Part shown: positions 1 through 42,506 of the stretch, in pieces
Layout: every line of letters starts with the position of its first letter
Position numbering within the stretch: position 1 is the stretch's first letter
DNA from: Candidatus Omnitrophota bacterium
GTDB lineage: Bacteria > Omnitrophota > Gorgyraeia > Zapsychrales > Zapsychraceae
NCBI GenBank assembly: GCA_029261065.1
Contig: JAJDCB010000032.1
Location: 1-42,506 of the forward strand
Length of the DNA stretch: 42,506 nucleotides
Direction: 5' to 3'
Notes under the pieces: generated by a model
The model's database searches: none
What the model was told of the DNA's origin: nothing
What the model saw: the letters and a program-made list of their open reading frames with translations, nothing else
Translations under genes and position numbers: made by a program

Positions 1-1257
1 GATGCGGGTGTGAATTGGAATAATGTGGGTGAGTTAAGTGCATCAAGTATAAATTGGTCGGAAATTAGAACATTAAGTGAAGCTGGTGTCAACTGGACAG
101 GTATTGGCGACTTAAGTGGTTCTGGAATTAACTGGGATAACGTTGGTGATTTAGCCAATGCAGGCATTAACTGGGATGATATCGGAGTTATGGCCACGAC
201 AGGTATTAATTGGGATGATTTGGGAGTTCTGACGACACAAGGAGCGAATTGGACGAATTTTGGTGAACTAACAACAGCTGGTGTTAACTGGGATGACTTA
301 ACAACAATGAGTGAATCAAATGTTAATTGGGATGATTTAGCGTCGATGTCAACCTCAGCTATCAATTGGGCAGACATAGCGTTTATGTCAGGAACGGGTG
401 TTAATTGGGATGATATGGGCGTCTCATCCACATCAGGTATTAACTGGAGTGATCTTGCTGCGATGTCTAATAAAGGTGTGAATTGGGATGGCATTGCTTA
501 TCTTGCCGATAATGCGCAAACTCTAGTTGATAATGTTTCAACAATACTGACAACAACAAATACGATCTCTACCTTAATAGGTACAGCTTCTGATACATCT
601 TCGGATAGTACGTTATTTGGAAAAATACAAGCGGTTAACGAAGCTGTGGCTAGCGTTTCTGGTAGCGCGGATGTTACAACTATTCTTAATAAAGTAACAG
701 CTATGGAAACGTTGTTTGGTACGTCAGCAGATACAGTGAGTAGCAGTACAATTTTTGGAGATTTAAATCAATTAGAATCATTGGTCGGTCTTGCCGGAGC
801 TGGCACGGCAGATGAGTCTGTCTTTGGAAGGTTAAATGATATAAAGATTAATGCTGATAAAGGTAAGCAAAGTGCTGATTCGGCCCTTTTCATAGTCCAA
901 GAATTACAGAGTGACCTAGGCGTAGAAGGTCAGACACCAAATCTTTATGATAAAGTAGCTGTTCTTGAGAACTTGATCAAGCAAATCGAAACACAAGCGA
1001 CTCAAATATCAAACAATGCAGGAGACTCTGAAGCGATATCTTTAGAGATGTTAGATATCCTTACGGAATTAGTGGAACAAAGCACAGAAGTTGTCGGTCT
1101 TAATCTAGAGATTAAAGATCTTTCCGAAGAAGACTTAAAAGATAATGATAAAGTAAACGACCGACTTGTTGAGATTGAAGCCATTTTGTCCGCCATTCAA
1201 GAGTCTGTAGGTGAAGAATCCATAGCCATTAAGACATATTTTGAAAGTGCAAACTAA
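1..1257 (+). CDS. Large repeat protein, 3' portion (5' end outside window)
   Basis: The reading frame is open from base 1, so the gene starts upstream and only its last 418 codons are here. The visible N-terminal part is 13 consecutive 13-residue repeats (consensus [VI]NWDDLGxMSxxG), each containing an invariant Asn-Trp. After them come about three looser units with an LFGTSADxxxxSTxFG-like core, then a Gln/Glu/Lys-rich helical, probably coiled-coil, tail. No membrane segment or sorting motif is seen in this part. The stop codon shares one base with the start of the next gene, so the two are probably translationally coupled, and the F-ATPase genes follow closely. The regular Trp-Asn repeats suggest a solenoid or fibrous surface protein, possibly very large. 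I do not recognise the family and propose no specific function. Confidence 0.85.
   Translation, partial: DAGVNWNNVGELSASSINWSEIRTLSEAGVNWTGIGDLSGSGINWDNVGDLANAGINWDDIGVMATTGINWDDLGVLTTQGANWTNFGELTTAGVNWDDLTTMSESNVNWDDLASMSTSAINWADIAFMSGTGVNWDDMGVSSTSGINWSDLAAMSNKGVNWDGIAYLADNAQTLVDNVSTILTTTNTISTLIGTASDTSSDSTLFGKIQAVNEAVASVSGSADVTTILNKVTAMETLFGTSADTVSSSTIFGDLNQLESLVGLAGAGTADESVFGRLNDIKINADKGKQSADSALFIVQELQSDLGVEGQTPNLYDKVAVLENLIKQIETQATQISNNAGDSEAISLEMLDILTELVEQSTEVVGLNLEIKDLSEEDLKDNDKVNDRLVEIEAILSAIQESVGEESIAIKTYFESAN
10..516 (+). repeat. 13 tandem 39-bp coding repeats (13-residue NW repeats)
   Basis: Thirteen in-frame units of exactly 39 bp run without insertion or deletion. Each encodes [VI/A]NW followed by ten residues ending near Gly, Ser or Ala. 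The Asn-Trp pair is retained in every unit while flanking codons vary, so the array is old and under protein-level selection rather than a recent slippage product. It probably continues to the left of the window, because the three codons before the first full unit (Asp-Ala-Gly) fit the end of another unit. Confidence 0.95.
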
Positions 1258-2588
1258 TGAGAAAGAGTGTAGGATATCACCAAAAGCTGTTAGCATATGT
1301 ATTTCTATCGATGTTCTTGTTATTTATGATGCCTACGTCAGTTTTTGCTGATGTCTTTGTAAATATTTTAGCTGTTAATGGAACAGATGAAGCCAAAGAA
1401 AAAGATGTTAAGCAGTACTTGCCTAAAGAATTAACTGCAGAAGATATTTTAGAATCGCCAGGTTTAAAGGTTGATTATGATGTTAATGAAGGGGCTTATT
1501 TTGTTTATGGCAAGATAGCGCTTGGTCCCAAAGAATCAAAGAAGATACAAATTCGTGTTAGAGATATTTGGTTGGTTGCAAAAGATGAGATTGAGGATAT
1601 TAGGGAACAGGTTGATATTGGGCTTAACAGAATTAAGGAAACGGAATATTACGACACTGGTCTTATCAAGAAAGATACTTTGCTTGACCGGCTAGATTTT
1701 ATTGTTAAACAAGAAGAACAATATGCAGACAATGTTAACAAACGTATCGATCACCATCGTATCTATGAAAAAGAAATGCAAGAAATTCGGAGTAATAGTC
1801 TCTCCGTTAAATATTGGCGTTCAAAACCTCCTGCGGCAGGTGAGGCAGATGTTATTAGTTTCATCATTGAGATGGAAAATTCGAAAAAAGATGAGACGAT
1901 TTCGACCGAGGACCAAAAGCATTATTTACCGCCGGAAGTTAAGCCAGAAAATATTGTTGATTTACAAGGTTTTGAAGTTAAATATGATGCCATTGAAGGC
2001 AAGTCCTATTTAACTAAAAAAGAAGTATTAAAACCAGGCCAAACAAAACGTTATACGATTGGGATTGTTGATGTCTGGAATGTTGCCCCGAGTGAAATTG
2101 ATTATTTAAAAAGCAGAACGGAAAAAGCATTCAAGCTTCTTGAGAAGACAACTTTTTTTGATAGTGCTCAATATCTTGTTGAGAATATTAGTAAAAATTT
2201 AAAACGTGTCGAGGAAACGCAACAAGTTTCTAGGCAGATTAAAGAGCATATTGGAACGTATCGTGTTAATTTAGGTAGATATGAATCGGCTGAACGAGAC
2301 GTAGAGGCTCTTGAAGATTTACTTGAGGCTGCACGAGAAGAATTAGAAAGAAGTCAGTTAAAGAAAGTTCTTCAGAAAATCAAATCGATTAAGGGTATTG
2401 CTGAGATTGCAAAGAGTATTTTTAAGAAACCTGAAAATAATACGGCTTGGAAAATAATTGCAGGAATCGTTATATTTGTGGGAGTGCTTTCATTCATTCA
2501 TTTCGTTTTATGGGGACAACGATCTAAAGATGTCCCGATAAAAAGAGAAGAAGAGGAACAAGAGAAAGAAGAAGAGCAAAAAGTATAA
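1257..2588 (+). CDS. Exported membrane-anchored protein with duplicated domain
   Basis: 443 residues. An N-terminal signal peptide (hydrophobic to about residue 31, ending VFA-D) is followed by two homologous domains at roughly 31-125 and 205-300. Both carry a core like KxYLPxE, then 'L-x-GxxVxYD' and 'RDIW' or 'VDVWNVAPSEID', so the gene contains an internal duplication. Helical, charged segments follow each copy. A single transmembrane helix lies near residues 397-419, with an acidic, Glu/Lys-rich cytoplasmic tail (EEEEQEKEEE). The predicted topology is periplasmic domains on a C-terminal membrane anchor. The ATG overlaps the upstream stop by one base and no clear ribosome binding site is visible, so coupling to the repeat protein is likely. 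The family is not recognised; an anchor or assembly partner of the upstream protein is a guess. Confidence 0.85.
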   Translation: MRKSVGYHQKLLAYVFLSMFLLFMMPTSVFADVFVNILAVNGTDEAKEKDVKQYLPKELTAEDILESPGLKVDYDVNEGAYFVYGKIALGPKESKKIQIRVRDIWLVAKDEIEDIREQVDIGLNRIKETEYYDTGLIKKDTLLDRLDFIVKQEEQYADNVNKRIDHHRIYEKEMQEIRSNSLSVKYWRSKPPAAGEADVISFIIEMENSKKDETISTEDQKHYLPPEVKPENIVDLQGFEVKYDAIEGKSYLTKKEVLKPGQTKRYTIGIVDVWNVAPSEIDYLKSRTEKAFKLLEKTTFFDSAQYLVENISKNLKRVEETQQVSRQIKEHIGTYRVNLGRYESAERDVEALEDLLEAAREELERSQLKKVLQKIKSIKGIAEIAKSIFKKPENNTAWKIIAGIVIFVGVLSFIHFVLWGQRSKDVPIKREEEEQEKEEEQKV

Positions 2589-2645
2589 TTTAAAAATATT
2601 TTAGTTGAAGTTATTAATCAGCATGAATGAGGAGGCTTGAAGCTT

Positions 2646-4178
2646 GTGGCTGAATTACGTTATACAGAGATAGGGTATGTTAAAAGTATTCGCGGATGTA
2701 TTGTTGTTGTTGATGGATTTAAACATTGTATCAATGGGCAGTTGATTCAATTTGGGTTTGGTACCATGGGTATCATTTTAGGGTTTAATGAAGTAGAAAC
2801 GCATGTACTCATTGTTAAGCAGTCGACGGAAATTAGAACAGGAGATGAGGCCAGGGCTTCATTGGAGCCTTTTAATTTACCTGTTGGTCGAAATTTTGTC
2901 GGACGTATTGTGAATCCTTTATGCGAACCTTTTGATGGTCTTGGAGCAATAAAAGAAGATGAACATTATCCGATCTTTCCATCAGCACCACCTATTCTTG
3001 AAAGACAACCGTTGCATCGCACATTAGAAACTGGAGTTAAGGTATTAGATTCCATGATTCCTATTGGGCTTGGTCAAAGGCAACTTGTTTTGGGAAACAA
3101 GATGACGGGAAAGACGACATTTTTAACAGATACGATATTAAATCAAAGACATACAGGTGTTATTTGTATTTATTGCGCGATTGGAAAGGCAAGATCTCAA
3201 TTGGCACGGGTTGTTCAACTCTTTCAAGATCATAATGCTTTTGATTACAGTCTCATTGTTGCGGCTCCATCTTCAGCGCCTCCAGGTCAGCAGTACTTAG
3301 CGCCATATGTTGCGTGCACACTTGGCGAATATTTTATGCATCGTGGTATGCATGTCTTTATAGGATTTGATGATTTTACGAAACATGCTTGGTGTTATCG
3401 AGAAATTTCTCTTCTTCTTGGTCGTCCTCCAGGACGAGACTCTTATCCAGGGGACATTTTTTATCTTCATTCAAGAATGATTGAACGTGCTTGTCATTTT
3501 GATGAAGATCATGGGGGGGGATCCATGACCTTTATTCCTTTAGTAGAAATTTTAGAAGGGGATTTAACGGCTTTCGTACCATCAAATCTTGTTTCTATGA
3601 CAGATGGTCAGATTATGTTAGATGCCGCTATGTTTGGTGAAGGACAGAAACCTGCTCTTGATTTAGGTTTATCTGTTTCACGTGTTGGTACAAAGGTGCA
3701 ATGGCCAATTGTTAAAGAGTTAGCTGGTCCTCTACGACTTGAATTTTTGCAGTTTCGTGAATTGCAACGTTTATCAAAATTGAGATCTGGGGAACAGTCG
3801 GAGGAGGTTGTTGCCAAATTGAAAAGTGGGGAAATTTTAACGCAGTTTTTAAAACAAGGAAAGAATGTCCCTGTGCGTATGGAAGCACTAGTTCTTATTC
3901 TTTTTGCTTTTCATAAACAGTATCTTCATAAATTAACGCCTCCTCAAATTGATAAGTTTCAGCTAAAGATTTTAGATTTCGCCGTCGAGAAAAATCCAGA
4001 ATTTATCGAATTGTTAAGAGAACGAAAAAAACAAGATGAGGAAATTGAAAAAGGTTTAACAGAGATTATTGAAGCTTATGTAGCCATCTTAGAGCAGGAA
4101 CCAGCAGATGCGGAAGAGGAAGAAGATATTGTATCCAATATTGGACGCGATGTGTTGGATGAAGCGACGACGGCATAA
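2646..4178 (+). CDS. atpA: F-type ATPase subunit alpha (divergent)
   Basis: About 510 residues, the usual length. It has the N-terminal beta-barrel, a P-loop GNKMTGKT near residues 150-157 (usual alpha: GDRQTGKT), 'IYCAIGKARSQ', the 'GFDDFTKHAWCYREISLLL' and 'RPPGRDSYPGD' segments, and the arginine-finger motif SVSRVG. The arginine finger and the noncatalytic nucleotide site therefore look intact. The C-terminus ends in an extra acidic tail. A GTG start at 2646 is preferred because GGAGG at 2631-2635 lies 10 bases upstream; an in-frame TTG at 2637 would leave only 1 base. It opens the ATPase cluster, 57 bases after the anchored protein, and is probably in the same operon. Alpha in first position with beta last differs from the common atpBEFHAGDC order. 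Confidence 0.93.
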   Translation: MAELRYTEIGYVKSIRGCIVVVDGFKHCINGQLIQFGFGTMGIILGFNEVETHVLIVKQSTEIRTGDEARASLEPFNLPVGRNFVGRIVNPLCEPFDGLGAIKEDEHYPIFPSAPPILERQPLHRTLETGVKVLDSMIPIGLGQRQLVLGNKMTGKTTFLTDTILNQRHTGVICIYCAIGKARSQLARVVQLFQDHNAFDYSLIVAAPSSAPPGQQYLAPYVACTLGEYFMHRGMHVFIGFDDFTKHAWCYREISLLLGRPPGRDSYPGDIFYLHSRMIERACHFDEDHGGGSMTFIPLVEILEGDLTAFVPSNLVSMTDGQIMLDAAMFGEGQKPALDLGLSVSRVGTKVQWPIVKELAGPLRLEFLQFRELQRLSKLRSGEQSEEVVAKLKSGEILTQFLKQGKNVPVRMEALVLILFAFHKQYLHKLTPPQIDKFQLKILDFAVEKNPEFIELLRERKKQDEEIEKGLTEIIEAYVAILEQEPADAEEEEDIVSNIGRDVLDEATTA

Positions 4179-4192
4179 CAAGAGAGAAGAAG

Positions 4193-4462
4193 ATGTATAA
4201 AAGTTTATTTAAATGTGTAATTATGAGTCCTCGCAAATTGATTTTTGAAAATGAAATCAATAGTATTTTTTTAACAGGGGATCGCGGAGAATACGAATTA
4301 TTGGCTTATCATTATCCTCTTATTGGTGCTTTAAAGCGGGGTGAGGTTATCATCAATTGGAATGAAGCTATTCCCATTGAAGGTGGGGTTATAAGATTTT
4401 TTGCAAATGAGTGTACGATTATGGTTGAAGAAGGTAAAGTTAAAGAAGAAGCCAAAAATTAA
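4193..4462 (+). CDS. atpC: F-type ATPase subunit epsilon, N-terminal domain only
   Basis: 89 residues that match the beta-sandwich domain of epsilon: 'CVIMSPRKLIFENE', 'GDRGEYELLAYHYPLIGALKRGEV', then a strand-rich C-terminus. Normal epsilon is about 130-140 residues, with a C-terminal two-helix domain that inhibits ATP hydrolysis; that domain is absent here. The start at 4193 keeps the first beta strand; an in-frame ATG at 4223 would cut it. The gene lies 14 bases after alpha and 33 before the first c subunit. From family knowledge, loss of the helical domain removes epsilon-type inhibition, which would leave hydrolysis less restrained unless another factor acts. Confidence 0.85.
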   Translation: MYKSLFKCVIMSPRKLIFENEINSIFLTGDRGEYELLAYHYPLIGALKRGEVIINWNEAIPIEGGVIRFFANECTIMVEEGKVKEEAKN

Positions 4463-4495
4463 ACGTGAATACGTCTAGAATATTCGAAAAAATAC

Positions 4496-4714
4496 ATGTG
4501 GGTAGAGAAGATACTTATATTTTTTGTTTTTCTTTTGGCCGTTGCTGCTCCAACAGTGATGATTGCCATATTGGCTGATAAGGTAATAAAGGCCACAGCA
4601 AGAAATCCAGGTGTTACGACAAAAATGTATGGCATTATGTTGACAATGTTGGTTATTTTAGAAATTGTCATTGTCATCTCAATATTAGCTATTGTTCATA
4701 TGTTTAGCAGATAA
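4496..4714 (+). CDS. atpE: F-type ATPase subunit c, copy 1 (Glu present)
   Basis: 72-residue hairpin of two membrane helices joined by a polar ARNP loop (usual ARQP). Aligning on that loop, the helix-1 Pro is kept, but the GxGxGxG packing motif is replaced by bulkier residues. Helix 2 has Glu at +18 after the loop Pro (VILEIVIV), exactly where the ion-binding carboxylate sits in Ilyobacter or E. coli c. The Na+-ligand Gln of helix 1 is Ile here and the residue after the Glu is Ile rather than Ser, so the typical Na+ signature is not seen. It is the first of three adjacent, clearly different c genes. Confidence 0.88.
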   Translation: MWVEKILIFFVFLLAVAAPTVMIAILADKVIKATARNPGVTTKMYGIMLTMLVILEIVIVISILAIVHMFSR

Positions 4715-4728
4715 GGATCAAGCATTAA

Positions 4729-4947
4729 ATGCTAGCAGAAACTTTTATTATTATCGGTGTTATGTTTGTGGCCGTTATGGGGCCTTCTATTGTTATTGGA
4801 ATTTTAGGACATGCAGCTATTTTAGCTCTTGCAAGAAACCCGTCGGCTGCTCCTAAAATTTTGTGGGGTATGTCAATATTAGTCATTTTTGTGGTTGCGA
4901 TCTCTGTCATTGCTATGCTTATTTTGTTTCAATCATTAGCGAAATAG
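4729..4947 (+). CDS. F-type ATPase subunit c paralogue lacking the ion-binding carboxylate
   Basis: 72 residues with the same fold as copy 1: helix 1 with a conserved Gly-Pro (MGPSIV), polar loop ARNP, helix 2. Counting from the loop Pro, position +18 is Val (ILVIFVVAIS) and no Asp or Glu occurs anywhere in helix 2; the only acid in helix 1 is near its start (residue 4). The frame is intact and the loop conserved, so it looks like a functional structural paralogue rather than a pseudogene. If built into the ring it would be a non-translocating subunit, lowering ions moved per turn. Its ATG is 14 bases after copy 1. Confidence 0.85.
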   Translation: MLAETFIIIGVMFVAVMGPSIVIGILGHAAILALARNPSAAPKILWGMSILVIFVVAISVIAMLILFQSLAK

Positions 4948-4956
4948 GAAAGAGTT

Positions 4957-5190
4957 ATGGTCGAATTTGATTTATGGAAGGAATCCTTAATTTTAGGACT
5001 GGTTTTTGTGGTTATTGTATTTGGACCATGTCTCTATGCGGCTTTGGTTGGAAGAAAATGTATACAAGAATTGGGGCGGTATCCCACGCAGGCGGCTAGG
5101 ATTCATTTGGGTATTTTTTTTAAATTTTTCTTTGTCGAAATTTTTTCGTTTTTTCTTTTGTATATGGCTTATGCTTTTTTTGCTGGATAA
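4957..5190 (+). CDS. F-type ATPase subunit c-like paralogue, copy 3 (Glu present)
   Basis: 77 residues, the most diverged of the three. Helix 1 keeps the Gly-Pro (FGPCLY), the loop is GRYP instead of ARNP, and helix 2 is very Phe-rich but has Glu at +18 (KFFFVEIFSFF), aligned with the ion-binding acid. Arg and Lys residues near the loop (GRKCIQE) and a Lys inside helix 2 are unusual for c. It could be a specialised ring position or an accessory subunit. The start ATG follows an AGGAAAGAG ribosome binding site. A 115-base gap with hairpins separates it from the b/delta gene. Confidence 0.78.
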   Translation: MVEFDLWKESLILGLVFVVIVFGPCLYAALVGRKCIQELGRYPTQAARIHLGIFFKFFFVEIFSFFLLYMAYAFFAG

Positions 5191-5213
5191 GCCTTCAAAA
5201 TAAACTAAGTTAT

Positions 5214-5234
5214 CATAAGAATTTTATTCTTATG
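5214..5234 (+). other. Hairpin between c and b/delta genes
   Basis: A perfect 9-bp stem (CATAAGAAT / ATTCTTATG) with a TTT loop lies in the only sizeable gap of the ATPase cluster. It is not followed by a T-run, so it is not a typical terminator. It could protect the 3' end of the upstream c-subunit message, which would help make c subunits in excess; that role is inferred. Confidence 0.45.
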
Positions 5235-5305
5235 CTAGAGAGACTGACCTTCGTCGGTTTCCTAATTGAACATATTGCTAGAAATTAATAAAGGAGTGGC
5301 GTCTT

Positions 5306-6067
5306 ATGGAAATTAGTCCATTAATCATTAAATTGTCAGGTTTGTTTGTTGGATTAATGTTAATACTATGTTTGGTCATTATTCTCTGTTTGCACATTGT
5401 TTTTAGTCGGCAAACGGAAGGTGCTATCAAACGTTTAGAAGGTGAAACGCAAAAAGCTAAGGCAGATCAAGCGGAGGTGACGGCTCGTTTGAGAAAGACT
5501 GAAACTGATTTAAAAGCAAAACAGGAAGAAGCTAAGGAATTAGCTGACAAAATGCGTGCTGAAGCTGAAGCGGAAACTAAAGCTGAAAGAGAAAAGATTG
5601 TTAACGCGGCTCGCGCTGAAGGAGAAGAAATTATCACAAAGGCACAAAATGCAACGGTCAGAATGAAAGAAGAGTTAGCCAAAGAAAATGACCGTTTGAT
5701 TATTGATTTTAGTACGAAAGTTGTTAATTTTGTCTTAAGTCATAAAGGAAAAGGGGCTTTAGATGAAGTTTTGGTTAATGATTTTATCGATAGTTTAAAA
5801 GAGGTTGATATGAGTAAAATTGATGCTTCTGTTTCCGAGGTAGAAATTATTACTTTAAATGAATTAGATGCTTCAAAGAAGAGTACATTAAATTCGATTA
5901 TTAAAGATAAGTTGGCCCGAGAGGTAAATGTTAAAACAAGTGTTGATCCAGAATTAGGAGGGGGTGCTATTCTTAAATTTGGGTCTATGGCTTTAGATGG
6001 CAGTATAAAAAATTTAATAAGAGAGGCTGGTATTGCTTTAACAGAAGAGGTTGAAGCTAGGGTTTAA
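5306..6067 (+). CDS. F-type ATPase b-delta fusion subunit (peripheral stalk)
   Basis: 253 residues. One N-terminal membrane helix (about 9-32) is followed by a long Lys/Glu/Ala-rich coiled coil (33-150), as in subunit b. The C-terminal part (about 165-250) matches the C-terminal domain of subunit delta: 'ASKKSTLNSIIKDKL', 'VDPELGGGAILKFG', 'ALDGSIKNLIREAGIAL' (delta family: VDPxLIGGxxxxxGxxxxDxSxxxxLxxL). So the stalk subunit and the alpha-tip binding domain are joined, as is known for mycobacterial b-delta, though the delta N-terminal domain seems missing here. AAGGAG at 5291-5295 precedes the ATG by 9-10 bases. Confidence 0.85.
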   Translation: MEISPLIIKLSGLFVGLMLILCLVIILCLHIVFSRQTEGAIKRLEGETQKAKADQAEVTARLRKTETDLKAKQEEAKELADKMRAEAEAETKAEREKIVNAARAEGEEIITKAQNATVRMKEELAKENDRLIIDFSTKVVNFVLSHKGKGALDEVLVNDFIDSLKEVDMSKIDASVSEVEIITLNELDASKKSTLNSIIKDKLAREVNVKTSVDPELGGGAILKFGSMALDGSIKNLIREAGIALTEEVEARV

Positions 6068-6073
6068 TTTTTT

Positions 6074-8519
<2,446 letters not shown>

Positions 8520-8539
8520 TGTTCTTGTTGATAGCGATT

Positions 8540-8751
8540 ATAATTTAGAGACTAAAAAATATTGCCATGCTCAAACAACCTTAGCTCGATAACACTTCCC
8601 ATATTTAAGGTCAAAATTATATGATCACCGAGCGAGTTCGTCGCAAAGCGACGTTGTCTGAGCGAATGATCATATAATTTTGACCTTAAATTAATTGTAA
8701 GTTATCGGCTTCGGAACTGCGCGTGACAATATTTTTTAGTCTCTAAATTAT
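8540..8751. repeat. Nested long inverted repeat (212 bp)
   Basis: Outer arms 8540-8564 and 8727-8751 are perfectly complementary over 25 bp. Inner arms 8604-8627 and 8667-8690 are perfectly complementary over 24 bp. Shorter arms lie between (CGATAAC at 8587 / GTTATCG at 8701), and a 6-bp stem CGTCGC/GCGACG with an AAA loop sits at the centre (8639-8653). If the outer arms are taken as 8541-8750, TTA flanks both sides, as a 3-bp duplication would. No coding frame is evident inside. It fills the gap between the ATPase and T2SS operons; it may be a MITE-like element or a structured RNA, and could also stop transcription. Confidence 0.9.
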
Positions 8752-8772
8752 TAATTCAAGTTATTGTATAAG

Positions 8773-8778
8773 TATAAT
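8773..8778 (+). promoter_or_regulatory. Possible -10 element before the T2SS operon
   Basis: A perfect TATAAT lies 28 bases before the preferred ATG of the GspE gene; a matching -35 is weak (ATTAAT region, 8750-8755). If used, transcription would start near 8785, which rules out the in-frame TTG at 8764 as the GspE start. Confidence 0.35.
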
Positions 8779-8805
8779 TCTCTTCAAATAGACTTAGATT
8801 GGCAT

Positions 8806-11007
8806 ATGAAAAATTTAGATAAGCTCCTCAATGATGCTTTAATCAAAAATAACATTCTCTCCGAATCGGATACACATACTCACCTACAAGAAGCAAGTCT
8901 TGCCGCTAAATCTTTTAAAGAATATTTATTAGAAAAAAATATTGTGACAGAAAGACAAATCTTGACGGCATTAAGCGAAAGTTGTCGTCTGTCAACTTTT
9001 GATTTAAATCAAAATAAAGTTGAGCCAAGTGTCATTGAACGTGTTCCTGTTAAATTTGCCTGGTATTATAAATTTTTGCCTATTAATGTTGAGCTTAATC
9101 AATTAACGATTGCCTGCGCTTTGCCTATGAGTATAAAGATGCAAGATGAGATAAGAATGCATTTGGGTTTAGAGGTCTCGGTTGTCCTTGTTCAAGAAAG
9201 TCAGTTAACGGAGGCGTTTAAAGAGTATTATGGGTTTGCTTCTGACACGATCGATCGTATGATTACAAAAGAATCGATTGATACCGCTGAAACCACGAGT
9301 ATGCATGAAAATAAATGGGTTGAGGATCTTGAGAAGACAACAGAGGATCCTACTGTTTCAGATCTTGTTAATCAAATTATTTTAGAAGCTTACCGAAAAA
9401 GAGCAACGGATATTCATATCGAGCCATATCGCGATAAGGTGCGTTTCCGTTATCGTATTGATGGTGTTTTAGTTGATGCGAACCTTCCAGATAAAGTCAA
9501 ACATTTCATACGTCCCATTCTTTCTCGTATCAAAATATTAGCCAATTTAAGCATTACGGAAAAAAGATTACCTCAGGATGGAAGTGCTGTTGTTAAAACA
9601 AAAGAACAAGATCTTGATTTGCGTGTCTCTACTTTACCAACACCGCGTGGAGAAAGTATGGTTATTCGTGTTCTTCGTTCTAAAGTTATTCTTTATAGTT
9701 TGGAACGCTTAGGTTTTAATGCTGAAGATATCGCCCAGTTTCGTGACCTTATTGATAAACCGCATGGCATCATCTTTATTACAGGACCAACGGGAAGTGG
9801 AAAGACAACAACGCTTTATGCTTGTCTTAACGAAATTAATTCTACAACGCGTAAAATTATTACGATTGAAGACCCTGTGGAATATGAGATGAGTAGTATT
9901 ACGCAGGTGCAAGTTAATCCAAAGGTTAATTTTAATTTTGCAACTGGTCTGCGAAGTATTTTACGTCATGACCCTGATATTCTTATGGTGGGGGAGGTTC
10001 GTGACCCAGAAACCGCGGAAATTGCTATTAAGACAGCTTTAACGGGACATTTGGTATTTTCGACTTTGCATACCAATGACGCTTCAAGTGGTGTGACGCG
10101 TCTTATTGATATGGGGGTTGAACCCTATTTAGTGGTCTCAAGCGTTGAATCTTTTGTGGCCCAACGTTTAGTTCGTGTTATTTGCCCACGTTGTAAGGAA
10201 GAAGCTCATGAATCGGTTGACGGGTTTAAAAAAGAGATTGCCAAATCATTATCCTTACCAAAAACACAAGACATTAAAATTTATAAGGGCAGAGGTTGCG
10301 ACTATTGCAATCAAACTGGATATTACGGCAGGGTTGCTATTTATGAAATTTTAATGATTAATGATGCGTTAAGAGCTGCAATCATTGAGAAGCCAAGAGC
10401 AGATCATATTAAAGAAATGGCTATCAAACAAGGAATGCGAACACTGCGTCAAAACGGTTGGAGTGCTGTGATTAACGGAGTTACGACTCCAGAAGAGGTT
10501 ATCAATGTAACGGTCAGAGATGATGAATTTGAAGATTTAAACAAAGAAGAGGAAAATGAACAGGCATCTAATGTAAGGGCCCCAAGTTTTGAAGTTTCTT
10601 CAAAAGAAAAGGAATCTCAAATAAAAGAGGATTCTGAATCTAGAAAATCATTACGGCATAAATGTGCCATTATGATTCGTTATCAGCGATTGAAAGATAC
10701 CGGGGATTCTAAAGGTGCTGTGACTACAGAGGGTATTGAGCATCCCGCTTGGGCAAAAGATATTAGTGCTGCTGGTTTAAGTTTTATTTCAAAGCAAATG
10801 ATTCCTTTAGGGACAACGTTGGCCTTAAAGATTCAATTAAACCCCGCACAGCGTGGTTTGGTTTGTTTTGGAAAGGTTACCCGACTAGAAGAAGATGATA
10901 CGGACCAAGTGTATAGACTGGCTATTGTTTTTGAAGGAATTGCGCAAAGAGATGCCGATATTATCAATTGTTTTATTGAAAAGCAAAGTCGTATAAGAAA
11001 TAGTTAA
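8806..11007 (+). CDS. gspE: T2SS/T4P assembly ATPase GspE with C-terminal PilZ domain
   Basis: 733 residues from ATG 8806; GspE is normally about 500-560. Order: N-terminal T2SSE_N-like region, core ATPase with Walker A GPTGSGKT (about 327-334), Asp-box IEDPVEY, Walker B ILMVGEVRDPETA, His box (STLHTND), a four-Cys zinc loop (CPRC / CDYC), then a linker and a PilZ domain. The PilZ domain shows RKSLR (613-617, the RxxxR motif) and DISAAG (652-657, the DxSxxG motif), the two signature elements of c-di-GMP binding. The ATPase powers pseudopilus assembly from the cytoplasm. A TTG at 8764 would add 14 residues, but the ATG fits the family start better. It is the first gene of a secretion operon. 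Confidence 0.93.
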   Translation: MKNLDKLLNDALIKNNILSESDTHTHLQEASLAAKSFKEYLLEKNIVTERQILTALSESCRLSTFDLNQNKVEPSVIERVPVKFAWYYKFLPINVELNQLTIACALPMSIKMQDEIRMHLGLEVSVVLVQESQLTEAFKEYYGFASDTIDRMITKESIDTAETTSMHENKWVEDLEKTTEDPTVSDLVNQIILEAYRKRATDIHIEPYRDKVRFRYRIDGVLVDANLPDKVKHFIRPILSRIKILANLSITEKRLPQDGSAVVKTKEQDLDLRVSTLPTPRGESMVIRVLRSKVILYSLERLGFNAEDIAQFRDLIDKPHGIIFITGPTGSGKTTTLYACLNEINSTTRKIITIEDPVEYEMSSITQVQVNPKVNFNFATGLRSILRHDPDILMVGEVRDPETAEIAIKTALTGHLVFSTLHTNDASSGVTRLIDMGVEPYLVVSSVESFVAQRLVRVICPRCKEEAHESVDGFKKEIAKSLSLPKTQDIKIYKGRGCDYCNQTGYYGRVAIYEILMINDALRAAIIEKPRADHIKEMAIKQGMRTLRQNGWSAVINGVTTPEEVINVTVRDDEFEDLNKEEENEQASNVRAPSFEVSSKEKESQIKEDSESRKSLRHKCAIMIRYQRLKDTGDSKGAVTTEGIEHPAWAKDISAAGLSFISKQMIPLGTTLALKIQLNPAQRGLVCFGKVTRLEEDDTDQVYRLAIVFEGIAQRDADIINCFIEKQSRIRNS

Positions 11008-11046
11008 CTTTTAAATAATGATTTTAAAAAGATAAAAGAATTTATT

Positions 11047-12261
11047 ATGGCCACGACATATGTTTATAAAGCCAAAAAAAATGCCTCAGAAACAGTTACA
11101 GGAAAAATAAATGCCAGAAGTGAAGATGAAGCGATTGATCTTATCAACCAATTGGGTTTTTTACCCGTTTCAATCGTTCCTGAAGCTGTAACAGAGAAAG
11201 AACAAAAAGCCGCCTCAACGGTTAAAAAAATAAAGATCAAAGAACTTTATATTTTTAGCCGACAGCTAGCCAATCTTTTAAAATCAGGTTTACCTTTATT
11301 GCGTGCGTTAGGTATTATCGGAAAGCAAACCTCTCACCCTTATTTTAAGACCGTTATTTCAACCATTACTGATGAAGTTAAGAATGGAAAGTCTTTTTCA
11401 GCGTCTCTTGAGATGTTTCCGCATGTTTTTAGTTCTCTTTTTACGACTATGGTCAAGGCTGGCGAGGAGAGTGGTAATTTGCAACAAATGTTGGTTAATG
11501 TATCTCTTCATCAAAAACAACAAGATGAAATTTTAACAAAAGTGCGTCATGCCCTGGCATATCCTATGCTCATGGGCGTTGTTGGTGTGGGGACTATTTA
11601 TTTTATCCTTACCTTTGTATTACCTAAACTCTCTGGATTGTTTTCTTCCCTAGGAGAATCGTTACCGCTTCCAACCATAATTCTTTTAAATGTCAGTACA
11701 ATCTTAAGTGAGGGGTGGATTTGGTTTCTGATAGTCGGTTGCGCAGCTGTTTTCTTTTTTAAGCGATGGGTGCAATCGGAAAGTGGGCGATGGGCTATGA
11801 GTCGTTTTTCTCTTAAGATTCCGCTTTTTGGGGAGTTGATGCTAAAAGCCGAGTTAGGGCGTTTTACACGAACGCTAGTTTTGTTGCATAAAGGGGGCGT
11901 TTCTTTAATTAACGCGCTTCAAATTACCATTCCGATTTTAAAGAACGAAGTCATTAAAGCGCAATTGATTAAATGTAATGAAGATTTAACCTCAGGTGGA
12001 TCTTTTGGCGAAAGCATTCAACAATTTAAAGAAATACCTCTTATGATGGGACATCTTATTACAGTAGGAGAAGAATCTGGAAATTTAGATGAAGTATTAG
12101 AAGATATTTCAGAAACCTACGAACAAGAAATTAATGAGATGATAAAAGTAATGACGACACTTATTGAACCGATCATGATTTTAGCAATTGGGGCTGTTAT
12201 TGGACTAATCGTTTTTGCCATGTTGCTTCCCATTTTTCAGATTGATATCTTATCTCAATAA
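11047..12261 (+). CDS. gspF: T2SS inner-membrane platform protein GspF
   Basis: 404 residues, standard length. Two T2SSF repeats are visible: 'FSRQLANLLKSGLPLLRAL' with 'MVKAGEESGNLQQML', and 'FTRTLVLLHKGGVSLINAL' with 'ITVGEESGNLDEVL'. Membrane helices lie near residues 170-195, 220-240 and at the C-terminus. It is the platform on which GspE acts to push pseudopilins. It sits 39 bases after GspE in the same operon. Confidence 0.95.
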   Translation: MATTYVYKAKKNASETVTGKINARSEDEAIDLINQLGFLPVSIVPEAVTEKEQKAASTVKKIKIKELYIFSRQLANLLKSGLPLLRALGIIGKQTSHPYFKTVISTITDEVKNGKSFSASLEMFPHVFSSLFTTMVKAGEESGNLQQMLVNVSLHQKQQDEILTKVRHALAYPMLMGVVGVGTIYFILTFVLPKLSGLFSSLGESLPLPTIILLNVSTILSEGWIWFLIVGCAAVFFFKRWVQSESGRWAMSRFSLKIPLFGELMLKAELGRFTRTLVLLHKGGVSLINALQITIPILKNEVIKAQLIKCNEDLTSGGSFGESIQQFKEIPLMMGHLITVGEESGNLDEVLEDISETYEQEINEMIKVMTTLIEPIMILAIGAVIGLIVFAMLLPIFQIDILSQ

Positions 12262-12284
12262 TATAAATAAAGGTTATTGGTTTC

Positions 12285-13103
12285 GTGATTGCAAAAATTT
12301 TCTTTTTTCAATTGAGTTTGTTTGCGTTAATGTCAAGCTTTCTTACTCACGACGCTAGCGCCATAACTTTTAAAGAAGAGAAGAGTGTTCATTTTGTTGC
12401 AAGTTATGAAGAGAGTGTTGATGTCTACTGGGTTAAACGTATGTTACGAGAGGCCGAACGGTATTACAACAAAGTGGCCGACCAAATCGGATATGCGCGT
12501 TATAAAGATTTTTGGACTTGGGATGAGCGCGTTAAAATAGTTGTCTATCCGAATCAAGAAGTCTTTAACAAACGCAGTGGACAGCCCGCGTGGTCTAGAG
12601 GTGGAGTAATTCACTTTCGGGATAATAATCGACTTAAAACAAGAATTATTGTCACATTTAAGGAAGAGAATAAATTTATTGATGAGGTTCTTCCTCATGA
12701 GGTTTCTCATTTAATATTGAGAGATTTTATCGGGTTTAACAAATCTATTCCGCGATGGTTTGATGAAGGGGTAGCACAACTTCATGAAAGAGGAAAAAAG
12801 GAAAAGGCGGAAGGGTACATGCGATCTTATGTGCGACGCGGTCAATACTTGCCTTTTCGGGAGATGTTTCGTTACAATATAAAAGAACAGAAGGATCCTA
12901 TCAAGGTAGCCGTTTTTTATGCTCAAAGTGTCTCCATTGTTCATTTTCTTATAAAAAAATATGGTAGTCAGAAGTTTGGACAGATTTGTAAAAATTTGCA
13001 AGATGGCTATAATTTTGAGGCGGCCCTTAAAAGAACATATTCCCAAACATTTGATTCTATTGAAGCTCTTGAAAAAAAATGGTTAAGCTATATGCAATAC
13101 TGA
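12285..13103 (+). CDS. Exported gluzincin metallopeptidase (peptidase MA-like)
   Basis: 272 residues with a signal peptide (residues 1-26, ending DASA). The zinc motif is HEVSH at 138-142, followed by WFDEGVAQ with the third ligand Glu161, the arrangement of peptidase MA-like/gluzincin proteins. The C-terminal half is helical ('FYAQSVSIVHFLIKKYG', 'GYNFEAALKRTY'), typical of that family. The start is a GTG with AAAGG about 12 bases upstream. It lies inside the T2SS operon between F and G, where no core component is expected. It may be a cargo of the system or help it cross the cell wall. Family assignment is firm, substrate unknown. Confidence 0.85.
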   Translation: MIAKIFFFQLSLFALMSSFLTHDASAITFKEEKSVHFVASYEESVDVYWVKRMLREAERYYNKVADQIGYARYKDFWTWDERVKIVVYPNQEVFNKRSGQPAWSRGGVIHFRDNNRLKTRIIVTFKEENKFIDEVLPHEVSHLILRDFIGFNKSIPRWFDEGVAQLHERGKKEKAEGYMRSYVRRGQYLPFREMFRYNIKEQKDPIKVAVFYAQSVSIVHFLIKKYGSQKFGQICKNLQDGYNFEAALKRTYSQTFDSIEALEKKWLSYMQY

Positions 13104-13199
13104 TTGAATGGTGTAAAATAAATTTATACATTTTAAAATAATAATTGAATTGAAATAGATAAATCTTAGAGTATTTAAATTAGAGGAGGTTGGTGAATA

Positions 13200-13628
13200 A
13201 TGTTTTCATTATTGCTTAAAAATAAAAATAAAGGTTTTACATTAGTAGAAATCTTGCTTGTTGTTATTATTGTAGCCGCATTAGCCTCGATGGTCTATCC
13301 AAGAATGGTTGGTCGCTCTGAACAAGCGAAAACGTCGGTGGCTAAATCCGATCTTGATTCAAACCTTGCCACGGCTTTAAAGTTGTATGAATTGGATAAT
13401 GGTAATTTTCCAACAACAAGTCAGGGGCTGATGGCGCTAAAAGTAAAGCCAACAATCTCGCCCATTCCTTCTCAGTGGAATGGTCCTTATATCGAAAAAG
13501 ATCCCATTGATCCATGGAGTAATCCTTATGAATATTCTTCTCCTGGAAAACATCGGCCTGATTATGATTTATATTCATTAGGGAAAGATTCAACTTCTCC
13601 TGATGATGATCTTACTAATTGGGAATAA
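13200..13628 (+). CDS. gspG: Major pseudopilin GspG
   Basis: 142 residues. Prepilin cleavage site KG/FTLVEILLVV with Glu5 of the mature protein, then the long hydrophobic N-helix. The C-terminal half has the GspG marks: 'DNGNFPTTSQGLMAL', 'WNGPYIEKDPIDPWSNPY', 'DYDLYSLGKDS' and a final DDLTNW. GAGGAGGT precedes the ATG by about 9 bases, the strongest ribosome binding site of the operon, fitting the most abundant subunit. The prepilin peptidase that must process it is not in the window. Confidence 0.96.
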   Translation: MFSLLLKNKNKGFTLVEILLVVIIVAALASMVYPRMVGRSEQAKTSVAKSDLDSNLATALKLYELDNGNFPTTSQGLMALKVKPTISPIPSQWNGPYIEKDPIDPWSNPYEYSSPGKHRPDYDLYSLGKDSTSPDDDLTNWE

Positions 13629-13689
13629 ACGAAACTCTGGAATCTTATGTTGATATGTTAGTTAGGCCCATCAGCATTCCTCAATCATC

Positions 13690-14124
13690 ATGTCCTTGAG
13701 ATATAAGTCCTTAAATAACGAGTCAGGTTTATCATTTATAGAAGTTATGGTAACCCTCCTTATTTTATCTTTTGGACTTGTGATGATTTTTAAAACCTTC
13801 CTCACCTCTCTTCAGCAAACAGAACACTTAACCAAACGACTTTACGCTTCAACTCTGCTAGATGATCGCATCTCGGTTATCGAAAGGGGCTTAAGAGCCT
13901 ATCAAACATTGCCTTTTGATCTTCATTATAAGGAAGTCGTAAATATGGGCACCAAGGAGATTGAGTTTAAGCAAAAAATGGATATCAGGGAAGTTGAGGA
14001 TTTTGTAGATGTTTTTCAGTTGGACATAACGTTACAGTGGGAAGAGGAAGGGCGGATGCGAGAACTGTCGCGGTCGGCTTATATTTCAGATTTTCAATAT
14101 CAAGATGAGGGGCCAGCACCATGA
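13690..14124 (+). CDS. gspI: Minor pseudopilin, GspI-like
   Basis: 144 residues with a class III prepilin start (SG/LSFIEVMVTLLILSFGL; Glu5 present), then a small beta-rich domain. Length, the 'LDDRISVIERG' segment and position after GspG and before GspJ support GspI; no GspH gene lies between. The stop overlaps the next start by 4 bases (ATGA), so the two are translationally coupled. In known systems GspI forms the pseudopilus tip with J and K. Confidence 0.83.
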   Translation: MSLRYKSLNNESGLSFIEVMVTLLILSFGLVMIFKTFLTSLQQTEHLTKRLYASTLLDDRISVIERGLRAYQTLPFDLHYKEVVNMGTKEIEFKQKMDIREVEDFVDVFQLDITLQWEEEGRMRELSRSAYISDFQYQDEGPAP

Positions 14125-14720
14125 GAGGAAAAAATTCTAAGAAGGGTATGACTCTCATTGAGATATTAATTGTTGTCTCGTTAATGGGGATGATTAGCAT
14201 TTCTATTTACAATTCTTTAAGCAATGGTATCAAAGTGTGGCAGCGTCAACGTCAGTTAATGGTCGAACAAGACGTTGTTATTTTTTTTGAAAAAATTAGT
14301 CAGGATATAAGAAACTCCTACTATTATTCGTTATTGTTATATGAAGGGGAGTCAAACCGTATCGCCATTCCCACAATCGTTAAAACATCACCAGATGTTC
14401 TTAGTTCTTTTGACCGTGATATTCCTATCGAACAATTAGGAAAGGTAGAATATTTTTTTGATCCTTCCGATGATAGTTTGAAAAAACGACAAGCTAATTA
14501 TTTTCAGGGAACGAATCAAGAATATGGGGCAGCCGTTTCTCTTGTTAAACCTATTAATTCATTACGATTTAAATATATTTATCTAACAGAGACCGGCGAG
14601 TTGATGAGCGATCAGTTATTAGAGGTGTTGCCTCATGGGATTGAAGTGTCTGTAACATTTACAGATCAAAAGGGAAAACGGACGATGAGTAAACTTATTG
14701 ATATTTTAATTGGTGGGTAG
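14121..14720 (+). CDS. gspJ: Minor pseudopilin, GspJ-like
   Basis: 199 residues, start at the ATGA overlap with the GspI-like gene. Prepilin motif KG/MTLIEILIVVSLMG with Glu5, then 'QRQLMVEQDVVIFFEKISQDIRNS', the region typical of GspJ/PilW, and a large beta-sheet domain. The length fits GspJ (about 190-210). It would form the I-J-K tip complex with its neighbours. Confidence 0.85.
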   Translation: MRGKNSKKGMTLIEILIVVSLMGMISISIYNSLSNGIKVWQRQRQLMVEQDVVIFFEKISQDIRNSYYYSLLLYEGESNRIAIPTIVKTSPDVLSSFDRDIPIEQLGKVEYFFDPSDDSLKKRQANYFQGTNQEYGAAVSLVKPINSLRFKYIYLTETGELMSDQLLEVLPHGIEVSVTFTDQKGKRTMSKLIDILIGG

Positions 14721-14723
14721 TGT

Positions 14724-15761
14724 ATGCACAATATTCTAAAGACATCTCATAATAAAGGATCGATTTTAATTTTAGCGATTTGGACGCTGGGATTTTTAAG
14801 TATTTTGGCCGTACAAATTGGGGTTATGATTCGCGGTCGTATTGAGTTGATATCACGTATTGAACAAAGAAGCCAATTACATTTTCTGGCTGAGGCTGGT
14901 GTTAAAAAAGGGATATCGGCTATAAAACATGATATCAGACGTAATGATGGCTTGTTGACCTCCTATGGAAAATTTTATTTATATAATAATGAAGAGATGT
15001 TTAAAGATAGGGAATTAGGACAAGGATTTTTTACACTATCATATGATTATTATGAGCAATCACCTGATCAATCGCAGATGCGTTATGGAATTTTAGATGA
15101 AGAAAGTAAAATAAATATTAATACCTCTGAAAAAGAAATCATTGAAAGACTTCTGTATATTGTCACTCAATTAGAAGATGAGCAAAGAGAGCAACTTGTT
15201 CTTGCCATCATTGATTGGAGAGATCTTGATCAATCGCAATTGGATAGTTATTCAAGTGACAACTATTATCAAAGTTTAGAAGAGCCTTACAAAGCTAAGA
15301 ATGGATTTTTTGAAGTGATAGAAGAGTTGCTTCTTGTAGAAGGGATGACGATTGAGGTGTACAACCAATTGATGCCCTTTATTACGATATACGGAGATGG
15401 TTTGGTCAATATCAACACCGCTTCTAAAGTTGTTTTAATGGGCTTAGGGTTAGATTCTGTGACTGCGGATAAAGTACTACTCGTACGTAATGGTTTTGAT
15501 GAGCGTGAAGCCACGGTCGATGACTTTATTTTTGATAAAACGCATGATGTGGCCAGTGATGTGCTTGCTTTTACCAAGCTTGAACCTCATGAGAATAGAC
15601 AGCTTGATAGCCTAAATCAAAGATTTAGAATTAAAACATTTTCTGATTATTTTCTTATACAAGGAGAAAGTCGTATCCGTAATAAACGAAATAGTTTAAG
15701 GATTAAAGTTGTTTATAATTTGAAGGACAATTGGGTCGAATATTGGCGGGAAAAAAACTAA
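14724..15761 (+). CDS. gspK: Minor pseudopilin GspK
   Basis: 345 residues. An N-terminal helix with the prepilin-like 'KGSILILAIWTLGFLSILA', lacking Glu5 as in known GspK, is followed by the large T2SK insertion domain: 'DEESKININTSEKEII', 'IDWRDLDQ' and 'VNINTASKVVLMGLGL' (helix-hairpin-helix type). The size is right for the family. GspK caps the pseudopilus. It starts 3 bases after GspJ. Confidence 0.9.
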   Translation: MHNILKTSHNKGSILILAIWTLGFLSILAVQIGVMIRGRIELISRIEQRSQLHFLAEAGVKKGISAIKHDIRRNDGLLTSYGKFYLYNNEEMFKDRELGQGFFTLSYDYYEQSPDQSQMRYGILDEESKININTSEKEIIERLLYIVTQLEDEQREQLVLAIIDWRDLDQSQLDSYSSDNYYQSLEEPYKAKNGFFEVIEELLLVEGMTIEVYNQLMPFITIYGDGLVNINTASKVVLMGLGLDSVTADKVLLVRNGFDEREATVDDFIFDKTHDVASDVLAFTKLEPHENRQLDSLNQRFRIKTFSDYFLIQGESRIRNKRNSLRIKVVYNLKDNWVEYWREKN

Positions 15762-15767
15762 AATATT

Positions 15768-15797
15768 TTGTATACAATATTTAAATTAAGATATAAT
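15768..15797 (+). promoter_or_regulatory. Possible internal promoter before the PilM-PilN fusion gene
   Basis: TATAAT at 15792-15797 lies 18 bases after TTGTAT (15768-15773). The -35 half forms a 10-bp palindrome (TTGTATACAA) that could also be an operator. The 150-base gap before the next gene is the largest inside this operon, so a second promoter is reasonable. Confidence 0.4.
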
Positions 15798-15911
15798 AAT
15801 AGCGTCAATTAGAAAGTGCTGTTGTAATAATTTATAGCTAAATTTAGGAAAAAATAAGCGATTTAAGCGTTTTTTCGATAAGAGACGTTTAACTCTTTTT
15901 AAGGATAATGC

Positions 15912-17378
15912 ATGATTGGTAAAAGCAATGATTATATAAGTATTTGTTTAGGAGACGATGTCTTAAAAGTTGCTATTGTTAAAGGGGCTGCTGGGGCTAC
16001 CAAGTTATCTAATGTTTATGCCCAGGATGTCAAAGGGTTAGCTGAAGACCAATTAATTAAGGCTATGCAGGCCATGATTAAGAAATTGGGTGGCAAGAAA
16101 CTGACCCCCATTTTTGTGGTCCCTAGCAGTATGACAACAACCAAGAATATAGAAATTCCCTCCACGAACCCTACAGAAATTGAATCTATTGTTAATTTAC
16201 AAGCAGGACGCCACACGCCATTTTCTCGAGAAGAAATTCAAATTGGGTATATCAACTTAGGCGTGACAGATAATAATTATTCGAAGGTTCTTCTTGTCAT
16301 TGTTAATAAAAAAGATTTAACGCGACACTTAGGCGTTTTGGAAAAAGCAGGACTCAAGGTTAAGAAAGTCATGTTCGCGCCAGAAGGTATTTCTTCTTTT
16401 TATAGTAAAGCCAATAATCTAGCGAATGATGCAACACCATCTGGCATTATCGATATTGGTAAATACGCAACAGATTTTGTGATAACTTTTAAAGGGTTAC
16501 CTATTACATCGCGCAATATCCCTGTGGGGCATTCTCAACTTCAAGCTGAGGGAGATGCGGCTAAAGGAAAATTGGTAGATGAATTACAAAAAACGATTGA
16601 GGCCTATCAAAGTGAAGATATAGGCGAAAGTCCTACCAACTATATTTTAGCCAGCGATGATGGCATACAATCATTGCTTAAGGAAAAACTGAATTGGGAT
16701 GCGACGGTTTCTCCTTATGTCGATATCATTAAAACGGATCAGAAAACTTTGGTTCAATTAGGGGCTACCTTTGGCGATATATCATTCTTAGGAGTGACGT
16801 CGTCAGCTACGGTAGCGCAATCATCGCAAATTAACTTATTACCGGAAGAGGTAGAAGTGGAAAAATCCATTGAAGCCCAAACAAAGTCTGTGTATCAATT
16901 GGCATGTAACATCCTCCTTTTGCTTATTGTAACGGCGGCTATTTTAGGTCCAAAGTTGTACTTTCAAGGGCAATATCTTAAAAAAATGAAAGAGCAACAT
17001 AAGGGAGATCGAACGGAAGTTGTAAAACTTGAAACGTTATCCAAGCGATCCAAAATTATTTATAATTTTTTAGAAACGCGAATGGTCACCTTGGATGTGT
17101 TGCATGAATTGTACGACAAGCTTGATTCTCGTATTTATTTAACCAGTCTTTTTCTAGATGATGCTGGAACGGTTAATATTCAGGGGATCTCAGAAGTTTC
17201 AAATCTTGTCTACAAATTGGCAACTAACCTAAAATCTTCTGAGTTATTTACTAGGGTTGATGTGAAATCAACGACAGATAAAAAAGATCGGGGTGAATCT
17301 GTTACAGCTTTTGAAATTGCTTTAAAGTTGTCAGCCTTTGTCGAAGAAGATGAACAACAGGAAATCACTTTAAAATAA
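15912..17378 (+). CDS. PilM-PilN (GspL-like) fusion protein
   Basis: 488 residues. The N-terminal 300 are an actin-like PilM/GspL cytoplasmic domain: 'ISICLGDDVLKVAIVKG', 'NLQAGRHTPFSREEIQIGY', 'GIIDIGKYATDFVI' (phosphate-loop region). One membrane helix (about 328-350) is followed by a coiled coil and a small periplasmic domain (DKLDSRIYLTSLFLDDAG, NIQGISEVSN) of the PilN type. In most T4P systems these are two genes; T2SS GspL joins them, though usually with a shorter cytoplasmic part. It links the ATPase to the periplasmic scaffold. PilO/GspM follows directly. Confidence 0.87.
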   Translation: MIGKSNDYISICLGDDVLKVAIVKGAAGATKLSNVYAQDVKGLAEDQLIKAMQAMIKKLGGKKLTPIFVVPSSMTTTKNIEIPSTNPTEIESIVNLQAGRHTPFSREEIQIGYINLGVTDNNYSKVLLVIVNKKDLTRHLGVLEKAGLKVKKVMFAPEGISSFYSKANNLANDATPSGIIDIGKYATDFVITFKGLPITSRNIPVGHSQLQAEGDAAKGKLVDELQKTIEAYQSEDIGESPTNYILASDDGIQSLLKEKLNWDATVSPYVDIIKTDQKTLVQLGATFGDISFLGVTSSATVAQSSQINLLPEEVEVEKSIEAQTKSVYQLACNILLLLIVTAAILGPKLYFQGQYLKKMKEQHKGDRTEVVKLETLSKRSKIIYNFLETRMVTLDVLHELYDKLDSRIYLTSLFLDDAGTVNIQGISEVSNLVYKLATNLKSSELFTRVDVKSTTDKKDRGESVTAFEIALKLSAFVEEDEQQEITLK

Positions 17379-17390
17379 GGAGTTGATCCC

Positions 17391-17966
17391 TTGTTACAAA
17401 ATATTACAAAAAACTATGCAGATAGTAAACATAAATGGCTATTTATCATTGCTCTCATCTTTTTTGTTTTAGCGGTGGTTAATTTATTTTTATTAAATCC
17501 TGCGTTATCAAGTCTTGCAGAATTAGATGAGCAAACACATATGCAAGAAGCTCTTATTAAAAATGATAAGAATATTCTGCGCTATAAGAAGTCGATATTA
17601 GAGGAAAGTAACGCTTATACAAAATTTCATAGTGTAGGCAATCAAGAAGAAGACGTCATTAATACTGATTTTCTAGGTATTTTGGAAGAATTGGCTGAAG
17701 CTTCTGATGTCAGGCTTGTTAAAAGAAATATTGTTGATCCAATGACAACAAAGAATTTTGTTGAGCATTATGCCAATTTGGATTGCGTAGGAAAATTTGA
17801 AGATGTGATCAATTATATTTATAAAATTGATGAACAAGAAGAGCTTCTTCGTGTTTCTATGCTTAATCTATCTCCCAAAAGAGGAAGTGATGGAGAAGTC
17901 AATGCCTCAATGACGGTTGTTAAAATGATTATTAGTCCTGAAGTTGATGCTTCCATGGAAGAATAG
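17391..17966 (+). CDS. PilO/GspM-like scaffold protein
   Basis: 191 residues: a short cytoplasmic N-terminus, one membrane helix (about 16-37), a coiled coil, then a ferredoxin-like PilO domain ('FLGILEELAEASDVRLVKRNI', 'VGKFEDVINYIYKIDEQEELL'). The start is TTG, supported by AAGGAG at 17377-17382, 8 bases upstream and overlapping the previous stop. It pairs with the preceding PilN-like domain in the inner-membrane scaffold. Confidence 0.85.
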   Translation: MLQNITKNYADSKHKWLFIIALIFFVLAVVNLFLLNPALSSLAELDEQTHMQEALIKNDKNILRYKKSILEESNAYTKFHSVGNQEEDVINTDFLGILEELAEASDVRLVKRNIVDPMTTKNFVEHYANLDCVGKFEDVINYIYKIDEQEELLRVSMLNLSPKRGSDGEVNASMTVVKMIISPEVDASMEE

Positions 17967-18027
17967 TTATGTTTTTCTCTTCATTTATTTATCGCATTTT
18001 TGTCTAATCTAGAAAGCTTTCTCACTT

Positions 18028-18945
18028 ATGATTGTTAAACGTTTCCTACCGTTATTATTTGTTTTTTCAGTGATGTTCACCGCTACAGAAAGTTTTGCCA
18101 ACAATCCTATCCAACTTTTATTCCGTGATGCCACTAAAGCCTTTTATGAAAAAGATTTTGATCGGGCCATAGAACTTTATGAAAAGCTAAATAAAATCTA
18201 TCCTAACTTTGCCCCATCGTATAATTATCTTGGTTTAGCGAAAAAAGAAAAGGGTGCTCATAATAATGAAATTATCTGGCAGTTAAACAAAGCTATTGAA
18301 TTAGATCCTAATTATGCTCAGGCTTATGAGAATTTAGGGAAGGTTTATTATAATGCTGGAAATTTTGATGAGGCTGAGAAAAATGCTCTTAAGGCTGTCG
18401 CATTAGATGCATCTTTGATTAATTCTAAACTATCTTTGGCCTGGATTTATTTGATTGGAAAAAGTGAGCCAAGAAAAGCGATCACGTATTTTCAAGATGT
18501 TTTAAACGAGCAAAGGGTTGCTTATGCTTATTTCGGTTTAGGGATGGCCTATATGCAAGATGAGCAGAAATTTAAGGTTTTAGAAATTATTACAGATTTA
18601 AGATCAATGGATGAAGATGGTTTAGCGGGTGAACTTGAAAAAATGGTTCGAAACAATTCCTATGTTCCTCCGCGGGCTAGAAATATTTCTTCTACTTCTT
18701 TAAAGGCGCCAAAACGACATGTGAGTACTCTTGTAACAAATGATAAGGCGGCCGCTGCAACACCTGTTCGTTTAAAATCGCGTATGCCCAGTATTTCTCC
18801 TAAACAGCCTGATAATAATTTATCTCAAAACACATATTCTGGGGCTGATCGTATCAAAAATTTGCAACAGCGTCGATCAACGTCAAATTCAACCTCTTCC
18901 TCAAATACCTCCTCAAGCGCACAACCTAAAGGTTCCGGCTACTAA
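18028..18945 (+). CDS. Exported TPR protein, possible secretin-assembly factor
   Basis: 305 residues. Signal peptide (1-24, ESFA-N), then about four tetratricopeptide repeats at roughly 30-200 ('YEKDFDRAIELYEKLNKIYPN', 'AQAYENLGKVYYNAGNFDEAE'). The last 100 residues are low complexity, rich in Ser, Thr, Asn and Pro. No lipoprotein Cys follows the signal. As the last gene of the T2SS unit it may act like PilF/PilW-type pilotins in secretin assembly, but this is inference, and no secretin gene is in the window. Its stop overlaps the stop of the convergent minus-strand gene by 4 bases. Confidence 0.8.
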   Translation: MIVKRFLPLLFVFSVMFTATESFANNPIQLLFRDATKAFYEKDFDRAIELYEKLNKIYPNFAPSYNYLGLAKKEKGAHNNEIIWQLNKAIELDPNYAQAYENLGKVYYNAGNFDEAEKNALKAVALDASLINSKLSLAWIYLIGKSEPRKAITYFQDVLNEQRVAYAYFGLGMAYMQDEQKFKVLEIITDLRSMDEDGLAGELEKMVRNNSYVPPRARNISSTSLKAPKRHVSTLVTNDKAAAATPVRLKSRMPSISPKQPDNNLSQNTYSGADRIKNLQQRRSTSNSTSSSNTSSSAQPKGSGY

Positions 18946-19457
18946 TTTTTTCTAAATAATTCTTTCTTTAGACCTGGGCGTGTTAAACGAAAAAGAAGAT
19001 AAGAAAAAAGAGCAATCGGTACGAAGGCAATCAATCCTAGTTCTAGAATTGTAAAATAACCAAAGAATAATAGAAGACAAAGTATTAGTAATAAAGCTCT
19101 ATGAGCCCAAATTTTCTTCGCCTTTAAATAAATCCCACAAACAACCAAAGCATATGAGAAATACGCGACATAGAAAACTATATGTCCGTCAGGCTCAACT
19201 AACATAATATTGTATTTGCTTGTGCTTTGAGTGTGAAGTAAAACGGGGATGGAAAAAAAGTAAATAGAAAGAATAATAAAGTAACCTAATATTCCTACGA
19301 TAATAATTTCAGAGGCTATTAAATCTAATTCATTGTTTTTCTCTCCTAAGTGATGTTTCCTTCGTTTCATGACAAGATGGAAAACAAGGAAGAAGGGGAC
19401 AACATTTATCAAGATGATACGTCCTAAAAGGGCTAAGAGAGTGGAATCTAAGGTCAT
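18942..19457 (-). CDS. Small multi-pass membrane protein
   Basis: About 171 residues from ATG 19457, with four or five hydrophobic segments and a basic C-terminus (RLTRPGLKKELFRKN). A longer form starting at TTG 19511 would overlap the STT3-like gene by 47 bases and has no better ribosome binding site, so the ATG just past that gene's stop is preferred. The family is not recognised. It is the last gene of a three-gene minus-strand unit and might partner the STT3-like enzyme or its lipid-linked donor. It ends convergently on the TPR gene with no room for a terminator. Confidence 0.65.
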   Translation of the reverse strand: MTLDSTLLALLGRIILINVVPFFLVFHLVMKRRKHHLGEKNNELDLIASEIIIVGILGYFIILSIYFFSIPVLLHTQSTSKYNIMLVEPDGHIVFYVAYFSYALVVCGIYLKAKKIWAHRALLLILCLLLFFGYFTILELGLIAFVPIALFSYLLFRLTRPGLKKELFRKN

Positions 19458-19464
19458 AGGTATG

Positions 19465-21984
19465 TTAAGGGTGATTGAGATCTTCTTTAAAAGACTTCCA
19501 ATCCACTTCAAACACTTTTATCTCAGTTCGTCGGGTTAAGTCTGATTCAGATAGAAAGGGTTTAAAATATTTTAATCCTTTAGCATCAAAAAAGAATAAT
19601 TGAACGATGAGAGATTGAGCAAGATATCGATCAAGAAGTATTACGCGTTTTTGATCATCTTCAATGTAAATAACAGAATAGCTAAGCGTTCTATTTGGAA
19701 ATATGTGTTCTTTAATCTGATCATTTTCTAAATAGAAAATGCTTTTTGGTATGCCGGTTCCATATTCGGGTGAATTGATGGTGCATTGCATCGATTTTAG
19801 ATTTAAAGTGACGTTCTGTTGAAACTTTAGAGTGTCTTTATTTGTATTTATTAATCCTAGGGGTTTACTGTATTTGTGAGGTCCGCCGGCAAGCTCCCAT
19901 AAAAAATCAATATATTTTTGAGAGTTTCTTTGAGGGACTTGGGCTATAAGTTCGGGAGATTTATTAATGGCCTCAACCCTTTTAAAATCCCAATTTCCAA
20001 TAAAGCGTAATTGAATGTTGTTATCAACAAACTCATTGTAGAGAAGGATATAAGAGGGGGGTGGGTTTGTATGTGTTAAATCAAGAAGATGATTAATATC
20101 TTCGTTTTTTAAAATTTTTGTTAATTGTAAGCCGGCTTTAAGTTTGCTTAACTTTCCGATTTCTTTAACAATGGTTACAGATTGAGAGATAGGAATTCCA
20201 AGGGAATGTAAATATTCAACAGCATCATTAGCGCTGTTGTTTAGCATGCGTAACATGCCAAGGGATTCGCGTTCATCAGTATTGAGTAAAATATTTGATA
20301 TCCAATAAGCTTGGGGGAAATTAATAGTTGCCCCATCAAAGGAGACACGACGCTTTGCGATTGCTTTTACAAAATGACCAGGAGACCACCAGGTATTGAT
20401 GATGCTTTCAGGCGGTGTTTTGGTTTCAATTTGCGTTAAAGCCTTCTCCCAGGTTTGATTATATATGGGGTTGAGTAAACTTGGCATTGCAGCATGAATG
20501 GAACGGATGGGAATTAGGACTATCAATAGGATGAGGGCAAAACCAAGGAGTTGTGAGAGGTAGCCAAGAAATTTATTCTTAGTTTTGATAAAAGAAAAGA
20601 CAGGGGTCAGGCCATCTTTGATCATTTGAAGACCTATCGGAAAGCCAAGGCTTAAAGGAATTAAGCATAATAGGACAAAACGTTGTGCTCCTTTTGTAAT
20701 CAAGAAGGCAAAACTTAAAAAAACAGTTAATGTAATAGCACTTTTAAACATATAAGAATGCTGTTTATTTCTATATTTAATGAAGATGCCTAAGATGCCA
20801 CATAAACCAATGACATTAAAGAAAAGGCCTCCGGTTTGTTCAATAATAAAGGTTAGATCCGCACTTTTTAGCTCTCCAACGCTTAAATAGATATCTGGCC
20901 ATATCGCTAATTGAGGTGCGATAAATTCTTTTAAGGCTACCCAACCTTCTTTAAAGAGATTGAAAAATTCTCTCACACCAAATAGAAGGCTAATAAATAT
21001 AAAACTTAATCCTAAAAAGGCACCTAGATTAAGGGCTAATGATTTGGATGATTTTTTACGTTTAAGAATGAAGCGGTTATGTATCAAAATTAAAAGAGAA
21101 GAAAGAGCGAGTGTCGAATAAAACATCATCCACCCTTGCCAAAAAAGCGTGTAGATCATCATGCCAAGAGATAAAAAGAAAACACATCCCTTTTTAGGGC
21201 GGGAGTTTTGGTGTTTTTGAAAAATGAGGAAAAACATCCAGAGTAAGATAAATGGAAAGAAGGTATTGTAGGGATCATTATCATACCAACCAAAAGTGCT
21301 TCGTTTGACAAAGATGGGGGCTAGCAGGAAAAAAACGGATCCTACAAAGGAGAGGAGGTAGTGAATTTTAAAAAGATAACAGATTAACAAAAAGGCCGTC
21401 AAACTAAGTGCTGTAACGACAATAGGTGTAAAACTGATGGCAAACATTAAATCAATGGATGGATTAAAGAACTTAATAAATTTGTAAATAGTAAATCCAA
21501 CAAAGGGGTGAAGGTTGAGAGGTTCAAGATGCCCTTTAGGGGCTAACATCTGTTTATGTAAATATTTGCTGCCAATGATAGTGTCACTCAAATGACCTGT
21601 TTTAAGAATGTTTTCTGTCAGGCCATAATAATAAAATGAGTCAGAAGCTAAGAGATAGGGTTTCGTTTTTTTGGGTGGTGTATTGTTAGATAAAGTTTGG
21701 GCAACTTTTTCAATGGAACGTTTGACGTTCTCACGTTCGTTATGAAAAGTGGAATCAAATTGTTTTTTAGCTAGAAGTTGTTTTTCTTGAGGGCTAAGCT
21801 GAGGACTGTTTCTAGCTATATTCTGAGCGATTTGTTGGCGCATCCGACCAATAACCATCATAGTCGCTTTTTCTTTATTGCCATCAGGAACAAAGTTTAT
21901 CAAAGGATAGAGTCGAAAATAACTTCCGATACCAAAAGCAAAAATCCAAACAAGGATGAATGGAATAATTTTTTTATTTTTCAT
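19465..21984 (-). CDS. STT3/PglB-like oligosaccharyltransferase
   Basis: 839 residues. One N-terminal helix is followed by a long charged loop, about ten more membrane helices and a C-terminal periplasmic domain from about residue 510. Family marks are an acidic motif in the first external loop (ASDSFYYYG, Asp115), YDND at 234-237 (the second metal-binding acidic motif) and a WW motif at 532-536. That last motif reads WWSPG instead of the usual WWD. Known members move a lipid-linked glycan to Asn in N-x-S/T. The 85-residue insertion between helix 1 and Asp115 is longer than in PglB. The first-loop and DxD-like motifs make the family call strong; the acceptor is uncertain. Confidence 0.87.
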   Translation of the reverse strand: MKNKKIIPFILVWIFAFGIGSYFRLYPLINFVPDGNKEKATMMVIGRMRQQIAQNIARNSPQLSPQEKQLLAKKQFDSTFHNERENVKRSIEKVAQTLSNNTPPKKTKPYLLASDSFYYYGLTENILKTGHLSDTIIGSKYLHKQMLAPKGHLEPLNLHPFVGFTIYKFIKFFNPSIDLMFAISFTPIVVTALSLTAFLLICYLFKIHYLLSFVGSVFFLLAPIFVKRSTFGWYDNDPYNTFFPFILLWMFFLIFQKHQNSRPKKGCVFFLSLGMMIYTLFWQGWMMFYSTLALSSLLILIHNRFILKRKKSSKSLALNLGAFLGLSFIFISLLFGVREFFNLFKEGWVALKEFIAPQLAIWPDIYLSVGELKSADLTFIIEQTGGLFFNVIGLCGILGIFIKYRNKQHSYMFKSAITLTVFLSFAFLITKGAQRFVLLCLIPLSLGFPIGLQMIKDGLTPVFSFIKTKNKFLGYLSQLLGFALILLIVLIPIRSIHAAMPSLLNPIYNQTWEKALTQIETKTPPESIINTWWSPGHFVKAIAKRRVSFDGATINFPQAYWISNILLNTDERESLGMLRMLNNSANDAVEYLHSLGIPISQSVTIVKEIGKLSKLKAGLQLTKILKNEDINHLLDLTHTNPPPSYILLYNEFVDNNIQLRFIGNWDFKRVEAINKSPELIAQVPQRNSQKYIDFLWELAGGPHKYSKPLGLINTNKDTLKFQQNVTLNLKSMQCTINSPEYGTGIPKSIFYLENDQIKEHIFPNRTLSYSVIYIEDDQKRVILLDRYLAQSLIVQLFFFDAKGLKYFKPFLSESDLTRRTEIKVFEVDWKSFKEDLNHP

Positions 21985-21992
21985 GAATATTT

Positions 21993-22652
21993 CTAACGCT
22001 TCTTTATGAGCTGAATAATTTTATTCGAAGGAATCGCAAAGCTTTTACGATTCATTTTGAAATTCTTGGCAATAATCATACCAAGAAGTTTGCCATCTGG
22101 TGTAAATATCGGTTCACCACTGTCACCTTTGTATAAGTTTAGATTTGTCTGAATCAGTTCGATCTCATTTCCCGATTTATCCCGCCTTCCAAGTCCCGTT
22201 ATTTTACCACCAGTTATCGTCTTATCAAGAAGATAAGAGTTTCCTATATGAATGATATCATCTCCTAATCTCACGTTATTTGAATTAGCTAAGGGAACTT
22301 TTTCTAAAGGGGAGGTGGGTTTAATTTTAAGGAGGGCTAAATCATGTTCAGGAAGGATTTGATCAACAGATGCCGAATATTTTTTATTATCTTCTAAGAT
22401 GACAATAATTTTATTTGCGTCAAATATGATGTGTAAGTTTGTGACAATATATCCATCTTCCGATAAGATCATACCGGCCCCCTGGTTTACGGGGGAGCTT
22501 GAGTCTTTATTAAGGTGTAGGGCCTTAATTTTGACTATAGAGTTTTGTAATTGAAGAGCCCTGGAAATAGCTGATGGCCTTTGGGCCCAAAGAGTGGGCG
22601 TCAGGAATGTTAGTGCGCAAAATATTACAATAACTTTTTGATAAATTCTCAT
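21993..22652 (-). CDS. Periplasmic trypsin-like (HtrA-type) serine protease without PDZ
   Basis: 219 residues with a signal peptide (1-23, LWA-Q). The catalytic triad is complete: His74 (TNLHIIF), Asp104 (EHDLALLKI) and Ser178 (YKGDSGEPIF). The serine loop is GDSGE rather than the HtrA GNSGG. The protein ends right after the protease domain, so the PDZ domains of DegP/DegS are absent. The stop lies 8 bases before the STT3-like start, implying one operon. A role in quality control or maturation of exported glycoproteins is inferred. Confidence 0.88.
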   Translation of the reverse strand: MRIYQKVIVIFCALTFLTPTLWAQRPSAISRALQLQNSIVKIKALHLNKDSSSPVNQGAGMILSEDGYIVTNLHIIFDANKIIVILEDNKKYSASVDQILPEHDLALLKIKPTSPLEKVPLANSNNVRLGDDIIHIGNSYLLDKTITGGKITGLGRRDKSGNEIELIQTNLNLYKGDSGEPIFTPDGKLLGMIIAKNFKMNRKSFAIPSNKIIQLIKKR

Positions 22653-22701
22653 AATTTTTAAGAAAAAACAACAAAATGTCTGAATTGTATTAAGTTTATC
22701 A

Positions 22702-22730
22702 TTGACTTTCTTCTCTATATATAATAATAT
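22702..22730 (+). promoter_or_regulatory. Possible sigma-70 promoter of the VWA PEP-CTERM gene
   Basis: TTGACT (22702-22707), a 17-base spacer and TAATAT (22725-22730) lie in a very AT-rich stretch. Transcription would start near 22737, giving a leader of about 170 bases that contains the hairpin at 22804-22860. Confidence 0.4.
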
Positions 22731-22803
22731 ATATTTATTCTTAATAATAATAAATAAGTTAATTATGTTTATTTGTTTACATAGAGTTCAGTTAGTAAAA
22801 CTT

Positions 22804-22860
22804 GCTGTTGAAAATTATTTCAAAGTTAGCGACGAGAAATAATATCAACAGCTTTTTTTT
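22804..22860 (+). terminator. Terminator-like hairpin in the leader of the VWA gene
   Basis: Stem GCTGTTGA (22804-22811) / TCAACAGC (22845-22852), extended by ATTATTT / AAATAAT, then eight T (22853-22860). No plus-strand gene lies upstream for about 4 kb, so the hairpin probably acts inside the leader of the next gene, 48 bases ahead of its ATG, as an attenuator. Confidence 0.65.
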
Positions 22861-22907
22861 GTCTTTCACTTATCAATATTTTTTAATCCGTTAATGGAGG
22901 GGAAACC

Positions 22908-23720
22908 ATGAAGGTCACACGAAAGTACGTCTTTCTCATTTTAATTACACTTATTACAACTTTGATATTTAGCCCGAAGCCAGCTGATGCTTTGATAGAT
23001 GTTGATGTGGCTTTAGTTTTAGCTGTTGACGTTTCAGGAAGTGTAAACACAACGGAGTTTAATTTGCAGAAAACGGGCTATGTTAATGCCTTTAAAAATG
23101 CCTCCATTTACAATGCTATTGAAAATAATAATCTATCTGTTGCCGTTACATTCTTGTATTGGTCGAATAATCAGCAACAAATTGCGAGTGGTTGGTCTTT
23201 GGTTACGGATCAAGCTTCATCTATTGCTTTTGCTGATCTTATTGATGCAACCAGTCGTCCATCCTTAGGAGGAGGAACAGCTTTGGGTGATGCCATTGAG
23301 TTTTCAGGTAGTTTATTTAGCGGCTGTGCTATCAATAGTGAAGCTTGTAATGCTAGTCGTTTTGTTATTGACGTCTCTGGTGACGGCGTTAGCAGTGCTG
23401 GTACCCTAGAATCAACTGAAGGGCGAGATGCGGCTTTACTGGCTGGTAATGCCATTAAACCTGGTGTAACAACAATTAATGGTTTGTCTATTGGAAACCA
23501 AACTGTTGCAGATCATTACATCAATAATGTAATAGGTGGGGTTAATCCTTTTCATATCAATGTTAGTGATTTTGATGGTATTGAGACAGCTGTTTTACAA
23601 AAGATAGGTAGAGAAATTGGAGTACCACAGGGCGATCCTGTTGTACCAGAACCAGCCACGATGTTAATGTTTGGTGGCAGTATGTTAGCTTTATTTATTA
23701 AAAGAAAGTTTTTGGGTTAA
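22908..23720 (+). CDS. VWA (DUF1194-like) PEP-CTERM surface protein
   Basis: 270 residues. Signal peptide to about residue 28, then a von Willebrand A domain with a full metal site: DVSGS (41-45), Thr124 in GGGTALGDA, Asp155/Asp159 in DVSGDG. The C-terminus has VPEPA (246-250), a hydrophobic helix and a basic end (KRKFLG), the PEP-CTERM signal recognised by exosortase. The whole fits the DUF1194 group often sorted this way. An exosortase must be encoded elsewhere. GGAGGGG before the ATG is a strong ribosome binding site. The upstream leader hairpin suggests regulated expression. Confidence 0.9.
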   Translation: MKVTRKYVFLILITLITTLIFSPKPADALIDVDVALVLAVDVSGSVNTTEFNLQKTGYVNAFKNASIYNAIENNNLSVAVTFLYWSNNQQQIASGWSLVTDQASSIAFADLIDATSRPSLGGGTALGDAIEFSGSLFSGCAINSEACNASRFVIDVSGDGVSSAGTLESTEGRDAALLAGNAIKPGVTTINGLSIGNQTVADHYINNVIGGVNPFHINVSDFDGIETAVLQKIGREIGVPQGDPVVPEPATMLMFGGSMLALFIKRKFLG

Positions 23721-23743
23721 GATAGTCGGTATCGTTTAAAATT

Positions 23744-23784
23744 AAAAAAGAGTGACTCTTAATTGAGTTGCTCTTTTTTTTGGA
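23744..23784. terminator. Bidirectional terminator between VWA and AraC genes
   Basis: An A-run, an imperfect stem AAAAAAGAG..ACTC / GAGT..CTCTTTTTT with a short loop, and a T-run. Both strands present a hairpin followed by T, and convergent genes end on either side (23720 and 23793). Confidence 0.75.
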
Positions 23785-23792
23785 TTTTAATA

Positions 23793-24563
23793 TTAGATTC
23801 TAGAGGGACGGGAAACTTTCTTTTGGTATGTTTTTGGAGATTTACCGAATTGGCGTTTGAAGACTTTACAAAAATATCCAGGGTCTTCAAAACCACAAGC
23901 ATAGGATATCTCAGAAACGGAAAGATTGTTCTTTTTAAGCAATTTTGTGGCAGCATCCATTCGGATTTTATTGCGAAATTTGGCAAAGGTCGTATTTAAT
24001 TCTTTTTTAAAGATGCGGCTTAAGTGGTGGTAGCTTATGTTGTTTTGATCAGATATTTCTTTAAGGGAAAGGGTGTTTGAGTGAAAGTTGTTTTTTATAT
24101 ATTTAATCGCTTCATTAAGAACTCTTGTCTTATGAGTGACTATATTATCTTTAAATAAATTAATATTTAACGGGGTTAATTCATTTTTAATAATGTAATG
24201 CGTAAATTGATCTAGAGTTTTAGCGATTGACTGCCATTGCTCAAGTTGTAAGCTAAAATTTTTGTTTTCACCCGTAAACAATATTCCGATAACGTCGTCA
24301 TTGAGAACAATAGGAATGGCGATTTTTTTAAAACGATCTTCATCAATGTATTTGGCGGGGGCTTTTGATTCTTGAATTTCTTCGACGATAGCAGGTTTTA
24401 TATGATGACTTGGTGAGGTTTTAGATGAAGAGCAGTGAAGAGGGGTGCCATCAGCACGATACAGCTCCAAATCAAGACCGGAGAGTAGTTTGATGATATC
24501 TCGGTTATTCTTCAATAATGATAATTTTTCAATTTGGTTTAATAATGGATCGTAAGTAAACAT
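23793..24563 (-). CDS. AraC-family regulator with PocR/GAF-like sensor (copy 1)
   Basis: 256 residues. The N-terminal 130 form a small sensor domain ('LLSGLDLELYRADGTPLH', 'IAIPIVLNDDVIGILFTGENK') resembling PocR/GAF-type ligand domains. The C-terminal 100 are an AraC double helix-turn-helix ('LSLKEISDQNNISYHHLSR', 'SEISYACGFEDPGYFCKVFK'). A paralogue with the same layout is encoded at 31218-32099, and the two bracket the C39 peptidase/barrel cluster. Its promoter carries tandem boxes shared with the paralogue. It probably regulates that cluster; the ligand is unknown. Confidence 0.88.
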   Translation of the reverse strand: MFTYDPLLNQIEKLSLLKNNRDIIKLLSGLDLELYRADGTPLHCSSSKTSPSHHIKPAIVEEIQESKAPAKYIDEDRFKKIAIPIVLNDDVIGILFTGENKNFSLQLEQWQSIAKTLDQFTHYIIKNELTPLNINLFKDNIVTHKTRVLNEAIKYIKNNFHSNTLSLKEISDQNNISYHHLSRIFKKELNTTFAKFRNKIRMDAATKLLKKNNLSVSEISYACGFEDPGYFCKVFKRQFGKSPKTYQKKVSRPSRI

Positions 24564-24634
24564 AAAATAAATGATTTATAAACGGTTCCTATAAATTTTA
24601 TTTTACTGAGTATCTCGTCTGATGTGATAGTACT

Positions 24635-24691
24635 GTTTTATTACGAAAGATGAATTCTGTCAACATTACACAATAGGACAGAGTATGACAG
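24635..24691 (-). promoter_or_regulatory. Promoter and tandem operator of AraC copy 1
   Basis: On the minus strand, TTGACA (24663-24658), a 17-base spacer and TAAAAC (24640-24635) form a promoter. Seven bases upstream are two head-to-tail 10-bp boxes, CTGTCATACT and CTGTCCTATT (24691-24672). Near-identical boxes precede the other AraC gene, so a shared or autoregulatory site is likely. Confidence 0.6.
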
Positions 24692-24724
24692 TGAAAATCG
24701 GTTGAAAATTTAGGTAATGAGGGG

Positions 24725-26161
24725 TTAAAAAATGTGAGGAAAACGGAGATCTAAAACGACGTCGGGCGCATCTTCGGTAACACCAAAACTAATACCAAAG
24801 TTAACTGAAGATTTTTCATTGATCGCCCAGTTAAAACCGGTTTTGAGGGAAGCGACGTTAAGGAACGTTCCTCGAACGATAGCATCGTTTTGTTTTAATT
24901 TTTGTGAAATACTATGATTAAATGAAAAATTGATAGCAGTTTGATAACTTAAGGCAATGGCTGTTCCGAGGGAATAACCAAGGTTATCACCAGGATTAAT
25001 GGTCCCGTTAGGAGCATCGAATGTTTCTTCAAGGTTTGCTGTATAACTAAGGGATCCAAAGATAACAACAGGATCACTTGATTTAGCTGCAATAAGAGAG
25101 CCACGTACCGCCCAATGGCCCGTCCCAAGTCCTATGGAGTGAGAGAAAGGGTCTTTCCCGCTAGGTGTTTTAACGTTAAACGCTGCGATTAAATCTGGCA
25201 TAAGCCCATGTTCCCAACCAATTTGTCGACTAATTCCAAATTCGATATCCCCGATCCCTGTCGTTCCAGAGGTATTCCCTTCATTTTCACTTCTATCAGT
25301 TATACGGTTGTATTGCCCTTTAAATGGAAATTTAATTTCCGCTTGAAAATTATTAAAGGCGCCATATTTAAGGGCTAGTGTTTCAATGAAGATATCGCGT
25401 TTAACGGATTCTGTGGAGACATCTCCGACAACTAAAATAGGAAGGATACTAAATCCAGTAATGTTTAATCTGTTTGAAGAAAAATGAGCCCAGGAGAAGC
25501 TAGGTTCAATTTGAAGTGTTCCTTTAGGTAATAAAACGCTCCCCTTGTCTTGAAGGGTTCGTTCTATCGATTCGGGACGTTCTACGCCATCTCCGCCTTC
25601 AGGAAGCGTAGGGGGTTGAGTGCTCTCTGAAGTCGCATCACTAGCTTTTGCTATATAAAAACGGTTATCTTGAGGCGATTTGTAAAGTCCTGAGTCGAGT
25701 TGAAGATCTTGACGAATATAACTTCCGACGACTTGATCAAGTTCTTTATCTGATAATTTGGATTGTAACCCTAGTTCAATATTTCTGGCGACAACTTCTT
25801 GGACTAGGCGTTGCGTGGCTTGTTCTAAAGAGCCTTTATCAAATGGCGATAATTCAGATGAAGAATTTTTTGCTAATATATCTAATAACTCTGATATTTC
25901 ACCGCCCCTTTGGGCCATGTAAAATTCAATTTCAGCAGCTACTTTTTCCCGGACAATCTTCTCAACACGTTCTTCAAGATCTTTTTTCATCTCTGCTCGA
26001 AGTTCAAGGTAGAGATCACTTCGAATTTCAGCTTTTAATTCTTCTATTATGGCTAGTTCTTTATTAGTAAAAGAACTTTTTGCTATGGTTGTGACCATAA
26101 TAAATGTTGCGCAAGTTAACGTGACGATAAATATTTTAAGGGGTATCGATGTTGATTTCAT
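24725..26161 (-). CDS. Outer-membrane barrel with N-terminal coiled coil, FapF-like
   Basis: 478 residues. Signal segment (about 8-28), a highly charged coiled coil (about 33-84, e.g. ELRAEMKKDLEERVEKIV), a linker with PPTLPEGGDG, and from about 205 a run of amphipathic strands ending in a terminal Phe (LRFPHIF), the outer-membrane insertion signal. This layout, a helical plug and coiled coil before a barrel, is that of FapF, the trimeric pore that exports Pseudomonas amyloid. Its barrel also resembles the Phenol_MetA_deg type. It overlaps the C39 peptidase gene by 4 bases, as expected for a joint system. Assignment to Fap is by architecture and context, not by alignment. Confidence 0.75.
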   Translation of the reverse strand: MKSTSIPLKIFIVTLTCATFIMVTTIAKSSFTNKELAIIEELKAEIRSDLYLELRAEMKKDLEERVEKIVREKVAAEIEFYMAQRGGEISELLDILAKNSSSELSPFDKGSLEQATQRLVQEVVARNIELGLQSKLSDKELDQVVGSYIRQDLQLDSGLYKSPQDNRFYIAKASDATSESTQPPTLPEGGDGVERPESIERTLQDKGSVLLPKGTLQIEPSFSWAHFSSNRLNITGFSILPILVVGDVSTESVKRDIFIETLALKYGAFNNFQAEIKFPFKGQYNRITDRSENEGNTSGTTGIGDIEFGISRQIGWEHGLMPDLIAAFNVKTPSGKDPFSHSIGLGTGHWAVRGSLIAAKSSDPVVIFGSLSYTANLEETFDAPNGTINPGDNLGYSLGTAIALSYQTAINFSFNHSISQKLKQNDAIVRGTFLNVASLKTGFNWAINEKSSVNFGISFGVTEDAPDVVLDLRFPHIF

Positions 26162-26862
26162 TTGTATTCGTTTGGATAAATGGCTGAACGGATAAGGCCA
26201 TTGTTAACTAAATTACGTATATTTTTGTAGTCTGAAACGATAAGATCGTGCTCTTTGACTTTTAGTGCGTATTCTCGACTTTGATCTTCGTTTTTGGCTT
26301 CAACAACTAAACCAATACCTCTTGTCCATATTTTTTCAAATTGAAAAATTTTCATACTCATATTTCCAGCAGCAGGATCTGCAATAAAAACACGGCCGCC
26401 CACAATGCCTTTAACAATGACAAAATGACGGTAGTTGCGATATTTAATAGGGACTAAAACAGGTTTGTTGAGTTCCTTCAAAAATTCAGTATCCATTTTA
26501 TATCCCGTAACTTTGTATCCTTTTAATTTTGCAAATGTTTTAAGATCCAAAAGGGAAAAGCCATTACGCGCACGCACTTTTTCAATAGGCACTGTTTCTA
26601 ATAATGTTAAAATAATTTCTTCTTCTTCAATAGGATCGTCTAAATAATAATTCAAAAGCGTTGATAAGCCGGCTGCCCCACAGCTAAAGTCAAGAGATTG
26701 GATTACGATATTTTTTTTCTTAATTTCATTCATAGGCGTAACTTTTTTGTTTAAACGAATGCCGCCGCTGATAAAGCTTGTTGCCAAACAATCTTGAACA
26801 GAAATAATAGTAAACGTTGCAATCAATAATGTTATTAATAAATTTTTTTTAATCATAATCAT
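26158..26862 (-). CDS. Exported C39-family cysteine peptidase, FapD-like
   Basis: 234 residues. Signal peptide (1-27, DCLA-T), then a C39 fold: Cys61 in DFSCGAA, His146 in YRHFVIVKG and Asp162 in ADPAAGN give the papain-like triad. C39 peptidases cut behind double-glycine leaders; this one is free-standing and exported rather than fused to an ABC transporter, like FapD. Both proteins encoded just upstream carry leader-like motifs ending in AG or AGG. The start is the first of two ATGs, 6 bases after AGGA. It is translationally coupled to the barrel gene downstream. Confidence 0.87.
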   Translation of the reverse strand: MIMIKKNLLITLLIATFTIISVQDCLATSFISGGIRLNKKVTPMNEIKKKNIVIQSLDFSCGAAGLSTLLNYYLDDPIEEEEIILTLLETVPIEKVRARNGFSLLDLKTFAKLKGYKVTGYKMDTEFLKELNKPVLVPIKYRNYRHFVIVKGIVGGRVFIADPAAGNMSMKIFQFEKIWTRGIGLVVEAKNEDQSREYALKVKEHDLIVSDYKNIRNLVNNGLIRSAIYPNEYK

Positions 26863-26903
26863 GTTTTTCCTAAACAGTGGCGTTTTGGAAAGGGGTGAAG
26901 TCC

Positions 26904-27833
26904 TTATTGAAGCTGGAACGTGGTGAAGTTGCTTAAGTTGAGGGTATTATCATTGGATAAATTTTCAACAGATGAGTTCATAAGCACGGTTAAGTTAATT
27001 TGTACAGGAACAGTACTGCCTGCGGCATTGACGTTAACAAGAGCCGAAAGTTGTTGCTGTGCTGTTTCTGTGACACTAACAGAATTAAATGCTCCTGAGT
27101 TAGAGGTGTTGAAAGGTATAGCCGTTGTAGGTTGAGCATTGTTTTGAGATAAAGCGACTTCCAAAGTATCTCCACCTGAGGTGGCAATGACGTCAAAAAC
27201 TAGTTCTGGAACGACAGGAGCTGTAGGAATCGTAGGTGTTGTTGGCGCTGTTGGTAACGTTGGCAGCGTAGGAGCTGCTGGCGGTGTTGGAACATTTGGA
27301 AGTGTTGGAAGATTCGGTAAAGTTGGCAGCGTCGGTGATATGACAGCTGCTGGTGTTACAACAGGTGCTGTTGGAAGAGAAGGTGCGATAGGAAGAGATG
27401 GTGTTGCTGCAATTGATGGAATACCAGGTGTTGTTGGTGTTACGGGTATGACAGGGATTGTTGGTGCAACCGGAACTGTCGGTAGCGTTGGAGCAACAGG
27501 TGCCGTAGGTAGTGTTGGTGCTGTAGGTAGTGTTGGTAACGTTGGCAGCACAGGAGGTGTTGGTGTTGAAAGAATTGTTACATTCCCACTCGATGTTTGT
27601 ACCGTTTGGGAGGCGTTTGGTGATGTTGAAGGGGTGAGATTAGTATTGCCTGTATTCGTGGTTATGGTATTAGCATCACCAAGAAAGCCATCAAAGTTAA
27701 AATTAAGTCCTCCTGCAAAAACAGCATCAAGTTCTTGATCGGAGAGGATAACTGCTTCTCTTGCAAATACGGGTGTGATTTGACAAAAGGTGAAGAAGAC
27801 TAGCATGAAACAGGTGATAACTTTATGAGGCAT
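26904..27833 (-). CDS. Exported Pro/Thr-rich protein with double-glycine leader (C39 substrate candidate)
   Basis: 309 residues from ATG 27833, which has AAGGGA 6 bases upstream; a longer frame to 27881 lacks this. Signal peptide (1-24, VFA-R), then LSDQELDAVFAGG (30-42), a double-glycine leader motif. Next comes a Thr/Asn-rich stretch, about 125 residues of [TAV]P-[TVN]LP repeats (90-215), and a C-terminal domain rich in Asn, Ser, Thr and Gln with alternating hydrophobics (AQQQLSALVNVNAAGS). The proline run probably forms an extended stalk. It is encoded between the large repeat protein and the C39 peptidase and may be a minor fibre or nucleator. No homologue is recognised. Confidence 0.82.
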   Translation of the reverse strand: MPHKVITCFMLVFFTFCQITPVFAREAVILSDQELDAVFAGGLNFNFDGFLGDANTITTNTGNTNLTPSTSPNASQTVQTSSGNVTILSTPTPPVLPTLPTLPTAPTLPTAPVAPTLPTVPVAPTIPVIPVTPTTPGIPSIAATPSLPIAPSLPTAPVVTPAAVISPTLPTLPNLPTLPNVPTPPAAPTLPTLPTAPTTPTIPTAPVVPELVFDVIATSGGDTLEVALSQNNAQPTTAIPFNTSNSGAFNSVSVTETAQQQLSALVNVNAAGSTVPVQINLTVLMNSSVENLSNDNTLNLSNFTTFQLQ

Positions 27834-27876
27834 GTATTTCCCTTGAAACAAAATTGTTAACGAAAATAAGAGGTCG

Positions 27877-27906
27877 ATCAAGGGAAGGCCTAAGCCTTCC
27901 CTTGAT
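27877..27906 (-). other. Strong hairpin between the two substrate genes
   Basis: A perfect 12-bp stem (TCAAGGGAAGGC / GCCTTCCCTTGA), extended by one A-T pair, with a 4-base loop. On the minus strand it lies between the stop of the large repeat protein and the start of the Pro-rich protein and is followed by a pyrimidine-rich but not pure T stretch. It probably lowers read-through or protects the upstream message, so the first protein would be made in excess. Confidence 0.65.
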
Positions 27907-27920
27907 TGTCCTGTAGGTAT

Positions 27921-30629
27921 TTAGAAACCGTTAACAACTGTAGCCATGTTCGATTGCGACAATGTGCCCGAAATTGAGCTTGCATTGGCAACGTTTGCTT
28001 GAACGGCTATCGCAGATCCAACAACATTTAAGTTGTTGACTGCGCTAAGATTAGTTTGAGAACTTCCGCTAATAATAAGTCTGTTTTTGATCTTAACAGC
28101 TCTATTGCGAAGCTCTGTTTTCTCTTTAGTCTCAGTTTTAACGACGATGTCATCTTGAGTTGTTTCACGAACAACGCTTGTGTCTACTGTAGAACTGCTC
28201 TCTGATGAGCTAGTATCTTCAGATTTGTCACTTACGTCACTATTTGTACTTTTAGCGCTTTGTGCTTGATCGCTATCGTCCGTTGTTTTAGCAGACGACG
28301 CGTCAGAAGCAGCAGAGGCTGTATCTGTTTTTGTAGAATCACTGCTAGCATCATCAGCAGATGAGCTAGTAGCTGATTCATCAGCTTTGACATTTAATGT
28401 CGCATCTAATGATTCGTTATCAGAAGCAGAAGCGCTGTCTGATGCAGAAGAGTTGTCTGAGCTGGCAGAACTGCTAGCTGAGTCACTACTGCTTGAAGAA
28501 GAATCAGATGACGCAGATGATGCATCGTGACTGATTTTTAAAGCAGCGTCTAAAGATTCACCATCAGCTCCTGTAGAAGAATCAGCAGAAGCAGAACTTG
28601 CTGAGCTAGAAGCTGAGCTCGCTGAATCTGCATTATCAGTGGATGAATCAGAAGAAGATGCATTAGCTGCAGCATCGATGTTTAATGTTGCATCAAGGGA
28701 TTCGCCACTTGATGATGAAGCTGCATCAGACGCACTTGAATTGTCTGTACTAGCAGCTGAGCTAGCTGAATCGGAATTACCAGCATCAGAAGCATCAGAA
28801 GAAGATGACGCATCGTAAGAAGCTGCTAAACCAACATCTAAGTCAGCATCTTCACTTGAAGCTGCATCACTAGCGGAAGCTGAACTAGAAGTACTAGAAG
28901 CTGAGCTAGCTGCATCTGTTGTGTTATTAGAAGCTGCTGAACTAGAATCGTTAGCATCAGCACTAACCGCTAATGTTGCATCTAGTGATGCGCTATCAGA
29001 AGAAGAATCAGCATCATTTGATGTTCCATCTGTTGAAGATGCAGAGGAGGCTGCGGAATCTGTTGTTCCAGCGCTTGCATCACTGCTTGTTCCGGCTTCA
29101 TTGTAAGTTCCAGATACTGAAGCTTTTTCTGATGAACTTGCTGCTGAAGCAGATGCTGGATCAGCATCAGAAGAAGAAGAACTACTTGCAGTAGCTTCAT
29201 AAGCACCATCAATAGTTGCATCTTTTGATGTAGCTGTTTCGCCACTTGTGTTTGTTGTTGATGAATCAGCAGAAGATGCATTTTCTGCAGTCGTGTCTGT
29301 TGTTGCTGAACTTGATTCTGTAGAAGAAGCTTCAGCAGCGTTTAATGTACCATCTAATGCAAAGTTTTCTCCTGATTCAGAAGAGCTATCTGCACTTGAT
29401 GTTGATGAATCTGTAGCAGCTTGATCGGCAGCTGCCGCATCAGAACTTGTATCGCTAGAATTTGATGCTGAGCTTTCAGATGCTACTAAAGAAGCATCCA
29501 AGGCTGCATTTTCGTTTTCTTGAGCTGAGCTAGCTGAACTATCAGATGAAGAAGCATTAGCTGCTTGATCAGCTGTAGATGCGTCACTCGATGTTGAACT
29601 GCTTTCAGAAGAAGCATCAGCAGCTACATTAAGAGTACCGTCTAATCCAAAGCTTTCGCCTGAATCAGCAGAACTATCTGTTGTAGCTGATGATGAATCG
29701 TTTGCCGCACTATCAGCTCCAGAAGCATCAGAATCTGATGAATTAGAACTTGATGATGAATTAGCAGCTGCATTTAAAGAACCATCTAATGCAAAGTTTT
29801 CAGCATCAGAAGCTGAACTTGCATCAGCGTCAGCTGAAGAATCAGACATAGCATCACTAGCAGAAGAAGCATCTGCTGAAGCTGAATCTGAAGCTGAAGA
29901 AGAGCTAGTTGCTGCATTTAAAGTGCCATCTAATGAAAATGATGCTGAATCATCAGCAGCTGCAGAAGAAGAAGAACTAGCCTTATCTGTAGAACTGCCA
30001 TCTGAAGCGCTGCTGCTAGAAGTAGCTGCACTTTCATTTAAAGAAGAAGAAGAGCTGTTAGAAGCGCTTTCATCTAATGTATCGTTTGTAATTAATTCTT
30101 CTGCGATTCTAGTGCTTGAACCAGCAGTATCAGTTGTAATGTTTTTGTCTGTATCTGTTGATGTTTGTTTGATAGATTTATCAACAGTATGTGTTGATTT
30201 GTAAATTGTTTCATCTGCAGGTAATTCATTAGCTGTGTTGCTATTTTTAACATCAGCAATGTTTGATTGTGTTACATCAACGCTTCCTTGTGTAGAATTA
30301 GAAACGTTAGATTGAACAGCAACACCAGAATCAACAGCATTAGCGTTACTAATTGCGCTAACAGCTGATTGAGACTCACCTTCTATACTTAATTTGTTTG
30401 ATTTCTTGTATTCTTCAGGTGAGTTACCTTTTTTACCTTTACCACCCCATTCATCTTGTTCGCCACCTTTGGCAGAAGCAAGAACCCATTCCCCAGCTGC
30501 GATTTCTTCATCACCAGCTGCGATTTCGTCTAATTCAGCATCAGTTAACGCAACACCTGCTGCGTATGTGGACGATACTGGATATAGGGCGAATGAAAAT
30601 ATTAACAATAAACTTAAGAATTTTTTCAT
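27921..30629 (-). CDS. Large exported Ser/Ala/Asp-rich repeat protein, FapC-like layout
   Basis: 902 residues from ATG 30629 (AGGGA about 9 bases upstream); an in-frame ATG at 30665 adds 12 residues before the signal peptide. Order: signal peptide (1-24), leader-like LTDAELDEIAAG (28-39), a Gly/Lys-rich patch, an Asn/Gln/Ser module (about 78-127), a region of over 600 residues almost only Ser, Ala, Asp, Thr and Asn punctuated about every 45-50 residues by LDGTLNAA-like motifs (about 12), then a basic stretch and a second module to the C-terminus. The two modules align without gaps at about half identity. Repeat-linker-repeat with Asn/Gln patterns is the FapC amyloid layout. There is no Cys or anchor. 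It is likely the major exported fibre or matrix protein. Confidence 0.83.
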   Translation of the reverse strand: MKKFLSLLLIFSFALYPVSSTYAAGVALTDAELDEIAAGDEEIAAGEWVLASAKGGEQDEWGGKGKKGNSPEEYKKSNKLSIEGESQSAVSAISNANAVDSGVAVQSNVSNSTQGSVDVTQSNIADVKNSNTANELPADETIYKSTHTVDKSIKQTSTDTDKNITTDTAGSSTRIAEELITNDTLDESASNSSSSSLNESAATSSSSASDGSSTDKASSSSSAAADDSASFSLDGTLNAATSSSSASDSASADASSASDAMSDSSADADASSASDAENFALDGSLNAAANSSSSSNSSDSDASGADSAANDSSSATTDSSADSGESFGLDGTLNVAADASSESSSTSSDASTADQAANASSSDSSASSAQENENAALDASLVASESSASNSSDTSSDAAAADQAATDSSTSSADSSSESGENFALDGTLNAAEASSTESSSATTDTTAENASSADSSTTNTSGETATSKDATIDGAYEATASSSSSSDADPASASAASSSEKASVSGTYNEAGTSSDASAGTTDSAASSASSTDGTSNDADSSSDSASLDATLAVSADANDSSSAASNNTTDAASSASSTSSSASASDAASSEDADLDVGLAASYDASSSSDASDAGNSDSASSAASTDNSSASDAASSSSGESLDATLNIDAAANASSSDSSTDNADSASSASSSASSASADSSTGADGESLDAALKISHDASSASSDSSSSSSDSASSSASSDNSSASDSASASDNESLDATLNVKADESATSSSADDASSDSTKTDTASAASDASSAKTTDDSDQAQSAKSTNSDVSDKSEDTSSSESSSTVDTSVVRETTQDDIVVKTETKEKTELRNRAVKIKNRLIISGSSQTNLSAVNNLNVVGSAIAVQANVANASSISGTLSQSNMATVVNGF
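27924..28085 (-). repeat. C-terminal copy of the Asn/Gln module
   Basis: It encodes 54 residues (NRLIISGSSQ... to the stop) that align with the N-terminal module encoded at 30249-30398, with about 24 identities in 50 ungapped positions, including SQ, VQ-N-V and QSN. The pair brackets the Ser/Ala/Asp linker. Confidence 0.75.
28380..30000 (-). repeat. Low-complexity Ser/Ala/Asp repeat region
   Basis: Imperfect repeats of about 45-50 codons. Each has a short LD-x-[TS]L-[NA] core (for example ESLDATLN, FALDGSLNAA) inside Ser/Asp/Ala runs. Copies differ in length and sequence, showing expansion plus drift. Boundaries are approximate. Confidence 0.85.
30249..30398 (-). repeat. N-terminal copy of the Asn/Gln module
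   Basis: It encodes about 50 residues (NKLSIEGESQ... to IADV) homologous to the C-terminal module of the same protein, with the same spacing of Gln, Asn and Val. Confidence 0.75.
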
Positions 30630-30679
30630 TTTTAATTTTCCCTGATTGTGTGATTGATAATTCATTTACTCTTTACTTA

Positions 30680-30706
30680 GGAATTTCGAAGCTTTAACGA
30701 AATTCC
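30680..30706 (-). other. Leader hairpin GGAATTTCG...CGAAATTCC
   Basis: A perfect 9-bp stem around AAGCTTTAA in the presumed 5' leader of the large repeat gene, about 50 bases before its ATG. A related hairpin with C-to-T changes and one extra A recurs at 31169-31197. Confidence 0.65.
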
Positions 30707-30837
30707 AGGTACCCGTAGTTTGCTCTTAGGTTTATACCTTCGATTTGGGCGCTGAAGGATTACAAATCTTCAGCAATAACCCGTTTTTACAATTTAATAT
30801 TTGAATCTTGTTCGTTACGTTAAAAGTATGTTACTTT

Positions 30838-30870
30838 AGGTTTTTGCATGCCTCCTTTCAGGTTTTTGCA
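30838..30870 (-). promoter_or_regulatory. Two direct 11-bp boxes, candidate AraC-type operator
   Basis: TGCAAAAACCT occurs twice in the same orientation on the minus strand (30870-30860 and 30848-30838), starts 22 bp apart, about two helical turns. AraC-type dimers commonly bind such direct repeats, and two AraC genes flank this cluster. Confidence 0.45.
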
Positions 30871-30873
30871 ATA

Positions 30874-30925
30874 AAAAAACCCAGGCAATAGCAATGCTAT
30901 TAACATGGCTGTCTGGGTTTATCGT
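30874..30925 (-). terminator. Rho-independent terminator (minus strand)
   Basis: On the minus strand, stem AAACCCAGRCA / TGYCTGGGTTT with an inner ATAGCA/TGCTAT stem is followed by a run of seven T. It probably ends the transcript of AraC copy 2, about 300 bases after its stop, and insulates the repeat-protein promoter. Confidence 0.7.
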
Positions 30926-31168
30926 CGACCTATTTAAAGTTTTTGATAACATATGGACAAATTGTTTTTTGAACGTAAAGATTCGTAACAAAAATAGAAT
31001 AACACAAGGAGGAAGAACATCAATGGAATGATTTGCGTTTCAACAGTATTTATTTGTTAACTGCAATATTTGTTTGTGTTGCTCCAGTTGTGAACAGATA
31101 TTTTAGCTTTAATCGCAAGTCATTACAATGGACTATTTTGTCTTTGTGATGTAAATTTTTGTTTTTTT

Positions 31169-31197
31169 AGGAATTTTGAAGCTTTAATGAAAATTCA
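31169..31197 (-). other. Diverged second copy of the leader hairpin
   Basis: GGAATTTTGAAGCTTTAATG followed by AAAATTC resembles the hairpin at 30680-30706, with the C/G closing bases turned to T/A and one insertion. It lies 20 bases beyond the stop of AraC copy 2. Confidence 0.5.
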
Positions 31198-31217
31198 GAC
31201 ACTTTGATTGGAAAAAA

Positions 31218-32099
31218 TTAATTTGTAGCGAGAGTTGATAAGATGGAAGGCATGTTATCGATGCGTGTTGTTGAAGGTTTTTGTTGAGAGGGTGTAGGGT
31301 TAAGTTTATTTCTATAAGCGGCTGGTGGTGTTCCTTTTAGTTTCTTAAAAACTTTACAAAAGTAACCGGAATCGTCAAATCCACAAAGGAAAGCAACTTG
31401 ACTTATGGTCATGCTTTTATCTTGAAGTAATTTTGTAGCAACATCAATACGTACTTTAGTGACATATTTAGAGAAGGTTGTTTGCATCTGTTTTTTAAAT
31501 AAATGGCTGAGGTAGTAATAGCTTAAGCCGTTTTTATCAGCAACCACTTTAAGAGAAAGGTCAGGGTGATGATAATTTTGAAGGATATATTTTTGGGCTT
31601 TGTCGACGGCCTTACTTTGATGAGTTTGCTGATTGCCTTTAAAATTATTAAAGGACTTTAAATCCTGATTAATGATGCGATCCAGATTATAGTCTAAAAA
31701 CTTTGCAATAGATTGTAATTGAATTTTATTTAATGGAAAGTTTTCATTTTCATAGACATAGAGAAAGCCTGTAATCCGTTCATTTAATTTGACAGGAACC
31801 AAAATACCGTGCAATCCTGCTTTTGAATTAAAAATTTGAGATTGGGCTGTTTCAATTGTTCTTTTAATAGGAAGGTTGTGAATATGAGAATCATTTGTAT
31901 GTGTGTCGTTGAATAGATCTGGAAAATCGATACGTGTTGAGCTTAAAGGTGTGGGCTGAGTGGTTGTATGGCGAGCAAGGTTTTGTCCGTTAATGTCTAA
32001 AAAATGGAAAGATAATCTGCAAATGTCTTTTAAAAAAGTTTGCAAATTGGTTAACGTTTCATTTGTAGAAAGATATTCTAAAAGAAAGTTATATGTCAT
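31218..32099 (-). CDS. AraC-family regulator with PocR/GAF-like sensor (copy 2)
   Basis: 293 residues: sensor domain (about 1-150; 'LSFHFLDINGQNLARHTT', 'LHGILVPVKLNERITGFLYVYENE'), then the AraC double helix-turn-helix (about 175-270; 'LSLKVVADKNGLSYYYLSHLFKK', 'SQVAFLCGFDDSGYFCKVFKKLKG') and a Pro/Ser-rich tail. It is paralogous to the regulator at 23793-24563 over its full length. It lies directly upstream of the exported repeat-protein gene, in the same direction, and is the likeliest direct activator of it. Confidence 0.88.
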   Translation of the reverse strand: MTYNFLLEYLSTNETLTNLQTFLKDICRLSFHFLDINGQNLARHTTTQPTPLSSTRIDFPDLFNDTHTNDSHIHNLPIKRTIETAQSQIFNSKAGLHGILVPVKLNERITGFLYVYENENFPLNKIQLQSIAKFLDYNLDRIINQDLKSFNNFKGNQQTHQSKAVDKAQKYILQNYHHPDLSLKVVADKNGLSYYYLSHLFKKQMQTTFSKYVTKVRIDVATKLLQDKSMTISQVAFLCGFDDSGYFCKVFKKLKGTPPAAYRNKLNPTPSQQKPSTTRIDNMPSILSTLATN

Positions 32100-32162
32100 G
32101 AGTGAAGGCGTTTTGTTAAATGCTACAACATAAAGTTCAATAAAGTCTCAATTAACGCGCAT

Positions 32163-32209
32163 ATAATGATAGAAAAGTGTCCTTTTGTCAATAGGACATA
32201 GTAGGACAG
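32163..32209 (-). promoter_or_regulatory. Promoter and tandem operator of AraC copy 2
   Basis: On the minus strand, TTGACA (32191-32186), a 17-base spacer and CATTAT (32168-32163). Two head-to-tail boxes, CTGTCCTACT and ATGTCCTATT (32209-32190), abut and partly overlap the -35. The same pair of boxes, one base different in each, precedes AraC copy 1. Confidence 0.6.
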
Positions 32210-32220
32210 GGTGGTCTTTT

Positions 32221-33129
32221 TTATTTTTCAGGTTTGACTTTAAACGTGATGCGACTTTCTCGAATAGAGTTTGATCTTTTTGGAGGGGCTTGTTGAATGG
32301 AGATGGGATCTTTGTATAAATTTAATTTAAAAATATCATGACCTCTTTTTTCTAAATCTTTTAAACGATCTTTATATTTGAAATTAAAAAAATCATCGAT
32401 GATAAAAAGAAAATTTAAAATGTAAAAAATGGCGTTTTTAAGATTAACGGTGATGCCTATCTCTGAGGGGAGGGGCGAGAAGGTGATGTTCTTGTCATCT
32501 TGAACCAAGTACTCATTGTCGCCGAGAATGCTGGGGTGAGAGAATCGTGAGCAAAGGCGAAAAGTCGTCTCATACTCATTTAATAACTTTCGATCAACCT
32601 CACGCGCCATATCTCTAACCGTCTTACCTGACCATGTCATTAAGGCGCGGTCGGAGGTGATGTTAAATTTCTTTTTAAAATCATTAACTTGTTTTAAAAC
32701 ATTATCACGTTTCTTAAAAAATTCTAAGCGCTCCTCATTTGAAGCTTTACGTATGTTTCTTTCTTGCTCAGGAAGATGTCTTTTAAAAATAACCCACTTA
32801 TAAGCCACAAACCGAGCCGCTTTTTCATCTGCGAATTTTCTGTCATGCAGAATAAATCTAACTGTCACGAGATTTTCCATCAAGCTACGAAGAAGAGTGG
32901 CCACATCTTGTCCAAAGCCCTCTTGACAGAGCAATCGAATGGAAGAATAGGTTTTTATGGATCGCGTGATGACGAATAGGAAGATTCTTTGATAAGCTGG
33001 TAGGTTAAACAGCTTAATATCACGTTTATTAAACTCTCCTAATATCGCGTGAATGGTATCATCTACATCATCGGCTAGGTGAAATAATTCTTTGTATTTT
33101 TGGCTAATAGGGTTGTTTTTGTTGGGCAT
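32221..33129 (-). CDS. DUF5677-like all-helical protein
   Basis: 302 residues, predicted helical and without a signal peptide. The segment 'SIRLLCQEGFGQDVATLLRSLMENLVTVRFIL' and the later 'FRLCSRFSHPS' match the DUF5677 pattern (helix with LxRSLxE, then SHPS). These proteins, of unknown function, are often found in accessory or defence-associated regions. The RFSHPS motif recalls, but does not prove, HEPN-type Arg/His residues. The C-terminus is basic. It is a single gene on the minus strand, and its upstream side carries a GC-rich repeat. Confidence 0.7.
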   Translation of the reverse strand: MPNKNNPISQKYKELFHLADDVDDTIHAILGEFNKRDIKLFNLPAYQRIFLFVITRSIKTYSSIRLLCQEGFGQDVATLLRSLMENLVTVRFILHDRKFADEKAARFVAYKWVIFKRHLPEQERNIRKASNEERLEFFKKRDNVLKQVNDFKKKFNITSDRALMTWSGKTVRDMAREVDRKLLNEYETTFRLCSRFSHPSILGDNEYLVQDDKNITFSPLPSEIGITVNLKNAIFYILNFLFIIDDFFNFKYKDRLKDLEKRGHDIFKLNLYKDPISIQQAPPKRSNSIRESRITFKVKPEK

Positions 33130-33210
33130 AATGATTTTGGATAATGGGCGAATTTTGAATAGATATTATAACATAAGTGTGTTGGGGGGATGGGAAAAAT
33201 TGAGGGAGCT

Positions 33211-33238
33211 GTGGCCGGCGCGGGGGCCGGCCAGTACG
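33211..33238 (+). repeat. GC-rich 28-bp repeat, copy A
   Basis: A 28-bp GC-rich sequence containing the palindromic GGCCGG...CCGGCC and ending CCAGTACG, set in AT-rich DNA. It is identical to 35044-35071 except for one C/T difference. Confidence 0.9.
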
Positions 33239-33330
33239 TGATAAAAAATTGTTTAACAATATTGTGAATAGAGTAGGAGTGTGCTAAATTATGTGAGAGT
33301 TCAGTTAATAATAAAATAATAATTCAGACT

Positions 33331-34803
33331 ATGGATAATTTAAAAATTTTGAATGCAATCTTAAAAAATGTATTTTCCTTTACCTGCCTATTTGCTTTTT
33401 TATGCTGCTGCAGGCCCGCCCACGCCGTCACAGAATTTATTTCCACCATCAACAAAACAGGTCAAGATTATGATACGTTAACATTGTGGGAAGCCGCGAT
33501 GGATAATGCCACAGATTTAACAGACGGAACAGTAAAGACGGGTGATTGGGATACTCAGGTTGGATCAGATATAGCAGATGCCACTGCGGTGACCTGGGAT
33601 GTTGGGGTAAGCACAGGGACTTTACTTCATATGACGGGAACACAATACCTAATAAAGGTGTCAGGCGGAACGCTGGCTGATGATGACGTAATCGATGATG
33701 GGGGGGGCAATACATTTAATATCAACGGAGCGCCAGACTCAGCGATCATCACAGCACATTTGTATAATGACGATGGGGATCTGGTTGATAATCTAGTAAT
33801 AGATGGATTAGTAACGGACGCGACAAACTATTGGAAGGTAACGGTGCCATCGGGAGAACGACATGATGGGACGGCGGGGTCGGGGGCGGTGATTGATCCT
33901 ACTGCGACTGCGAGGGGAATTTATATCTTAGATCCCAATACGGTAATAGAATGGGTTGAGATTGATGGTGCCGTTATTCCTTCTGGTGCTGGTGTCATTC
34001 AGGTTGGAGCTGCAAATGCAACCATAGATTCTGTAATAATACATGATTGGACGGATGCCGCCACATTTAATACTATTGGTATTACAGACAATGGGTCAGG
34101 GTCTACTTTTACTGTGATGAATTCAATTATTTACAATTCGCGTTCCCGTGGGATAAGTGCCAATTCAGATGCAAATATATATAATACAATTGTTCATGAT
34201 ACTAATTCTCAAGGAATTCATATTGGTGCTGGTACAGCCGTTGTCAAAAATTGTATCGTCACCGAAGCGACCCTCACTGATTTTTCTGGGACGTTTGATG
34301 CTTCTTCGGATAATAATATTACTGACGGCGTCTTTGCCGCTGGCCCGGATTTGGATTCAGGGATCACTCATTCATCGGGGAATTCAGGGGTAACAGTCAC
34401 TGATACCAGTCAGAATTTCGAAACAACGGTTCTGCCGACACTTAATGCTGGTGAGGTTGCTTGGTTTAATAATGATACCCTTGATAAATCTTCACGTATT
34501 ACTGCTGTCATTGATGATAATACATTAACACTTGCCGAAGAAAGTGTCACAGGAAATTCAGATTTCTTCTCTATTAATAAATCAGCGTATTACCGCACAG
34601 CCACAGAACTGTATGTGGATTTCTCCGATGGCACCGAAGACTTTCATTTAATAGCCAACGCGCCAGCACTTGATGCCGGGGCAGATCTTTCGGGAACTTT
34701 TACAGACGATATTGATGAACAAACGCGGCCAATACGTACCCTCTGGGATATCGGCGCTGATGAATCCCTTTTCGGCCTATCACGGAGAGTGATTATTTTT
34801 TAA
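33331..34803 (+). CDS. Secreted right-handed beta-helix protein
   Basis: 490 residues. Signal peptide to about residue 32 (RPAHA-V) after a Cys triplet. It has 'YDTLTLWEAAMDNATDL' near the start, a segment often seen ahead of beta-helix domains in surface proteins, then repeated short strands typical of parallel beta-helices from about 190 to 350 ('NATIDSVIIHDWTD', 'FTVMNSIIYNSRSRGISANS', 'AVVKNCIVTEATL'). Near the end comes 'LDAGADLSGTFTDDIDEQTRP', also common in such proteins. No catalytic residues are recognised, so adhesin or polysaccharide-binding roles are equally possible. It is flanked by the 28-bp repeats and ends in a terminator. Confidence 0.82.
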   Translation: MDNLKILNAILKNVFSFTCLFAFLCCCRPAHAVTEFISTINKTGQDYDTLTLWEAAMDNATDLTDGTVKTGDWDTQVGSDIADATAVTWDVGVSTGTLLHMTGTQYLIKVSGGTLADDDVIDDGGGNTFNINGAPDSAIITAHLYNDDGDLVDNLVIDGLVTDATNYWKVTVPSGERHDGTAGSGAVIDPTATARGIYILDPNTVIEWVEIDGAVIPSGAGVIQVGAANATIDSVIIHDWTDAATFNTIGITDNGSGSTFTVMNSIIYNSRSRGISANSDANIYNTIVHDTNSQGIHIGAGTAVVKNCIVTEATLTDFSGTFDASSDNNITDGVFAAGPDLDSGITHSSGNSGVTVTDTSQNFETTVLPTLNAGEVAWFNNDTLDKSSRITAVIDDNTLTLAEESVTGNSDFFSINKSAYYRTATELYVDFSDGTEDFHLIANAPALDAGADLSGTFTDDIDEQTRPIRTLWDIGADESLFGLSRRVIIF

Positions 34804-34832
34804 TTAGAAAGAGTGGACTGTTGTGTTTTTAT

Positions 34833-34871
34833 ACCAGTTACTTCATGTTTTTTGAGGTAGCTGGTTTTTTT
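34833..34871 (+). terminator. Rho-independent terminator after the beta-helix gene
   Basis: A 12-bp stem ACCAGTTACTTC / GAGGTAGCTGGT (two G-T pairs) and a 9-base loop followed by seven T, 30 bases after the stop codon. Confidence 0.85.
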
Positions 34872-34898
34872 ATTAAATGCTAGAACTATGTCCGAGTA

Positions 34899-34986
34899 TG
34901 GATTCCCCTCGCCCATGGCGGGGGGAATGACAATTATCGTGGGAATGACAAATTTAATATGTCATTGCCGCGGAAGCGGTAATCCA
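34899..34986. repeat. REP-like paired palindromes
   Basis: Outer TGGATT (34899) and AATCCA (ending 34986) bracket two hairpins: ATTCCCC...GGGGAAT (34902-34928) and ATTGCCGC...GCGGTAAT (about 34963-34982). GGGAATGACAA is also repeated in between. This is the general TGGATT-CCGC-AATGAC type of extragenic palindrome found in many bacterial genomes. No protein is encoded. Confidence 0.75.
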
Positions 34987-35043
34987 TTGGCTTATATATG
35001 TATATTAGGGAAGAGAGAAGAATGGCGGCGGTGTGGGAAATCA

Positions 35044-35071
35044 GTGGCTGGCGCGGGGGCCGGCCAGTACG
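35044..35071 (+). repeat. GC-rich 28-bp repeat, copy B
   Basis: Second copy of the 33211-33238 sequence, same orientation, 27 of 28 bases identical. The two copies bracket the beta-helix gene, about 1.8 kb apart. Confidence 0.9.
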
Positions 35072-35181
35072 GGGGGGTCTCGACGAGATTATTATTTTAT
35101 GCTTGTAACATGTTGCAAATAAATGAGATATGGTTTTATGGCTTGTCAAGTGTTTTTTAAGCATGGGGGTTGTCTGAAACT

Positions 35182-35387
35182 GCCTAATTTTTAGGCTTTT
35201 CCGGAAATTATGGAAAGGCGAGGAAATTGTTGGTTGTTATTTCTGGCTAAATGGGGCCATGCGCTGCTCAACATTTAGGCACTCATTCCCGATGTATCCG
35301 GAATTGTCCTATTCGTTCCAAATCTCGTCGTGAAATTCTTTGTCAATACCGGATTTTAGGTTCAAAAAATCCTAAAAAGTGCCTAAA
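35182..35387. promoter_or_regulatory. TTTAGGC box cluster upstream of the T4P promoter
   Basis: TTTAGGC occurs at 35190-35196 (within the hairpin GCCTAA-TTT-TTAGGC) and at 35274-35280 (TTTAGGCAC), and inverted at 35379-35387 (GTGCCTAAA). The last is 21 bases before the -35. They may be binding sites for a regulator; otherwise the 35072-35408 stretch shows no gene. Confidence 0.35.
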
Positions 35388-35408
35388 AAATGGGCAAAAA
35401 ATAAATAC

Positions 35409-35437
35409 TTGACAAAAAAAATGAGATTTTATATACT
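35409..35437 (+). promoter_or_regulatory. Near-consensus sigma-70 promoter of the T4P operon
   Basis: TTGACA (35409-35414), exactly 17 bases, TATACT (35432-35437). Transcription would start near 35444, leaving a leader of about 150 bases before the PilB start at 35594. Confidence 0.8.
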
Positions 35438-35440
35438 TAC

Positions 35441-35538
35441 GAACTTGCTAAAAGAGAAGTTCACAGCTATTGAAAAAGTTAAGAACGTTTCAGGATTGCG
35501 AAGTTTAATTTTTTCAGGTACTTAGGTTCCTGAAAAAA
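35441..35538 (+). other. Structured 5' leader of the T4P operon
   Basis: Two hairpins: GAACTT (35441-35446) / AAGTTC (35457-35462) at the very 5' end, and a 10-bp stem TTTTTTCAGG (35509-35518) / CCTGAAAAAA (35529-35538). Neither is followed by a T-run, so they look like stability or translation elements rather than terminators. Confidence 0.5.
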
Positions 35539-35593
35539 AATGAAAATTACGATTAATCTTAGAGCAACATAACAAGTCAACCAAGAAGGCAAG

Positions 35594-37282
35594 ATGAGAA
35601 TAGGGGAAGCACTAAAAGAAGCTGGTTTGATCACCTCAGATGAGCTGCGGATTGTCCTTAATGAACAAGAAACCTCCCATGATCGATTGGGGGATATTGT
35701 TCTACGTATGGGATATGTAACCCCCGAAGATCTTGCCCCCGTCCTTGCCAATTATTTCCACATCCCCTTTATCAATTTAAAAGAATGTTATAAAAGTTTT
35801 AAGCCAGAAGTCATTGATACTGTTGCACTTGAGTTAGCTAAGCGCTTTAAGGCTATTCCTATTGAAATTAAGGAAAAGACACTCATTGTTGCCCTTTCAG
35901 ATCCTCTTAACTTATTGGCAATAGACACGTTACGAATTAAAACTGGATTTAAAATTCAGTGCGTTGTGGCCGCTGAAAGTGACATCGAAGAGGCTATTGA
36001 TTATTGTTATTTTAATCTACCACGCATGAAACAGCATATTAACAACTTTATCGATGCCGAACAGGCATTAGAAGTGACTTTACCGGATGATATGGATTCG
36101 GCCCATTATGAGGCCGGCGATCAGCCCGTTGTTCAATATGTCCAGTCTTTAATTGTCCAAGCCATCAATAATCGAGCCAGCGATATCCATTTGCAGCCCA
36201 AAGCGGATCGTTCTGAGTTGAGATTTCGCATTGATGGTGTCTTATATGCCAGCGATCCACCACCCTTAGCCATGATTGCCGCGATTAATACGCGTATTAA
36301 AATTCTTGCTGGTTTAGATATTGCCGAGAAGAGACTTCCTCAGGATGGGCGTTTTAAATTAAAGGTAGGTGAGAGGGAAGTGGATTTAAGAATATCTTCG
36401 TTTCCAACCATTTATGGGGAAAGTGTTGTTATGAGAATCTTAGATGCTTCAACACCTTTATTAGGGATCAAGCAGCTTGGTTTTTATCCTAATGATTTAG
36501 AGAAATATAAAAGTCTTATTCGCCGTCCTTATGGTTTGATTCTTGTCACGGGTCCAACGGGAAGTGGAAAAACAACAAGTCTGTATACTTCGTTAAATGA
36601 AATCAAATCCAAAGATAAAAATATTATCACGTTAGAGGATCCGGTTGAGTATCGCCTGCCCTTTATTCAACAATCTCAAATCAATAGTCAGATAGGATTT
36701 GATTTTGCTAGAGGTTTACGATCCATATTAAGACAGGATCCAGATGTTATTATGGTTGGAGAAATTCGCGATCAAGAGACAGCCGAGATTGCCATCCATG
36801 CTGCGTTAACTGGCCATTTGGTTTTTACAACTCTTCATACCAATGATGCCTCCGGTGCGCCAGTCCGTTTAGCCAAAATGGGAGTAGAACCATTTTTAAT
36901 AACCTCTTCTTTATTAGGTGTTGTGGCTCAACGTTTGATTAGAACCATTTGTCCTGATTGTAAAGAGTCTCATCCTTTGACAGATGAGATAAGACAAAAA
37001 CATGGGCTTAGTGAGGATTTGACACATTACTTTCGTGGGCGGGGATGTTCCAAATGTTTAAATAGTGGCTACAAGGGGCGCAAAGGAATTTATGAGTTGA
37101 TGATTCCTAATGAAGAGGTAAGGAAACTTATTTTAGAACAACGTTCCAGCGAAGAAGTTAGAGAAGCTGCTCGTCGACATGGCATGAAAACGTTACGAGA
37201 AACAGGGATTGATAATTTAAAGGCAGGAGTGACAACGCCTGAGGAGTTGTTGCGCGTCACTCAAGAAACAGAGGAGCTATAA
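35594..37282 (+). CDS. pilB: T4P/T2SS assembly ATPase PilB/GspE with MshEN motifs
   Basis: 562 residues, the usual length. The N-terminal region holds two 24-residue MshEN c-di-GMP motifs, the first starting at RIGEALKEAG (residue 2), the second at RLGDIVLRMG, separated by the canonical 5 residues (ETSHD). The core has Walker A GPTGSGKT (320-327), LEDPVEY, Walker B VIMVGEIRDQETA, TTLHTND, and a zinc loop (CPDC / CSKC). It assembles pilin at the inner membrane; MshEN predicts direct stimulation by c-di-GMP. It is the first gene of the operon behind a strong promoter, and PilC follows after 2 bases. Confidence 0.95.
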   Translation: MRIGEALKEAGLITSDELRIVLNEQETSHDRLGDIVLRMGYVTPEDLAPVLANYFHIPFINLKECYKSFKPEVIDTVALELAKRFKAIPIEIKEKTLIVALSDPLNLLAIDTLRIKTGFKIQCVVAAESDIEEAIDYCYFNLPRMKQHINNFIDAEQALEVTLPDDMDSAHYEAGDQPVVQYVQSLIVQAINNRASDIHLQPKADRSELRFRIDGVLYASDPPPLAMIAAINTRIKILAGLDIAEKRLPQDGRFKLKVGEREVDLRISSFPTIYGESVVMRILDASTPLLGIKQLGFYPNDLEKYKSLIRRPYGLILVTGPTGSGKTTSLYTSLNEIKSKDKNIITLEDPVEYRLPFIQQSQINSQIGFDFARGLRSILRQDPDVIMVGEIRDQETAEIAIHAALTGHLVFTTLHTNDASGAPVRLAKMGVEPFLITSSLLGVVAQRLIRTICPDCKESHPLTDEIRQKHGLSEDLTHYFRGRGCSKCLNSGYKGRKGIYELMIPNEEVRKLILEQRSSEEVREAARRHGMKTLRETGIDNLKAGVTTPEELLRVTQETEEL

Positions 37283-37284
37283 TT

Positions 37285-38505
37285 ATGCAATATAAATATA
37301 TAGCGAGCCAGAAAACAACGGGTGAAAAAATTACGGGCGTTATAACAGCGCCAAGTATTCCAGATGTTGTCATGCAACTTAAGGTTGATGGGTTACTGCC
37401 TTTGAAAGTTTTTGAGGCTAAGAAAGTAAAAAAGGAGGCGCGTCGCGCATTTTCATTTTTATCACATCGTGTAAAGGGTAAAGAGCTTGCCATTTTTACG
37501 CGACAGATTGCAGCGACTTTGAGTGCGGGATTATTATTAACGGAATCCTTAGAAACAATTGCCGATGATTTGGAAAATGAATATTTCCGTAAAATTATTC
37601 GTGCGATTCGTGAAGATATTATCTCGGGTAGCGATTTTTCATCAGCCCTTTCTAAGTATCCGAAAATTTTTCCTGTCACCTATGTTGCTATTGTCAGGTC
37701 AGGTGAAACAACCGGTAATCTTCATACCACGATGAGCAACTTAGCTAAATATTTAGAGAGTACCGAACGCTTAAAAGAAAAAGTGAAGTCAGCTGTCCGT
37801 TATCCAGCCTTTGTCGTTGGATTCGCTTTTATTGTCGTTGCTGTAATTGTTTTATTTCTCATTCCAAAATTTCAAACCATGTTTGACAATGCCGGTGCCG
37901 AGTTACCGTTATTAACGCGTATTGTTGTGGGGATTAGTGATTTTTGTTTACATAATGTGCATTTTCTTGCATTGGGTATGGTTGTTTCTTTTATTCTTTA
38001 TATCTATTGCTTAAAATTTTATAAATTCCGCCGTATCATCGATGCCCTTAAATTTAAAATTCCTATTTTGGGAAAAGAGATCATTCATAAATCCTGCGTG
38101 TCACGTTTTTGTCGGACACTTGGATTTTTGTTTGCAGGAGGAATTGGATTGGCCAAGGCGCTTGAAATCTCATCTCAGGTGGTTGACCATTCCTTAATGT
38201 CTGAGGCGATAAACCGCATAAAGACACGGGTTGTCTCCGGCGCTTCGATAGCCGATGAAATCAAGAAACAAGATATTTTTCCATCCCTCACAACAAAAAT
38301 GGTTGCTGTGGGAGAGCGAACCGGAAAAATTAGTGAAATGTTAACACGAACCTCAGATTACTATGATGAAGAATTAGAAACATCGTTACAAAATTTAACA
38401 GCATTGTTGGAACCTGCATTAATTATTTTTGTAGGAGCCATTGTGTTAGTTGTCGTACTCGCGTTATACCTGCCGATATTTAATATGTCATCGGCCATAA
38501 ATTAG
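37285..38505 (+). CDS. pilC: T4P/T2SS platform protein PilC/GspF
   Basis: 406 residues with two T2SSF repeats ('FTRQIAATLSAGLLLTESL', 'IVRSGETTGNLHTTM'; 'FCRTLGFLFAGGIGLAKAL', 'MVAVGERTGKISEML') and three membrane helices, the last at the C-terminus. It is clearly distinct in sequence from the GspF at 11047-12261, so the two loci are separate machines rather than a recent duplication. Confidence 0.95.
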   Translation: MQYKYIASQKTTGEKITGVITAPSIPDVVMQLKVDGLLPLKVFEAKKVKKEARRAFSFLSHRVKGKELAIFTRQIAATLSAGLLLTESLETIADDLENEYFRKIIRAIREDIISGSDFSSALSKYPKIFPVTYVAIVRSGETTGNLHTTMSNLAKYLESTERLKEKVKSAVRYPAFVVGFAFIVVAVIVLFLIPKFQTMFDNAGAELPLLTRIVVGISDFCLHNVHFLALGMVVSFILYIYCLKFYKFRRIIDALKFKIPILGKEIIHKSCVSRFCRTLGFLFAGGIGLAKALEISSQVVDHSLMSEAINRIKTRVVSGASIADEIKKQDIFPSLTTKMVAVGERTGKISEMLTRTSDYYDEELETSLQNLTALLEPALIIFVGAIVLVVVLALYLPIFNMSSAIN

Positions 38506-38562
38506 TTCTATGAATCTGATAGTCCTAAGTCATTAGGACACTTATAAGGGAGGATGTATCAT

Positions 38563-39153
38563 ATGAAATTGAAAAAAGGTTTTACCCTGGTTGAACTCTT
38601 AGTTGTTTTAGTCATCATCGGTGTCCTAGCTGCCGTTGCTACCCCTTTGCTTTTTAAGCACACTCAACGGGCAAAAATATCTGAAGCGATTGCTGTGATG
38701 AGTCAGATTCGTCAAGCAAAGAGGGATTATAAAATTAGTGCTGGTAGTTATTTTAATATTAAAGAAGAGACAACAAAGGGTAATATAAAGAATGGATTCC
38801 CTGATAGTGTTACAGGTTTTGTTCCTGATAAGATCGATTCTGGAGTCGATGTAGATGCTCAAACTGCTCAATATTTTTCAAATTCTGCCTATGAAGTTTT
38901 TGCCGATGATGACGGAACAAAACTGGACGCAAAATCGATATCTAAACAATTTGATAAACCAGATCCTGTTGATTTTATAATTATCGTTAAAGGTAGTCGA
39001 AGTGTTGATTGTAATGACGTTTCAAGAGAAGGTAATTGTGCTATCAAAAACTTGGAAGTTAAAGATTTTATGGTTGAAATGGATAATAGTGGCCGTATTT
39101 ATGTTTGTTTTGAAGACTGTGATAAAACGACAGGAATATGGAAAAAGTATTAA
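38563..39153 (+). CDS. Type IV pilin-like protein (major pilin or GspG-like)
   Basis: 197 residues from ATG 38563: AAGGGAGG at 38546-38553 gives a 9-base spacing, whereas the ATG at 38554 directly abuts it. Prepilin site KG/FTLVELLVVLVIIGVLAAVA with Glu5, then a long variable domain containing four Cys near the end (DCNDVSREGNC and CFEDC), likely two disulphides. It lacks the GspG calcium-loop end seen at 13200-13628. Upstream, the gap after PilC has a GTCCTAA/TTAGGAC hairpin. It is probably the main subunit of this second filament. Confidence 0.88.
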   Translation: MKLKKGFTLVELLVVLVIIGVLAAVATPLLFKHTQRAKISEAIAVMSQIRQAKRDYKISAGSYFNIKEETTKGNIKNGFPDSVTGFVPDKIDSGVDVDAQTAQYFSNSAYEVFADDDGTKLDAKSISKQFDKPDPVDFIIIVKGSRSVDCNDVSREGNCAIKNLEVKDFMVEMDNSGRIYVCFEDCDKTTGIWKKY

Positions 39154-39156
39154 TTT

Positions 39157-39570
39157 ATGAAGAAAACACTGAAAAATAATAAGGGTTCTTCACTCGTTGA
39201 GATCTTAGTTTCGATTCTCATCTTAGCACTCGTTTTAGTAGGAGGAATAGCTCTTTACTTTCGCGCTCATGAACTCATGACTATGGCTGTTCATAAGCGC
39301 ATGGCGACGCATATGGCGAGTACCAAATTAGAAGAAATTAAGATGTTGGATTATGCGGATTTAAGGTTAAAAGATGGAACAGAAGAAGAAGCCGAGAGTA
39401 AGGTTGGTCAATTTACGGCAAAAAGTAAAATTAATTATAAATTGATCGATGTGGATGAAAATAGCATTCCTATTCCAGAATATGCACAGGTTCGGGTTAA
39501 TGTCTTTTGGACTGAAGTTGGAAAAAATTCTCAATCGGAGATTACGTTTGTTTCTAATATTGCGCCATGA
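39157..39570 (+). CDS. Minor pilin, PilV/GspI-like
   Basis: 137 residues with prepilin motif KG/SSLVEILVSILILALVLVGGIALY (Glu5 present), then a short beta-rich domain with 'ASTKLEEIKMLDYADL', the segment typical of PilV/GspI. The start is 3 bases after the pilin stop, and its end overlaps the next start by 4 bases. Confidence 0.83.
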   Translation: MKKTLKNNKGSSLVEILVSILILALVLVGGIALYFRAHELMTMAVHKRMATHMASTKLEEIKMLDYADLRLKDGTEEEAESKVGQFTAKSKINYKLIDVDENSIPIPEYAQVRVNVFWTEVGKNSQSEITFVSNIAP

Positions 39571-40091
39571 CAAATAAAAACGCATTTACATTAATAGAAC
39601 TTCAAGTAGGAATGCTTATCTCAACCGTTTTGGTTCTGGCCATTGGTGGATTTGCCGCGATGAGTGGGTCTGCTTACAATAAGTTATTGAATGAAGGATA
39701 TATTTATAATGATCTTTCCTATGCGCTGAAATTAATGCAAAAGAGCGTGCGTGAATCGAGTCGTTTGCCTATTAATAATGGTAATTTGTCCAATCCTAGT
39801 GATGGTCAATGGGTTGTTAATGAACCTGTGTTGTTTATAGATATTGACGGAGAAGAGGTGGCTTTTGGGAAATTGGAGAATACGGTTCAGGACAACTATG
39901 AATTTGTTTATCTTGCGGATCGTTCTAAGGTCCAGGAAAGAGAAGTTCTTTTTACTTATACAGATGATGATAAATTTGATATCACGATGACTGTAGATCC
40001 TGTTGATAATGCTGTCGAAATTGGTTTTTCTGGAAATAAAAACAAAGTCGACTATGCTTTATCAAAGACGGTTAAAAGGAGGCTCCAATGA
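39567..40091 (+). CDS. Minor pilin, PilW/GspJ-like
   Basis: 174 residues. N-terminus NA/FTLIELQVGMLISTVLVLAIGG: the residue before the cleavage is Ala instead of the usual Gly, which some prepilin peptidases accept. 'YNDLSYALKLMQKSVRESS' corresponds to the PilW/GspJ helix after the stem. ATGA overlaps at both ends give tight coupling with its neighbours. Confidence 0.8.
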   Translation: MTNKNAFTLIELQVGMLISTVLVLAIGGFAAMSGSAYNKLLNEGYIYNDLSYALKLMQKSVRESSRLPINNGNLSNPSDGQWVVNEPVLFIDIDGEEVAFGKLENTVQDNYEFVYLADRSKVQEREVLFTYTDDDKFDITMTVDPVDNAVEIGFSGNKNKVDYALSKTVKRRLQ

Positions 40092-41002
40092 GAAACGAGA
40101 AAGGTTCTATTCTAGTTGTAACGCTCGCCTTTGTTTTGGTGTTTACTCTCCTCGGATTAGCTTCTATCTATTTTGCTGGTATCCAAAATGAAATCGCCAA
40201 TAAACGTCGGGATTCCGCTGAAGCCTTCTGGATTGCTGATGGGTTAGTGGAGCAAATAAAAAATCAAATTCCGATAACAATTGATAACAAAGATCAAGAT
40301 GTTGTCCCTGGTGATGATTCACGAAAGTTCGATATTACTACAAACCAACATCTAGAATCAGGCAACCTTTTTAATTATAAATGGGACATTACAGCTGTGG
40401 CCACCGTTAATAAGCAAAAAAGAAAAATTCTTGCCGTTGTTGATCGTTTTGATATCCCTGAAGATCCTATTAATTCCAATACGCCCATTACAGATTTACC
40501 TCCCAGCATTCCACCTGAACACGTCAATGATCAAGAAACGATTACCATAACAGAAATTATTCCTACCCTGCGAGAAGAGGTTGAAGCGATAGGCGAGTTT
40601 ATTCTTGTGGAACAAGTAGCGCCTGATGTGGTTTTACAAGGGACTCAAGATTTTGTACTTGTAAAAGTTGATAGTTCTCCTTCTGTAACGATTCATACGG
40701 ATAATGTAACAACAACAAAACTAATTGTTATTGATACAACGGAATCAAGTGCTTTTGGAAACCCTCAACCGACGGTCAATTTTGTGGGTAACCCGATTCG
40801 AGCAGTATTAGTTGTGATTGGAGATGCCAATTTGGTTAATCCCAATATTGATGGCATTGTCTTTATTGATGGTCAGGCAACAATTGCTGGTAATGATTCA
40901 GATGTAAGGCTTGATCCTTTTGCTGTTGATCAGGCTTTGTCCACCTTAGGGGCTTTGCCTGGTGAAGGGAATCCTAAGTTAGTGGAATGGAGAGAATTTT
41001 AA
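40088..41002 (+). CDS. PilX-like minor pilin with beta-rich C-terminal domain
   Basis: 304 residues. N-terminal 'KGSILVVTLAFVLVFTLLGLA' followed by 'EAFWIADGLVEQ' matches the PilX N-terminal domain (GxxLxxxL...AfxaAeaG). The remaining 200 residues are beta-rich with repeated VxV and TxxTxx patterns ('VLQGTQDFVLVKVD', 'GIVFIDGQATIAGN') and may form a displayed tip domain. It lacks Glu5, as PilX and GspK do. The position corresponds to GspK in the first locus. Confidence 0.75.
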   Translation: MRNEKGSILVVTLAFVLVFTLLGLASIYFAGIQNEIANKRRDSAEAFWIADGLVEQIKNQIPITIDNKDQDVVPGDDSRKFDITTNQHLESGNLFNYKWDITAVATVNKQKRKILAVVDRFDIPEDPINSNTPITDLPPSIPPEHVNDQETITITEIIPTLREEVEAIGEFILVEQVAPDVVLQGTQDFVLVKVDSSPSVTIHTDNVTTTKLIVIDTTESSAFGNPQPTVNFVGNPIRAVLVVIGDANLVNPNIDGIVFIDGQATIAGNDSDVRLDPFAVDQALSTLGALPGEGNPKLVEWREF

Positions 41003-41026
41003 TTATAGATATAGAGGAGGATAACT

Positions 41027-41986
41027 ATGAAAGATCAACTCATCGCCTTTGCAACATGTTCTCCGCAGGACTTGGCTAAAGAAATAGCCGAAACGCTTAA
41101 AGAAAGTAAAGTTAAGCCTAAATATATTGCTCTTGCTATTAGCGGGCAAGATGTTTTGGTGCAGCCTTTTTCTATTGCTAATATTCCAGTCAAGGAGATC
41201 CGGAATTATGTGCAATTGGAAGCTGTTGGTTTGTTGTCACTGCCTGTTGATGAGGTGGCTTACGATTTTCAAATTTTTCAATCCAAAAATGATACCTTAA
41301 AAGGCGTGTTTGCCTGCGCACCAAAGGCGTTGATGAAAGAATATTTGGATATTGTTGAAGCTTCTGAATTATCACCGTTAACGATTACACCTTATATTTT
41401 GGCAAGCAGTAATTCTTTTTTTCTACAACATTCACAAACGAAAGAACGATCTTGTTTGCTTGATTTTACACCAAAACATTATGTCAATCTTGCTGTGTTT
41501 AATCATTTACAATTTGAACTTTTAAGAAAAGTTCCCTTTGAGACGTTTGAAGAAGCAAAATCGGAAATTGTGCGTTCTTTAAGAAGTGCAAATGCTAAAT
41601 CGGCGAGAAAAGATTTAGACTTGATTCATTTTACAGGGGATGTTGAGGAGGACAATCCGCTTATTCCCGAATTGGGTGCGGCCTTTAAGACAAAAACGCA
41701 TTTTAAACCGTTTCATAATGTCAAAGAAGCGCTTTGCCATAATACAACTTTTTTTAGTGTTAATCTTCTAAGGCAACTGACATATAGTCAGAAAGATCGA
41801 AGGCTTATTTTGCAGGGTTTAAATCTTGTGTTATTAGCTTTTTTTCTAGGATGCGGCTTGTTGGGATGGCAGATGTTTGAAAAACAAAAAACGATTAATG
41901 ACCTTCATCAGACGGTTGAGTTGTTGCAAGGGCATAATCAGAAACAAGAACTTGTTAAAAATGATGATATAGGAGGGAGTACATAA
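41027..41986 (+). CDS. PilM/GspL-like scaffold protein with C-terminal membrane helix
   Basis: 319 residues. The N-terminal 250 resemble a reduced actin-like PilM domain ('VKPKYIALAISGQDVLVQPF', 'EIRNYVQLEAVGLLSLPVDEVAYDFQI'), but the ATP-binding phosphate loops are hard to find. A membrane helix (about 267-286) and a short coiled coil follow, giving a GspL-like topology. There is no separate periplasmic fold of normal size. It follows AGGAGG and overlaps the next gene by one base. Compare the fuller PilM-PilN fusion at 15912-17378. Confidence 0.75.
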   Translation: MKDQLIAFATCSPQDLAKEIAETLKESKVKPKYIALAISGQDVLVQPFSIANIPVKEIRNYVQLEAVGLLSLPVDEVAYDFQIFQSKNDTLKGVFACAPKALMKEYLDIVEASELSPLTITPYILASSNSFFLQHSQTKERSCLLDFTPKHYVNLAVFNHLQFELLRKVPFETFEEAKSEIVRSLRSANAKSARKDLDLIHFTGDVEEDNPLIPELGAAFKTKTHFKPFHNVKEALCHNTTFFSVNLLRQLTYSQKDRRLILQGLNLVLLAFFLGCGLLGWQMFEKQKTINDLHQTVELLQGHNQKQELVKNDDIGGST

Positions 41987-42432
41987 TGATTAAAAAAAAT
42001 ATTGTCCAATTATTACTTAGAGAGTCTCCTTTTCGTAATCGTCTGATCGTGTTGTTTTTGCTAATTGTATTAGCTGCTTTTCAAGTCTTTTCTATTAAAG
42101 CCACAGCCAAAGAAATTAGTGTCCTGAAAGAAGAAAATGAATGGCAGTTAAAATTGGCTTCTGCACCAAAGCAAAAAAAGGAAGTCAAAAAGGCGGCCCC
42201 CAAGCCTGAGATCCCAAGAAAAGAATACAACTTAGAAGGGATGACAGAAAAAGATGGCATGTTTCACGCATTAATTAATGGTGACATTTATAAGCAAGGT
42301 GATGAGATTGATCAATACACCGTTAATAATATCACCACATATTCAGCAACGTTGGTTAGCGAGACGCATAATGAAACGCGCATGATTTATTTTAATGATA
42401 TTATTGATGAGTTGAGTCTAAATGATACTTAA
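41986..42432 (+). CDS. GspC/PilP-like protein
   Basis: 148 residues: one membrane helix (about 20-40), a Lys/Pro-rich linker (KKEVKKAAPKPEIPRK) and a C-terminal beta domain 'YNLEGMTEKDGMFHALING' with 'GDEIDQYTVNNITTYSATLV', the homology-region pattern of GspC/PilP, which contacts the secretin. No secretin gene follows in the window; the next frame is on the other strand. One-base overlap with the previous gene. Confidence 0.75.
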   Translation: MIKKNIVQLLLRESPFRNRLIVLFLLIVLAAFQVFSIKATAKEISVLKEENEWQLKLASAPKQKKEVKKAAPKPEIPRKEYNLEGMTEKDGMFHALINGDIYKQGDEIDQYTVNNITTYSATLVSETHNETRMIYFNDIIDELSLNDT

Positions 42433-42435
42433 GGC

Positions 42436-42506
42436 TTAAGAGGTAAGATTTTCTTTTATTGCTTCTAATAACACATTAAGATCGACAGGTTTAATCAAAT
42501 ACTTGG
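42436..42506 (-). CDS. Response-regulator receiver domain, C-terminal fragment (runs off the window)
   Basis: The minus strand reads KYLIKPVDLNVLLEAIKENL, two more residues and a stop at 42436-42438. 'KYLIKPVDLNVLLEAI' is the conserved Lys-Pro and last helix of CheY-like receiver domains (cf. DYLVKPFxxxxLLxxI). The rest lies to the right of the window. The protein ends right after the receiver, so no C-terminal output domain is present. It is convergent with the pilus operon, only 3 bases from its last stop. Confidence 0.8.
   Translation of the reverse strand, partial: KYLIKPVDLNVLLEAIKENLTS

Follow-up and report, generated by a model that had tools for sequence, protein, structure and literature searches.

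C39 peptidases found together with double-glycine leaders usually point to the secretion of antimicrobial peptides, which raises the question of what is exported by a cluster that carries both beside an outer-membrane barrel protein with a coiled coil. The cluster lies in a window of 42,506 nucleotides (the whole stretch of DNA analyzed) from an uncultured Omnitrophota bacterium with a genome of 2.7 Mb. The first-pass annotation had read it as a Fap-like functional-amyloid secretion cluster with new substrate types, in which one minus-strand block (23793–32209) encodes an exported C39 peptidase, the barrel protein and two Sec-exported proteins between two AraC regulators; all of these genes are present and all lie on the minus strand. 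The Fap-like reading is supported by matches to FapF and FapD and by gene linkage, the new substrate types also hold in that the module profile does not detect FapB/FapC, and the locus is a relative of the Pseudomonas amyloid-fiber export system with a different family of fiber-like proteins. It is probably a Fap-type cassette that exports and assembles surface fibers, with a FapD-like peptidase maturing leader-bearing subunits for a FapF-like pore.

The barrel gene (24725..26161, minus strand) encodes a FapF-type outer-membrane secretion pore with a coiled coil, linker, plug helix and C-terminal barrel. It matched the NCBIfam FapF model at E=7e-37, FapF (5o67) was both its best sequence match in the PDB (E=1.3e-28) and the best Foldseek match of the predicted fold (TM 0.84), and the top 18 fold matches were all FapF. 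The score of 127 bits lies below the NCBIfam FapF equivalog cut-off of 700 bits, and thus the pore is a FapF relative and not an orthologue by the NCBIfam rule; it also matched FilC (E=6e-14). Pseudomonas FapF comprises an N-terminal periplasmic coiled coil, a linker and a plug helix (PMC6173795). This family layout was found in the AF2 pore model, where N-terminal helices (residues 33–84 and 109–132) are followed by a disordered linker of ~40 residues (pLDDT<50 at 148–193) and a predicted plug helix (residues 197–205; 25547..25573, minus strand) that matches the start of the aligned FapF crystal construct. The exact R-h-x-x-h-E coiled-coil trimerization motif occurs in 43 of all 78 pores but is absent here and in the Omnitrophota pores listed. 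As annotated, a long helical N-terminal region precedes the barrel and the protein ends in Phe (Phe478, invariant in relatives). The barrel does not match an unrelated transporter family: NCBIfam, PDB and Foldseek agree on FapF, and both the plug helix and the coiled coil are present.

The peptidase gene (26158..26862, minus strand) overlaps the start of fapF by 4 bp, leaving no room for a FapE gene between fapD and fapF. Its product is an exported C39 cysteine peptidase in which the annotated Cys61/His146/Asp162 triad is present, as is the oxyanion residue Gln55, and all four residues are invariant in 11 relatives. Comparison with FapD placed the protein in a FapD/FilB type, with FilB as the best family match (E=1e-37) and FapD at E=4e-32, both below the NCBIfam equivalog cut-offs (475 and 330 bits, respectively). 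Pseudomonas FapD acts in the periplasm and its active-site Cys is needed for FapC secretion (PMC5557850); the enzyme is essential for Fap export, and no target is identified in PMC5557850 or PMC6173800. The fold of the Omnitrophota peptidase is that of bacteriocin ABC transporters.

In both upstream proteins the Sec signal is followed by a leader of 12 residues, L-S/T-D-x-x-L/M-D-x-V/I-x-A-G, that resembles classical double-glycine leaders (consensus LSxxELxxIxGG), and the C39/double-glycine pattern of L at −12, L/M at −7, V/I at −4 and G/A at −2/−1 was found in the subunits. The annotation had located these two leaders, ILSDQELDAVFAGG and ALTDAELDEIAAGD, which stand directly behind the signal peptides. 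The large subunit is a 914-aa ORF (27921..30665, minus strand) with a likely start at Met13 (30629); its leader LTDAELDEIAAG spans residues 40–51 (30513..30548, minus strand), with a predicted FapD cut after G51 and a second IAAG directly following. The 309-aa small subunit (26904..27833, minus strand) has its leader LSDQELDAVFAGG at residues 30–42 (27708..27746, minus strand). When a leave-out profile, built without sequences of this cluster, was run against the whole 2.7-Mb genome, the three best matches were exactly the small subunit (E=1e-6, best), the large subunit (E=0.005) and the FapF pore. Across loci, the leader regex was found in 57 of 86 module proteins, compared with 2.5% of the remaining ORFs and 2.3% of shuffled sequences, and profile matches of at least 10 bits occurred in 94 of 1057 ORFs on the fapD strand, whereas the other strand of these loci gave 5 in 1257. 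Position preferences among 68 proteins were L−12, D−10, L/M−7, D−6, V/I−4, A−2, G/A−1 and G+1, some of them restricted by the search pattern itself. Judged by sequence, the subunit leaders look like candidate FapD cut sites, and our reading is that FapD would trim the subunits. Genome G127 was rejected as a case of a leader protein without FapD, as its contig ends within the cluster. No statistical match was obtained between the leader and classical FapE; an ELxxLRGG/R resemblance between the two is a lead only.

The annotation stood on the two subunit leaders and overlooked a third copy of the motif in the pore itself. This leader-like site, LSDKELDQVVGS (residues 136–147; 25721..25756, minus strand), is a predicted short helix between the coiled coil and the plug, just ahead of the disordered stretch 148–193, and it recurs there in 11 clear cases and one degenerate case among 14 Omnitrophota FapF pores. 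Because the FapF linker bears the same leader motif as the cargo, FapD probably docks on or cuts the pore, and from the motif we consider trimming of the pore linker probable as well. An alternative to which we give real but minority weight is that the site is a docking (pseudo-substrate) element that holds FapD at the pore and is not cut. Taken alone, the window copy is a weak match (E=0.28, third-best in the genome), and it has G-S at −2/−1 where A-G is expected; C39 domains can also bind substrate without cutting, a case considered by Rouse et al. for one T1SS subgroup (PMC5557850). In most relatives, however, A-G or G-A is retained at the predicted cut (VVAG, FIAG, YFAG, IVGAG), the AF2 model is disordered directly after the site, and the FapF peptides missing in Pseudomonas are those of this linker, which together with the FapE N-terminus is the part that looks processed in that organism (PMC5557850). 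Two Omnitrophota pores and nearly all pores of other phyla lack the motif; therefore, cutting of the pore at a site of this kind cannot be a general mechanism.

One module of ~43 residues is common to both exported proteins and is present in 47 loci. In the large subunit, the Sec signal and leader are followed by an N-proximal module (SQSAVSAISNANAVDSGVAVQSNV..., HMM residues 94–135; 30261..30386, minus strand), a Ser/Ala/Asp-rich middle of ~720 aa and a module at the extreme C-terminus (SQTNLSAVNNLNVVGSAIAVQANV..., HMM residues 865–906; 27948..28073, minus strand), and orthologues of the same layout occur in L019, L020, L035 and L163. The small subunit, whose single-module orthologues lie directly upstream of fapD in most loci, has the same signal and leader, a Pro/Thr-rich middle and one C-terminal module found by the module HMM (AQQQLSALVNVNAAGSTVPVQINL...; 26946..27068, minus strand). 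The subunit layout is kept across phyla. The module profile did not detect FapB/FapC, in line with the annotated new substrate types; a Fap-repeat HMM found Aeromonas FapB/C and loci L084, L093, L106, L107 and L111 but not this window, and hhalign of the module against the Fap repeat returned probabilities of 2–13%. We rejected the modules as diverged FapB/FapC repeats, since neither HMM nor profile comparison supports this. Because the module is not detectably FapB/FapC, the substrates form a new type, and amyloid behavior of the subunits is suggested by analogy. An AF2 model of four repeats from relative L041 (pLDDT 34) was too poor to read. Neither subunit had a Pfam or NCBIfam match to a FilA-type substrate, and an IgA-binding-protein match (NF038253) of the small subunit, which scored 23 bits where the cut-off is 1700, was rejected as a Pro-rich low-complexity artifact.

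The same export route could instead deliver a product that is not amyloid, that is, non-amyloid matrix or adhesin polymers in which the modules serve as export or anchoring signals. The large subunit consists mostly of low-complexity S/A/D sequence, and in most loci the module occurs once at each end, not in tandem, and usually at the very C-terminus, a position that would suit an export or capping signal. We nevertheless regard this reading as less likely: some relatives carry 6–18 modules with QNNNNSVQLN-type runs, as in fiber-forming repeat proteins, the conserved module positions are Asn/Gln together with small and beta-prone residues, and the substrates known for FapF are amyloid subunits (PMC5557850). 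An exporter of bacteriocins or peptide pheromones, to which the classical leader consensus and the bacteriocin-transporter peptidase fold would point, is highly improbable given that the cluster has no ABC transporter, the substrates have Sec signals and are 309–914 aa long, and the peptidase is partnered with a FapF pore.

Homology and fold of FapF and FapD, their linkage, the common leader and the common module are computational results; for the proposed fiber-exporting cassette we infer cleavage, order of events, gating and the formation of fibers and amyloid, as follows. The two subunits would cross the inner membrane by Sec and would retain a propeptide of ~20 residues, which follows the signal peptide and ends in the classical double-glycine leader LSDxELDxVxAG. 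The FapD-like peptidase would recognize this leader in the periplasm and cut after A-G, rendering the subunits export- and assembly-competent. Mature subunits would then exit via the FapF-like pore and assemble outside through the common Asn/Gln-containing modules, with the Ser/Ala/Asp-rich and Pro/Thr-rich stretches as variable spacers, while docking or cutting by FapD at the pore linker would probably tie subunit maturation to pore gating.

FapD matches were found in 12 of 384 Omnitrophota genomes, all 12 of them FapF-positive. Of 80 FapD loci from about seven phyla, 68 have a FapF barrel in the vicinity, usually as the next gene. Linkage of the four genes is kept in Omnitrophota relatives, the same cassette occurs in Acidobacteriota, Gammaproteobacteria and Deltaproteobacteria-type genomes, and the FapD and FapF trees agree in their major clades. 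Scanning the genome contigs with a single FapF protein found no relative; a second scan was run with a FapD alignment. Weak FapF matches L029 and L030 had low scores and no C39 gene, and we rejected them as MetA-type barrels of a generic kind. Neighboring homologues of fapD and fapF have already been reported from five further phyla, outside Proteobacteria (PMC6173800); the section of that paper on these pairs is silent on their substrates, leader and linker motif, which are added here. These data suggest a wider distribution for Fap-type export than for the fapABCDEF operon, which is confined to Proteobacteria, and a second subunit family in Omnitrophota, Acidobacteriota and others. Judged by title, none of the papers found to mention both 'Omnitrophota' and 'amyloid' concerned this system.

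As in Pseudomonas and Aeromonas fapABCDEF, a FapD-type periplasmic C39 peptidase adjoins a FapF-type coiled-coil, plugged-barrel pore with Sec-exported, repeat-bearing subunits upstream. Unlike those operons, this cluster has AraC and DUF5677 neighbors and no FapA or FapE gene was seen in it: phmmer with Aeromonas FapE found only L106 besides itself, and the cluster held no extra FapA-like ORF or NCBIfam match, with the caution that Fap loci often lack fapA (PMC3792158). Fap proteins have been reported to be without canonical C39 sequences (PMC5557850), whereas here a full leader is present in the subunits and in the pore linker. The Acinetobacter Fil cluster (FilA–FilF, 'putative pilus system') resembles this one in its peptidase FilB, in FilC and in the post-signal MDDAALSAATGQDG motif of FilA, but differs in its FilA-type substrate, its FilD/E/F genes and the absence of a module of this kind. 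C39-containing ABC exporters (bacteriocins, ComA) share the C39 fold, triad and leader consensus, but the peptidase here is free-standing, Sec-exported and coupled to an outer-membrane pore.

The AraC-family regulator upstream of the subunits (31218..32099, minus strand) is conserved as one copy in relatives; the second, downstream of fapF (23793..24563, minus strand), was not seen in relatives, and the two are paralogous as annotated (44% identity over 176 aa). The AraC bracket thus holds in this window, but relatives usually have one AraC gene only. Likewise, AraC genes do stand at both ends of the annotated block, but the conserved unit reaches the DUF5677 gene (32221..33129, minus strand), a conserved neighbor in seven Omnitrophota clusters including this one. 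No Rfam elements were found in the region.

Tentatively, and at just short of even confidence, we propose a broad class of fiber export across the outer membrane in ~7 phyla. A free C39 peptidase in the periplasm would read a classical double-glycine leader on Sec-exported subunits of a new repeat family and, in Omnitrophota, the same peptidase would both mature the cargo and unlock the leader-bearing pore. The cluster provides explicit, conserved candidate cut sites on cargo and pore, which makes the question of the FapD target directly testable, and it offers a candidate surface-fiber system for an uncultured phylum.

The cluster lies within a single contig of a 2.71-Mb genome, whose relatives within the named collection are Candidatus Omnitrophota, and reads on the minus strand, in transcription order, as a DUF5677 gene (32221-33129), an AraC regulator (31218-32099), the Large (27921-30665) and Small (26904-27833) exported subunits, a C39 peptidase (26158-26862), a barrel protein (24725-26161) and a second AraC regulator (23793-24563). 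The peptidase gene overlaps the barrel gene by 4 bp, and gaps of 41 and 87 bp separate the other structural genes. The first-pass annotation had likened this set to the Pseudomonas Fap export system, and profile comparisons bear this out for the peptidase, as profile and structure comparisons do for the pore. NCBIfam models hit by the barrel protein are FapF (7e-37) and Acinetobacter FilC (6e-14), and among solved structures the four FapF crystal sequences come closest (E about 1e-28), with an alignment over 197-478 that extends from the plug to the C-terminal Phe. In its AF2 model (mean pLDDT 80), helices at 33-84 and 109-132 and a short helix at 138-147 are followed by a disordered stretch (148-193), then by the plug helix (197-205) and a barrel that is confident from residue 216 onward; Foldseek ranked 18/18 FapF chains on top (5o67, TM 0.84), with a COG4313 channel next. 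The peptidase is of FapD/FilB type (NCBIfam FilB 1e-37, FapD 4e-32), and its Q55, C61, H146 and D162 are unchanged across 11 relatives.

The expectation that the four genes travel together also held, the order Large-Small-FapD-FapF being retained in other Omnitrophota wherever contigs permit, often with AraC and DUF5677 upstream. At E<=1e-20, FapD was matched in 12/384 Omnitrophota genomes, all 12 among the 15 FapF-positive ones; of the three FapF-positive genomes without FapD, two have generic barrels (L029, L030) and one has a broken fragment (G138). Across 80 FapD loci on genome contigs from Omnitrophota, Acidobacteriota, Pseudomonadota, Thermodesulfobacteriota, Myxococcota, Nitrospirota and Armatimonadota, a FapF barrel lies nearby in 68, mostly as the next gene. 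FapD and FapF trees from the same loci yield matching major clades; in both trees most Omnitrophota sequences cluster, though without forming a single clean clade. Pairs of fapD and fapF were noted previously in five further phyla (PMC6173800). In six Smithella/Syntrophaceae-type loci (L051, L052, L054, L081, L088, L090), FapD occurs together with a number of small exported proteins whose leaders are of the ISDSELSAVIAQEGV type, and no FapF match was found near the peptidase. Seven Omnitrophota clusters (window, L018/L033, L019, L020, L035, L037, L160) have the DUF5677 gene as a conserved neighbour of the cassette; its product had no PDB relative. Beside the cluster in this genome there is also a VWA-domain protein that carries a PEP-CTERM sorting tail (22908-23720, plus), and G195 has another of this type beside its own cluster (L163:5531-6289); at 33331-34803 (plus) lies a 490-aa exported protein with a choice-of-anchor-Q C-terminus, the rest unmatched.

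Both subunits share a module of ~43 residues, and a profile seeded with three modules from the window and then iterated retrieved 96 proteins in 47 loci, a few of which are the same genome counted twice. Two layouts recur across phyla: Large, with an N-proximal module, a variable low-complexity middle and a module at the extreme C-terminus, and Small, with a single C-terminal module; a few relatives (L024, L041, L086) carry 6-18 modules. When a Fap-repeat profile was derived from a true fap operon of Aeromonas (L114), it detected FapB/FapC there and in L084, L093, L106, L107 and L111 and had no match in the window, and the module profile does not detect FapB/FapC. The earlier impression that the substrates are distinct thus stands, and this mutual failure argues that the module proteins are, judged by their sequences, a separate subunit family that shares the export machine with FapB/FapC, to which they may still be very distantly related.

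Directly behind the Sec signal stands LSDQELDAVFAG-G in one of the two substrates and LTDAELDEIAAG-D in the other. The residues favoured across 68 module proteins are L (-12), D (-10), L/M (-7), D (-6), V/I (-4), A (-2), G/A (-1) and G (+1), the choice at some positions being constrained by the search pattern; they match the consensus LSxxELxxIxGG of classical double-glycine leaders, which C39 peptidases recognise. The leader regex occurs in 57/86 module proteins, compared with 2.5% among other ORFs and 2.3% among shuffled sequences; the module proteins that escape it mostly have a truncated N-terminus or a close variant of the motif, for example LRDNQMDKVTAG. Leader-profile matches number 94 on the fapD strand versus 5 on the opposite strand. 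With all window and FapF sequences left out of the leader profile, its three top matches in the whole genome were Small (1e-6), Large (0.005) and a site in FapF (0.28). One ORF elsewhere (L162:4733-5671, plus) joins a signal, a double-glycine leader, one substrate module and a FapD peptidase domain; it would be either a genuine fusion of substrate and peptidase or the result of a deletion.

The FapF site, LSDKELDQVVGS, places the same motif at residues 136-147 of the pore linker. This match is weak by itself, and its weight rests on position and conservation: of 14 Omnitrophota pores, 11 have a clear and 1 a degenerate motif at the corresponding place, as does one deltaproteobacterial pore (L050). 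In three pores (L022, L023, L024) a fibronectin/Ig-like stretch (ITWxTDxxxxSQxEYG...) replaces the coiled-coil region and the linker motif is retained. A double-glycine in FapF was already noted in 2016 (PMC5135000), and Rouse et al., who found FapF linker peptides and the FapE N-terminus absent from mass spectrometry, suggested that FapF might be cut by FapD close to its plug (PMC5557850). The present cluster shows an apparently full leader at that very place. FapE or FapE-like proteins (L114:3663-4310, minus; L106, L084, L107) carry ELAHLRGRY, ELAMMRGRF, ELNQVRGGY or EMSELRGGY, motifs that resemble a double-glycine leader and could be where FapD acts in the classical Fap system.

Rouse et al. 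reported that FapD requires its cysteine and works in the periplasm, that its target was not known and that the Fap proteins lacked canonical C39 sequences (PMC5557850). For the present cassette homology, fold, linkage, leader and module were computed; cleavage, gating and assembly we infer. Most likely, FapD would remove the propeptide of both subunits and would also act on the pore linker or dock there; once mature, the subunits would travel through FapF and assemble outside the cell. The likeliest product state, by analogy and from the Asn/Gln-bearing modules, is a putative amyloid; a single multi-repeat structure model was unusable for reading it. Because FapB/FapC and FapE were not found in it, the cluster is not a fapABCDEF operon; it would work like Fap and is a member of the FapD/FapF family pair, and what it adds to the known fapD-fapF pairs is a subunit family, an explicit leader and a copy of that leader in the pore.
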